The translations under genes were made by a program, and so were the position numbers. The notes beneath the pieces are model-generated. The model searched no databases. It was not told the DNA's origin and saw only the letters and a list, made by a program, of their open reading frames with translations. From IMG/VR virus record IMGVR_UViG_3300043446_002306, positions 1 through 39,968 of that record: a DNA stretch of 39,968 bases; one strand, written 5' to 3'. Below are positions 1 to 39,968 of the stretch, piece by piece. Each line of letters opens with the position of its first letter. Position 1 is the stretch's first letter. The DNA is from a virus.

Positions 1-398
1 TGTCCGAACAATGTATTAGCTTTGCTCCAATCTCCTTTAATGGTGCAATCAGTCTTCGTAGCTTCATGCCGTACCTTATATGCTGCTACCTTACCGTCAA
101 CGTCATGATAAGGAAACACTACCTCATAGTCCTCAGTAAGTAGTACGTTGTATGCCTTCAGTGCATCAGCACTAAGATTTCTCACTGGTATCGAACGATA
201 TTGGCCTTGAATCATAGGTACAACTTTAGGCTTAGATGGTGTGTTTTGTACGAAGTTATCAACATTTGTAGACAATTTAGTATTTGTACCACAGCTAAAG
301 CAATGAGACCATGTTTCTCCTTTGTCATTCTCTGAAACTGATAAGGCATCAGAGCTACCGCAATCATCACAACCTTGGTGCGTGGCTAAGTATGTCAT
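1..398 (-). CDS. T7 gp4-like primase/helicase, N-terminal part (cut by window edge)
   Basis: The first 132 codons of a protein that continues beyond the left edge. A zinc-binding module is visible near the N-terminus: Cys10, Cys13, Cys33 and Cys36 (CDDC and CFSC pairs), matching the primase zinc ribbon that lets T7 gp4-type enzymes recognise priming sites on single-stranded DNA. The following residues (FPYHDVDGKVAAYKVR) resemble the start of the primase fold. The helicase domain is not in the window. The start ATG (398-396) overlaps the stop of the upstream gene as ATGA. It is the last gene seen in the left minus-strand operon, and its presence implies that DNA polymerase and other replication genes lie off the left edge. 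Confidence 0.85.
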   Translation of the reverse strand, partial: MTYLATHQGCDDCGSSDALSVSENDKGETWSHCFSCGTNTKLSTNVDNFVQNTPSKPKVVPMIQGQYRSIPVRNLSADALKAYNVLLTEDYEVVFPYHDVDGKVAAYKVRHEATKTDCTIKGDWSKANTLFG

Positions 399-607
399 TG
401 CTCACCTTCCCCGTCACGTATAACATTAGCTGCGTAGTGAAAGTAGTTGTGCACACCGAAAGCTCTTTCATGTAAATGCATTAAGATACTTAGACAATAC
501 TCACGTTCAGCCTTAGCACCTGCCATGAATAGCGAACGTGTGTTTCTGTTCATGCTGTCCATGCCGTGTGTCTTACAGTAATCAAGCCATGCTAGATCAT
601 GGTTCAT
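395..607 (-). CDS. Small hypothetical protein, 70 aa
   Basis: Not recognised. A soluble, mixed-charge protein with a helical middle section (AKAEREYCLSILMHLHERAF) that loosely recalls the AEREAC helix of the small-gene family elsewhere in this operon. It overlaps the primase start (ATGA at 395-398) and the upstream stop (604-607), so translation is probably coupled along the operon. Confidence 0.75.
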   Translation of the reverse strand: MNHDLAWLDYCKTHGMDSMNRNTRSLFMAGAKAEREYCLSILMHLHERAFGVHNYFHYAANVIRDGEGEQ

Positions 608-792
608 TGCTCACCCCACACAAGCACATCCGCCTTTCCGGTGAACACCATCCACGCGGCAGTAATGCGCTTTTTGATGTTGATTCCAGGCCAACTTTCA
701 GGCCTAGCAGGTGCGTACAAGCCGTTTTTCAATTGCGTTGAGACACTCCAGCACTTGATGTCCGTCGCTGAATAGACCACGGGTGTTCTCAT
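604..792 (-). CDS. Small hypothetical phage protein, 62 aa
   Basis: Not assigned a function. The C-terminal half (GINIKKRITAAWMVFTGKAD, then a Trp near the end) resembles short phage proteins I recall with an INIK..AW.VFTGKAD core. The start ATG at 792 overlaps the stop of the gene at 789-1064 as ATGA, and its stop overlaps the next start. A competing frame at 704-886 on the same strand is rejected because it breaks this overlap chain. Confidence 0.7.
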   Translation of the reverse strand: MRTPVVYSATDIKCWSVSTQLKNGLYAPARPESWPGINIKKRITAAWMVFTGKADVLVWGEQ

Positions 793-1064
793 TGCTCACC
801 CCTTTTATACTCGGCTTCGCCTCGTGCTCTGATAGCTTCGGCGCACTCTTTAATGTTATACAAATTGGCCCTTTCACGCTCATCACAAATTTTTACACAT
901 GCCTCTCTTTCATGTGCTGCGACAAGGGCAGCAAAGCGTGATAAAGCCGCATCAGTGAACGAATAAATTCCGTTTGGGTTTCTTGCCATCATTAGGATGG
1001 TGTCCCACGGCTTGCGTATACCTTCTTGTATAGCAAGTTCATCAAGTCCGATGGGGTTAGTCAT
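789..1064 (-). CDS. Small modular phage protein with FAALVAAHEREAC helix, 91 aa
   Basis: Function unknown. Its C-terminal half carries the signature SRFAALVAAHEREACVKIC followed later by AEAIRARGEA, shared with four other genes here (1057-1284, 1598-1855, 38942-39190, 39504-39746). The N-terminal half (MTNPIGLDELAIQEGIRKPW) is unlike the others, so the family looks modular. The start at 1064 is preferred over a longer extension because a GGGGGAG ribosome binding site lies just upstream; it overlaps the upstream gene by 8 bases. Confidence 0.75.
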   Translation of the reverse strand: MTNPIGLDELAIQEGIRKPWDTILMMARNPNGIYSFTDAALSRFAALVAAHEREACVKICDERERANLYNIKECAEAIRARGEAEYKRGEQ

Positions 1065-1284
1065 TTCTCCCCCTTGCTCGGATTGCTTGCGCGGCCACCT
1101 TTGTAATGTCTGACGCATATTCAGGATGTACAGCAAGCACATCACACACCTGTGCACACGCCTCTCGTTCATGCGCGGCAACAAGGGAGGCGAAGCGTTC
1201 AAGCTGATAAAAAGCATGTACAACCCCGTTGGAATCGGCAAGCCCAGCCTCTCGCGCCAGTTTGATGATGTCTTCTTGGGTCAT
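1057..1284 (-). CDS. Small modular phage protein (MTQEDIIKLAREAGLA type), 75 aa
   Basis: Function unknown. Begins MTQEDIIKLAREAGLA, followed by a FASLVAAHEREACAQVCD helix and a closing AAQAIRARG. The same beginning occurs in the gene at 38942-39190, and the helix recurs in five genes of the window. It overlaps its upstream neighbour as ATGA (1281-1284), and its first six codons or so fall inside the exact 370-bp repeat. Widespread small genes of this type are what I would expect in phages of Burkholderiales; that is recollection, not a search result. Confidence 0.8.
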   Translation of the reverse strand: MTQEDIIKLAREAGLADSNGVVHAFYQLERFASLVAAHEREACAQVCDVLAVHPEYASDITKVAAQAIRARGRND

Positions 1285-1631
1285 CCTTCCACCCTCTCAT
1301 AGGTTGCTTCAAAGATGTCAGGCTTGCATGGGTAGTGCTCACCCTTCACGCCCGTGATAATCCAGTCGCCTGGACATACGATGTGGCCACCTTCCAGCGT
1401 GTCAATCCAGCCGTGAACGTGCATGATCTGGTCGCAGTGGTTGCATTTCGTCTGTCCATCCATCTCTGGCGTGCGGTAGTAGCGCACGACCTTTCCTTCG
1501 GTCAGCCCACCTCGGCCGCGTTCACTGAAATCTTGTGGGTGGTCGCCATTCTTGAACCACTGCGTGGCCTCGATGACCACGGGTTTTTTTCTGAATTTCA
1601 TTGCTTACCCCTTGCTCGTATGGCGGCGGCG
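1262..1631. repeat. Exact 370-bp direct repeat, left copy
   Basis: Identical base for base to 39168-39537. It covers the whole 106-aa gene plus the first codons of the gene that follows it and the last codons of the gene that precedes it. Similarity falls at once on the right side and gradually on the left. Confidence 0.95.
1281..1601 (-). CDS. Conserved phage protein, 106 aa (copy 1 of an exact duplicate)
   Basis: Function unknown. Starts MKFRKKPVVIEATQWF and ends with the pattern PGDWIITGVKGEHYPCKPDI...ATYE, a widespread phage protein whose role I do not know. A CNHC pair (CNHCDQIMHVHG) with nearby histidines could bind a metal. It is identical in DNA and protein to the gene at 39187-39507, 37,906 bp away, as part of an exact 370-bp repeat. 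It overlaps both neighbours as ATGA. Confidence 0.9.
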   Translation of the reverse strand: MKFRKKPVVIEATQWFKNGDHPQDFSERGRGGLTEGKVVRYYRTPEMDGQTKCNHCDQIMHVHGWIDTLEGGHIVCPGDWIITGVKGEHYPCKPDIFEATYERVEG

Positions 1632-1855
1632 TATGTTGGCCATTCAAGCAGTGTGTTCTTGTTCTCACACACCTTTGCACACGCCTCACGCTCGGCAGCA
1701 ATCGCAGCGGCTACTTGTTCAGCGGTATATACGGCCTGTGGGCTGAATACTTTGTCATGCGGCTTCTTACGAAAGTAAACCAATCCTGCTGCCGTTGTGT
1801 GCATCCATGCCACTGGCCCATCCGCCGGTGTCTTTGCGTTTTTGTTTTTGCTCAT
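1598..1855 (-). CDS. Small modular phage protein (KNKNAKTPADGPVAW N-terminus), 85 aa
   Basis: Function unknown. The N-terminus (MSKNKNAKTPADGPVAWM) is shared almost exactly with the partial gene at the right edge of the window (39739-39968), while the rest differs. The C-terminal half has IAAEREACAKVCENKN and ends AAAIRARGKQ, the helix and tail seen in the other small modular genes. It overlaps both neighbours as ATGA. Confidence 0.8.
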   Translation of the reverse strand: MSKNKNAKTPADGPVAWMHTTAAGLVYFRKKPHDKVFSPQAVYTAEQVAAAIAAEREACAKVCENKNTLLEWPTYAAAIRARGKQ

Positions 1856-2250
1856 GTGTTTCCTTTCGGTGAAATGTCATCACGTCTTTTCACCCGCATC
1901 TGTGCCTGAAGATTAGGGTCATCAACCACCTCATAAACTTCTGAATCTTCAGATTCATATCTGACTACCCTGAAATCAACTTCATGAATAAGCTCGCAAT
2001 CACAGCATTGCATGAGATAACCCTGTGGCTTAGGGCATACCCAATCTGACCAACCGTCTTCTAATGCTGGCTGCGGTTCGCACTGGCCCCATACACCAAC
2101 CTCACCAACCCTTGCTAAATCTATCTCCAATGCTTGGCGCAAGGCGGTGATTACGTCGTCAACGTCAATTGTCACGCACTCTGTTTCGGTGTCTATGCCA
2201 TCAAGTTGTTCCAACGCTTCTAGCGCCATCTGCATAGCTTCACGGCTCAT
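1852..2250 (-). CDS. Hypothetical phage protein with REAMQMALEALE start, 132 aa
   Basis: Function unknown. Opens with MSREAMQMALEALEQL and ITALRQALE, a helical start common in small phage proteins. The second half is acidic and holds CPKPQ...MQCCDCELIHE, where Cys residues could form a small metal site. Overlaps its neighbours as ATGA on both sides. Confidence 0.75.
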   Translation of the reverse strand: MSREAMQMALEALEQLDGIDTETECVTIDVDDVITALRQALEIDLARVGEVGVWGQCEPQPALEDGWSDWVCPKPQGYLMQCCDCELIHEVDFRVVRYESEDSEVYEVVDDPNLQAQMRVKRRDDISPKGNT

Positions 2251-2552
2251 GTGTTCTTCTCCTTCAGCTTGGCTTCAATGTAAGCAGCAAAGGTTTCGCA
2301 CCAGGCTTCTCTCTGCTCATCAAAGTCTAAGTGCTTGACTAGCTCAACGAAATTAAATGCTTCATGCACTTCATCTGCTGTAATGCTTTGCCATTGCGGA
2401 GCCATTGGCATTGGCTTCTTCATCTCTTCATTGACGCAGCACAATGCGTCATATAGCGAGTCAAGCCACTTGCTATCGATGCCTTCTCTTGTAAGCCTTC
2501 TCTCAGTGTCTAAGATGGCTTTGTATGCCTGATGTAATGGTGAATACTTCAT
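2247..2552 (-). CDS. Hypothetical protein, 101 aa
   Basis: Not recognised. Predominantly helical, with a C-terminal stretch (FAAYIEAKLKEKNT) similar in style to the end of the protein at 39739-39968 (LEAKLREKNHG), another sign that pieces of these small genes have been exchanged. ATGA overlaps on both sides. Confidence 0.7.
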   Translation of the reverse strand: MKYSPLHQAYKAILDTERRLTREGIDSKWLDSLYDALCCVNEEMKKPMPMAPQWQSITADEVHEAFNFVELVKHLDFDEQREAWCETFAAYIEAKLKEKNT

Positions 2553-2740
2553 TGAATCCCTCCTGATCTGGTTATCGATCTAACGTAAAAATGGATACCT
2601 ATGGCTTGGTGCAGCTCATGCTCATCAACCCCTGCCTGCTCGCACAAGATGGGCAGATAAGCAACATGTCTTGCTAGTTCTTCCTGCCACTTATCGATCA
2701 TCGCTTGTGTCTCAATGTCCTTTAATCGTTTTTTAGTCAT
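2549..2740 (-). CDS. Hypothetical protein, 63 aa
   Basis: Not recognised. Lys/Arg-rich N-terminus (MTKKRLKDIETQ) followed by a helical middle. ATGA overlaps with both neighbours support it as a translated gene. Confidence 0.65.
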   Translation of the reverse strand: MTKKRLKDIETQAMIDKWQEELARHVAYLPILCEQAGVDEHELHQAIGIHFYVRSITRSGGIQ

Positions 2741-2970
2741 GGCTTACCTTTTGCTTTGTCAATGGCAGCTCTTGCCTTTGCTGATGACTGTTTCATATGG
2801 TCTTCCATGTATTCAACTGCGTGATAACTGGTAACCATGCCCCACAATGCTTCGACTAACTCATCAATCAATGCTTGTTGTTCTTTTATCAAGCCTGCTG
2901 CACTTCTGATCATATGCGCTGCAACGAGCAAGCCACTCTGCAAGTTCTCTGGGTTGTTTTGATCAATCAC
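2737..2970 (-). CDS. Hypothetical helical protein, 77 aa (GTG start)
   Basis: Not recognised. Almost entirely helical (AAHMIRSAAGLIKEQQALID, then LVEALWGMV), with a Lys-rich end. It starts with GTG at 2970 overlapping the upstream TGA as GTGA; no in-frame ATG lies near the beginning. Confidence 0.65.
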   Translation of the reverse strand: MIDQNNPENLQSGLLVAAHMIRSAAGLIKEQQALIDELVEALWGMVTSYHAVEYMEDHMKQSSAKARAAIDKAKGKP

Positions 2971-3167
2971 GATTGGGACTCCCGCGAGGGTGAGTAATGC
3001 GACCAGGTTCTAAATGCTTTGTGCTTACGCATAGTCTCCAGGCACTCGGTCGAAGGTGGCTTCCAACCATGTTCACGCCAGACTTGATCGACCGGTCGGA
3101 ACCATTTATCGGGCTGGATTTGATGGTCGATAAGATCGAGCCATGTAGGCGGTTTACGTTCTTCCAT
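2967..3167 (-). CDS. Hypothetical Trp-rich protein, 66 aa
   Basis: Not recognised. Rich in Trp and Pro (KPPTWLDLIDHQIQPDKWFR, then VWREHGWKPPS). The ATG at 3167 is chosen because GGAG stands 9 bases upstream; an in-frame TTG at 3182 would add five residues with no ribosome binding site. An overlapping frame at 2963-3232 has no such support. Confidence 0.7.
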   Translation of the reverse strand: MEERKPPTWLDLIDHQIQPDKWFRPVDQVWREHGWKPPSTECLETMRKHKAFRTWSHYSPSRESQS

Positions 3168-3242
3168 GTAGGTTGACTCCAATTAGGTAGAGAAAACGCC
3201 CCAAAAGCCCTTTTAAGGGCTTCTAAGGGCATTGCTAGCGGG

Positions 3243-3512
3243 TTAGATCATGCCTAGGTATTCAAGTGCTGCTGCTGGCGTCATATCTTGGCGAATGAGC
3301 GAAGCCAAGTTAGCAGTTAGCATGACGTCAGCTTGATGCGCTTGCCAGTTAGCACCGCGATCTGCTCGCCAGGTTGATTGGAACAATGAGTCGGCAAGCC
3401 TTTCGCGTTGTTTGACTCGCCAAGGTTGCAATTGGTTTTGTTCTTTTGGATTGGTAAACCAAGGTTGATGGACGTTAGCTAATTTCATGCAAAGTCTGTA
3501 TGTAGTGCTCAT
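3243..3512 (-). CDS. Hypothetical protein, 89 aa
   Basis: Not recognised. Basic, with several Trp and Gln residues (QNQLQPWRVKQRERLADSLF) and a hydrophobic C-terminus (AAALEYLGMI). The ATG at 3512 follows GAGGGG by 7 bases and is preferred to an in-frame TTG at 3527. Gaps of about 75 bases downstream and 11 bases upstream interrupt the overlap chain here. Confidence 0.7.
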   Translation of the reverse strand: MSTTYRLCMKLANVHQPWFTNPKEQNQLQPWRVKQRERLADSLFQSTWRADRGANWQAHQADVMLTANLASLIRQDMTPAAALEYLGMI

Positions 3513-3523
3513 AATGTTTCCCC

Positions 3524-3601
3524 TCAAAGGTTAAAAAAGATTGCGCAGGCAAGAGCAATCCCAAAAAGGATAGCGATTAGCCAATCGATTAGGCTTTGCA
3601 T
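3524..3601 (-). CDS. Candidate 25-residue single-pass membrane peptide
   Basis: A short frame (MQSLIDWLIAILFGIALACA, then IFFNL) that is nearly all one membrane-spanning helix. The start at 3601 lies inside the end of the upstream gene (3589-3762), an overlap typical of this operon. There is no strong ribosome binding site, so expression would depend on coupling. Function unknown. Confidence 0.4.
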   Translation of the reverse strand: MQSLIDWLIAILFGIALACAIFFNL

Positions 3602-3762
3602 GTTGTTGTCTCGATCACGTTAATGACACCGTAAGTAATGCCTGACTGTGCTTTGATGTAGGTATATATCTCCCGAAAGGTTTTATCGCCTTCAGTCCAT
3701 GAGCGTAAAGGCGAGCCATCGGGGGCTATTGCTAGCAATTGGCTATCTGTTATTGGTTGCAT
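3589..3762 (-). CDS. Hypothetical protein, 57 aa
   Basis: Not recognised. A short soluble protein (MQPITDSQLLAIAPDGSPLR, then SWTEGDKTFREIYTYIKA). GGGATAAACATC before the ATG offers a reasonable ribosome binding site, and it fills the gap between two accepted genes on the same strand. Confidence 0.5.
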   Translation of the reverse strand: MQPITDSQLLAIAPDGSPLRSWTEGDKTFREIYTYIKAQSGITYGVINVIETTTCKA

Positions 3763-3774
3763 GATGTTTATCCC

Positions 3775-3966
3775 TTAGCAAAGATGTGCAACGCCTAAGC
3801 GTTTAGCGTTTTCATAGGCTTGCCTTGTTTTTTCTTCAATTAGGCGCTGACCGTGAGCGTTTGCGAAAACGCTGCCAAGGTATCGATCCTCTTGCCTTAG
3901 GCAATACTCATAATGCTGCACTGCAGCCTTTTGCTCCTTTGTGAGCCTTTGCTTTTTAACTTCCAT
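3775..3966 (-). CDS. Hypothetical basic protein, 63 aa
   Basis: Not recognised. Lys/Arg/Gln-rich helical protein (KKQRLTKEQKAAVQHYEYCL). The ATG at 3966 follows GGAGAAAACATC, a good ribosome binding site; the longer version beginning at 4083 would run into the ArdC-like gene and lacks one. A 73-base gap separates it from the ArdC stop. Confidence 0.65.
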   Translation of the reverse strand: MEVKKQRLTKEQKAAVQHYEYCLRQEDRYLGSVFANAHGQRLIEEKTRQAYENAKRLGVAHLC

Positions 3967-4039
3967 GATGTTTTCTCCATTGGTTAATGGTGCTTGGTGC
4001 ACCCCATAAGCCACTGTTACCAATGGCTTATAAGTTGCA

Positions 4040-4891
4040 TCATGCTGCCAATGGCATTTGTTCTTCCGCTGCTTTGGTATCAATCAAGTAATCCATTGCT
4101 GCCTGAGCCTTGCTTGCAGCCTTAATGATTGCGTTTTTATCTTGCTTTAAGACCTTGAGCCATGACTCGATATAGCTTGCATGTTGCAGCTGCCCATCTA
4201 CGCCAGTTTTCATGCAAAGCATGGCAGCGCCTAGTTCAGCGATTAGTTCTTCAAAGGCATATGCTTCGCTGCCGAAACGGTTCATCAGCTGACGATCAAG
4301 CCTTGTTTTCGCTCCGGTAGCGTGTACGCACTCATGCAGCAAAGTAGCGTGATAGTCAGCAAGTGATCTAAAGCTGCTTAGTTCAGGCATACCAATACAA
4401 TCCTTGCTTGCCTGATAGAACGCTCCGCTAGCCTTTTGAACGCCGCCAGTAAGGGCAAGCCTATCGACTACTGCCTGCACTCTAGAATCGATAGAACCTT
4501 GCAGCTTGCCTGAGCCTTTGCTGAATGTTGCGCCTTCGATGTCATCAGCATTGAATACAAAGTAATGCTTGAGCATTGGAATAGTGGCGTTTACATCATT
4601 GCCTAGATCATCTTTCTTACTGATAGATAATTGCTTCCAAAAGATGATCGGAACGCCTTTCGAGCCTTTCTTAACGCTCAGGCCTGCATCGATAGCTTGT
4701 TTGAACGTGAGCCAAGCATTAGACCGGCCCATGCCCATCATGCTGAGCCATAACTGATTCATGCCACGATAGACCGTACCAGAGACCGGATTGTATGACT
4801 CGCAGTCTTCGCTCCACGGTTTAACCCAAGGCGCAGTGCCTTGCTCTAATTCAGCAATGATGCGGTCAGTGATTGTTTGAGCAATATCCAT
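4040..4891 (-). CDS. ArdC-like antirestriction protein with zincin domain, 283 aa
   Basis: ArdC-family proteins are carried by phages and plasmids and protect incoming DNA; they combine an N-terminal ssDNA-binding domain with a C-terminal metallopeptidase-like domain. Visible here: an N-terminal domain starting MDIAQTITDRIIAELEQG with PWVKPW, Y-RG-NQLWL and KKGSKGVPIIFWK, then YFVFNADDIEG, and a zincin motif HECVH at residues about 186-190 with a downstream EELIAELGA supplying a candidate third ligand. The ATG at 4891 follows GGAGATAATCAAA; an 18-codon upstream extension is rejected. As the first gene of the minus-strand left operon it would be expressed earliest, which fits protection on entry. 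Assignment by motif and recall. Confidence 0.85.
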   Translation of the reverse strand: MDIAQTITDRIIAELEQGTAPWVKPWSEDCESYNPVSGTVYRGMNQLWLSMMGMGRSNAWLTFKQAIDAGLSVKKGSKGVPIIFWKQLSISKKDDLGNDVNATIPMLKHYFVFNADDIEGATFSKGSGKLQGSIDSRVQAVVDRLALTGGVQKASGAFYQASKDCIGMPELSSFRSLADYHATLLHECVHATGAKTRLDRQLMNRFGSEAYAFEELIAELGAAMLCMKTGVDGQLQHASYIESWLKVLKQDKNAIIKAASKAQAAMDYLIDTKAAEEQMPLAA

Positions 4892-5414
4892 TTTGATTAT
4901 CTCCAAGTAGGTTTGAACATCGAAGATAATCTTAAGACTATGCAATGCTATGTATGTAATACTTTGGTATGTAACGCATACGAAACGCTACAACCCACTA
5001 CTCTAGATTCTTGGAACCTATGTTCCTAGGAACCTATATATATAAAGATAGGGAGATGTATTTGTATAGGTAAAGGGTTAGGTTGGTTATTTGGTAGGCT
5101 TGGGGATAGATTGATAGATTCTTTTAGATTCTCCCGCGCGATAGGTTTTATCTATTGGGGTTACTTGGTACAAGGGCGGGTTACCTTTCCCCTGCGCAGT
5201 GCATGAGTAGGCATGTGCTCAGGGTTGATCGGGTAGCAACTTGGGCAGACATCAGATGCAGTTAGCTAGCTGATTGGTTGGTTGAATGGGACGGGGGTCT
5301 TGGTTTTAGGTGCACTACTCCCCTCCCCGCCCCAAGGAAAAATTGATTTCCCAAAACGCATTTAGGTTCTTAGGTTGTATGATAGGTACATCGACAATAA
5401 GGAGATGTACCGAG
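4892..5414 (+). promoter_or_regulatory. Divergent control region between early and late operons, 523 bp
   Basis: No convincing gene. Minus-strand genes leave to the left and plus-strand genes to the right. Within it: paired TATGTAA repeats at 4953-4959 and 4968-4974; the perfect 12-bp palindrome GTTCCTAGGAAC at 5022-5033 with a second GGAACCTAT at 5013-5021; and a possible plus-strand promoter TTGGAA (5011-5016), 18-bp spacer, TATATA (5035-5040), the spacer of which contains the palindrome. A related inverted motif (TTAGGTTCTTAGGTT) lies at 5362-5376. The rest (about 5050-5340) is AT- then GC-rich with no structure I can name. Confidence 0.55.
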
Positions 5415-5627
5415 ATGATTGCATTAGAGAAGGGTAAAGAGATTCCTAAGAAGCAGAAGGAAGGAAAGTATCCCTATCATTTAATGGAAGTAGGTGATAG
5501 TTTCTACATTGAGGGAGAGATACTAAGTAAGGTATGTAATGCGAGTTATCGAGAGTGGAAGAGGACGGGTAGGAAGTTCACGGCAAGGAAGATTGACAAC
5601 GGGGTTAGGGTTTGGAGGGTTGAATGA
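5415..5627 (+). CDS. Conserved phage protein (YPYHLMEVGDSF type), 70 aa
   Basis: Function unknown. The pattern YPYHLMEVGDSFYIEG followed by RTGRKFTARKIDNGVRVWR is a recurrent small phage protein (I recall it as a DUF7303-like family). Start ATG at 5415 follows GGAG by 10 bases; an upstream in-frame ATG at 5310 would add 35 residues without a ribosome binding site. It is the first gene of the plus-strand operon and overlaps the next as ATGA. Confidence 0.7.
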   Translation: MIALEKGKEIPKKQKEGKYPYHLMEVGDSFYIEGEILSKVCNASYREWKRTGRKFTARKIDNGVRVWRVE

Positions 5628-5842
5628 CCCATGAGTTTCAGGTTGCCTGGATAAAGCGGTATACGGAGGGTGATAAAACCTATCCGTATAAGGCGATGAA
5701 GTGGTATCAGGAACAGAGAAAGAAGCGTTCTTTGACGGCTGATGAAGAGAAGACGGTGTTATGGTTAAAGGAGAGCTATGGACTGGAAGCCCTCATGCGA
5801 GACATGCCGGTGGAGTCAAGAGATTGGGTTAAAAGAACATGA
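5624..5842 (+). CDS. Hypothetical charged protein, 72 aa
   Basis: Not recognised. Highly charged and helical (YQEQRKKRSLTADEEKTVLW). Its position just before the large terminase makes a terminase-associated role possible, but it is much shorter than a usual small terminase subunit. Overlaps its neighbour upstream (ATGA) and the next gene by 65 bases. Confidence 0.65.
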   Translation: MTHEFQVAWIKRYTEGDKTYPYKAMKWYQEQRKKRSLTADEEKTVLWLKESYGLEALMRDMPVESRDWVKRT

Positions 5843-5936
5843 GGATGGCAAAGAGGTGATTCTCATTTGCATCCGAGATGGGCTGATTGCAACCAAGCCT
5901 TGTATGAAGTACGAATATGAACCAGGAACAACATGA
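5778..5936 (+). CDS. Small cysteine-rich phage protein, 52 aa
   Basis: Function unknown. Four Cys residues (PSCETCRWSQ, then LICIRD and PCMKYEYEPG) suggest a small zinc-binding fold; the ending C..YEYEPG is a recurring pattern in short phage proteins near terminase genes. AAAGGAG stands immediately before the ATG at 5778, and the stop overlaps the terminase start as ATGA at 5933-5936. Confidence 0.7.
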   Translation: MDWKPSCETCRWSQEIGLKEHEDGKEVILICIRDGLIATKPCMKYEYEPGTT

Positions 5937-7684
5937 ACTTTGACTTGAACCATTTCTACAAGTTTTGCAAGGAACTCAAAGTAGAAACCAAGGAGTTAGG
6001 GATTCAAAGGCTTGGGAATCGTTTGCTGGGCAGCCAGAAGTATGTAATGGAGGAAGTGGCTAAAGGCTTAAACGAGGATGTGCATTTCTTTGTAGTGTTA
6101 AAGGGTAGGCAGTTAGGGATTACGACGATCTCACTTGCACTTGATCTTTACTGGCATTTCAAACATCCTGGGTTTCAGGGAACGCTAACAACGGATACGG
6201 AAGAGAACCGAGATCAGTTTCGTACGACTTTAGCGATGTACATGGATGGATTGCCACCGGAGTACAAGATTCCACTGGTGACGCATAACCGCAATCAGAT
6301 GGTTTTGAAGAATAGGTCAAGGCTGTTCTATCAAGTAGCAGGATTGCGAGCCAAGGGGTCGCTAGGTCGAGGCAAAGGGATTACTTACCTGCATGGCACA
6401 GAGACTTCGAGTTGGGGTGATGAAGAAGGCTTAGCTTCCTTGCTGGCATCTTTAGCTGAAAAGAACCCTAACCGGCTTTATCTGTTTGAGAGTACGGCTC
6501 GCGGGTTCAATATGTGGCATGACATGTGGACGGTCGCTAAGCGAGCGAGAACCCAGAGAGCAATCTTTTGCGGATGGTGGCGCAATGAACTCTACATGCT
6601 TGAACCTGAAAGCAAGGAGTATCGGGTTTACTGGGATGGGAAGCTCAACCCCGAAGAAAAGGAATGGACAAAAGATATTAAGAAGCTCTATGGCATCGAG
6701 ATCAATTCAAGACAAATGGCCTGGTGGCGCTGGAAGATGTTTGAAGGCTTAAAAGATGAAGCCTTGATGTATCAAGAGTTTCCACCGACTGAAGACTATG
6801 CCTTTGTCATGACGGGTACGAGTTTCTTCTCACACTCTCGTTGCACAGACGCTGCAAGAGCCTGTAAAGAACATCTACCAGACTACTATCGTTTCTCACT
6901 GGGCCAGTTCTTTGAAGACACCACACTGATTAAAAGCACAGAGAAACTAGCCACACTTAAAATCTGGGAAGAACCCATTGACAATGCGTTTTACGTCATT
7001 GGTGCTGACCCTGCTTATGGTTCTTCAGACTGGGCTGATCGCTTCTGTATTCAGGTTTATCGTGCTTATGCAGACGGTATGGAGCAAGTGGCTGAGTTTG
7101 CAACCAATGAACTCAACACTTACCAGTTTGCCTGGGTGATTTGCTACTTGGCTGGTGCTTACAAGAACTCGACACTGAACCTTGAAGTCAATGGGCCAGG
7201 TCAAGCCGTTTTAAACGAGATCAAGAACTTAAAGCGTCAAGCACAGACCTATGATGCTAACAAGGCAAGAGGTTTAATGGATGTGCTGGCTCACATGTCG
7301 CACTACCTTTGGCGGCGCAATGATTCACTCGGTGGTTTATCAAACTCATTAGGTTACTTAACCACCCATTCATCCAAAGAAAGGATGATGAATTACTTTA
7401 AGGACTACTTTGAACGCCAGATGTTGACCGTACGTTCAATGGAGCTGCTCGAAGAGATGAAGTCTGTGATTCGAGATATGGGTGGTATTTCAGCGCATGG
7501 CAGAAACAAAGATGATCGTGTGATTGCCACAGCCTTGGCGACCGTTGCCTTTGCTGAGCAAGTCATGCCAAGATTGATGGCCTTGCGGGTGACGCGATCA
7601 AAGCGTGAAGAGCAAGAAGTCATGCGCGATGAGCCTGTGATGCAAAAGTCCATCAACAATTACCTGAAAGCGATTGGTGTGTGA
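5933..7684 (+). CDS. terL: Terminase large subunit, 583 aa
   Basis: The packaging motor: an N-terminal ATPase drives DNA into the prohead and a C-terminal RNase H-like nuclease cuts the concatemer. The Walker A variant is KGRQLGITT at residues 57-65, a form typical of phage terminases. A candidate Walker B region with coupling residues lies around TETSSWGDEE and LYLFESTARGFN. The nuclease acidic residues are visible as GADPAYGSSD (Asp359), LEVNGPG (Glu418) and NKDDRVIA (Asp527/528). Length is normal for the family. No separate small subunit is recognised; candidates are the genes at 5624 and 7684. Confidence 0.95.
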   Translation: MNFDLNHFYKFCKELKVETKELGIQRLGNRLLGSQKYVMEEVAKGLNEDVHFFVVLKGRQLGITTISLALDLYWHFKHPGFQGTLTTDTEENRDQFRTTLAMYMDGLPPEYKIPLVTHNRNQMVLKNRSRLFYQVAGLRAKGSLGRGKGITYLHGTETSSWGDEEGLASLLASLAEKNPNRLYLFESTARGFNMWHDMWTVAKRARTQRAIFCGWWRNELYMLEPESKEYRVYWDGKLNPEEKEWTKDIKKLYGIEINSRQMAWWRWKMFEGLKDEALMYQEFPPTEDYAFVMTGTSFFSHSRCTDAARACKEHLPDYYRFSLGQFFEDTTLIKSTEKLATLKIWEEPIDNAFYVIGADPAYGSSDWADRFCIQVYRAYADGMEQVAEFATNELNTYQFAWVICYLAGAYKNSTLNLEVNGPGQAVLNEIKNLKRQAQTYDANKARGLMDVLAHMSHYLWRRNDSLGGLSNSLGYLTTHSSKERMMNYFKDYFERQMLTVRSMELLEEMKSVIRDMGGISAHGRNKDDRVIATALATVAFAEQVMPRLMALRVTRSKREEQEVMRDEPVMQKSINNYLKAIGV

Positions 7685-8067
7685 TGTTGACGAAAGCGCA
7701 AATGATGGAGGAGTTACCCAAGTTCTTTGCTGATAAGAACCGAGGGATTTCGCTACCTCACTTTGCTGAGCTATGCGGTGTTGATCACTATCACTTGCGA
7801 GACATCTTCATCTACCAGAAGGTGCCGCTTACAGAGCGTGTACAGCGTCGTGTCAATAAAATCTATGCCCAGGTATTGAAAGGTGAAATACGCACCATGC
7901 AGCGTGGTTTGAAGCGCTGGGTGGAGTATCGAGAAACGCCTAAGCCAGCGATGGTGAGGCGCACGTTACTGACCTTTGATGGTCAGGGTTTTAAGTTGGA
8001 TGTCGGTATACGCCCCAGGGCTGAGGACTACCGTCGTCGTTCGCTTGATGAACAGATGAAAGGATGA
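7684..8067 (+). CDS. Hypothetical DNA-binding-like protein, 127 aa (terminase-adjacent)
   Basis: Not firmly recognised. Residues about 20-60 (ISLPHFAELCGVDHYHLRDI, then VPLTERVQRRVNKIY) read like a helix-turn-helix, and the C-terminal half is strongly basic, so DNA binding is likely. Encoded between terminase and portal, it could be the missing small terminase subunit, but this is inference. ATG at 7684 overlaps the terminase stop as TGATG; an in-frame GTG three bases earlier is the alternative. Confidence 0.75.
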   Translation: MLTKAQMMEELPKFFADKNRGISLPHFAELCGVDHYHLRDIFIYQKVPLTERVQRRVNKIYAQVLKGEIRTMQRGLKRWVEYRETPKPAMVRRTLLTFDGQGFKLDVGIRPRAEDYRRRSLDEQMKG

Positions 8068-8069
8068 TC

Positions 8070-8501
8070 ATGGTGTTACATGACTACAAATGCCCCGTAC
8101 ACGGTTTCTTTGAATCCAAAGAAGCTATCTGTCCTGCTGGCTGCACGGATGTGCAACTGGTGTTTCTACAACCCGTTGGTCTTAAATCAGACAGCACCAA
8201 ACACGCCGATAGCACCTTAAGAGAACTCGCCAAGGATTACGGCATGAGTGACATCAAGTCCACCCGTGAGGGTGAGGCGCAACCTCATGCTTTATTGAAT
8301 GCTCAGCAAAAGCAAATGGCTGAGAACCCATTCAGTGTGAAATGGGGTTCGCCTGATCAAGCCAAGCAGTACAACCTCAATCCGATTCGGGATGAAACTG
8401 TTGGTGGGCTAGCCGCAATCAGGAACTCAGGTGTAACATTGGCGAAGCCCAGACCTGGTGTAGTGATGAAAGATCACGAAAACTTGCAGATAAAGCAATG
8501 A
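8070..8501 (+). CDS. Hypothetical protein with N-terminal zinc-ribbon-like motif, 143 aa
   Basis: Not recognised. Near the N-terminus DYKCPVHGFFE followed by CPAGC gives three Cys and a His in a rubredoxin-like spacing, typical of phage zinc-ribbon proteins. The rest is polar and probably extended. The start at 8070 is preferred over ATG 8064 because AAAGG then sits at good spacing. It overlaps the portal start as ATGA and sits between terminase and portal genes, which suggests a role in packaging or head assembly. Confidence 0.75.
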   Translation: MVLHDYKCPVHGFFESKEAICPAGCTDVQLVFLQPVGLKSDSTKHADSTLRELAKDYGMSDIKSTREGEAQPHALLNAQQKQMAENPFSVKWGSPDQAKQYNLNPIRDETVGGLAAIRNSGVTLAKPRPGVVMKDHENLQIKQ

Positions 8502-10123
8502 AAATCCCAACAGATTTGGTTGAGCGTGAGCAGTTTTACTATGACTTAGTGGAGAAATGCTCCGTCAGTATCCAATCAAGGACTGGCGAATACGATTCAT
8601 TGCGCTCTTACTATCTTTTTGGAGCAGGCATTGATGCACCGCCCGCCTACTACAACAAGATTTACCCTCACATTGATCAGCTCTCTTCGTTTCTTTACTC
8701 GGCAGAAACGACACGCTTTTCCATCACGCTTGGTGCCTCAGTAGAACCTAGCTATCAGTCCATGATTCCTTCGCTCACTGGCGCATTGAATGATGACTGG
8801 CTGAACTCCAACGCTGATCAGGTCTTTGCTCAAGCGCTTAACTGGGCGCTTTGCTACAACTCCACCTTTATCAAGCTCATTCCTAAAAAGGGTATGCACC
8901 CTTACATGGTTGATCCACGCTTGATGGGTGTGCTGCGCGAAGATACGCCCTACACCGATAGGCAAGAAGCGCTCGTACAGATTTACTACATCACAAAGAG
9001 CGAACTGCAAGCTCGTCTTTACTCGCACCCCAATCGAGATGCGATCTTTGCGCGGGTGCAAATAGGTGAATCGCAGCAGTCTCAAGTACCTGATGGCATT
9101 CAGCGTCTGATTCTTTCGGCTACTGACCCCACGATGTATGGGAATGTGAACCTCAATATCGCTGGGATGCAGACCTATAAGCCAACGGTGGGTGAAGAAA
9201 CCATCAAGATGACGGAGTTATGGGTCTGGAATGACGACACCGAAGACTATCAGTGCGTAACCATTGCCGATCCTAACGTCGTTGTGTATGACAGGCCAGG
9301 TGCAAGCATGTTCTTAAAGGGTGAATTGCCCTTTGTACAGATTTGCCCAACACCTCAGTACGACTATTACTGGGGTATCTCTGAGGTTGGAAGGCTTGTT
9401 TTCCTGCAAGACATGCGAAATAAACGCATGGCAGAAATTCTTGACCTGCTTTCTAAGCAAGTAGCACCGCCTACAGCGCTTATTGGCTTTACAGGATTGC
9501 TTGATGAGAAGAATTTTGCGCTTAATCGTGCTGCTGGCTTGCTTGCAACCGACATGCCGAACGCGAAAGTTGAGCAATTAGCGCCATCGATACCCAATGA
9601 TCTCTTTAGAGAGATTGATCAGATCGACAAAATGTTTGAAGAAGCCTCTGGCATTGTGAATGTGCTGCAAGGTAGGGGCGAATCAGGCGTTAGAAGTGCT
9701 GGTCATGCTTCACAATTGGCACGTTTAGGCTCTTCAAGGGCTAAAAAACGCGCTTTAATCGTTGAAGATGCGCTAGAAAAGATGGCAACGCTCTATTTGA
9801 AGTGTATGCAGGTCTATTCAGCCCGTTCTTATCGTGATTTAGACCAAAATAAGTTCATTGCAGGCCAATTTACCGACGATTTTGTGGTGAAAGTGGATGC
9901 TCACAGCAATTCGCCTATCTTTACCGAAGATTTGCGTGCTTTGGCCTTTGCGCTAGCAGATCGTGGCGCAATTACCAAAGAAAGGCTCATTGACATCCTT
10001 GAACCACCCATGAAACAACAATTGAAAGAAGATTTGCGTAAGATGCAAGAAGCGCAACAATCTGCTCAAATGATGCAAGCCCAGCAACAGCCTGAAAGTG
10101 CTGCTCAACCGGAGGCGTTATGA
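8498..10123 (+). CDS. Portal protein (head-tail connector), 541 aa
   Basis: The dodecameric portal forms the vertex through which DNA is packaged and released. Support: length, position after terminase and before scaffold and coat, and portal-like features such as the N-terminal Y-rich segment (SLRSYYLFGAGIDAPPAYYN), a central wing region (GISEVGRLVFLQDMRNKRMA, then PPTALIG) and the helix around RSAGHASQLARLGSSRAKKR. The Gln-rich C-terminus (QQSAQMMQAQQQ) would form the flexible barrel end. The stop overlaps the next start as ATGA. Confidence 0.85.
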   Translation: MKIPTDLVEREQFYYDLVEKCSVSIQSRTGEYDSLRSYYLFGAGIDAPPAYYNKIYPHIDQLSSFLYSAETTRFSITLGASVEPSYQSMIPSLTGALNDDWLNSNADQVFAQALNWALCYNSTFIKLIPKKGMHPYMVDPRLMGVLREDTPYTDRQEALVQIYYITKSELQARLYSHPNRDAIFARVQIGESQQSQVPDGIQRLILSATDPTMYGNVNLNIAGMQTYKPTVGEETIKMTELWVWNDDTEDYQCVTIADPNVVVYDRPGASMFLKGELPFVQICPTPQYDYYWGISEVGRLVFLQDMRNKRMAEILDLLSKQVAPPTALIGFTGLLDEKNFALNRAAGLLATDMPNAKVEQLAPSIPNDLFREIDQIDKMFEEASGIVNVLQGRGESGVRSAGHASQLARLGSSRAKKRALIVEDALEKMATLYLKCMQVYSARSYRDLDQNKFIAGQFTDDFVVKVDAHSNSPIFTEDLRALAFALADRGAITKERLIDILEPPMKQQLKEDLRKMQEAQQSAQMMQAQQQPESAAQPEAL

Positions 10124-10293
10124 ACGAAAACAGTGAATCGTCAAGCAATATGCAAAATTCCTACCGTTCACAAGGTGATCAACCTCGCGTAACGGAAACG
10201 GACTTGCGTGAAATGAATAAAGCACCTCGCTTGCAGTATCAGCGAGCACCCATGAACCGGACGGCTTACCGTTCTGCTGGCAAAAGGTATTGA
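10120..10293 (+). CDS. Hypothetical small protein, 57 aa
   Basis: Not recognised. Ser/Asn-rich at the N-terminus and Arg/Tyr-rich at the C-terminus (YQRAPMNRTAYRSAGKRY), therefore probably disordered and nucleic-acid or capsid binding. GGAGG stands four bases before the ATG, which overlaps the portal stop as ATGA. Confidence 0.65.
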   Translation: MNENSESSSNMQNSYRSQGDQPRVTETDLREMNKAPRLQYQRAPMNRTAYRSAGKRY

Positions 10294-10294
10294 T

Positions 10295-10342
10295 ATGTAT
10301 CAACGCAAAATGTTTCGTCGTGCGCGTCCTTCGCGTCGCTAG
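10295..10342 (+). CDS. Candidate 15-residue arginine-rich peptide
   Basis: A minute frame, MYQRKMFRRARPSRR, preceded by AAAGG at workable spacing and starting one base after the previous stop. Eight of fifteen residues are Arg or Lys, so if made it would bind nucleic acid. It lies between portal and head genes. It may be chance, but its position and ribosome binding site fit the operon. Confidence 0.35.
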   Translation: MYQRKMFRRARPSRR

Positions 10343-10392
10343 ACTTGACAACAAGTGAGTAAACGCTTACAAACCGCGCAAAGGAGTAAGTG

Positions 10393-10857
10393 ATGGCCGT
10401 CTCAACCGAAGAGATTATGAAACTCATTCGCGGTGGCGATAAGACGAAAGTCGAAGTCGAAGTCGAGGGTGAAGAAAAAAAGGATATGGAAGACGCAGAA
10501 AAGCCTGCGTTGTCTGGCGCTGATTCGCCACCTATGGCCTCTCCCATGTCAACACCAGAACCCAAGCAGGGCGAAGAGATGCAAGGCCGCATCGATGTGC
10601 AGCTCGGCATGGGTATGTTGATGGGTGCGCTCCAAAAGTTTCCTGAAGATTCCAAAGAGGCGAAAGCACTTACCGAAGTGATTCGGCAACTTGGTTCTTC
10701 CTTTGGCGAGATGGATGCCAAAGCAAAAGAATTGGCTCCGGCTGACATCATGCAAATGATCCAGACGTTGCCTCAAGCTGGTGGTGCCTCGGCAGAAATG
10801 CGAGCAATGGCTGCATCACCTGTCCCTGGTACGCAAAAACCACCCCTTCCTATCTAG
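10393..10857 (+). CDS. Hypothetical acidic head-region protein, 154 aa
   Basis: Not recognised. The first third is a Glu/Lys stretch (KTKVEVEVEGEEKKDMEDAE), the middle is Pro/Met-rich and the C-terminal half is helical (GMGMLMGALQKFPEDSKEAK). Low-complexity acidic proteins here often act in head assembly. AAGGAG lies six bases before the ATG at 10393. Confidence 0.75.
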   Translation: MAVSTEEIMKLIRGGDKTKVEVEVEGEEKKDMEDAEKPALSGADSPPMASPMSTPEPKQGEEMQGRIDVQLGMGMLMGALQKFPEDSKEAKALTEVIRQLGSSFGEMDAKAKELAPADIMQMIQTLPQAGGASAEMRAMAASPVPGTQKPPLPI

Positions 10858-10866
10858 GAGCAAGCA

Positions 10867-11046
10867 ATGGAATTATTTAAGCCTCGCGCTGGAACGATTC
10901 GTAAGCCGCTGGATAACCAGCAGCAAAACGGTCAGATCACTAACCCTCCTCGTTACGACATGTTTGGTGGCCTGTCTGGCGCTAACAAAGTGTCGCGTAA
11001 CAAGATGAGCCTCAGCAAGCCTGGGGACACCAAGAAAGTTTACTAA
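10867..11046 (+). CDS. Hypothetical small protein, 59 aa
   Basis: Not recognised. Basic, Gln/Asn-rich and probably disordered (RKPLDNQQQNGQITNPPRYD). AGGAG precedes the ATG at good spacing. It sits just upstream of the scaffold and coat genes. Confidence 0.65.
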   Translation: MELFKPRAGTIRKPLDNQQQNGQITNPPRYDMFGGLSGANKVSRNKMSLSKPGDTKKVY

Positions 11047-11065
11047 GTTTTAGGAAGGGCTGAAC

Positions 11066-11605
11066 ATGTCACTCGAATCACTAACCCCAGATGCACGCGA
11101 TGAGTTGGCAGCACTTGCAAAAGCGCTTGCCGAGAATCCTAAGACTCGTCGTGAGTTCTTAAAACTCACTAAAACAGCGCACCCTGACTTGCCGGTGCCT
11201 GAAATTGAGATTGAAGAGCACACCAACCGTGCGGTTGCAGCACAAGAGGCAAAAATTGCCGCTTTGGAAGCCAGACTTCGTGAGAAGGAAGCTAAAGAAG
11301 AGCTGGCAAGACGGCGCTCGGTGTTGAAAGAGAAAGGGTTTGCTGAAAACGAAGATGACATCAAGATGATCGAAAAAATCATGGTTGAAAAAGGTATCAA
11401 CAACCATGAGACTGCTGCGCAGTACATCATGCAGGAAAAGCAGCTTGATCGTCCTACACCGGTCTTTAATGGTTCGGCTGTCATTAACAAGATGGGCATC
11501 CAGAACTTTATGAAGAATCCGGTTGCCGCTGCGCGAGAGCAGGCGGCTGCTGCGTTTAATGAGCTGCGTAACGGTAATCGTTCGCGGCCTATTGGTTTAG
11601 GTTAA
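11066..11605 (+). CDS. Probable scaffolding protein, 179 aa
   Basis: Called from position directly upstream of the coat gene and from composition: an acidic N-terminus, a long coiled-coil-like section (VAAQEAKIAALEARLREKEA, then ELARRRSVLKEKG) and a basic end (NELRNGNRSRPIGLG) of the kind that binds coat protein in P22-type scaffolds. No family motif is decisive. GGAAGGGCTGAAC precedes the ATG. Confidence 0.7.
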   Translation: MSLESLTPDARDELAALAKALAENPKTRREFLKLTKTAHPDLPVPEIEIEEHTNRAVAAQEAKIAALEARLREKEAKEELARRRSVLKEKGFAENEDDIKMIEKIMVEKGINNHETAAQYIMQEKQLDRPTPVFNGSAVINKMGIQNFMKNPVAAAREQAAAAFNELRNGNRSRPIGLG

Positions 11606-11628
11606 GGGCTGTTTTTTAGGAGCTAAAC

Positions 11629-12639
11629 ATGGCTATCGGTGGTGGTATTCTCCCAGCATCGGGCACCAGTCAGTTTAATGAACTGACCTACGTTACTCGT
11701 AGAGCATTCATTCCCAAACTGGTTGTCCAGCTTTATAACTCAACGCCCCTGCTTGCCGCGCTGCTGGCGAATTCACAAACCGCCTCTGGTGGTGTGTCTT
11801 CCGTCACCGTGCCGGTTCAGGGTTCCCAGTTTGTTAACGCGCAGTGGTCGGACTACTCTGGTTCGTTTGCACAGCCTGCTGTTCAGCAAGGTGCATACAA
11901 CGCTGAGTGGAACCTCAAGCTGATGATTGCACCCGTGCCGTTCCTCGGTATGGAAGGTGCAGTTCAGCAAGACTACGCTGTAATTCCCTTGATTGAGGCT
12001 CGCATGAATGATGCGACCAACGTCATGATGGATGCTATGGCAACCGCGCTTTACACTAACACCACCAATACACAGCAATTCACGGGTCTTCCCGCTGCTG
12101 TGGATGATGGTACTGGTACAGCGACTTACGGCAATATCAACCGTTCAACCAACACCTGGTGGAAGTCAAAGCAATACGCTGCTGGCTCGGTTAACCCGAC
12201 TCGTCAGAACTTGCTTCAGTACATCTCCGGTACCGTGAAGAACTCGGCAGAGGTTCCGACCTTTGGCGTTTGCGGTTTTGGCACATGGACGTTGCTGGCA
12301 CAAGACTTTGTAGGCCAAGAAACCTACATGATTACGCCAGGATCGAGTTTTGCCAACGGTGAAGATGGCCCCAATGCAGCGTTTCGTGCGTTGATGGTTG
12401 CTGGCGTACCGATCTATCCTGATCCGTATTGCCCAGAAGGCACCCTGTACTTGCTCAACACGAATTACATGAGCATGTATATTCACGAACAGGCTGAGTT
12501 TGCCTTTACTGGCTTTGAGTCCACCTTGCCTAACTGGCAGATTGGATATGTTGGCGCTGTGTTGACCATTGCAGAATTGGTAAACACCAAGCCCAAGGCC
12601 ATGACCAAGGTAACGGGCTACAACTCGTTGACCCTGTAA
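11629..12639 (+). CDS. Major capsid protein, 336 aa
   Basis: Assembles the icosahedral head. Length, position after the scaffold, and the N-terminal pattern (FNELTYVTRRAFIPKLVVQL followed by a TPLLAALL helix) fit a HK97-fold coat protein. The middle holds PVQGSQFVNAQWSDYSG and the region near residues 240-275 (APDGPNAAFRALM-like, VAGVPIYPDPYCP) is the A-domain pattern of similar coats. AGGAG lies upstream of the ATG. Confidence 0.9.
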   Translation: MAIGGGILPASGTSQFNELTYVTRRAFIPKLVVQLYNSTPLLAALLANSQTASGGVSSVTVPVQGSQFVNAQWSDYSGSFAQPAVQQGAYNAEWNLKLMIAPVPFLGMEGAVQQDYAVIPLIEARMNDATNVMMDAMATALYTNTTNTQQFTGLPAAVDDGTGTATYGNINRSTNTWWKSKQYAAGSVNPTRQNLLQYISGTVKNSAEVPTFGVCGFGTWTLLAQDFVGQETYMITPGSSFANGEDGPNAAFRALMVAGVPIYPDPYCPEGTLYLLNTNYMSMYIHEQAEFAFTGFESTLPNWQIGYVGAVLTIAELVNTKPKAMTKVTGYNSLTL

Positions 12640-12649
12640 GGAGTAAAAC

Positions 12650-12982
12650 ATGGCACTTGCACTTAATAAAATCATTGTTAGCGGTCTTGCCGCAAACTCT
12701 GACGGCGCTTATTTTGACGCTGGTTCGCAGACTGTTGCAGCGGGTACGGATGTTGTTATCCCTGCCGGTCTGTACATCATGTTCCCCGTTGCTAACCTTT
12801 CGGTTAAGGCTAGTCTGGATGGTACGACGTTTACCAGCATCATGGCTGCGTCAACAACCACTGGCGGCGTTGTGATCTCTGATGGCGTTAACGTCAAATG
12901 GAGTTCAGCATCGGGAACCGTGACTGCGCAGTATCTGACCATCAATGGTGGTCAAGCAGCGACCGGTACTTACAACACGTAA
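12650..12982 (+). CDS. Possible head decoration protein, 110 aa
   Basis: Not recognised by sequence. Beta-rich with many Thr, Val and Ser residues (TVAAGTDVVIPAGLYIMFPV), directly after the coat gene, which is where decoration or head-fibre proteins are often encoded. AAGGAGTAAAAC precedes the ATG. Confidence 0.7.
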   Translation: MALALNKIIVSGLAANSDGAYFDAGSQTVAAGTDVVIPAGLYIMFPVANLSVKASLDGTTFTSIMAASTTTGGVVISDGVNVKWSSASGTVTAQYLTINGGQAATGTYNT

Positions 12983-12994
12983 TTGGAGTAAAGC

Positions 12995-13414
12995 ATGGAT
13001 GCCAACAAAGTAGGTAGTCTGCTACCTCAGCAGTTCGGAGGTATCCTGCTTGGGACACTGATCGGCGCGAACATGAATTCGACCGACGATCAGATCATCA
13101 CGATGTTTAGCAACCCGTCGAAGTACATTATTCGGCGGATCGTGGTGGCTAATGCTTCAATTTCGTTGACCACTGCGGCAGGCGGCGTTTATACCGCTGC
13201 CTCCAAAGGTGGTGTTGCGGTTGTAGCGTCATCCCAAGCATACTCTTCACTTAGTTCTTCTGGCTTGTTTCTTGATCTGACGCTTAATACGTCGGGCAGT
13301 GCAAGTACGACGGTAAAATCAAGCATTCCTAATCTGTATTTGTCGCTGACCACCGCTCAAGGTGCAGCAGCAACGGCAGATGTGTACGTCTACGGCGACA
13401 TTCTACAAGCGTGA
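12995..13414 (+). CDS. Hypothetical virion protein, 139 aa
   Basis: Not recognised. Beta-rich and low in charge (VVANASISLTTAAGGVYTAA), resembling other small surface proteins next to coat genes. GGAGTAAAGC precedes the ATG; the stop overlaps the next gene's GTG start. Confidence 0.7.
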   Translation: MDANKVGSLLPQQFGGILLGTLIGANMNSTDDQIITMFSNPSKYIIRRIVVANASISLTTAAGGVYTAASKGGVAVVASSQAYSSLSSSGLFLDLTLNTSGSASTTVKSSIPNLYLSLTTAQGAAATADVYVYGDILQA

Positions 13415-13752
13415 TTTACGTTACCAACAAGGGCGCTCATACACTGGTTGACCGTTTCGATGGTCAGTCGTATGAGTTCCCGCCTAATACCTGTATCGGC
13501 GTACCTGAAGAGGTTGCAACACACATCTTTGGTTACGGCGATGACAACAAAGTTCCATACCTTGCTCGTTTAGGCTGGATGAAGATGAATACCGAGTATG
13601 AGCTTGCAATGAAGCGCTTACGCGAGTTTTCATTTAGCCGTGAACCAGCAGATACCAGCCACTTGTCAGCCCTGGTGGTGGAGCGAGTAGCCCCTCCTAG
13701 TCCTAAAGGCAAGGCGGGGCAAAAGTCCACATCCACGGTGTCCACTCAATGA
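13411..13752 (+). CDS. Hypothetical head-tail region protein, 113 aa (GTG start)
   Basis: Not recognised. An N-terminal beta segment (MIYVTNKGAHTLVDRFDGQS) and a Pro/Lys/Ser-rich tail. It starts with GTG overlapping the upstream TGA, and it lies just before the tail adaptor gene, so a head-completion role is possible. Confidence 0.65.
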   Translation: MIYVTNKGAHTLVDRFDGQSYEFPPNTCIGVPEEVATHIFGYGDDNKVPYLARLGWMKMNTEYELAMKRLREFSFSREPADTSHLSALVVERVAPPSPKGKAGQKSTSTVSTQ

Positions 13753-13759
13753 GGTTTGA

Positions 13760-14395
13760 ATGGCAACGTATTCGGGGTACATCACGGAAGTTAGAAGGCT
13801 TCTGCACGATGCGGCTGGTAACTTTTGGACGGATACCGAGCTAGCCGACTATATCAATGATGCGCGAGAGCGTGTCGTTCGAGATACCGGCTGTTTGCGT
13901 ACGATCCAGTCGTATACCATCCTTAATGCGGTTGAAACGCTGTCTTATGCAGCGCTTCCGCAAGCTAATCGCACAATTGATGTCTTAAACGTCAATTTAT
14001 ACTGGGGTAACACCCGTATTCCGTTGCGCTACCTTGCTTGGAGCCAGTTCAACGCAGAGTTGCGTTTTTGGCAGAATTACACGGGTAGACCAGTTGCTTT
14101 TAGCATTTACGGACAGCAAACGATTTACTTTGGCCCGATTCCTGACCAAAACTACCAGATTGAAGTCGATACAGTGATTCTTCCTGAGCCACTGACCTCG
14201 AACTCATCCATTGAAACCATTCTTGACCCGTATACCAAGCCTGTTAAATACTACGCAGCACATACTGCAAAGTACAAAGAGCAGTCATACGGTGAAGCAG
14301 AAATCTTTAAGGCGCAGTATGAACAGCAAGTCAAGGCAGCACTGACTTCGACCATGACGCGCCGACTTCCGACACCCTATAGCATTCCGTATTGA
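13760..14395 (+). CDS. Tail adaptor / head-completion protein (P22 gp4- or gp11-like), 211 aa
   Basis: Starts with the pattern YITEVRRLLHDAAGNFWTDT and ELADYINDARERVVRDTG, which is typical of phage adaptor proteins that attach below the portal in short-tailed phages. Mostly helical with a beta section in the middle (QQTIYFGPIPDQNYQIEVD). Its position before a gp10-like gene matches the P22 order. GAGG lies before the ATG at 13760. Confidence 0.8.
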   Translation: MATYSGYITEVRRLLHDAAGNFWTDTELADYINDARERVVRDTGCLRTIQSYTILNAVETLSYAALPQANRTIDVLNVNLYWGNTRIPLRYLAWSQFNAELRFWQNYTGRPVAFSIYGQQTIYFGPIPDQNYQIEVDTVILPEPLTSNSSIETILDPYTKPVKYYAAHTAKYKEQSYGEAEIFKAQYEQQVKAALTSTMTRRLPTPYSIPY

Positions 14396-14397
14396 TC

Positions 14398-16275
14398 ATG
14401 GCTGCGACTGAGCAGAAAAAGTCGTATCAGGTCGTCAAAGACTTTAAGGGTGTCAACACCAAAGCAAACCGCACTTCGATTCAGGAGACTGAGTTTGCTT
14501 GGCTAGAAAATGTCATGCCGATTGGATTCGGCAATCTCAAGGTCGTTAACAAGCAAACCGACGTTGGCGCAGTGATATGGAGTGGCACGGTCTACTACAT
14601 GGCGCAGGGCAACATCGGTGGAACTGAATATCTCTTTGCTTTCTTCACAAATGGAGGTGCGGAGTATGTCAACCTGGGGACTAACGCAAAGTCAACGCTG
14701 GCAGCGGCAGCGACATTTAGCGGCTCAACCACACAAATCACTCAGTGGAAGAACGAACGAATCCTTATCATTGACTCAACTTATGGATACGCTTCGTTCG
14801 ACGGGACGAATATCGTTCGGATCGGTTCAGTGGCGACCATCACGATCACAGCAGCAGGGTCAGGTTACACATCAGCACCGACTGTAACGATTGGGCCACC
14901 TAACGAGACAGGTGGCATACAAGCAACGGCTACAGCTACTGCAAGCGGTTCTGCGGTTACAGCCATTAACATCACGGAATACGGTACAGGCTATACCTCA
15001 GCGCCTAGCGTCTATATTGGCTCTCAAGGTTCGGTTGCATGGGCTAGTACCACGGCAGTTACCAAAGGAACGTTGCTATCGTCAGGTGGCAATTACTACA
15101 TGGTAACTGTCGCTGGAACGACAAGTTCAACCGCACCAACTCACACCTCTGGATCGCAAACAAACGGCACTGCAACGCTGCTTTATGTGACGGTAAGTAA
15201 CGGTGGCGGTACGGGCGCAACGGCTACGGCTACAGTCATCAACCAGCCTGGTATTGCCATTGCATCGTTTAGCGGCAGAGTATGGATTGCGCAGAATCGG
15301 ACGATCTATTACACCGCAGCCGATAGCTATTACGACTTTACAAGCGTATCGGCAGGCAATATCACCATTACTGATGCCACGCTACATGGCGACATCATTC
15401 AGATCATTTCTGCCAACAACTTTCTTTACATATTTGGCACGGATTCGATCAACGTATTCTCAGATGTGCGTGTCAGCACGACCGGTGTAACGCTCTTTAC
15501 CAACACAAACATCTCTGCATCGATTGGTTCTAACCTGAAATATGCGATTTTTGCTTACTTCAGGTCGATTTTTTTCATGAATCGCTATGGTATCTACGCA
15601 TTAGTGGGTGCCACGACCAGCAAGATCAGTGATGCGTTAGACGGTGTGTTTCCTGATATTGACTTTGCGTCTGGTATCTACGGTGGACAGGTCGTTATCA
15701 ACAATATTCTGTGCGCAGCCTTCCAGTTTGTGTATGACGGGCGCAAGTTGCAAGCGGTTTTCTTTGATCGCAAGTGGTTTATGACCTATCAGGGTGAGAT
15801 TGTGGTGATTGCACCGGCTCCTGTGAGTGGTCAGCTCAATATGTACGGCACAGATGGCACAAGCCTGGTTAAACTGTACTCAAGCAGCACACAATCGATT
15901 GCTACGCAGATTAAAACTGCACTTTGGGCCTTAAATGATCCAATTCGTGACAAACAAGCCCTGAAATTTGGTGTTGAAGCGACCGTTCCTGATACAGAAG
16001 CAGGTATTTTGACGGTTACAGTGGACAATGAGAACCGATCTAGCGCAGGAATTTCACTCACAAACACTGTGAACTGGCAAAATAACAGTGGCGAGATCAT
16101 TCCCTGGTTGAATAACAGCGGAACAGCGATAGGATGGGCTTCTGTGGGCTACCAGCTTTATAAATACGATGCTCAGCAATACGGAAAGTACCTTGGTTTG
16201 ACGGTGACATCAAACACGCCAAACTTTGTCATCAATGGATTCCAGTTAGAGCATGAATTGCGAGCGAGGTTCTGA
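14398..16275 (+). CDS. Tail hub / stabilisation protein (P22 gp10-like), 625 aa
   Basis: Opens with KDFKGVNTKANRTSIQETEF and ENVMPIGFGNLKVV, a start shared by P22 gp10-like and other podovirus tail-hub proteins that cap the portal and bind the fibres. The middle region (about residues 145-290) is a Gly/Thr/Ser beta section with repeated YTSAPTVTIG / YTSAPSVYIG units, an inserted domain. A beta-propeller-like second half follows (SFSGRVWIAQNRTIYYTA). ATG at 14398 is preferred over a TTG at 14392 overlapping the upstream stop. Confidence 0.8.
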   Translation: MAATEQKKSYQVVKDFKGVNTKANRTSIQETEFAWLENVMPIGFGNLKVVNKQTDVGAVIWSGTVYYMAQGNIGGTEYLFAFFTNGGAEYVNLGTNAKSTLAAAATFSGSTTQITQWKNERILIIDSTYGYASFDGTNIVRIGSVATITITAAGSGYTSAPTVTIGPPNETGGIQATATATASGSAVTAINITEYGTGYTSAPSVYIGSQGSVAWASTTAVTKGTLLSSGGNYYMVTVAGTTSSTAPTHTSGSQTNGTATLLYVTVSNGGGTGATATATVINQPGIAIASFSGRVWIAQNRTIYYTAADSYYDFTSVSAGNITITDATLHGDIIQIISANNFLYIFGTDSINVFSDVRVSTTGVTLFTNTNISASIGSNLKYAIFAYFRSIFFMNRYGIYALVGATTSKISDALDGVFPDIDFASGIYGGQVVINNILCAAFQFVYDGRKLQAVFFDRKWFMTYQGEIVVIAPAPVSGQLNMYGTDGTSLVKLYSSSTQSIATQIKTALWALNDPIRDKQALKFGVEATVPDTEAGILTVTVDNENRSSAGISLTNTVNWQNNSGEIIPWLNNSGTAIGWASVGYQLYKYDAQQYGKYLGLTVTSNTPNFVINGFQLEHELRARF

Positions 16276-16973
16276 TGACTAAGCCTATTGTTGTACCTAA
16301 TACCTTTGCTACAGCGACGACAACTATCCCGTTGTCACAGCTTGACAGCAATTTCAGTACGCTTTCTGGTGCTGTTAATGATGCAAACACTTACAGCAAC
16401 TACGCTGTTGATACGGGTGTAGTGAATGCCTACGTTGTAACTTTTTCAAGTTTAACAACGACTTACACGGCTGGCCTTAGAATACAATTTAAGACAAGCA
16501 TTGCAAATACGGGTGCGTCAACGATTAACGTCAATGGGCAGGGCGTAAAGAACATTGTTTATCCCAATGGTTCTGCACTTGGCCCAGGTGCTATACCTTC
16601 TGGCGCTGTAAGCGACATCATCTATGACGGCACTCAATTCTTGTTGCTCAGCACGGGTGGTTACTTCACGGTTCCACCGGTTGGTGCGAAGACTGGCTCT
16701 TACACGCTTGCGAGAACTGATGTTGGTAAGTATGTTGAGATTGGTACGGGTGGTTTGATTACGATTCCTGATGCTGTGTTTATCAATGGCGATGTTGTTG
16801 GACTGGTGAACAATACGGCTAGCAATGTGACAGTAACTTGTTCAATAACAACAGCTTATTTGTCAGGAATTGATGGTGATAAAGCGACCATTCAGGTTTT
16901 TCCACGGGGCATTGCTTCAGTTTTGTTTTTGAGTAGTACGGTTTGCATTGTTACTGGCGCAGTTAGTTCATAG
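16275..16973 (+). CDS. Tail fibre-associated protein, 232 aa
   Basis: N-terminal section (FATATTTIPLSQLDSNFSTL) is common in phage tail-fibre proteins. The C-terminal part, about 95 residues from VPPVGAKTGSYTL to TVCIVTGAVSS, is a beta domain repeated in the protein at 19515-20483 (VPAVGEKTSSYTL to TVCVITGNVS). It begins one base before the end of the tail-hub gene (TGATG). Confidence 0.75.
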   Translation: MTKPIVVPNTFATATTTIPLSQLDSNFSTLSGAVNDANTYSNYAVDTGVVNAYVVTFSSLTTTYTAGLRIQFKTSIANTGASTINVNGQGVKNIVYPNGSALGPGAIPSGAVSDIIYDGTQFLLLSTGGYFTVPPVGAKTGSYTLARTDVGKYVEIGTGGLITIPDAVFINGDVVGLVNNTASNVTVTCSITTAYLSGIDGDKATIQVFPRGIASVLFLSSTVCIVTGAVSS

Positions 16974-16981
16974 AGGTCAAT

Positions 16982-17323
16982 ATGGGAATACAAGCATTTA
17001 CCATTTCCGGCAAGACCGTTAAGATCACAGCGGCTACGACTGCGCCATCATCGGTGCAAGTACCATCGACCACACTTGGTGGCAATCAGTACCGAGTTAT
17101 TAACGATGGGGCGGTAACAGCCTTCCTGTCCTTTGCAATGGATGCTGCTACTGCTGACAGCAATTGCGTTATTCCGACGGGTGATGGATCAAACAGCAAA
17201 ACAGTCTTGCCTTTGCTTGCAGGAACTGATGAAATTCTCACGTTTCCGCCAAATGCTTACTTCACTGCAATCACCTCATCAAGTGCGGCAGCGATTTACA
17301 TCACCCCTGGTGACGGACTCTGA
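16982..17323 (+). CDS. Small beta-rich virion protein, 113 aa (paralogue of 31468-31806)
   Basis: Function unknown. Beta-rich throughout, with NQYRVINDGAVTAFLSFAMD in the middle and a closing YITPGDGL. The gene at 31468-31806 has the same length and matching landmarks (QQYAITNTGENAVAIAFGRD and YICPGEGLS), so the two are probably paralogues. GAGG lies before the ATG. Confidence 0.7.
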   Translation: MGIQAFTISGKTVKITAATTAPSSVQVPSTTLGGNQYRVINDGAVTAFLSFAMDAATADSNCVIPTGDGSNSKTVLPLLAGTDEILTFPPNAYFTAITSSSAAAIYITPGDGL

Positions 17324-17336
17324 TTAGGAGCCACTG

Positions 17337-19505
17337 ATGCCATTAAAGACAGTCTCTAGAACATCAGGTGGAGGTGGCGGTTCAGGCACCGTAACGGATG
17401 TTAATGTCTCTGGCGGTACGACAGGATTAACAACCAGTGGTGGCCCAGTCACGACATCGGGCACGATCACGATTGGCGGCGCACTCAACATAGGTAGCGG
17501 CGGCACAGGGCAAACAGTAGCAGGCGCTGCATTTGATGCACTTGCTCCGACCACGACTAAAGGCGACATCATTGTCTTTGACGGCAATGACAACATTCGC
17601 CTTGGCGTTGGAACCAATGGTTACTACCTACGGGCTGACAGTACAACCGGTTCTGGCCTTAAATGGGATTCGGTAGCGTCAGGCGGTGGCAGTGTTACAG
17701 GCGTTACTGCAACGGCACCGCTGGCCTCTTCTGGCGGCACAACACCTGACATCAGTCTTACAGGCACAATTCCTATTGCCAATGGTGGCACGGGTGAAAC
17801 CACAGATGTTGCAGCGTTTGACGCATTAGCGCCAACGACAACCAAGGGTGACATCATTGTTTACGATGGCACCGATAACATCAGGCTTGGTGTCGGAGCA
17901 CATAGTTATGTGCTTACTGCTGACTCGACTACTGCATCAGGACTGACTTGGGCATCGGTTAGTGGCGGCGGCTCTGGTACAACAACCTATGCAGCAACCT
18001 TTAACAATAGCGGTTCAGGTGATGCTTCAGGCACAACCTTTAATGGTTCTGTTGCTCGCACAATCAGTTACAACACCTTTGGTGCTGCTAACTCAGGTGC
18101 AAACACTAACATCACGAGTCTCGATAGCATCACAGGCGGTATTAGTACGCCAGATTACATCCAGTTTGACACGACTGCTACGGTTACTGGGGCAGTTGGC
18201 AAGCTCTGGTATGACTCCGGTGATGGCACCTTAGCCTTTGGCCTTAAAGGTGGTAACGCTGAATTGCAGGTTGGGCAAGAGAGCGTTGTTCTTGCTTACA
18301 ACAATAGTGGCAGCACACTTTCTGTAGGCCAGGTTGTTGCTGTTAATGGCGCACAAGGCCAAAGACCTGCCGTGACATTGGCAGATGCTGATAGTGAGCC
18401 GCTTTCTGCTGCAACGCTTGGCGTAGTGATCGAGTCGATCAGTGCTGGCGCAGAAGGATTTGTCGCAACCTTTGGCCCAGTCAGAGGTGTAAACACGAAT
18501 GGGTTTACAGAAGGCGATCCAATTTACCTATCGCAGACTGCTGGTGGATTTACAGCAACGAGACCCTTAGCGCCTGCGCACACCGTATTTCTAGGCTGGG
18601 TTGTTAAGGTCAATTCATCGTCTGGTGAAATCTTCCTGAACATTAGTAATGGTTGGGAGCTTGATGAACTGCACAATGTGCGCATCACAAGCGTTGCCAA
18701 TGGTGATCTGCTTCAATATGACTCAACAGGCCCGTATTGGGAAAACGTAGCACCATCTTCAGTAACCGTTGGTTCTGCAACGCTATCCACTGATGTCGCA
18801 GGTGGTGCCGCTAATCAGTTGTTGTATCAAGATACGATCAACTCCACGAGCTTTGTTACTGCGCCTACGACAGCAGATAGGTTCTTGAAGTGGAACGGCA
18901 CTGCATTTGCCTGGACGCAGGTTGCACTAAGCACAGACATATCAGGCTTTGGTACGAACGTAGCAACAGCGCTTGCAGTTAATGTTGGCAGTTCTGGTGC
19001 GGTAATAGTAAACGGTGGCGTATTAGGAACTCCTTCTTCAGGAACTTTAACTAATGCAACCGGCTTGCCGATTTCTACAGGCGTTAGCGGTTTAGGAACA
19101 AGTGTTGCCACAGCCCTTGCGGTAAACGTAGGTACAGCAGGTGCATTTGTTGTCAATGGTGGCGTATTAGGTACGCCATCATCTGGAACAGTTACTAATT
19201 TAACTGGCACAGCTAGTATTAATATTAATGGAACTGTTGGGGCCACCACACCAACAACAGGAACGTTCACAGACATTACGTTAAATGCGCAAGGTGACGT
19301 AAGATTTTCTGATTCAGATTCTTCAAACTATGTTGCTTTTCAAGGGCCGGCTACAGTTTCAAGCAACGTAACATGGACTTTGCCAAGTGTTGATGGCACA
19401 AACGGCCAGTTTCTTTCTACTAACGGCACTGGAACTTTGTCTTGGGCTACAGCATCAGGCGGTGGTAACAGCATTGCAAAAAACTTTGCTTGGTTTTTGT
19501 CATAG
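17337..19505 (+). CDS. Tail fibre protein with internal repeats, 722 aa
   Basis: Probable host-binding fibre. Gly/Thr/Ser/Val-rich and beta-structured. Two near-identical repeats of about 58 residues occur at about 55-112 and 150-207, each with GGTG, AAFDALAPTTTKGDIIV and NIRLGVG. A second pair, GGVLGTPSSGT, with ALAVNVG, lies at about 541-625 and is a familiar motif of tail fibres. Near the C-terminus is SSNYVAFQGPATVSSN, also a fibre pattern. GGAGCCACTG precedes the ATG. Confidence 0.85.
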   Translation: MPLKTVSRTSGGGGGSGTVTDVNVSGGTTGLTTSGGPVTTSGTITIGGALNIGSGGTGQTVAGAAFDALAPTTTKGDIIVFDGNDNIRLGVGTNGYYLRADSTTGSGLKWDSVASGGGSVTGVTATAPLASSGGTTPDISLTGTIPIANGGTGETTDVAAFDALAPTTTKGDIIVYDGTDNIRLGVGAHSYVLTADSTTASGLTWASVSGGGSGTTTYAATFNNSGSGDASGTTFNGSVARTISYNTFGAANSGANTNITSLDSITGGISTPDYIQFDTTATVTGAVGKLWYDSGDGTLAFGLKGGNAELQVGQESVVLAYNNSGSTLSVGQVVAVNGAQGQRPAVTLADADSEPLSAATLGVVIESISAGAEGFVATFGPVRGVNTNGFTEGDPIYLSQTAGGFTATRPLAPAHTVFLGWVVKVNSSSGEIFLNISNGWELDELHNVRITSVANGDLLQYDSTGPYWENVAPSSVTVGSATLSTDVAGGAANQLLYQDTINSTSFVTAPTTADRFLKWNGTAFAWTQVALSTDISGFGTNVATALAVNVGSSGAVIVNGGVLGTPSSGTLTNATGLPISTGVSGLGTSVATALAVNVGTAGAFVVNGGVLGTPSSGTVTNLTGTASININGTVGATTPTTGTFTDITLNAQGDVRFSDSDSSNYVAFQGPATVSSNVTWTLPSVDGTNGQFLSTNGTGTLSWATASGGGNSIAKNFAWFLS

Positions 19506-19514
19506 GAAATAAGC

Positions 19515-20483
19515 ATGGCAACTTTAGTTCTCGACGCAACTACTAAAACCATTCAGGCTGTGATGTCGGGCGCTGCCGCGACTAACAATCCTGAATTCAC
19601 AGCCGCTTATGCTGACAGCACTTCTAGCTCGTTGACTGAAGGAGCAAACGATGGCGCATTAAATGGCACGTCTGCGGTAACGCTTGTTGCCGCGCCAGGT
19701 TCGTCTACTCAGCGTGTCATCAAATGGATCACCATTCAAAATAAAGATACGGCTGCTGTTACGGTAACCATTACTTATAACAACTCAGCAGGCGGCGGAA
19801 CTACAAGACAGATTGCTAAGGTTACGTTAGCTGCTAACGACACTTGGACGCTTGATGGCACATTTACAACATCAGGCGGGTTAAAAGCTGGTGGAGTGAC
19901 CGGCCCTGGAAGTTCAACTGACAATGCAATTACACGATTTGACGGGACAAGCGGTTCGCTTATTCAAAACTCATCAGCAAGCGTTGATGACAATGGCGCA
20001 GCTACATTTGTTGGTACGGTTAACGTCAGTGGCACATCATCTGGGCCTGCTGATTTGCGGTTGTATGAAGATACGGACAACGGAACCAATTATGTTGCGG
20101 TAACAGCGCCATCAACTTTAGCGGCTAATCGCACGATCAATCTACCGGATGCCGGAGCTACTGTAACGCTTGGTTACTTGAATGTTCCAGCCGTTGGCGA
20201 AAAAACAAGTAGCTATACGCTTGCAACGGGTGATGTTGGTAAATATGTCCGTGTCGGTACAAGCGGTTCAATCACCATACCTGACGCAACTTTTAGCGAA
20301 GGTGATGTTGTAAGTATTTACAATGGAACAACAGGTAATATTACAATTACTTGCACAATTACTACAGCTTATATAGCGGGGACTGATAGTGATAAAGCTT
20401 CTGTAACTTTAGCTACTCGTGGTGTTGCAACAATTTTGTTCATTAGCGGCACGGTGTGCGTCATCACCGGAAATGTGAGCTAA
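19515..20483 (+). CDS. Tail fibre-associated protein, 322 aa
   Basis: Beta-rich. Middle pattern TDNAITRFDGTSGSLIQNSS and LRLYEDTDNGTNYVAVTAPS is widespread in phage fibres. The last ~95 residues repeat the C-terminal domain of the protein at 16275-16973, suggesting duplication of a trimerisation or attachment domain. GGAAATAAGC precedes the ATG. Confidence 0.8.
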   Translation: MATLVLDATTKTIQAVMSGAAATNNPEFTAAYADSTSSSLTEGANDGALNGTSAVTLVAAPGSSTQRVIKWITIQNKDTAAVTVTITYNNSAGGGTTRQIAKVTLAANDTWTLDGTFTTSGGLKAGGVTGPGSSTDNAITRFDGTSGSLIQNSSASVDDNGAATFVGTVNVSGTSSGPADLRLYEDTDNGTNYVAVTAPSTLAANRTINLPDAGATVTLGYLNVPAVGEKTSSYTLATGDVGKYVRVGTSGSITIPDATFSEGDVVSIYNGTTGNITITCTITTAYIAGTDSDKASVTLATRGVATILFISGTVCVITGNVS

Positions 20484-20485
20484 CT

Positions 20486-21415
20486 ATGGCAGGAATTCTT
20501 AATTTATTGCTTGGCGCTGGCGGTGGGAAGATCACTAACGCTACTGGAGGCAACGAAATTAAAACGGTTGGCTCTTATAAGTATCACATATTTACAACTT
20601 CAGGGACTTTTGAAATTGTATCTGGAGGTGGAAGTTTCGAAGTAATGTCTTGCGGCGGTGGTGCTGGGGGTGGTAATCAAGTTGCGGGTGGTGGCGGTGG
20701 CGGGGAACTTGATTTATTCACTACTGTTCCTGCATCTATTTCATCTTATACAGTAACTGTTGGTGGTAAAGGTGCCGGATCAACTTCTACGGCTAAAGGA
20801 GGAGGTGGGGGCACATCTTCATTTGCACTTGGTGGAACTACTTATTCTTCTTCGCTTGGTGGTGGTGGAGGTGGATCGGCATCCCCTAATGGTACAGGTG
20901 CTAATGGTGGTAGCGGTGGTGGTGGTCAGTGCGATCCAGGAAGTAATGGTGGTACAGCGTCAGGTTCCAATACAAATGCTGGCGGTGCTGGAAGTAATAA
21001 CGGCAGCATTTATGTATCTGGTGGTGGCGGGGGCGCTACAGCGGCAGGTGTTGCAGGGTCTACATCAGGCAGCGGGGCTGCTGGTAATGGCGGTGCTGGT
21101 TACACGCTGACAAACATTGACTCCAACTTTACAGCCGCAAACTTCACATCATTCACAGGAATGACCGTTATTTGTTCTGGTGGTGGTGGTGGGGCGTTAA
21201 AAACACCATCAGGAACAGCTCCGGCAAGAGGTGTTGGAGGCACTGGAGCTGGATCAGGTGGTGTCAATAATGGCACAACAAACACAAACACATCAAGCGC
21301 CGCTACATCTTTTGGAAGCGGTGGTGGTGGCGGAGGATGGTCTGGTGGCAGTGGAGGAAACGCCAATGGAGCAGACGGTTACGATGGTGTTGTGATTGTG
21401 AGGTACTTAGCATGA
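20486..21415 (+). CDS. Glycine-rich tail tip / adhesin-like protein, 309 aa
   Basis: More than a third of the residues appear to be Gly, in runs such as GGGAGGGNQVAGGGGGG, with an N-terminal beta segment (YKYHIFTTSGTFEIVSGGGS) and the ending DGYDGVVIVRYLA typical of phage Gly-rich domains. Such domains resemble T2/T6 gp38-type adhesins and probably form a polyglycine sandwich that contacts the receptor. ATG at 20486 is chosen; the frame is open back to 20456 but overlaps the previous gene. Confidence 0.75.
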   Translation: MAGILNLLLGAGGGKITNATGGNEIKTVGSYKYHIFTTSGTFEIVSGGGSFEVMSCGGGAGGGNQVAGGGGGGELDLFTTVPASISSYTVTVGGKGAGSTSTAKGGGGGTSSFALGGTTYSSSLGGGGGGSASPNGTGANGGSGGGGQCDPGSNGGTASGSNTNAGGAGSNNGSIYVSGGGGGATAAGVAGSTSGSGAAGNGGAGYTLTNIDSNFTAANFTSFTGMTVICSGGGGGALKTPSGTAPARGVGGTGAGSGGVNNGTTNTNTSSAATSFGSGGGGGGWSGGSGGNANGADGYDGVVIVRYLA

Positions 21416-21678
21416 AGCGCATGGCACAGGTTGATGCCAACGGCATCGTGGTCAACATCATCGTTGCTGGCGATGATTGGAATATTCAGGGGTTTATTGA
21501 ATATACCGACGATAAACCGGCAGGCATCGGCTATACCTACGACCCAATTCGTGACGCTTTCATCCCACCAAAACCAACGCCAGACGCTGTACTTGATGAG
21601 GCAACTTGCCAGTGGATTGTGCCTGCCATCGAACTCAGTTTAGGAGCAGACTCCAGTGAATCTGGAGACTCTATCTAA
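21412..21678 (+). CDS. Small tail protein, 88 aa (fibre-assembly-like)
   Basis: Pattern MAQVDANGIVVNIIVAGDDW followed by PAGIGYTYDPIRDAFIPPKP and DEATCQWIVP is a recurrent phage protein beside fibre genes, probably a fibre cap or assembly protein. The start overlaps the upstream stop as ATGA. Confidence 0.75.
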   Translation: MKRMAQVDANGIVVNIIVAGDDWNIQGFIEYTDDKPAGIGYTYDPIRDAFIPPKPTPDAVLDEATCQWIVPAIELSLGADSSESGDSI

Positions 21679-21994
21679 CGTTGTTTTTGGTGACAGCGAT
21701 GGCTTGCGCGAGATGCTCTTTGAAAACGCCGTCCAGCACCAGACTTTTGCGAATCAGCTTGCTGATACGGGAATACTTATCCCTCGATTCCCGATTGCCG
21801 ATGCTGACATTGAGGACTTGGACGATTGGTTGTGGGCGCATTCTGTTGAACATAATGCACTGGCTGAACAACTTGGATTGGAAAACCCGTTTGATCTCTT
21901 TGATACAGACTGGAACCAGGAAGATGACTTCTATGAATGGCTGCAAAGCCACTTATTGATCCATCAACAGATCATCAATGCACTAGGACTGTAA
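21656..21994 (+). CDS. Hypothetical protein with tandem Trp/His helical repeats, 112 aa (GTG start)
   Basis: Not recognised. Two similar segments are visible: DLDDWLWAHSVEHNALAEQL and DFYEWLQSHLLIHQQIINAL, each an acidic residue, WL, H and H four residues apart; the first segment, FENAVQHQTFANQLADTG, may be a third, degenerate unit. The His pairs could bind metal. It starts with GTG at 21656, 23 bases before the end of the previous gene, with GGAG upstream. Confidence 0.7.
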   Translation: MNLETLSNVVFGDSDGLREMLFENAVQHQTFANQLADTGILIPRFPIADADIEDLDDWLWAHSVEHNALAEQLGLENPFDLFDTDWNQEDDFYEWLQSHLLIHQQIINALGL

Positions 21995-24900
21995 ATGGCT
22001 AATCTCGGCCCTAACATGGTACTGAACAATCCGTTTGCTGGTGTGACGGATTTTGGCACTGTCACCGATGTGTTCAGCGGCGAGAATGAAACAACTGAAA
22101 CTGTAAGGCCAGCCACTGCGCTTGAGTATATTGCTAGCAACGTAGACCCTGCGCATCCGTTGTACCAGGCTTTAGTAGGCCATACAAGCACATCGATTAC
22201 GCCATATACCGATGTCAATGGCAATCAGTTCTACCACATAGCAGGCAAAACCGGTGGGCCTAATCGTGAACGCTATGCGCAGATGTACGCTGTGCAAGGT
22301 GATCAGCTTGTTCCTGTAGGTGAGGGGCAATTCTATAAAGGTGAGCATCCAGATCAAGCCTTCAAAGATTTTGTTGGCATGGCTGCTGGATTGCTTGCGG
22401 CTCCTGTACTTGGCCCTTATGCCTCAGCTATTGGCAATGCGCTTGGTATTACTAATGCGGCAGTAGCTCAAGTTGTTGGGCAAGGCATTATCAATACAAG
22501 TATTCAGGTCGCTCAAGGCGTACCGATTGAAACAGCAATAAAACAAAACATTGCAAGCTCACTCATTCCTAATGTCGTTGGCAATCCAATCATTGACAAC
22601 GCAGTGAGAGCCGCTGCTGGCGCTCAGCTTATGGGTGGCGATGTTGAGAATGCTGTTGTTAACTCATTGATTGCTTCTGGCGCTCAATCACTTGCAGGCG
22701 ATTTAAGCATCACTGGTGACAGAACAATTGATAGCGGTTTGGTTTCAGGTGGGACAAGTATTGCGCAAGCATTAGCTACTGGTGGCGACCCAGGTCAATC
22801 TTTTATACAAGGCTTTACAAGAGGCGCATCAACCGCCATTAATCAAGATGAGGCAAGAGATGCAAGAGCTGCATCAGGCGCTGGCTTTGTAGGTGAATAC
22901 GAAGACTTATCCGGTGCTGGCCCTGTTGATTACGTCATGGGTGAACGTGACCCAGCATTAGTGCAGGCCGGTTTCTTTGATACGACTCGCGGCATCTTGC
23001 AATCAGGTCTTGCTGAGCTTGGCAGGAGCTGGCTTTCAGCAGGTCAGCAACTTGGTATTGCACCTGAAAGATTGCAACGTGCTATTGACTATCTAAAAGT
23101 CATCGAAGAAGGTGGTGAGGCGCTTATACCTGCTGATGTTAAACAGCAGCAACAAGCCTTTATCAATCAAATCTATGCCACAGCATCCAATCCGAATGCA
23201 ACTACTACTGAGATAGCAAAAGCTGTTATTGAAGCGACTTTGAATAATCCGCTTGGCTCGCTAACGCTTGTTAGTAAAGAGCTGGCGCAAGAGCTACCTC
23301 AACTACTTATACCTGGTAGAGCCGCAGCACTGGTTGGTAGTTTCGCGCTCAACATTGCAGAGTCTGCTGGCAATCAAGCCTTGCAAAAGATTGATGAGTT
23401 GCGTGCGGCTTACCCGAACCTTACAACAGAGCAATTAGTTGCCGCTGCAAGAAACGATGCTGGTGTTGCAGGCGCAGTAACTGCTGCCATGAGCTTGATT
23501 CCTGGTGCCGGTTCTAAGTTACTAAATCCACTTAAAGAAAGTTTTAATGAGTTTTTAGAAGAAGGTCTAACAACTTACCTTCTTACCGGCGATAAGAGCA
23601 AGGCACTTGGCAATGCCGTATTAGGTGGTGTTCTTGGCGGCAAGACGACCGCTGCTGTGCAAACTGGTGAAGAGATCGCCGCTGCCGGTCAGAATATTGC
23701 GCAACAAGGATTGCCTTCGCTTGGCACGATTACAGTTCGTTCAACGCCGTTACCTGCTGATCAAACACCTGCTGCCGGTGGAACATTAGCAATTGAACCT
23801 GTTGTCGCAGCAAGAACAGGTGGTCAACAAGTTATTCCTAGTGCGCCTAATACGGCAGTTGTTATTAGCACTGACCCTGCTAGCAATACAGCGTTAGTAA
23901 TTGATAGCTCTGGTGCAACAAAGATTGTTGGTGCAACAGATACTGCAACTGGCGCACCAGTAACGCAAGGCCAATCACTCACGATTACTGCTGGCAATCA
24001 ACTTACGTCTGGCGGTGGCCCGACGACAACCCCGACTGTTAGCGGCCCAGCCACAACAGGCCCAGCCACAACAGGCGGCGTGCCTGTATCGACAGAGGTT
24101 GCGCAAACCGGAGGTAATGGTGCAGACGTAGGAAAGCCGACAGCGCCCATATCAGCAGCCCCGTATAGCGCCAATGTTCCTGCTACGCCAGAAGTAGTTG
24201 CTGAGTTACTTGCGCTAAAAGGTTTGCCATCTAGTCCTGGTGCTATTCGCATCTTGCTTGCAGGTAATCCGACTGTTGCTCAGGTAGGCCAAGAAATTGA
24301 AGTCTTGTCTGAGATGGTTCGCCAAAGAGGTGTTACTCAGCAGTCAAGTACGCAACCAGCAGGCACACCAACGGTATCAACGGGTCAGCAAGATGGGCCT
24401 ACAGTTATCACGCAAGGTGGTACTGAAACAAAACCTGCGACACAGCCGACAACCACGCCTGCCACACGACCGACTACTACTCCGGCTGTCACACCGACTA
24501 CACAGCCTTCAGTGACAGAAACGATTGACTTAACTGGTACAACAGGAAGAGTCAATATCGATACCGTATCGCCTGTCGATACAACAGGTCAAGATACAAC
24601 TTTCTTAGATACAACGCCTACAGGCACTAGACCTGTTGATACTGGCCCTGCACTTGATACCGGCCCCGCAGAAGAAACAACACCGACCTATGGTGAAGAT
24701 GACGACATCATACGTTTCTTAGGCTTAGACAGGATTGAAGAACAACCTGTAGAACGTGCAGAACCTGTTGCAGAACCTGAAGATACAACGCCAGGTGCTG
24801 TTGCAGGCCCAGCAGATGTGGCTACAGAAGAACAACTTGCAATTGCACCAAGACCCGTGTATACGCCAAAGCCAGGGACAAGGGTTGTAGATACAGGGTC

Positions 24901-25030
24901 AAGTATTTTGCCGACCAGAGTGCAGTTGTCTGAAGGCATGGGTGATGATGTTGAAGGTACTGGTGAAGAAGAGCAGCAACCAGTATGGAACGTTAGATCA
25001 TTAAAACTGCGTCGAGCATTAGGAATCTGA
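21995..25030 (+). CDS. Large ejection / internal virion protein, 1011 aa
   Basis: No known enzyme motif. The first third contains long Ala/Gly hydrophobic segments (FVGMAAGLLAAPVLGPYASA, VVNSLIASGAQSLAGDLS) of the kind that insert into the host envelope during DNA ejection. The middle is helical; residues about 700-960 are Thr/Pro/Ala-rich and probably disordered, including a 15-bp tandem repeat near 24045-24075. It has a basic C-terminus (RSLKLRRALGI). Followed by three more proteins of similar character; together they would be the ejection proteins. Start ATG directly follows the preceding stop. Confidence 0.7.
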   Translation: MANLGPNMVLNNPFAGVTDFGTVTDVFSGENETTETVRPATALEYIASNVDPAHPLYQALVGHTSTSITPYTDVNGNQFYHIAGKTGGPNRERYAQMYAVQGDQLVPVGEGQFYKGEHPDQAFKDFVGMAAGLLAAPVLGPYASAIGNALGITNAAVAQVVGQGIINTSIQVAQGVPIETAIKQNIASSLIPNVVGNPIIDNAVRAAAGAQLMGGDVENAVVNSLIASGAQSLAGDLSITGDRTIDSGLVSGGTSIAQALATGGDPGQSFIQGFTRGASTAINQDEARDARAASGAGFVGEYEDLSGAGPVDYVMGERDPALVQAGFFDTTRGILQSGLAELGRSWLSAGQQLGIAPERLQRAIDYLKVIEEGGEALIPADVKQQQQAFINQIYATASNPNATTTEIAKAVIEATLNNPLGSLTLVSKELAQELPQLLIPGRAAALVGSFALNIAESAGNQALQKIDELRAAYPNLTTEQLVAAARNDAGVAGAVTAAMSLIPGAGSKLLNPLKESFNEFLEEGLTTYLLTGDKSKALGNAVLGGVLGGKTTAAVQTGEEIAAAGQNIAQQGLPSLGTITVRSTPLPADQTPAAGGTLAIEPVVAARTGGQQVIPSAPNTAVVISTDPASNTALVIDSSGATKIVGATDTATGAPVTQGQSLTITAGNQLTSGGGPTTTPTVSGPATTGPATTGGVPVSTEVAQTGGNGADVGKPTAPISAAPYSANVPATPEVVAELLALKGLPSSPGAIRILLAGNPTVAQVGQEIEVLSEMVRQRGVTQQSSTQPAGTPTVSTGQQDGPTVITQGGTETKPATQPTTTPATRPTTTPAVTPTTQPSVTETIDLTGTTGRVNIDTVSPVDTTGQDTTFLDTTPTGTRPVDTGPALDTGPAEETTPTYGEDDDIIRFLGLDRIEEQPVERAEPVAEPEDTTPGAVAGPADVATEEQLAIAPRPVYTPKPGTRVVDTGSSILPTRVQLSEGMGDDVEGTGEEEQQPVWNVRSLKLRRALGI

Positions 25031-25032
25031 TC

Positions 25033-26043
25033 ATGGCAAAGCAACTTGCAGCATTACTTGGTGGTGTCGATATACAGCGATTAGCTGAGTTAGTGCGGCA
25101 GCATGGGCGCGGTAAAGACACGGTGTTAGCGCACATTACGCCTAGAGAAGCAGAGATGCTCAAGGCTAATGGTGGCTCTGGTGCAATCAATCCTATGACA
25201 GGATTACCTGAGTTTCAGGAAGACCCAGAGAATTACGGTTTCGGTTATGAAGGCGCTCCATTTTCAATGCCTGTATCTACGCCAGATATACAACAAGGTT
25301 TTACTTACGATACTTACGAAGCTCCTTCTGCTTCACCAGGCTTTGAACCAGCCATGCAAACTCAAGGGTTTACTTACGACACGTTTGAACCAATTGCTGC
25401 GCCGCAACGATTGCCGTCTGACATGGGCATTCCTGATGTTCGTTACTACGATGCAAAACAGATGCAAATGGATTTTCCTGCATCGGAAGAGCCAAGGTCT
25501 ATGCAAGAACGCATCATGGGCGGCGCAAAGCAAGTGCTTGGTACGAGAGAAGGTTTAGCAGGTCTTGGAACAGCCGCTGCAATTTATCAAGCAAGACAGG
25601 CTGGTCAGCAAGCAAGACGTATGCAAAATGAGTTAGCGGCTATTGGTGCGCCGCAACGAGCGTTAGGTCAACAAATGATTGCGGCTGGTCAGCGCGGTGA
25701 GATTACACCTGTACAGCGTCAGCAACTCGAAGCGTTGGCGGCAAGAGAGCGCCAGCAATTAGCGCAACGTGGTTTAACTTCTGGTACCGCAGCGCAACAA
25801 GCTCAGGCTCAGGCTGTGATGAGAGAGCAGCGTGCAGCTCAAGATGTACTTGATCAAGGCTTAAAGATTGCAGGCATTGGCGATCAGTATCAAGCGGCGG
25901 CTATTAAGGCTGGTTATGCTGCCGACCAAGCTACACGCGACATGCTGAATACAACGCTGACTAACTTGTATCGCACGATTTACGGCACGACTACAACGCC
26001 TGTTACGACATCAACGACTGCAACTGTTCCTGGTAAAGGCTAA
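25033..26043 (+). CDS. Internal virion / ejection protein, 336 aa
   Basis: No enzyme motif. The middle contains two short repeats QGFTYDTYE and QGFTYDTFE. The C-terminal half is Ala/Gln/Arg-rich and strongly helical (RQAGQQARRMQNELAAIG, then AARERQQLAQRGLTSGTAA), like P22 gp7/gp20 or T7 core proteins. It starts three bases after the preceding stop. Confidence 0.7.
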   Translation: MAKQLAALLGGVDIQRLAELVRQHGRGKDTVLAHITPREAEMLKANGGSGAINPMTGLPEFQEDPENYGFGYEGAPFSMPVSTPDIQQGFTYDTYEAPSASPGFEPAMQTQGFTYDTFEPIAAPQRLPSDMGIPDVRYYDAKQMQMDFPASEEPRSMQERIMGGAKQVLGTREGLAGLGTAAAIYQARQAGQQARRMQNELAAIGAPQRALGQQMIAAGQRGEITPVQRQQLEALAARERQQLAQRGLTSGTAAQQAQAQAVMREQRAAQDVLDQGLKIAGIGDQYQAAAIKAGYAADQATRDMLNTTLTNLYRTIYGTTTTPVTTSTTATVPGKG

Positions 26044-26045
26044 TC

Positions 26046-27557
26046 ATGGCAGCACTAAATGATTTGACGAGCATGGCTGATCCTGTAACCCGTGCGTTAC
26101 AGCGCATTGGTACGCCAGAGAAAAACAATAAAAGCATTGATGCAATGACTCAAGAATCATTGAGGAAGCGTATTCAGACAGGCGAGATGGCTAGGGAAGA
26201 ATTGCCGTCATTAGCCATTGAAAGGCAAAAGCAAGCCGAAGAAAGTTTCACAGAACAGGCTGGTTTAAGAACTGAAGCTGCTAAACGAAAAAAAGAACTT
26301 GGTGAAGAATTTGCATTCAAAGCTAGAGAGCTATCAGAAGCGCCTGAGTACAGACAAAAAGAAGTGCCAATATTTGAGCCTTCTGTTGCAAGCGTAGAAG
26401 ACTTGCAAAACGTTATGGGCTTAAGCATTGTCGCTGGTCTATTGGTTGGCGGTGCAACAAAACGAGCAGGCAATCTTGGTCTTGCGGCGCTTAACGGTGC
26501 AATGGAAGGCTTTCGCCAAGGTAGGCAAGATGTCTTTAAGCGTGAGTTAGATGTTTTTGGCAAACAAGTAGATGCCATTAAAGAAAACAATAAGTTGTTG
26601 CTAGAACGATTTAACCGTGCAATGAGTTTATTAGAAACGGATCGTAAGGCTGCTGAAGGAGAGCTTGCAGTTCTTGAGGCAGAGACTGCCAATTCTGTAG
26701 CTAAAGGGTTGTTGGCTCAAGGTAGGTACTCTGAAGCAGAAAAGCTATTTCGAGATGCTGTTGCTACCGGTGATAAGGCTGCTGACTTTAAATTGCGGAT
26801 GCAAGAGAAAGCGCAAGCAGCAGCTTTAGCACAGCAACAAAAACAATCGCTTGCTGCTCAAAATTTTGTTTTAAAGTTGGCTGAATTTAACCGCAAGGCA
26901 GAGCAAGATCAGGCAAAAACTACATCTTTAGGAGTAGAAGAAAGGAAACAGCTTAGAGGTTTAGATAACCTTAAATCTGAACTTGAAGACTTGCAACGAA
27001 TCGTATTGCAAAACCCTGATAAATTTTTTGGTTTTGGTACGGATGCAGTTGGCAATATTGTTGCTGCTTACCGAGAAAAAGTTCTTAAAGACCCAGAAAT
27101 GTCTAACTTTATTAGGAGATTTGAAGCGTTTCAAATTCCTGAAAGGCATGACAAATTTGGCGCAACTTTAACTGGCAATGAAAGAGAGTCTTGGCGCAGG
27201 TCTATTATTGGCCCAGGCAATGATCCTTCTGCCGTTACAGAATACTTCACAACTAAATTGATGATTCTGGATAGAGCAAAAAACAACATCATTAACAATC
27301 CTTATCGCCCATCTGCGCCTACCGACGCTCAATCTCAATTAGGAACGGCAGCCCAACAAGCCGCTGGTATGGGCGTTAACCTTGGGCCATTTGGTTCAAT
27401 GACGTTCCAGCCTCCGGCTCGCCAACCGGCGCAGACTGGCGCAACTTCTAGCGACATTGCAAATCAACGTTCGGAGGCTAACGATGCTATTAGAAGAGGC
27501 GCTCCAAGAGATGCGGTTGCTCGCAGGTTCAAAGAAAATACAGGGCAGGAGTTATAA
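26046..27557 (+). CDS. Internal virion / ejection protein, 503 aa
   Basis: Helical and coiled-coil-rich with heptad-like charge patterns (RFNRAMSLLETDRKAAEGEL). A hydrophobic Gly/Ala segment near residues 125-150 (LSIVAGLLVGGATKRAGNLG) could span a membrane. No enzyme motif seen. It sits between two other ejection-type genes. Confidence 0.7.
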   Translation: MAALNDLTSMADPVTRALQRIGTPEKNNKSIDAMTQESLRKRIQTGEMAREELPSLAIERQKQAEESFTEQAGLRTEAAKRKKELGEEFAFKARELSEAPEYRQKEVPIFEPSVASVEDLQNVMGLSIVAGLLVGGATKRAGNLGLAALNGAMEGFRQGRQDVFKRELDVFGKQVDAIKENNKLLLERFNRAMSLLETDRKAAEGELAVLEAETANSVAKGLLAQGRYSEAEKLFRDAVATGDKAADFKLRMQEKAQAAALAQQQKQSLAAQNFVLKLAEFNRKAEQDQAKTTSLGVEERKQLRGLDNLKSELEDLQRIVLQNPDKFFGFGTDAVGNIVAAYREKVLKDPEMSNFIRRFEAFQIPERHDKFGATLTGNERESWRRSIIGPGNDPSAVTEYFTTKLMILDRAKNNIINNPYRPSAPTDAQSQLGTAAQQAAGMGVNLGPFGSMTFQPPARQPAQTGATSSDIANQRSEANDAIRRGAPRDAVARRFKENTGQEL

Positions 27558-30521
27558 ATGAAAGGCTATGAAGACCTTGTTCCTGCTCAAAAAAGCACTG
27601 GGTATGATGATTTAATTCCTGAAAGCAAGACTCAGGAAGCGCTAGCTCAGATTCCTGGTGGCGCTAAGTCAGCACCTGGAACTTATTCAAGCCAAATTCC
27701 TGAAGGCCCGTCAGTCTTTGAGCGTGGTTTGCAAAGCGTTGCTGCCGTTCCTTTTATTGGCGGTGGAGCAAAGTTAGCGCAAATGGGTTTAGGTGCTCAA
27801 CGTCTATATGGTGCTGGCACTGCTAGTAGAGTTGGTAGTCAATTACTTTCTGCGCTGCAACCTAAAACTGTAGGCGAAGCAGCCAAGATGGCAGGTGGAG
27901 CTTTTGCTGCTGGAACAGCTGGAGGCGTTGCAGAACAAGCGGCTAAAGCGCAGGGCGCAGGGCCAGTAGTTACACAGCTTGCTGGCATGGCTGGTGAAAT
28001 GGTTCCTGGTTTAGTGACTTATCCAGTAGGCAGGGCTATTGAACGAGCTATAACGCCTTTAGTTCCATCAATGCGTCAACAAGTTGCAGAAAGCCTTACG
28101 CGAAGACTGCCAGAGACCGTGCGAGAAGGCGGCATTCCTGAGATGGGCCAAACAAGACAGCAACGTCTTGCAGGCGCTAAAGAACAACTTCGAGGTGGCG
28201 CAGGTGCTGGCGATGCGGCAACGGTTGGCAAACAGCTTGAAGATCGTGCAAATCAATTGATTCAAGATTTACGCACAGCCACATCAGATCGTGTACAAAA
28301 GTTGCAGCAAGACTTTGACAGAAGTATTCGCGGCATACAAGATCAAAGTGTCATAGATGCGGAAGTTGCTGTAAATAGAGCGTTTCAAGCAGGCGCAAGA
28401 GTTCGTCAAAATGCGGCTGGTCTTGGCACGCAAAAAATTCAAGAAGCTGAACAGATTGCTAGACGTATAGAACAAGAAGCGGCAGATGCTGCACAGCAAG
28501 AAGCAATGCGTGTTCGTGGGCAAATTGATGATCTGGTTCGCAGGCAAGCAGAAGCTAGGCAAATGGCTGCACAAGAGACTGAGCGTGCAGCAGGTGGGTT
28601 TGGTGCTTTTGGTGAAAGAGTAACGCTTACGCCTATTGGTCAAGAAGCTAGAGATGTTGCCGATGCAAGACTTAAGTCGTTAAAAGGAACTAGGGCAGCT
28701 CAAGTTAAAAGTGATTTAGATGAGATCAATAAGGCGGTAACGGCTCGCGGCAATCAGAGCGCTGCTGACGTTCCTTCCGCAACAGAGTTCAGCGATTTAA
28801 TTAAGCAAAAACTTGGCGGTGGTGCAGCGCCAGGGCAGGTTGACCCGCAAAGAGCGCCTGCTTTAAGAAAATTGTTGGGTGATGTAACAGGAATCACTCA
28901 ACAAGTTGATGAAGCAACAGGCCAAGTGATGACAGTTACTAAGCCTGTTTCGTTTAATACGTTGGAAGAAATTCGCAGGCGTTTAAGAGACAGGTCTTAT
29001 GGTGCTGATGAAGGTTTTGCTGCTATAGGTGCTACAGAGGCAACGCAGCTAGCAAACGCTGTTGAAAAGATGCAGCGTGACTTTGTTGGCAACGATCTAA
29101 TGGGACGTTACTTAACAAACTACTCGCAAGCTAGTAAGCCAATCAACCAGTATTACACCTTGCAAGGCAAGGTTCTTACTGAGCAAACACCTTTTGGCGA
29201 GCGATTTATTACTGATCCAGTAAAGATTCCTTCCAAGCTATTTAGCTCACAAGAAAGTGTAAGGACGTTTACCGATCTTGTTGGCGGTGATCAAGCGTTA
29301 GTTAACAACCTTGCATCAAAATACCTTAACGATCAGATGCGAGGTGGTACAGCGCAAGATGTTGCTAGAGTCATTGATAGCAATCGAGACTGGTTGGCGC
29401 TTCCTCAGTTTGGCAACCTTAGATCGCAACTAACAGACTTGCAAGCAAATTTGGCGCAAGCCGAAGCAAGTGCGGTTAGATTTGGCGCTGCTGGTAAAGC
29501 GGCAGAAGCAGAGATAGGTCAACTGGCTGGAAAGCTAGCGCCGCAACAGATTGGAGAAATTACTGCTGCAACAAAAGCTCGTGAACAAGGCGCTAAAGCT
29601 GCTGAAGAATTGTCAAAGCGAGCAGCCGAACGTGTAACAAGGTTCCTTGAACCAAGGCAAGAAGCATTACGTTTAGCAAAAGAAAGCGCAGCAGAGAGAA
29701 TGCGGCAACAAGTTTCTGAAGCGCGAGGTCAGTTAGCAGGAAGGGTTTCTGAAATTGAAAAGCAAACTGCTGATGAAGTAGATGCAATACGAAGAAATCT
29801 TACCTTTGGCGACAAGAACGCTACTGATGCGTTTACTCAACGATTAACTGGAACAAGTAGCCAAAAAGATATTGAGGCTATGGCAAACGCTGTGCGCCAA
29901 GTTCCTGAATCTGCCGAGGCGTTTAAGTCTGCTGTAAGAGAAAGCCTATCTCGTGTTGATGAGAACAGGCTTTTGAGCATGTTTAATCGAAATATTGAAC
30001 CTGCGCTGCGAGCCTCTGGCTTGTACAGACCTGATGAGTTAGCAGAAGTTCGTGCGTTAGTTGAAGCTGTTGATACGGCAAGGCAAGCAATTGCTAGAGC
30101 AACGGTTGCTGCTGGTAAAGCAGTCGGTACGATGACTCCTGAACAAGCGTTTACTGACGAGATTCGCAAAGAAGTTCTTAAGGCAAGAACTGGGCAATAT
30201 ACAGTTTCAGGCGTATTGGCTCTTGGAGGCGCTTTGGCAGGTCTTGGGGGTCAAAGTCTTTATACCGCCCTCGGTATACCAGCGACAGCAGTCGGAGGTT
30301 TGTTTGGAGCGCAAGCGCTTCGAGGCGACTATGGTGCAGCACTAAGACGAGCTGTTGCAGGCATCGTATCAAACCCTCAAGAGTTACGCCGAGTTCTTGA
30401 AACGCCTGAGCGTCAGCGACCTGGTTTCATTATGAGTTTAGCTAGAAACATACTCTCAGCAGAGGCTGGAACGGGTGCTGCCGACATCATGTCATTGATT
30501 GGAGAAAAGAATGCCCCTTAA
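27558..30521 (+). CDS. Large internal virion / ejection protein, 987 aa
   Basis: N-terminus has repeats [10 protein letters not shown] / [10 protein letters not shown], seen in other phage internal virion proteins. A hydrophobic Gly/Ala section follows ([40 protein letters not shown]), then a very long helical region with coiled-coil character (about 230-900) and a hydrophobic stretch near the C-terminus ([20 protein letters not shown]). No transglycosylase motif was found. Probably the largest ejected protein. The next start lies inside its last codons. Confidence 0.7.
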
Positions 30522-30693
30522 AAAAGGTAGCAGTCAAAAGACGATCTCAACTAACATTGGTGAGATGGTGCGCAAATTCAAAGATACTGGCAAGATTGGT
30601 ACCAGTCGCCCTGGCAGTAAACGTGCAGCAGTCAAGCAGGCCGCGGCAATAGCCTTATCCACAGCTCGCAAAACGAAGAGAGGTATGCGATGA
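30511..30693 (+). CDS. Small basic phage protein ([13 protein letters not shown] type), 60 aa
   Basis: Start [20 protein letters not shown] and ending [15 protein letters not shown] match a common small phage protein family (DUF6496-like in my recollection). Highly basic, function unknown. GGAGAAAAGA stands before the ATG, inside the end of the previous gene (11-bp overlap). Confidence 0.75.
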
Positions 30694-30872
30694 ACTACGA
30701 TGCAATGATGAAAGCAGAAGGCAATAAAGAGATGATGAAGCGCCAAGAAGCACAGGCTGCTGAGGCAGGTCGCAATGAAGTGGCAGGTTCTGAGTCTGCA
30801 CAGCGTGCGCTTGGTCGTGTTCCAGCACAGAAGATGCCTGAGCGTCAGCCCAAGCGTCGAATGACTCGATGA
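30690..30872 (+). CDS. Hypothetical small protein, 60 aa
   Basis: Not recognised. Met/Glu/Ala-rich helical start ([20 protein letters not shown]) and a basic end ([11 protein letters not shown]). ATGA overlaps on both sides. Confidence 0.6.
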
Positions 30873-31078
30873 AGAAAAAGCAAGCGGGTATTAACCCAGC
30901 GCTAGAAGAAGCAATCAGTAAGTTACTAGCAGAGGTCATGGCTGACCCGCAGGCTTCGATGGTTGATAAGACGCGAGTGATTGACCGAGCACTGAAGTTA
31001 GAAGCGATTCGGTTGAAGGCAGATGATGCAGCATGGGGAAGTGGTTTTATGAACCATGATGAAGATGAAGAGAGTTAA
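30869..31078 (+). CDS. Hypothetical small protein, 69 aa
   Basis: Not recognised. Helical core (EEAISKLLAEVMADPQASMV) with an acidic tail (NHDEDEES). The pattern DKTRVIDRALKLEAIRLK is of a kind I recall from small phage genes near lysis cassettes. ATGA overlap upstream; 39-base gap before the next gene. Confidence 0.6.
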   Translation: MKKKQAGINPALEEAISKLLAEVMADPQASMVDKTRVIDRALKLEAIRLKADDAAWGSGFMNHDEDEES

Positions 31079-31117
31079 GGTAATATCTGCGAACCTTAAC
31101 TAACCATGGGGCTGAAC

Positions 31118-31357
31118 ATGGACTCGACATTTTTGAAGGTAGTACGGATTGCATTGAAGATTGTCACGGCTAGAATCTTGACGATCTTCTCGCTAGCGAT
31201 GACATTTGCTCTTGCATGTTGGACAATGTGGGGGCCGAACTACGAGCGCATTGCAACGCTCAGTATCTTTGCGGTTGCGGTGTTTTTACCCTCCTTGATC
31301 AAGGAAACAAAACATGATCAGCATGATGAAAGTAGTGAGCAAACAAGTTCTAGTTAA
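31118..31357 (+). CDS. Two-TM membrane protein, holin candidate, 79 aa
   Basis: Two hydrophobic segments, about residues 17-34 (ILTIFSLAMTFALACWTM) and 44-60 (IATLSIFAVAVFLPSLI), joined by a short loop, with a polar C-terminus; this is the layout of class II holins. It stands at the head of the lysis region. Start 31118 is chosen as the ATG nearest a Gly-rich ribosome binding site; ATG 31106 would add four residues with none. Confidence 0.6.
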   Translation: MDSTFLKVVRIALKIVTARILTIFSLAMTFALACWTMWGPNYERIATLSIFAVAVFLPSLIKETKHDQHDESSEQTSSS

Positions 31358-31478
31358 ACCTGTTGCTGCCAAGCCTAAGCAAGTCACTCCTAACTTCCAG
31401 CCTAAGTTCACCAATGGCGCTCCATGCTATGGCACGATGACTGCGGCAGAGCAGTGGGGGACTAAGCGTGGCAAGTAA
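31314..31478 (+). CDS. Hypothetical small protein, 54 aa
   Basis: Not recognised. Starts inside the end of the previous gene. Basic N-terminal half with Val/Lys/Pro repeats (KQVLVKPVAAKPKQVTPNFQ) and the ending MTAAEQWGTKRGK. AAGGAAACAAAAC precedes the ATG at 31314. Confidence 0.6.
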   Translation: MISMMKVVSKQVLVKPVAAKPKQVTPNFQPKFTNGAPCYGTMTAAEQWGTKRGK

Positions 31479-31806
31479 TATCGCCTTTCAGGCAACGGGT
31501 GCTTCTGTTCTATTAACCGCTGCTGCAACATCCTCGAATGTGCAAGTAACGGTTGATACGCCAGCCCAGCAATACGCCATTACAAACACTGGAGAAAATG
31601 CTGTTGCCATTGCCTTTGGCAGAGATAACACGGTAACAGCAGCGTTTCCTACCGGCACCGCACAGGATGTGCATGTGATTCCTGCTGGTACACGAGTTGT
31701 TCTTACGGGCATTCAATGCTCTGCAAGCAATGTCGTTTATGTTGCAGGCATTGCAGCGTCTAGCACTTGCCTTTGCTACATTTGCCCTGGAGAGGGTTTG
31801 TCGTAA
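31468..31806 (+). CDS. Small beta-rich virion protein, 112 aa (GTG start; paralogue of 16982-17323)
   Basis: Beta-rich, with QQYAITNTGENAVAIAFGRD in the middle and YICPGEGLS at the end; same length and landmarks as the gene at 16982-17323. It lies in the lysis region rather than with the tail genes, so either it is a virion surface protein placed apart or the copy has taken another role. GTG start preceded by GGGGG; overlaps the upstream gene by 11 bp. Confidence 0.65.
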   Translation: MASNIAFQATGASVLLTAAATSSNVQVTVDTPAQQYAITNTGENAVAIAFGRDNTVTAAFPTGTAQDVHVIPAGTRVVLTGIQCSASNVVYVAGIAASSTCLCYICPGEGLS

Positions 31807-31980
31807 ATGGAAATCTCTCTTTCAGTCGTCTTGCAAGCCCTGATCGGCGCAGGTGCTGGCGCTCTTGGTGCTTACATTGCTATTCGATCTGACTTAGCAG
31901 ATTTGAAAGCAAGAGTTGAAATATTGCATGACTCAACCAACAAGGCACATTCGCGCATCGACCAGTTGTTTAGCAAGTAA
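31807..31980 (+). CDS. Small membrane protein with coiled coil, 57 aa (lysis-associated)
   Basis: An N-terminal hydrophobic segment (VVLQALIGAGAGALGAYIAI) followed by a charged helix (DLADLKARVEILHDSTNKAH). This layout, one N-terminal membrane anchor and a periplasmic or cytoplasmic coiled coil, is typical of small phage proteins beside holins and of inner-membrane spanins. Its start follows the previous stop directly, and its TAA overlaps the next ATG. Confidence 0.6.
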   Translation: MEISLSVVLQALIGAGAGALGAYIAIRSDLADLKARVEILHDSTNKAHSRIDQLFSK

Positions 31981-32462
31981 TGTTTGAGTTACTTGGCGGC
32001 GGTCTTCTAGGTTCTATCTTTGGTGGTCTATTCAGACTAGCTCCAGAGATACTGAAGTATCTCGACAAGAAAAACGAACGCAGCCATGAGTTGAATATGT
32101 TTCAACTACAGACTGATCTTGAGAAAGTCAAAGGTCAGTTTCGTATGGAAGAAAAGTATGTTGATTACTCTGTTCAGCAACTGGATACGATTAAAGCTGC
32201 CTTTGAGGAACAAGCTCAGACAGCTAAAGAAGCAGGTAAGGTGGTGGCTGCTATTTCAGCTCTGGTTCGCCCTGGCATCACCTGGTCACTGTTCTTTATG
32301 TATGCAGCAGTCAAAGCGTCTACGATGGTATTGGCGTTTCAAACACAAGCGCCTTGGCATGAAGTTATTCTGAAGTGCTGGGATGAAGATGACTTCGCAC
32401 TCTTTAACATGTGCGTGTCATTCTGGTTTGTTGGACGCAGCATCGAAAAATATCAGAAGTGA
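31980..32462 (+). CDS. Holin-like protein (GTA holin, three-TM type), 160 aa
   Basis: N-terminal Gly-rich hydrophobic segment (LLGGGLLGSIFGGLFRLAPE), a charged helical middle (YLDKKNERSHELNMFQ), then PGITWSLFFMYAAVKASTMV and a C-terminal segment (FNMCVSFWFVGRSIEKYQ). The layout and the ALVRPGITW motif fit the GTA_holin_3TM family. It lies immediately before the endolysin with a GTGA overlap, which supports a lysis role. Confidence 0.8.
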   Translation: MFELLGGGLLGSIFGGLFRLAPEILKYLDKKNERSHELNMFQLQTDLEKVKGQFRMEEKYVDYSVQQLDTIKAAFEEQAQTAKEAGKVVAAISALVRPGITWSLFFMYAAVKASTMVLAFQTQAPWHEVILKCWDEDDFALFNMCVSFWFVGRSIEKYQK

Positions 32463-32926
32463 ATGAAGGCATTAAGCTCTCGGTTGATGTGCTCATTAAA
32501 CCGTTCGAGGGCTATGCTCGCAGACTTCCCAATGGGGATTGTGTTGCTTATCCTGACCCCGCTACTGGTGCTGAGCCTTGGACTATTGGCTATGGTTCTA
32601 CTGGTAGTGGGATTGGCCCAGGCACTATGTGGTCAAAAGATCAGGCCGAGCAGCGTCTTCAGGAGCATGTCAAACACTTCAGTCAAGGACTAATAAGACT
32701 CTCACCCAAACTCTTGCAAGCCTCGCCTCGCCGCTTTGCAGCAGTGCTATCTTGGGCTTATAACTGTGGTCTAGGTAACTACCGCATCAGTACCTTTAAG
32801 AAGCGTGTGGACGCAGGCGATTGGGAAGGTGCTGCCAGTGAGTGCTTGAAATGGAATAAAGCTGCTGGTAGGGTGTTACCAGGGCTAACAAGACGCAGGC
32901 AAGCAGAATCGATGCTGATGAGGTAA
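32459..32926 (+). CDS. Endolysin, GH24 lysozyme, 155 aa
   Basis: Hydrolyses peptidoglycan at the end of infection. The GH24 catalytic pattern is visible from a GTG start at 32459: Glu17 in LIKPFEG, then AYPDPATGAEPWTIGYG with Asp33 and Thr42. Further family landmarks are VLSWAYNCGLGNYRISTFKK and LTRRRQAESMLM. No signal peptide is seen, so release depends on the holin. The GTG start overlaps the holin TGA (GTGA); extending upstream would run through the holin gene, and a GTG at 32489 is the other option. Confidence 0.9.
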   Translation: MNEGIKLSVDVLIKPFEGYARRLPNGDCVAYPDPATGAEPWTIGYGSTGSGIGPGTMWSKDQAEQRLQEHVKHFSQGLIRLSPKLLQASPRRFAAVLSWAYNCGLGNYRISTFKKRVDAGDWEGAASECLKWNKAAGRVLPGLTRRRQAESMLMR

Positions 32927-32928
32927 TC

Positions 32929-33174
32929 ATGGCAAACCCAATCTCAAAGACCACCAGAGGCAAAGGCAGGCACTTCCAGTCTGTGTCAGAAGGTGGTGGC
33001 ATGACAGAAGCCGGTAGGAAGGCTTATAACCGTGCTACAGGCTCTAATCTGCAAGCACCTGCACCTAACCCTCGCACGCCTAAAGAACGTGCCAGGAAGA
33101 AGAGTTTCTGTGCAAGGTCACAATCATGGTCTGGCCCAAGAGGCAAGGCTGCTAGACGACGTTGGAGGTGTTAA
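32929..33174 (+). CDS. DUF6321-like basic phage protein, 81 aa
   Basis: The pattern MTEAGRKAYNRATGSNL, PAPNPRTPKERARKKSFCAR and SWSGPRGKAARRRW is a familiar conserved phage protein, strongly basic and probably DNA binding. Function unknown. It follows the endolysin after two bases. Confidence 0.75.
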   Translation: MANPISKTTRGKGRHFQSVSEGGGMTEAGRKAYNRATGSNLQAPAPNPRTPKERARKKSFCARSQSWSGPRGKAARRRWRC

Positions 33175-33330
33175 ATGAAACCAGGTCTATACGCAAACAT
33201 TCATCGAAAGCAAGCAAGGATTGCTGCTGGTAGTGGCGAGCGGATGAGGAAGGTCGGTAGTAAAGGCGCTCCCACCGCCAAAAATTTTCGAGAAGCTGCC
33301 AAGACTGCCAAAAGAAAACCCCGTCGCTAG
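33175..33330 (+). CDS. Small basic phage protein, 51 aa
   Basis: The pattern YANIHRKQARIAAGSGERMR followed by GSKGAPTAKNF is a common last gene of phage late operons; function unknown. GGAGG precedes the ATG. Its last codons lie inside the hairpin of the terminator that ends the opposing operon. Confidence 0.7.
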   Translation: MKPGLYANIHRKQARIAAGSGERMRKVGSKGAPTAKNFREAAKTAKRKPRR

Positions 33331-33337
33331 GACGGGG
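33311..33337 (-). terminator. Intrinsic terminator of the minus-strand recombination operon
   Basis: A 7-bp stem CCCCGTC (33319-33325) / GACGGGG (33331-33337) with loop GCTAG. On the minus strand it is followed by TTTTCTTT, the U-rich tract needed for intrinsic termination; on the plus strand no T-run follows. It overlaps the end of the plus-strand gene at 33175-33330. Confidence 0.75.
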
Positions 33338-33428
33338 AAAAGGCTCGTCGGGAAGCCACTTGAGGGGTTGAGGCTGTCTGATAACGCCTGCCTCCGGCGT
33401 AACCTAACTCTCAGACTGAGCGGAGACA

Positions 33429-33743
33429 CTACAATTCATTCTGCATCAGTAAGATAGCATCGTCAAGCCTGAACACTGCCAGGCTTTCCTTGCCATCACC
33501 TCGGCAAACAACCACAGGTATTTGCTTGCCATCTGCTGAAACAATGGCTTGCTCCATCCACTCATAAAGAGCAATCTTCCTACGACGTTTGCATTCGATC
33601 ATAAACGGCCCTAGATCGATGTCAGAGCCACCATCTCTTGCTTGCCCTAGTACACGGGTTACTTTCGTTCCCAATCGATCTGAGAGCGTTTTACAGACTT
33701 CTCGTTCGTAAGAAGCGCCTCGGTCTTTGCCTAGCTTGCTCAA
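33429..33743 (-). CDS. PD-(D/E)xK nuclease, probable resolvase, 104 aa
   Basis: The PD-(D/E)xK core is visible: Glu13 (YEREV), Asp41/Asp43 in GGSDIDLGP, and Glu50-x-Lys52 in FMIECKRRRK. Small proteins of this type in phages act as Holliday-junction or structure-specific endonucleases; a restriction-type nuclease partner of the nearby methyltransferase is a weaker possibility. It is the last gene of the minus-strand recombination operon and overlaps its upstream neighbour as ATGA. Confidence 0.8.
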   Translation of the reverse strand: MSKLGKDRGASYEREVCKTLSDRLGTKVTRVLGQARDGGSDIDLGPFMIECKRRRKIALYEWMEQAIVSADGKQIPVVVCRGDGKESLAVFRLDDAILLMQNEL

Positions 33744-33943
33744 TTGATTTGCTTCCTTAAGAGGTTGTAAGCGTGATGCCTGACTTCATCATTGACAGCA
33801 TAGCCAAGTAAGTCTGGGTCACACAATGATCGAAGGAACTCATCACGCGTTGAAAGCATGTGCTCTAGCTTTGCACAGTGCGATCTTAGTTCGTCATTTA
33901 GTTCTCTTAAGGTCTGGATACGTTCTGAGTCAGTCAAGACCAT
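33740..33943 (-). CDS. Hypothetical coiled-coil protein, 67 aa
   Basis: Not recognised. Heptad-like helix (ERIQTLRELNDELRSHCAKL) followed by a short helical end. AAGGAG, inside the end of the methyltransferase gene, precedes the ATG. ATGA overlap downstream. Confidence 0.7.
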   Translation of the reverse strand: MVLTDSERIQTLRELNDELRSHCAKLEHMLSTRDEFLRSLCDPDLLGYAVNDEVRHHAYNLLRKQIN

Positions 33944-34695
33944 GATTGCTCCTTCAATAAATTGAATGCTGTTGCCGCCACTGCTGGAACCTGTCCATTC
34001 CCAATGGCTCCAAGCGCGTCCATCCTCTGGGCCATATCATCAATTCCTCTGAAAGTTCTGGAAAGTACTTCATCGGAATACCGCTCTCGAAATAGACGTA
34101 AGTTATCTTCTCTGTCGGCGCTGACTTTCCAAGGGAAATTCGTTTTGACCTTGAATTCTTTATCCACTTTTCCTTGCCATGTTGAACCCCATCCGATTTT
34201 GTTGGAGTAGGCCAGAATCCAAACTCTGTCGCGTTTCGTGTTGATTCCAACGGAGTCACCTCCCAACACTCCCCATTTCGCATCAAACCCCATTTCGGCC
34301 AAGTCTCCAAGAACTGTTCCGAGTCCTCTAGAAACGAGCATTGGTGAGTTTTCCACGAGAACGTAATTTGGTCGTACCTCACGAATGACCCTCGCCATTT
34401 CTCGCCACATTCCAGATCGCTCACCTTCGATTCCGGCTCCCCTTCCTGCTGCGGAGATGTCTTGACAGGGAAAGCCGCCAGATATGACATCAACAATGCC
34501 TCGCCACGGTCTGCCGTCAAAGGTCTGAATGTCATCCCAAATCGGGAAAGGCGGGAGAATGCCGTCATTCTGTCTGGCGGCAAGTACGCAAGCTGCGTAG
34601 GGTTCCCACTCGACGGCGCAGACCGTGCGCCATCCGAGCAAATGTCCTCCGAGTATGCCTCCACCAGCGCCTGCGAAAAGAGCCAACTCATTCAA
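33934..34695 (-). CDS. DNA (cytosine-5) methyltransferase, 253 aa (TTG start)
   Basis: Transfers a methyl group from S-adenosylmethionine to cytosine C5, probably masking phage DNA from restriction. Motif I is LFAGAGGGILGG (6-17), motif IV GFPCQDIS with catalytic Cys77, motif VI ENS at 115-117 (more often ENV), motif VIII TKRDRVWILA, and GNGQVP at 232-237 in the last motif. The target-recognition region (about 165-220) is short. The start appears to be TTG at 34695, overlapping the upstream TGA with AGGA at good spacing; no ATG is available near the N-terminus. A second, out-of-frame ATG four bases later opens the nested frame at 33954-34691. Confidence 0.9.
   Translation of the reverse strand: MNELALFAGAGGGILGGHLLGWRTVCAVEWEPYAACVLAARQNDGILPPFPIWDDIQTFDGRPWRGIVDVISGGFPCQDISAAGRGAGIEGERSGMWREMARVIREVRPNYVLVENSPMLVSRGLGTVLGDLAEMGFDAKWGVLGGDSVGINTKRDRVWILAYSNKIGWGSTWQGKVDKEFKVKTNFPWKVSADREDNLRLFRERYSDEVLSRTFRGIDDMAQRMDALGAIGNGQVPAVAATAFNLLKEQSWS
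33954..34691 (-). CDS. Overlapping gene nested in the methyltransferase, 245 aa
   Basis: A complete frame, +1 relative to the methyltransferase on the same strand, spanning 738 of its 762 bases. It starts at an ATG four bases after the methyltransferase TTG, so both can use the same ribosome binding site. The protein is not low complexity: SRLSRFGMTFRPLTADRGEA near residues 46-64, then SWKTHQCSFLEDSEQFLETW, PKWGLMRNGECWE, FWPTPTKSDG and a C-terminal IWPRGWTRLEPLGMDRFQQW. I recall unannotated phage proteins with this same series (WPTPT, MRNG and a GW..L.PL..D.FQ.W ending), which argues for a conserved overprinted gene. Function unknown; no enzyme motif seen. Confidence 0.6.
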   Translation of the reverse strand: MSWLFSQALVEAYSEDICSDGARSAPSSGNPTQLAYLPPDRMTAFSRLSRFGMTFRPLTADRGEALLMSYLAAFPVKTSPQQEGEPESKVSDLECGEKWRGSFVRYDQITFSWKTHQCSFLEDSEQFLETWPKWGLMRNGECWEVTPLESTRNATEFGFWPTPTKSDGVQHGKEKWIKNSRSKRISLGKSAPTEKITYVYFESGIPMKYFPELSEELMIWPRGWTRLEPLGMDRFQQWRQQHSIY

Positions 34696-34916
34696 GCCAT
34701 GTCCTCTCTGACTGAATCGTCATAGGCTTCGATGTAACGACGCTGACCCTCTCCTTTTAACCCTTCATAGGTTGTAAATCGATGACCGCAAGCAACGCAT
34801 CTACGCCTGCGAGTCACCCATGTATTAGCAAGATTGTCTCTGTCGTAGTAGCGCCGTGAATCAAGTACGACGCTATCGTTCAATTGACCCTCTGTTGCAC
34901 ACTTAGGGCATATCAT
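34692..34916 (-). CDS. NrdR-like zinc-ribbon protein, 74 aa
   Basis: Cys3-x2-Cys6 and Cys40-x2-Cys43, with VLDSRR and RRRRCVACGHRFTTYE, match the N-terminal zinc ribbon of NrdR, the bacterial repressor of ribonucleotide reductase genes. The ATP-cone domain that follows in NrdR is absent: the protein is only 74 residues. It could bind NrdR-box DNA without nucleotide control, or have another DNA-binding role. Its stop overlaps the methyltransferase TTG start; it starts two bases after the stop of the preceding gene. Confidence 0.75.
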   Translation of the reverse strand: MICPKCATEGQLNDSVVLDSRRYYDRDNLANTWVTRRRRCVACGHRFTTYEGLKGEGQRRYIEAYDDSVREDMA

Positions 34917-34918
34917 GG

Positions 34919-35176
34919 TCAGAACGGCACATCGCTGTCTGAGCTGTAAACCTCTCTGGCTGCTGGTGGTGCATCACCTGGCTTCCAGTTGTTGACCTTG
35001 ATTGAGATCAACTCACCCCAGTTACCACGCCTAGTCCACCCAGATAGTTTGATAACGTCACCACGCTTGTAGTCTTGGTCTGCAATGAGCAAACCATCTC
35101 TGTCTGGTGCTTTCTCATGCTTCTTGTTCTTAACGTTGTAGATTGCACCTTGTCCTGGTTGATGTTCATAAGCCAT
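34919..35176 (-). CDS. Small SSB-like protein with acidic DSDVPF tail, 85 aa
   Basis: Beta-rich core (GRGAIYN-type start, then YKRGDVIKLSGWTRRGNWGE, LISIKVNNW) that could form a small OB fold, followed by a Pro/Ala linker and the ending SSDSDVPF. Bacterial SSB proteins end in DDDIPF, the tip that recruits partner enzymes, so this looks like a minimal single-stranded DNA-binding protein of the recombination operon. Sequence similarity to known SSB is not evident. It overlaps the upstream gene by 11 bases. Confidence 0.6.
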   Translation of the reverse strand: MAYEHQPGQGAIYNVKNKKHEKAPDRDGLLIADQDYKRGDVIKLSGWTRRGNWGELISIKVNNWKPGDAPPAAREVYSSDSDVPF

Positions 35177-35375
35177 GTTGTTTCCTTATCAAGTGATAGT
35201 TGGCAAATGTCTTGCCGTTTGGGGAAGTAATCATCTGTGTGTTGATAATGTGACCTGCTTTTCGTAAGTCATCGACTCTGGCTGCGAGCCGTGTCGTACC
35301 GATTTCAGCATAGGCTTGCAACTGATTAAGCGGCCCATGATGCAACCGCTCAAGCACTGCTTCAGTCTGTGTCAT
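35166..35375 (-). CDS. Winged helix-turn-helix protein, 69 aa
   Basis: MTQTEAVLERLHHGPLNQLQ, EIGTTRLAARVDDLRKAGH and a Lys/Arg-rich wing form a compact winged-helix domain of a type found in many phages; it may be a regulator or an accessory of recombination. The start overlaps the annealing protein's stop (ATGA at 35372-35375), and its end overlaps the SSB-like gene. Confidence 0.8.
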   Translation of the reverse strand: MTQTEAVLERLHHGPLNQLQAYAEIGTTRLAARVDDLRKAGHIINTQMITSPNGKTFANYHLIRKQHGL

Positions 35376-36232
35376 TCGTCGAACGCCACTTCGAGGTCGT
35401 CTTTCATCTCGTCCAGAGTCACAACCTTTTTTGTGACGTAAGCCTCGACCTCATGATCGTGACAGCGCTTCTTAAATTCGATGGCTGCAACCCCGCTAAA
35501 CGAATTGTAGGTTTGCTCGTTGACCCGAAAGAGACTTGCCAACTTGGCATTTTTCTCCTCTGACGAAAGTTTCGGGCTACTCGCAATCTTGCCAATCAAG
35601 CCAAAGAAACCGTCTTGCCACTGGTGCTCATCGTCGTAAGACTCATGCACTTTGTGTGTATCGCCTTGCGGTATCAAGACCTTATGCTTTTTCTCCAAGA
35701 CCTCAGAAATCGCTGGCACAGGTACAGTGACCGGCATAGGCATTGGCGAAGCGACAGCACCAGGAATCGTCTCAATCTCCGTTTCATCGAGCATCCCCAA
35801 TCCACAGTGAGCAAGCACCGTACGTCTGATTGCCTTGGTTGTAGCCTTCATGATGGCATTGGCTAGCTTTTCTCCCGAGAGGTTTGCAATGTCCACAGCC
35901 CCTTGATTCTCTGTGCTTCTTCCATCTTTTCCAGTGACTCGCGCAGAAACGCAATAGATTGATTCAATGCGTTCTCGGTTAGTAATAGCAGTGGACAATC
36001 CGTGCACACTGGATAGCTGCTGCGTGGCACCAGCGTTTGCGTACAAGACTTTCTTTCCATTAAGCACAAGCAAGTCAAAAGGCTTTGCACTGGGATCAAG
36101 ACCGACTTGTCCACATCGATAGTTGTAATAACTGACGAGTTGTCGTTCAGACAAAGCACTTAAGTCTCCTTTAGTGACAATCGATTCGATCACAACAGGA
36201 TCGAGCTGTGAGGTATTAACAAGTTCAGACAT
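35372..36232 (-). CDS. Single-strand annealing protein (RecT/Erf/Rad52-type), 286 aa
   Basis: Anneals complementary single strands for recombination. Landmarks are YYNYRCGQVGLDPSAKPFDL near the N-terminus and KATTKAIRRTVLAHCGLGML followed by DETEIETIPGA; phage annealing proteins of the RecT/Erf/Rad52 group have this K..TKA.RR.TL..CGLG pattern. The C-terminal third is polar and acidic. I place it in the group rather than in one family. The ATG at 36232 follows GGAGACTGGA and overlaps the upstream stop by 8 bases; a longer version from 36319 would lie inside that gene. Confidence 0.75.
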   Translation of the reverse strand: MSELVNTSQLDPVVIESIVTKGDLSALSERQLVSYYNYRCGQVGLDPSAKPFDLLVLNGKKVLYANAGATQQLSSVHGLSTAITNRERIESIYCVSARVTGKDGRSTENQGAVDIANLSGEKLANAIMKATTKAIRRTVLAHCGLGMLDETEIETIPGAVASPMPMPVTVPVPAISEVLEKKHKVLIPQGDTHKVHESYDDEHQWQDGFFGLIGKIASSPKLSSEEKNAKLASLFRVNEQTYNSFSGVAAIEFKKRCHDHEVEAYVTKKVVTLDEMKDDLEVAFDE

Positions 36233-36476
36233 TCCAGTCTCCAATCTGAATGACATCAGGTTTCGTTTCAAATCCCCAGGAACCATTTCTAAACTGTGCA
36301 GAGCATGTTCTTGGGTCAAGGGCTTGCAGCATGTCCCAGGCTTGCTTCATAGCCGTGCAATAGCTTGCAAACTCAAGAGCAGTCTCTGGTTGTTCGCAGC
36401 AAGACAGCAAGCGAATGACATCGCTATCAGGCCAGCCTGCTTCTCTCATAGCTTTGAATGCGTCTAAGAAATTCAT
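36225..36476 (-). CDS. Hypothetical protein between exonuclease and annealing protein, 83 aa
   Basis: Not recognised. Helical with several Cys residues (LLSCCEQPETALEFASYCTA) and a Trp-rich end (GSWGFETK). Its position inside the two-gene recombination pair suggests an accessory role. ATGA overlap with the exonuclease. Confidence 0.7.
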   Translation of the reverse strand: MNFLDAFKAMREAGWPDSDVIRLLSCCEQPETALEFASYCTAMKQAWDMLQALDPRTCSAQFRNGSWGFETKPDVIQIGDWNV

Positions 36477-37375
36477 TTGAGTAAGAACCTCCGTGAGCCT
36501 GTTGTTTCTTTCATGTACCGCTGGTAAACCTCTGGCATCTCTTTCTCAAGTGCTGACTTATCGAAGCTCATCGAACCCTTGGCAGACTTCCAGGTTGCAA
36601 GCACTCGACCATCAAAAGTCACAAGCGAGCTTGCATCCTTCATGGCTGCTTGCAAGTAAGCCTGTTGCTTTGCTTCTTGCTCTTCGAGTTTCTTGATATG
36701 TTCTTTAATGGTTTTGAGCTGTGCTGCGACTTGTTCAACATGCGAGTTAGCCAAAGCACTGTTATCGGTTGATGATGGGAATAGCTTTCTAGCTTCATCA
36801 GGCGTTGTAGGCATCGGTGGTGTTCTTGCCTGAATCGCCCCCCATACGGCAGCTTCAGACTTAATAAGCCTTTCTTTTTCTTCCTCGGTAATCTGCTTAT
36901 CAATGAGCACTAACTCCTGCCCACCAAAAAGCACCGCCAAAACAACGCGCTCCACGTTATGCACAGCTGCCTCATGAATGCACTGCACTGAGTCAGCAAC
37001 CGGCATCAGACCAGTCTCTGGATCGTATTGGTTGCGTTTCATCGCGTTGTAGTTCTTAACTTCAACCAGCGTCTTGCCATCTTCAGAGATGAAATCAAAG
37101 TGACTACGCATCCAACCATGCTTGGCATGAGTTAGCTCATAGTCAGCATCTTTTAATGCAACCTTGAGCCTATTAGAGGCTTCTCTGCCGATACTTTCTT
37201 GCAAGAGCAAACCCCAGTTCATACGCTCTTGGCTTGCAGGGTCAAACTTGTTACGTTCTTCCCAATAAGCCTGATCGGTTTTCTTCAGATAAACCTCAGC
37301 CGCATGACCGTCTGCAATCTGTCTTGCATCCGTTGCAAAGATTGCTTTGCTTCGTTCTTCAAACGTGTAAATCAT
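36473..37375 (-). CDS. YqaJ-type recombination exonuclease, 300 aa
   Basis: Digests DNA ends to leave single strands for the annealing protein, as lambda exonuclease does with Red beta. Catalytic core visible: Glu60 (GLLLQESIGREA), Asp94 (SHFDFISEDG), Glu105-x-Lys107 (TLVEVKNYN) and a Gln/His helix ADSVQCIHEAAVHN. A long helical region with coiled-coil character follows (EQVAAQLKTIKEHIKKLEEQ), as in other YqaJ phage proteins. ATGA overlap with the next gene downstream. Confidence 0.9.
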   Translation of the reverse strand: MIYTFEERSKAIFATDARQIADGHAAEVYLKKTDQAYWEERNKFDPASQERMNWGLLLQESIGREASNRLKVALKDADYELTHAKHGWMRSHFDFISEDGKTLVEVKNYNAMKRNQYDPETGLMPVADSVQCIHEAAVHNVERVVLAVLFGGQELVLIDKQITEEEKERLIKSEAAVWGAIQARTPPMPTTPDEARKLFPSSTDNSALANSHVEQVAAQLKTIKEHIKKLEEQEAKQQAYLQAAMKDASSLVTFDGRVLATWKSAKGSMSFDKSALEKEMPEVYQRYMKETTGSRRFLLK

Positions 37376-37409
37376 TGCTCACCCCTTCTTGTTTTGCCCA
37401 AGCCCTGGG

Positions 37410-37604
37410 TCATAGATAGCTAATAGATTTCCTAGCCTTTGCTTTCTTCAGATCAGATTCTTTAACCAGCCTTCCACCTGGAAGCACAAAGGTATTCTTT
37501 TGAGTGTAGTGAGGAACGATCATGATTTCTTCATAGTCATAAACCCTCATCCAGTCTCGATCTTGCATCCTGCCCCTAAAGAGCAAGTCATCAACGCTTC
37601 TCAT
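37410..37604 (-). CDS. Hypothetical protein, 64 aa
   Basis: Not recognised. Basic and beta-rich (DYEEIMIVPHYTQKNTFVLP) with a Lys/Arg tail. Starts in an ATGA overlap with the preceding gene; a 34-base gap separates it from the exonuclease. Confidence 0.65.
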   Translation of the reverse strand: MRSVDDLLFRGRMQDRDWMRVYDYEEIMIVPHYTQKNTFVLPGGRLVKESDLKKAKARKSISYL

Positions 37605-37840
37605 ATTCCCACCTCATCAAATGCTGTTGAGATGTTCTTCGTGACATCCTTACGCTTCATGGATAGCCAGAGTTGCTTCATGTCTTCCATCTCTGACATG
37701 AGCTTTTCAACGTCATCGAAGGCATAAGGCTCAAGCACCGCACTGCGATAGCACATTGATCTGCTAGCCCAAGCAGCTCTCTCAATGACTTTTGCCATCG
37801 CATCTCTGAGTTCCTTTTGTTCCCAGTAATCTAGTTTCAT
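37601..37840 (-). CDS. Hypothetical helical protein, 79 aa (first gene of recombination operon)
   Basis: Not recognised. Helical and charged (YWEQKELRDAMAKVIERAAW, then DDVEKLMSEMEDMKQLWLSM). The ATG at 37840 has GGAG eight bases upstream; an in-frame TTG at 37846 is the rejected alternative. The operon promoter should lie to its right. Confidence 0.7.
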   Translation of the reverse strand: MKLDYWEQKELRDAMAKVIERAAWASRSMCYRSAVLEPYAFDDVEKLMSEMEDMKQLWLSMKRKDVTKNISTAFDEVGI

Positions 37841-37945
37841 CTTCAAATCTCCGGTTTAGGTTAGGTACAACAGAATGAATAGTAGCATAGCTACACACTA
37901 GGAACCTACGTTAAGCATACTCAAATCAACCATTCGTCGGATAAC
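37841..37945 (-). promoter_or_regulatory. Upstream region of the recombination operon with GGAACCTA motif
   Basis: No gene. It contains CTAGGAACCTACG at 37898-37910, whose CTAGGAACCTA core also occurs in the palindrome cluster of the other control region (5026-5036). On the minus strand a TATGCT hexamer occurs at 37891-37886 with the motif just upstream, so a repressor- or activator-controlled promoter here is plausible; the -35 match is poor. Confidence 0.4.
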
Positions 37946-37974
37946 TTGCAAGGTTATTGTTTGTTGGTTATGCT
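37946..37974 (+). promoter_or_regulatory. Candidate sigma-70 promoter for a small RNA
   Basis: TTGCAA (37946-37951), a 17-bp spacer and TATGCT (37969-37974) on the plus strand. Expected start is about 37981. No plus-strand gene follows, but a perfect-stem hairpin ending in a T-run does. Confidence 0.5.
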
Positions 37975-37980
37975 TCACTT

Positions 37981-38077
37981 GTCTGTGTGGTGCAGATAGA
38001 GCCGTTAAGCATGTTCCTGTCCTTGAACTTACCCCTCAAGGAAACACCACCAGGGACATCCTTAACGGCTTTTTTGT
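37981..38077 (+). ncRNA. Candidate phage small RNA ending in a long hairpin terminator
   Basis: About 97 nt. The 3' part folds as one extended hairpin: AGCCGTTAAG (38000-38009) pairs fully with CTTAACGGCT (38061-38070); after a one-base mismatch ATGTTCCTG (38011-38019) pairs with CAGGGACAT (38051-38059), one G-U included; then TCCTTGA (38020-38026) pairs with TCAAGGA (38036-38042) with a nine-base loop and an eight-base bulge. TTTTTTG follows directly. The 5' end carries TGGTG, which could also pair with CACCA in the bulge. The segment has no coding potential and the strand holds no other gene here. Confidence 0.55.
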
Positions 38078-38092
38078 TTCTCCTCAGACCGT

Positions 38093-38317
38093 ACTCCATA
38101 CGAAAGCAAGAGCCTGAACCGTGGCTGCGTGGAGTGAAAGCGGTAGCCGGTATGTCGTAAGACTAGGGGGCAGTTCCCGAATAATCCGGTCGGCTGGTCG
38201 TATCCCCAAGCCGAGGGGCTAGGAAACTAGCATGGGGATGGTGCTTGCACCCGTGGAGAACCGACCCTTCCTACCCTGCTAGCTCTGGGGTAGGGGGGTC
38301 TTTGCGTGGAGATACCC
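38093..38317 (+). other. GC-rich structured segment, possible second noncoding RNA
   Basis: No gene on either strand over more than 200 bases. Nested complementary segments: ACCG(T)GGCT (38118-38126) with AGCCGGT (38145-38151); GGTCGG (38188-38193) with CCGACC (38261-38266) closing a branched region; inside it ATCCCC (38202-38207) with GGGGAT (38234-38239) that itself encloses GCTAG-GAAA-CTAGC (38218-38231), and GGTG-CTTG-CACC (38240-38251). CCTACCC (38270-38276) pairs with GGGTAGG (38288-38294). GAAA and CTTG are stable RNA tetraloops only when read on the plus strand. No known RNA family recognised. Confidence 0.4.
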
Positions 38318-38665
38318 CTAGGGGTTGATGTTGAAGGGATTATGAAAACTAAGATTCTCTTCTTCTAGAATTAGATTCTTTTTCCTGATAGGTTTCTTCA
38401 TCTTCTTGTCTGCAATACAGTAAGCGTAAGCCCATCCTAGCTTCTTACAGATAGAAGACTGACGAAGCATTAGTTCTCTTTCGATCACTCCTTGTTCTAA
38501 CAGTGGCATGAGTGAGTTCGAGACTGACTTAGTTGTCACTCCTAGCTTTCCTGCTAGTTCTTTGAGAGTGACTGGCGAGGTTCTTGTCTGCATATATTGC
38601 AAGCAGGCTTGCCCTCGATCAATCTTGGCTTGCACTCTGAGTTTGTGGATGCTCATTGTTTTCAT
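38318..38665 (-). CDS. Winged-helix transcriptional regulator-like protein, 115 aa
   Basis: Residues about 28-65 (SPVTLKELAGKLGVTTKSVS, NSLMPLLEQGVIERE) form a clear winged helix-turn-helix with a recognition helix (TTKSVSNSLMPLLEQG). The C-terminus is Lys-rich and probably flexible. It could regulate the minus-strand operons or the divergent control region. GAGG lies before the ATG at 38665; it is separated by 43 bases from the upstream gene and by the structured region from the next operon. Confidence 0.8.
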   Translation of the reverse strand: MKTMSIHKLRVQAKIDRGQACLQYMQTRTSPVTLKELAGKLGVTTKSVSNSLMPLLEQGVIERELMLRQSSICKKLGWAYAYCIADKKMKKPIRKKNLILEEENLSFHNPFNINP

Positions 38666-38708
38666 TGCTTACCTCTGTTCTCCCGTGGCTTTAACAATAA
38701 CTTTTGTA

Positions 38709-38945
38709 TCAGGGTTCACGGGTTTTTCTCTCCATGAGTAGTTGTTTAATGTGTTCTGGAACTTTTGGTAACGGTGCCCAAGCCACGGCCCAGTCAACCC
38801 ACGTGCCAACGATGCACACACCGCCGGGGTTTAGTAACAACATCTTCACACCGATGGGCGGTGGGTCTTCTTCTGGCGTGCGCCAAAACGCGTTACCAGA
38901 TAAATAAGAGGTGGCTTTCTGGAACATGTTGTGATCGCCACTCAT
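38709..38945 (-). CDS. DUF551-like protein, 78 aa
   Basis: The DUF551 pattern is present: FWRTPEEDPPPIGVKMLLLN, then GTWVDWAVAWAPLPKVPE, which phages often encode near small early genes. Function unknown. Overlaps its upstream neighbour as ATGA. Confidence 0.8.
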   Translation of the reverse strand: MSGDHNMFQKATSYLSGNAFWRTPEEDPPPIGVKMLLLNPGGVCIVGTWVDWAVAWAPLPKVPEHIKQLLMERKTREP

Positions 38946-39190
38946 AGCTCACTCCTTGCTCTTATAGCTTCCGCACACATTCCTGCAAGACCTTTGGTGT
39001 AATACTTTTGAAAAACTTCTTGCCGCTCTTCACACACCTTCGCACACGCCTCACGCTCTGCTGCTGCGACAAGGGCGGCGAAGCGTTCAAGGAACTCTCT
39101 TTCGGCTTTCCACTCCCCATTCAAGCCGTCCGCAATACCTTCTGCCAGCCCAGCCTCCCGCGCCAGCTTGATGATGTCTTCTTGGGTCAT
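38942..39190 (-). CDS. Small modular phage protein (MTQEDIIKLAREAGLA type), 82 aa
   Basis: N-terminus identical for 16 residues to the gene at 1057-1284 (MTQEDIIKLAREAGLA), then different, then the family helix FAALVAAAEREACAKVCEER and the ending AEAIRARSE. The start overlaps the stop of the duplicated 106-aa gene as ATGA. Function unknown. Confidence 0.8.
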   Translation of the reverse strand: MTQEDIIKLAREAGLAEGIADGLNGEWKAEREFLERFAALVAAAEREACAKVCEERQEVFQKYYTKGLAGMCAEAIRARSEL

Positions 39191-39537
39191 CCTTCCACCC
39201 TCTCATAGGTTGCTTCAAAGATGTCAGGCTTGCATGGGTAGTGCTCACCCTTCACGCCCGTGATAATCCAGTCGCCTGGACATACGATGTGGCCACCTTC
39301 CAGCGTGTCAATCCAGCCGTGAACGTGCATGATCTGGTCGCAGTGGTTGCATTTCGTCTGTCCATCCATCTCTGGCGTGCGGTAGTAGCGCACGACCTTT
39401 CCTTCGGTCAGCCCACCTCGGCCGCGTTCACTGAAATCTTGTGGGTGGTCGCCATTCTTGAACCACTGCGTGGCCTCGATGACCACGGGTTTTTTTCTGA
39501 ATTTCATTGCTTACCCCTTGCTCGTATGGCGGCGGCG
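39168..39537. repeat. Exact 370-bp direct repeat, right copy
   Basis: Second copy of 1262-1631, same orientation, 37,906 bp away. It is not at the window edge: 431 bases follow it and 1261 precede the left copy, and these flanks differ, so it is not simple terminal redundancy. Confidence 0.95.
39187..39507 (-). CDS. Conserved phage protein, 106 aa (copy 2 of an exact duplicate)
   Basis: Identical in DNA and protein to the gene at 1281-1601 (starts MKFRKKPVVIEATQWF, ends with PGDWIITGVKGEHYPCKPDI). The neighbours on both sides are different genes of the same modular family. Function unknown; a CNHC pair could bind metal. Confidence 0.9.
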   Translation of the reverse strand: MKFRKKPVVIEATQWFKNGDHPQDFSERGRGGLTEGKVVRYYRTPEMDGQTKCNHCDQIMHVHGWIDTLEGGHIVCPGDWIITGVKGEHYPCKPDIFEATYERVEG

Positions 39538-39746
39538 CAGTTTCTCGCTTCCCACATCCATGCTCCGTCGTCTTCGTTCTTTTTCTGCACAGCGTCACAC
39601 ACCTTCGCACACGCCTCGTTTTCCTCTGCTTTTGCGGCAGCAGCAACAAGGGCGGCGAAGCGTGTTACAGAACCTAATGGCTTTTCGTCAGATCCGTAAG
39701 CCAATCCCGCCTTCCGCGCCATGCGGATTATTTCTTCTCTATCCAT
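39504..39746 (-). CDS. Small modular phage protein (MDREEIIRMARKAGLA type), 80 aa
   Basis: A diverged form of the same family: MDREEIIRMARKAGLAYGSD, a FAALVAAAAKAEENEACAKV helix and the ending AAAIRARGKQ. The last three residues and the stop context are as in the gene at 1598-1855. ATG at 39746 follows GGAGAAGAATC; a longer version to 39845 would overlap the next gene with no ribosome binding site. Confidence 0.75.
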   Translation of the reverse strand: MDREEIIRMARKAGLAYGSDEKPLGSVTRFAALVAAAAKAEENEACAKVCDAVQKKNEDDGAWMWEARNCAAAIRARGKQ

Positions 39747-39968
39747 GATTCTTCTCCCGCAGCTTGGCTTCAAGGACTTTGCATAGCCAGTTGACTGATT
39801 TATTACCTTTAACAGTCTCGCACGACAGTATGTCAATCTCCCCATCCGTCAGCCCAACCCATTCCTTCTTTTGTGGTTTGCTTGAAATACAGGTAACCGT
39901 ATAAGGCCTGCCACACTGGCAACTCCATGCCACAGGCCCGTCTGCTGGTGTCTTTGCGTTTTTGTTTT
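39739..39968 (-). CDS. Small modular phage protein, 5' end cut by window edge
   Basis: At least 75 residues; the start lies just beyond the right edge. The visible N-terminus KNKNAKTPADGPVAW is the same as in the gene at 1598-1855, but the remainder differs: WSCQCGRPYTVTC with several Cys, GLTDGEIDILS and the ending LEAKLREKNHG, which recalls the end of the protein at 2247-2552. The gene is therefore a mosaic of segments found elsewhere in the window. Confidence 0.75.
   Translation of the reverse strand, partial: NKNAKTPADGPVAWSCQCGRPYTVTCISSKPQKKEWVGLTDGEIDILSCETVKGNKSVNWLCKVLEAKLREKNHG

Follow-up and report, generated by a model that had tools for sequence, protein, structure and literature searches.

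A gene nested in the +1 frame of a phage C5-cytosine methyltransferase gene, a probable small subunit of a split enzyme

Introduction

To our knowledge, one bacterial example of a two-in-one methyltransferase arrangement is known, namely M.EcoHK31I, whose beta chain (176 aa) is reportedly read in another frame inside the gene of its alpha chain (309 aa). C5 methyltransferases in general are composed of a large catalytic domain, which carries motifs I-VIII and X, and a small domain that contains motif IX together with the recognition region (PMC3404938, PMC5944983). In M.EcoHK31I (YGGCCR), the large chain carries motifs I-VIII and X and the small chain motif IX only, with the predicted recognition domain placed in the large chain; according to the title of Lee, Kam and Shaw 1995, both chains are needed in vitro (PMC3404938). 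M.AquI (CYCGRG) is also a split C5 methyltransferase, and its small chain carries motifs IX-X (PMC3404938). Furthermore, artificially split C5 enzymes reassemble if they are cut between motif VIII and the recognition region (PMC5944983).

Among the papers searched, none describes a phage methyltransferase gene that contains a nested subunit. The nearest phage report is on an out-of-frame HNH insertion in the methylase gp65 of ShiLan; it concerns another gene, and the insertion is a homing element (PMC11855218).

Here we focus on a locus within a viral stretch of 39,968 nucleotides (IMG/VR record IMGVR_UViG_3300043446_002306; the window hereafter), in which a second complete reading frame lies almost entirely inside a methyltransferase gene. 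Sequence comparisons make it highly likely, in our assessment, that the nested frame encodes the small subunit (beta) of a C5-cytosine DNA methyltransferase divided over two chains, of which the annotated methyltransferase would be the large subunit (alpha). The two genes and their products are called alpha and beta throughout.

The locus and its two frames

Alpha and beta share 738 of 762 nt, with the beta ATG situated 4 nt downstream of the alpha TTG (Table 1). Two overlapping complete frames, opened by a TTG and then an ATG, had already been described in the initial annotation, and their positions were confirmed; the observation made there that the next-longest same-strand shadow frame listed has 116 codons (20760-21110) also proved correct.

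Table 1. Coordinates and properties of the features of the alpha/beta locus within the window.
Feature	Position	Strand	Description
Alpha gene	33934..34695	-	TTG start, 253 aa; C5-cytosine methyltransferase catalytic chain
Beta gene, nested +1 frame	33954..34691	-	ATG start; 245-aa product, the putative target-recognition subunit with motif IX
Putative shared initiation region	34689..34707	-	AGAGGA 34702-34707; alpha TTG 34693-34695; beta ATG 34689-34691
Beta N-terminus			MSWLFSQALVEAY
Alpha catalytic PCQ, motif IV	34462..34470	-	alpha residues 76-78
Variable segment, from WPTPT	34074..34214	-	beta residues 160-206; proposed recognition region
Beta motif IX (MKYFPELSEELMIWPRGWTRLEPL)	34002..34073	-	beta residues 207-230
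Alpha motif X (ALGAIGNGQVPAVAATAFNL)	33955..34014	-	overlaps the beta C-terminus; G232, N233 and Q235 invariant in 75 alpha chains

The catalytic nature of alpha is apparent from its matches to PF00145 (E=3e-30, positions 4-169 of 324), to the M.HhaI sequence (E=1e-13 over 4-169) and to phrog_363 (E=8e-60), and its AlphaFold model, which is of moderate confidence (pLDDT 58, pTM 0.58), also matches M.HhaI (E 2e-11). The motifs that characterize a C5-cytosine methyltransferase, I-VIII with the catalytic PCQ and X, are all present; among 75 chains P76 and C77 are invariant, and PCQ and GNGQ are conserved. Between motifs VIII and X of alpha, no motif IX (LTPxECxRLQGFP-like) is recognisable; the PF00145 and M.HhaI matches stop near residue 169, ahead of motif X, and this one chain does not contain both motif IX and a recognition domain. 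The model is of low confidence at residues 168-191 and 211-235. Motif VI (residues 115-117) reads ENS in place of the usual ENV, a feature that is conserved across the alpha family.

Selection on the nested frame

For this gene alone, 5.1 stops are expected in the +1 frame, and none occurred in 0.04% of 20,000 shuffles of the synonymous codons within alpha, which leave its amino-acid sequence and codon usage unchanged. The claim of the initial annotation that the frame is open beyond chance stands; its estimate of (61/64)^245, about 8e-6, was too small, as shuffling gives 4e-4 for one gene. It is the family that decides the matter. A total of 80 viral loci, reduced to 67 non-redundant genes, was fetched with the alpha protein only, and the sample is therefore unbiased toward the nested frame. 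Inner stops in the +1 frame, which the initial annotation had suggested looking for in homologous methyltransferase genes, are absent from all 67 relatives, compared with ~325 expected when their codons are shuffled in the same way. The depletion extends over alpha codons 26-225 (0 vs ~274 expected) and includes codons 26-100, which encode the catalytic PCQ and the preceding motifs (0 vs 76 expected). The +2 frame is not depleted, with 979 stops observed vs ~769 expected (summed over regions), and neither is the +1 frame of 16 monomeric C5 methyltransferases that served as control (460 vs 498 expected).

Suppression of synonymous changes had likewise been proposed there as something to check. 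Third-position sites in the alpha family are conserved above the codon-usage prediction, a smaller share of changes falls at third positions than in single-frame controls at matched protein identity, and identity at 4-fold sites lies above that of non-overlapping controls in most identity bins; the pairs in these comparisons are not independent, and they are used as supporting evidence only. Long-term conservation, which had been presumed from the WPTPT, MRNG and GW..L.PL..D.FQ.W segments, is borne out by the consensus of the relatives, in which all three are family signatures. On the family evidence, the nested frame is confirmed as a real gene, conserved beyond chance.

An independent start for beta

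The nested gene has its own start codon, which is ATG in 65 of the 67 relatives and GTG in one, and a stop codon in the same frame directly precedes the ATG in 57 of the 67. Furthermore, the second codon of alpha, which creates the beta ATG, is AAT in 64/64 cases of Asn, as against 44% AAT elsewhere (P about 3e-23). Because the ATG is kept in nearly all genes, the AAT codon is favoured and an in-frame stop mostly precedes the ATG, we conclude that beta initiates independently, without read-through from upstream. The sequence AGAGGA precedes the alpha TTG by 6 nt and the beta ATG by 10 nt, and one ribosome-binding site could serve both. Upstream of the pair, an NrdR-like zinc-ribbon ORF (34692-34916, minus strand) ends in a TGA stop (34692-34694) that overlaps the alpha TTG and adjoins the beta ATG; translation of the pair may therefore be coupled to this ORF.

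These observations bear on two alternatives. The +1 frame might be reached mainly by programmed frameshifting from alpha, which would give a fused chain with motifs I-VIII followed by IX, and such a product would be a plausible enzyme, since relatives with single-chain forms exist. However, beta has its own conserved ATG, mostly after an in-frame stop, and its N-terminal part is constrained over the first motifs of alpha, which would be needless for a shift further downstream, so that we consider frameshifting very improbable as the main route. More radically, the nested frame might be untranslated, remaining open through the amino-acid and codon make-up of alpha, with a conservation that merely hitchhikes on the methyltransferase. 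The strong conservation of alpha does hold two bases in every three in place, one gene with a +1 frame open over this length is no extreme rarity (P 4e-4), and the AlphaFold prediction of the nested chain alone is poor. This explanation is nevertheless refuted in the main by the stop depletion across the 67 genes against a flat control, by the codon bias at the beta start, and by homologues that carry the same segment as the C-terminus of a single chain; the motif IX stretch is, moreover, conserved more in the nested frame than in alpha. We give it next to no credence, and proceed from a nested frame that is a gene under selection with a start of its own.

Homology of beta to the C-terminal part of C5 methyltransferases

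Sequence comparison shows homology between the C-terminal half of beta and the C-terminal part of C5 methyltransferases of phages, a part which comprises the target-recognition region and motif IX. Beta matches phrog_1008 (E=2e-14), and also phrog_35493 and phrog_26627; sequence and profile searches of Pfam and NCBIfam gave no meaningful match. The consensus of the beta family ends in ...GLWPTP...GGxLNPxWVEWLMGWPLGWTDLKPLEMDK, within which LNPxWVEWLMGWPLGWTDLKPL is the family consensus of motif IX. Aligned with hhalign, the beta family matches the split beta chains described below over residues 115-235 (99.1%, E=1.3e-18), and the single-chain enzymes at motif IX over residues 207-230 (96.7% probability, E=3.6e-10), where the partner is a ShiLan-type single-chain methyltransferase (333-357) and where, for the relatives of the window, the profile match spans 24 residues only. 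The single-chain phage profile aligns end to end with classic monomeric enzymes, including motif IX-X (E=4e-34). A direct comparison of the beta family profile with the classic monomeric enzymes gave no match, and the tie of beta to these enzymes therefore runs through phage intermediates.

The PDB sequence matches of beta, of which the best is 3nng (E 0.04-0.13), were judged to be due to chance, and the AlphaFold model of beta alone (pLDDT 49, pTM 0.19) was too poor for a structure search.

The bases that encode the variable segment of beta are those of the variable region between motifs VIII and X of alpha, and the segment corresponds to the PTPxAxDG region after motif VIII in single-chain enzymes. 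Conservation is lowest in both frames over alpha codons 176-200 (alpha 0.16, beta 0.19); over the following codons 201-225, the beta frame is conserved better than the alpha frame (0.61 vs 0.44).

For the first ~110 residues of beta, a counterpart is absent in the single-chain enzymes and in the split beta chains. This N-terminal part might be a new module with its own function beyond the supply of motif IX, for example host-protein binding or specificity tuning, and might be kept by the shared ribosome site, which would fix the alpha:beta ratio; taken jointly, these two propositions seem to us unlikely, if conceivable.

Split and single-chain relatives

In Artemis2UCLA (Mycobacterium phage, L170) and Float294 (Gordonia phage, L174), frame 0 is closed by a stop shortly past motif VIII; the PTPxAxDG segments, a WMMG stretch that resembles motif IX and a motif X of the form GNGV are found in the +1 frame. 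Over 166 residues, the +1 chain of Float294 shares 49% identity (E=4e-41) with the C-terminal part of gp70 of Mycobacterium phage ShiLan, a single-chain enzyme in which PTPxAxDG ... WMMGWPAGW segments follow motif VIII in the same single frame. Nested beta and the actinophage split beta chains have phrog_1008 in common, and within phrog_116 the match of alpha (positions 212-390) is immediately followed by that of the split beta chains (409-490). A survey of layouts covered 82 loci that have both parts near a match to the beta C-terminus; here the C-terminal part is in the same frame as alpha in 46 loci (nearly all one chain), in the +1 frame in 31 and in some other arrangement in 5. In most of the 31 loci with the +1 frame, alpha terminates no more than ~25 nt from motif VIII and shares roughly 200-300 nt with the +1 frame.

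Separate, non-overlapping alpha and beta ORFs, about 270-380 nt apart and at a +1 or +2 offset, were seen at five loci (L315, L320, L323, L327, L331). In ShiLan gp70 itself (L369 1796-2962), a long open +1 stretch with beta-like SSWK, SETWPPSGM and LLPTP extends over motifs VI-VIII, and the gene looks as if it had once been a split pair that was rejoined by a frame change.

Distribution and annotation

Matches to beta were obtained by tblastn in 43 phage records and in 297 stretches of viral contigs, the phage records including phages of Mycobacterium, Stenotrophomonas, Vibrio, Pseudomonas, Salmonella, Acinetobacter and Klebsiella as well as cyanophages. The nested frame is positioned at +1 in the 169 viral and phage loci examined, and the same arrangement is kept in all 66 bacterial loci with a match; plasmids of Acinetobacter and Leptospira carry matches as well. 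Most of the records examined annotate one frame only, which is either alpha, as a methyltransferase, or beta. In PP083311 (PP083311.1 23175-23903; L002 2001-2729) and MG592600 (MG592600.1 39374-40072; L006 2001-2699), it is beta alone that is annotated, as a 'hypothetical protein', and the methyltransferase was missed. Such entries explain why proteins of this kind were already familiar in the initial annotation.

In four bacterial loci (L224, L234, L238, L256), alpha has a single inner stop and the beta frame is open; most of these stops could be one C-to-T change away from a sense codon, and the loci are probably decaying prophages. Another locus (L288) has an alpha stop too, and there beta is broken.

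A further alternative is that beta is made but works apart from alpha, perhaps by countering restriction or some other process of the host, and that its likeness to motif IX is a relic. The N-terminal ~110 residues that the single-chain enzymes and split beta chains lack would fit such a role, as would the constraint on this region, which is free of stops over alpha codons 26-100. However, beta was never found away from alpha, as the constant +1 overlap in the bacterial, viral and phage loci illustrates, beta has the motif IX that is not recognisable in alpha, and M.EcoHK31I provides a precedent for a divided enzyme (PMC3404938). Separate action is thus, in our view, quite improbable, and a subunit role for beta remains the preferred reading.

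Proposed mechanism and biological role

One mRNA segment would give rise to both chains, whose starts lie 4 nt apart and would be served by one ribosome-binding site. Alpha would be responsible for S-adenosylmethionine binding and catalysis through motifs I-VIII and X, and beta would contribute the recognition region and motif IX. The large domain (alpha) and the chain with small-domain signatures (beta) would then come together as one assembled enzyme that methylates phage DNA at a specific site, most likely as a shield against host restriction. We infer that the two proteins are both produced and associate in a complex, and that beta sets its specificity. Beta is proposed as the carrier of the recognition region on the basis of the homology described above; in M.EcoHK31I, the predicted recognition domain belongs to the large chain (PMC3404938).

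Two functions had been suggested initially for the nested protein. A partner of the methyltransferase is supported, since beta has the part with motif IX and the target-recognition region that is missing from alpha, with the M.EcoHK31I-type split going unrecognised at the time; an unrelated anti-host factor is not upheld.

The genes surrounding the pair encode a small PDDEXK_15 protein, an NrdR-like zinc ribbon, an HTH protein, and Rad52-like and YqaJ-like recombination proteins. A scan of these neighbours recognised no restriction enzyme beside the pair, and the enzyme is probably an orphan methyltransferase, for which an anti-restriction role is therefore the likeliest. The PDDEXK_15 'phage putative endonuclease' (33429-33743, minus strand), two genes downstream, may serve as a partner nuclease or in recombination.

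Many phage, prophage and plasmid proteins that are listed as 'hypothetical', or as a 'DNA cytosine methyltransferase' without a partner, are probably half an enzyme each and, if this is true, the annotated half should fail when it is expressed alone. An arrangement that was known from one bacterial enzyme becomes a family with fused, partly overlapping and almost fully nested intermediates, which opens the study of how an overlapping gene pair with related functions is born and fixed. In our judgement, which is not drawn from a survey, the pair ranks among the longer statistically supported cases of near-complete overlap between same-strand genes in double-stranded DNA phages.

Comparison with known systems

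Single-chain phage enzymes such as ShiLan gp70 and PHROG 116 have the same C-terminal segment after motif VIII as the pair described here, but they consist of one frame and one chain, with no nested start. The cluster phrog_1008 ('DNA methyltransferase', 329 positions) is matched by nested beta and by the split beta chains, although it carries no stated subunit role. The Artemis2UCLA and Float294 pairs, with motifs IX and X in the second chain, resemble M.AquI; in the window, by contrast, motif X stays in alpha, the small chain does not combine IX with X, and the overlap is nearly complete. Unlike the actinophage split chains, the beta of the window also has a constrained N-terminal part over the first motifs of alpha.

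The closest likeness is to M.EcoHK31I, and it concerns motif layout: the alpha of the window carries motifs I-VIII and X, and its beta carries motif IX. As is reportedly so in M.EcoHK31I, the small chain lies in another frame within the gene of the large one. The pair in the window differs from M.EcoHK31I in that it is phage-borne, with no linked restriction enzyme recognised, and in that its beta, the longer of the two, spans nearly the whole of alpha, with 4 nt between the starts. What is new is the near-complete coverage of alpha by beta, two starts that would share one ribosome site, and a pair that is widespread in phages, prophages and plasmids.
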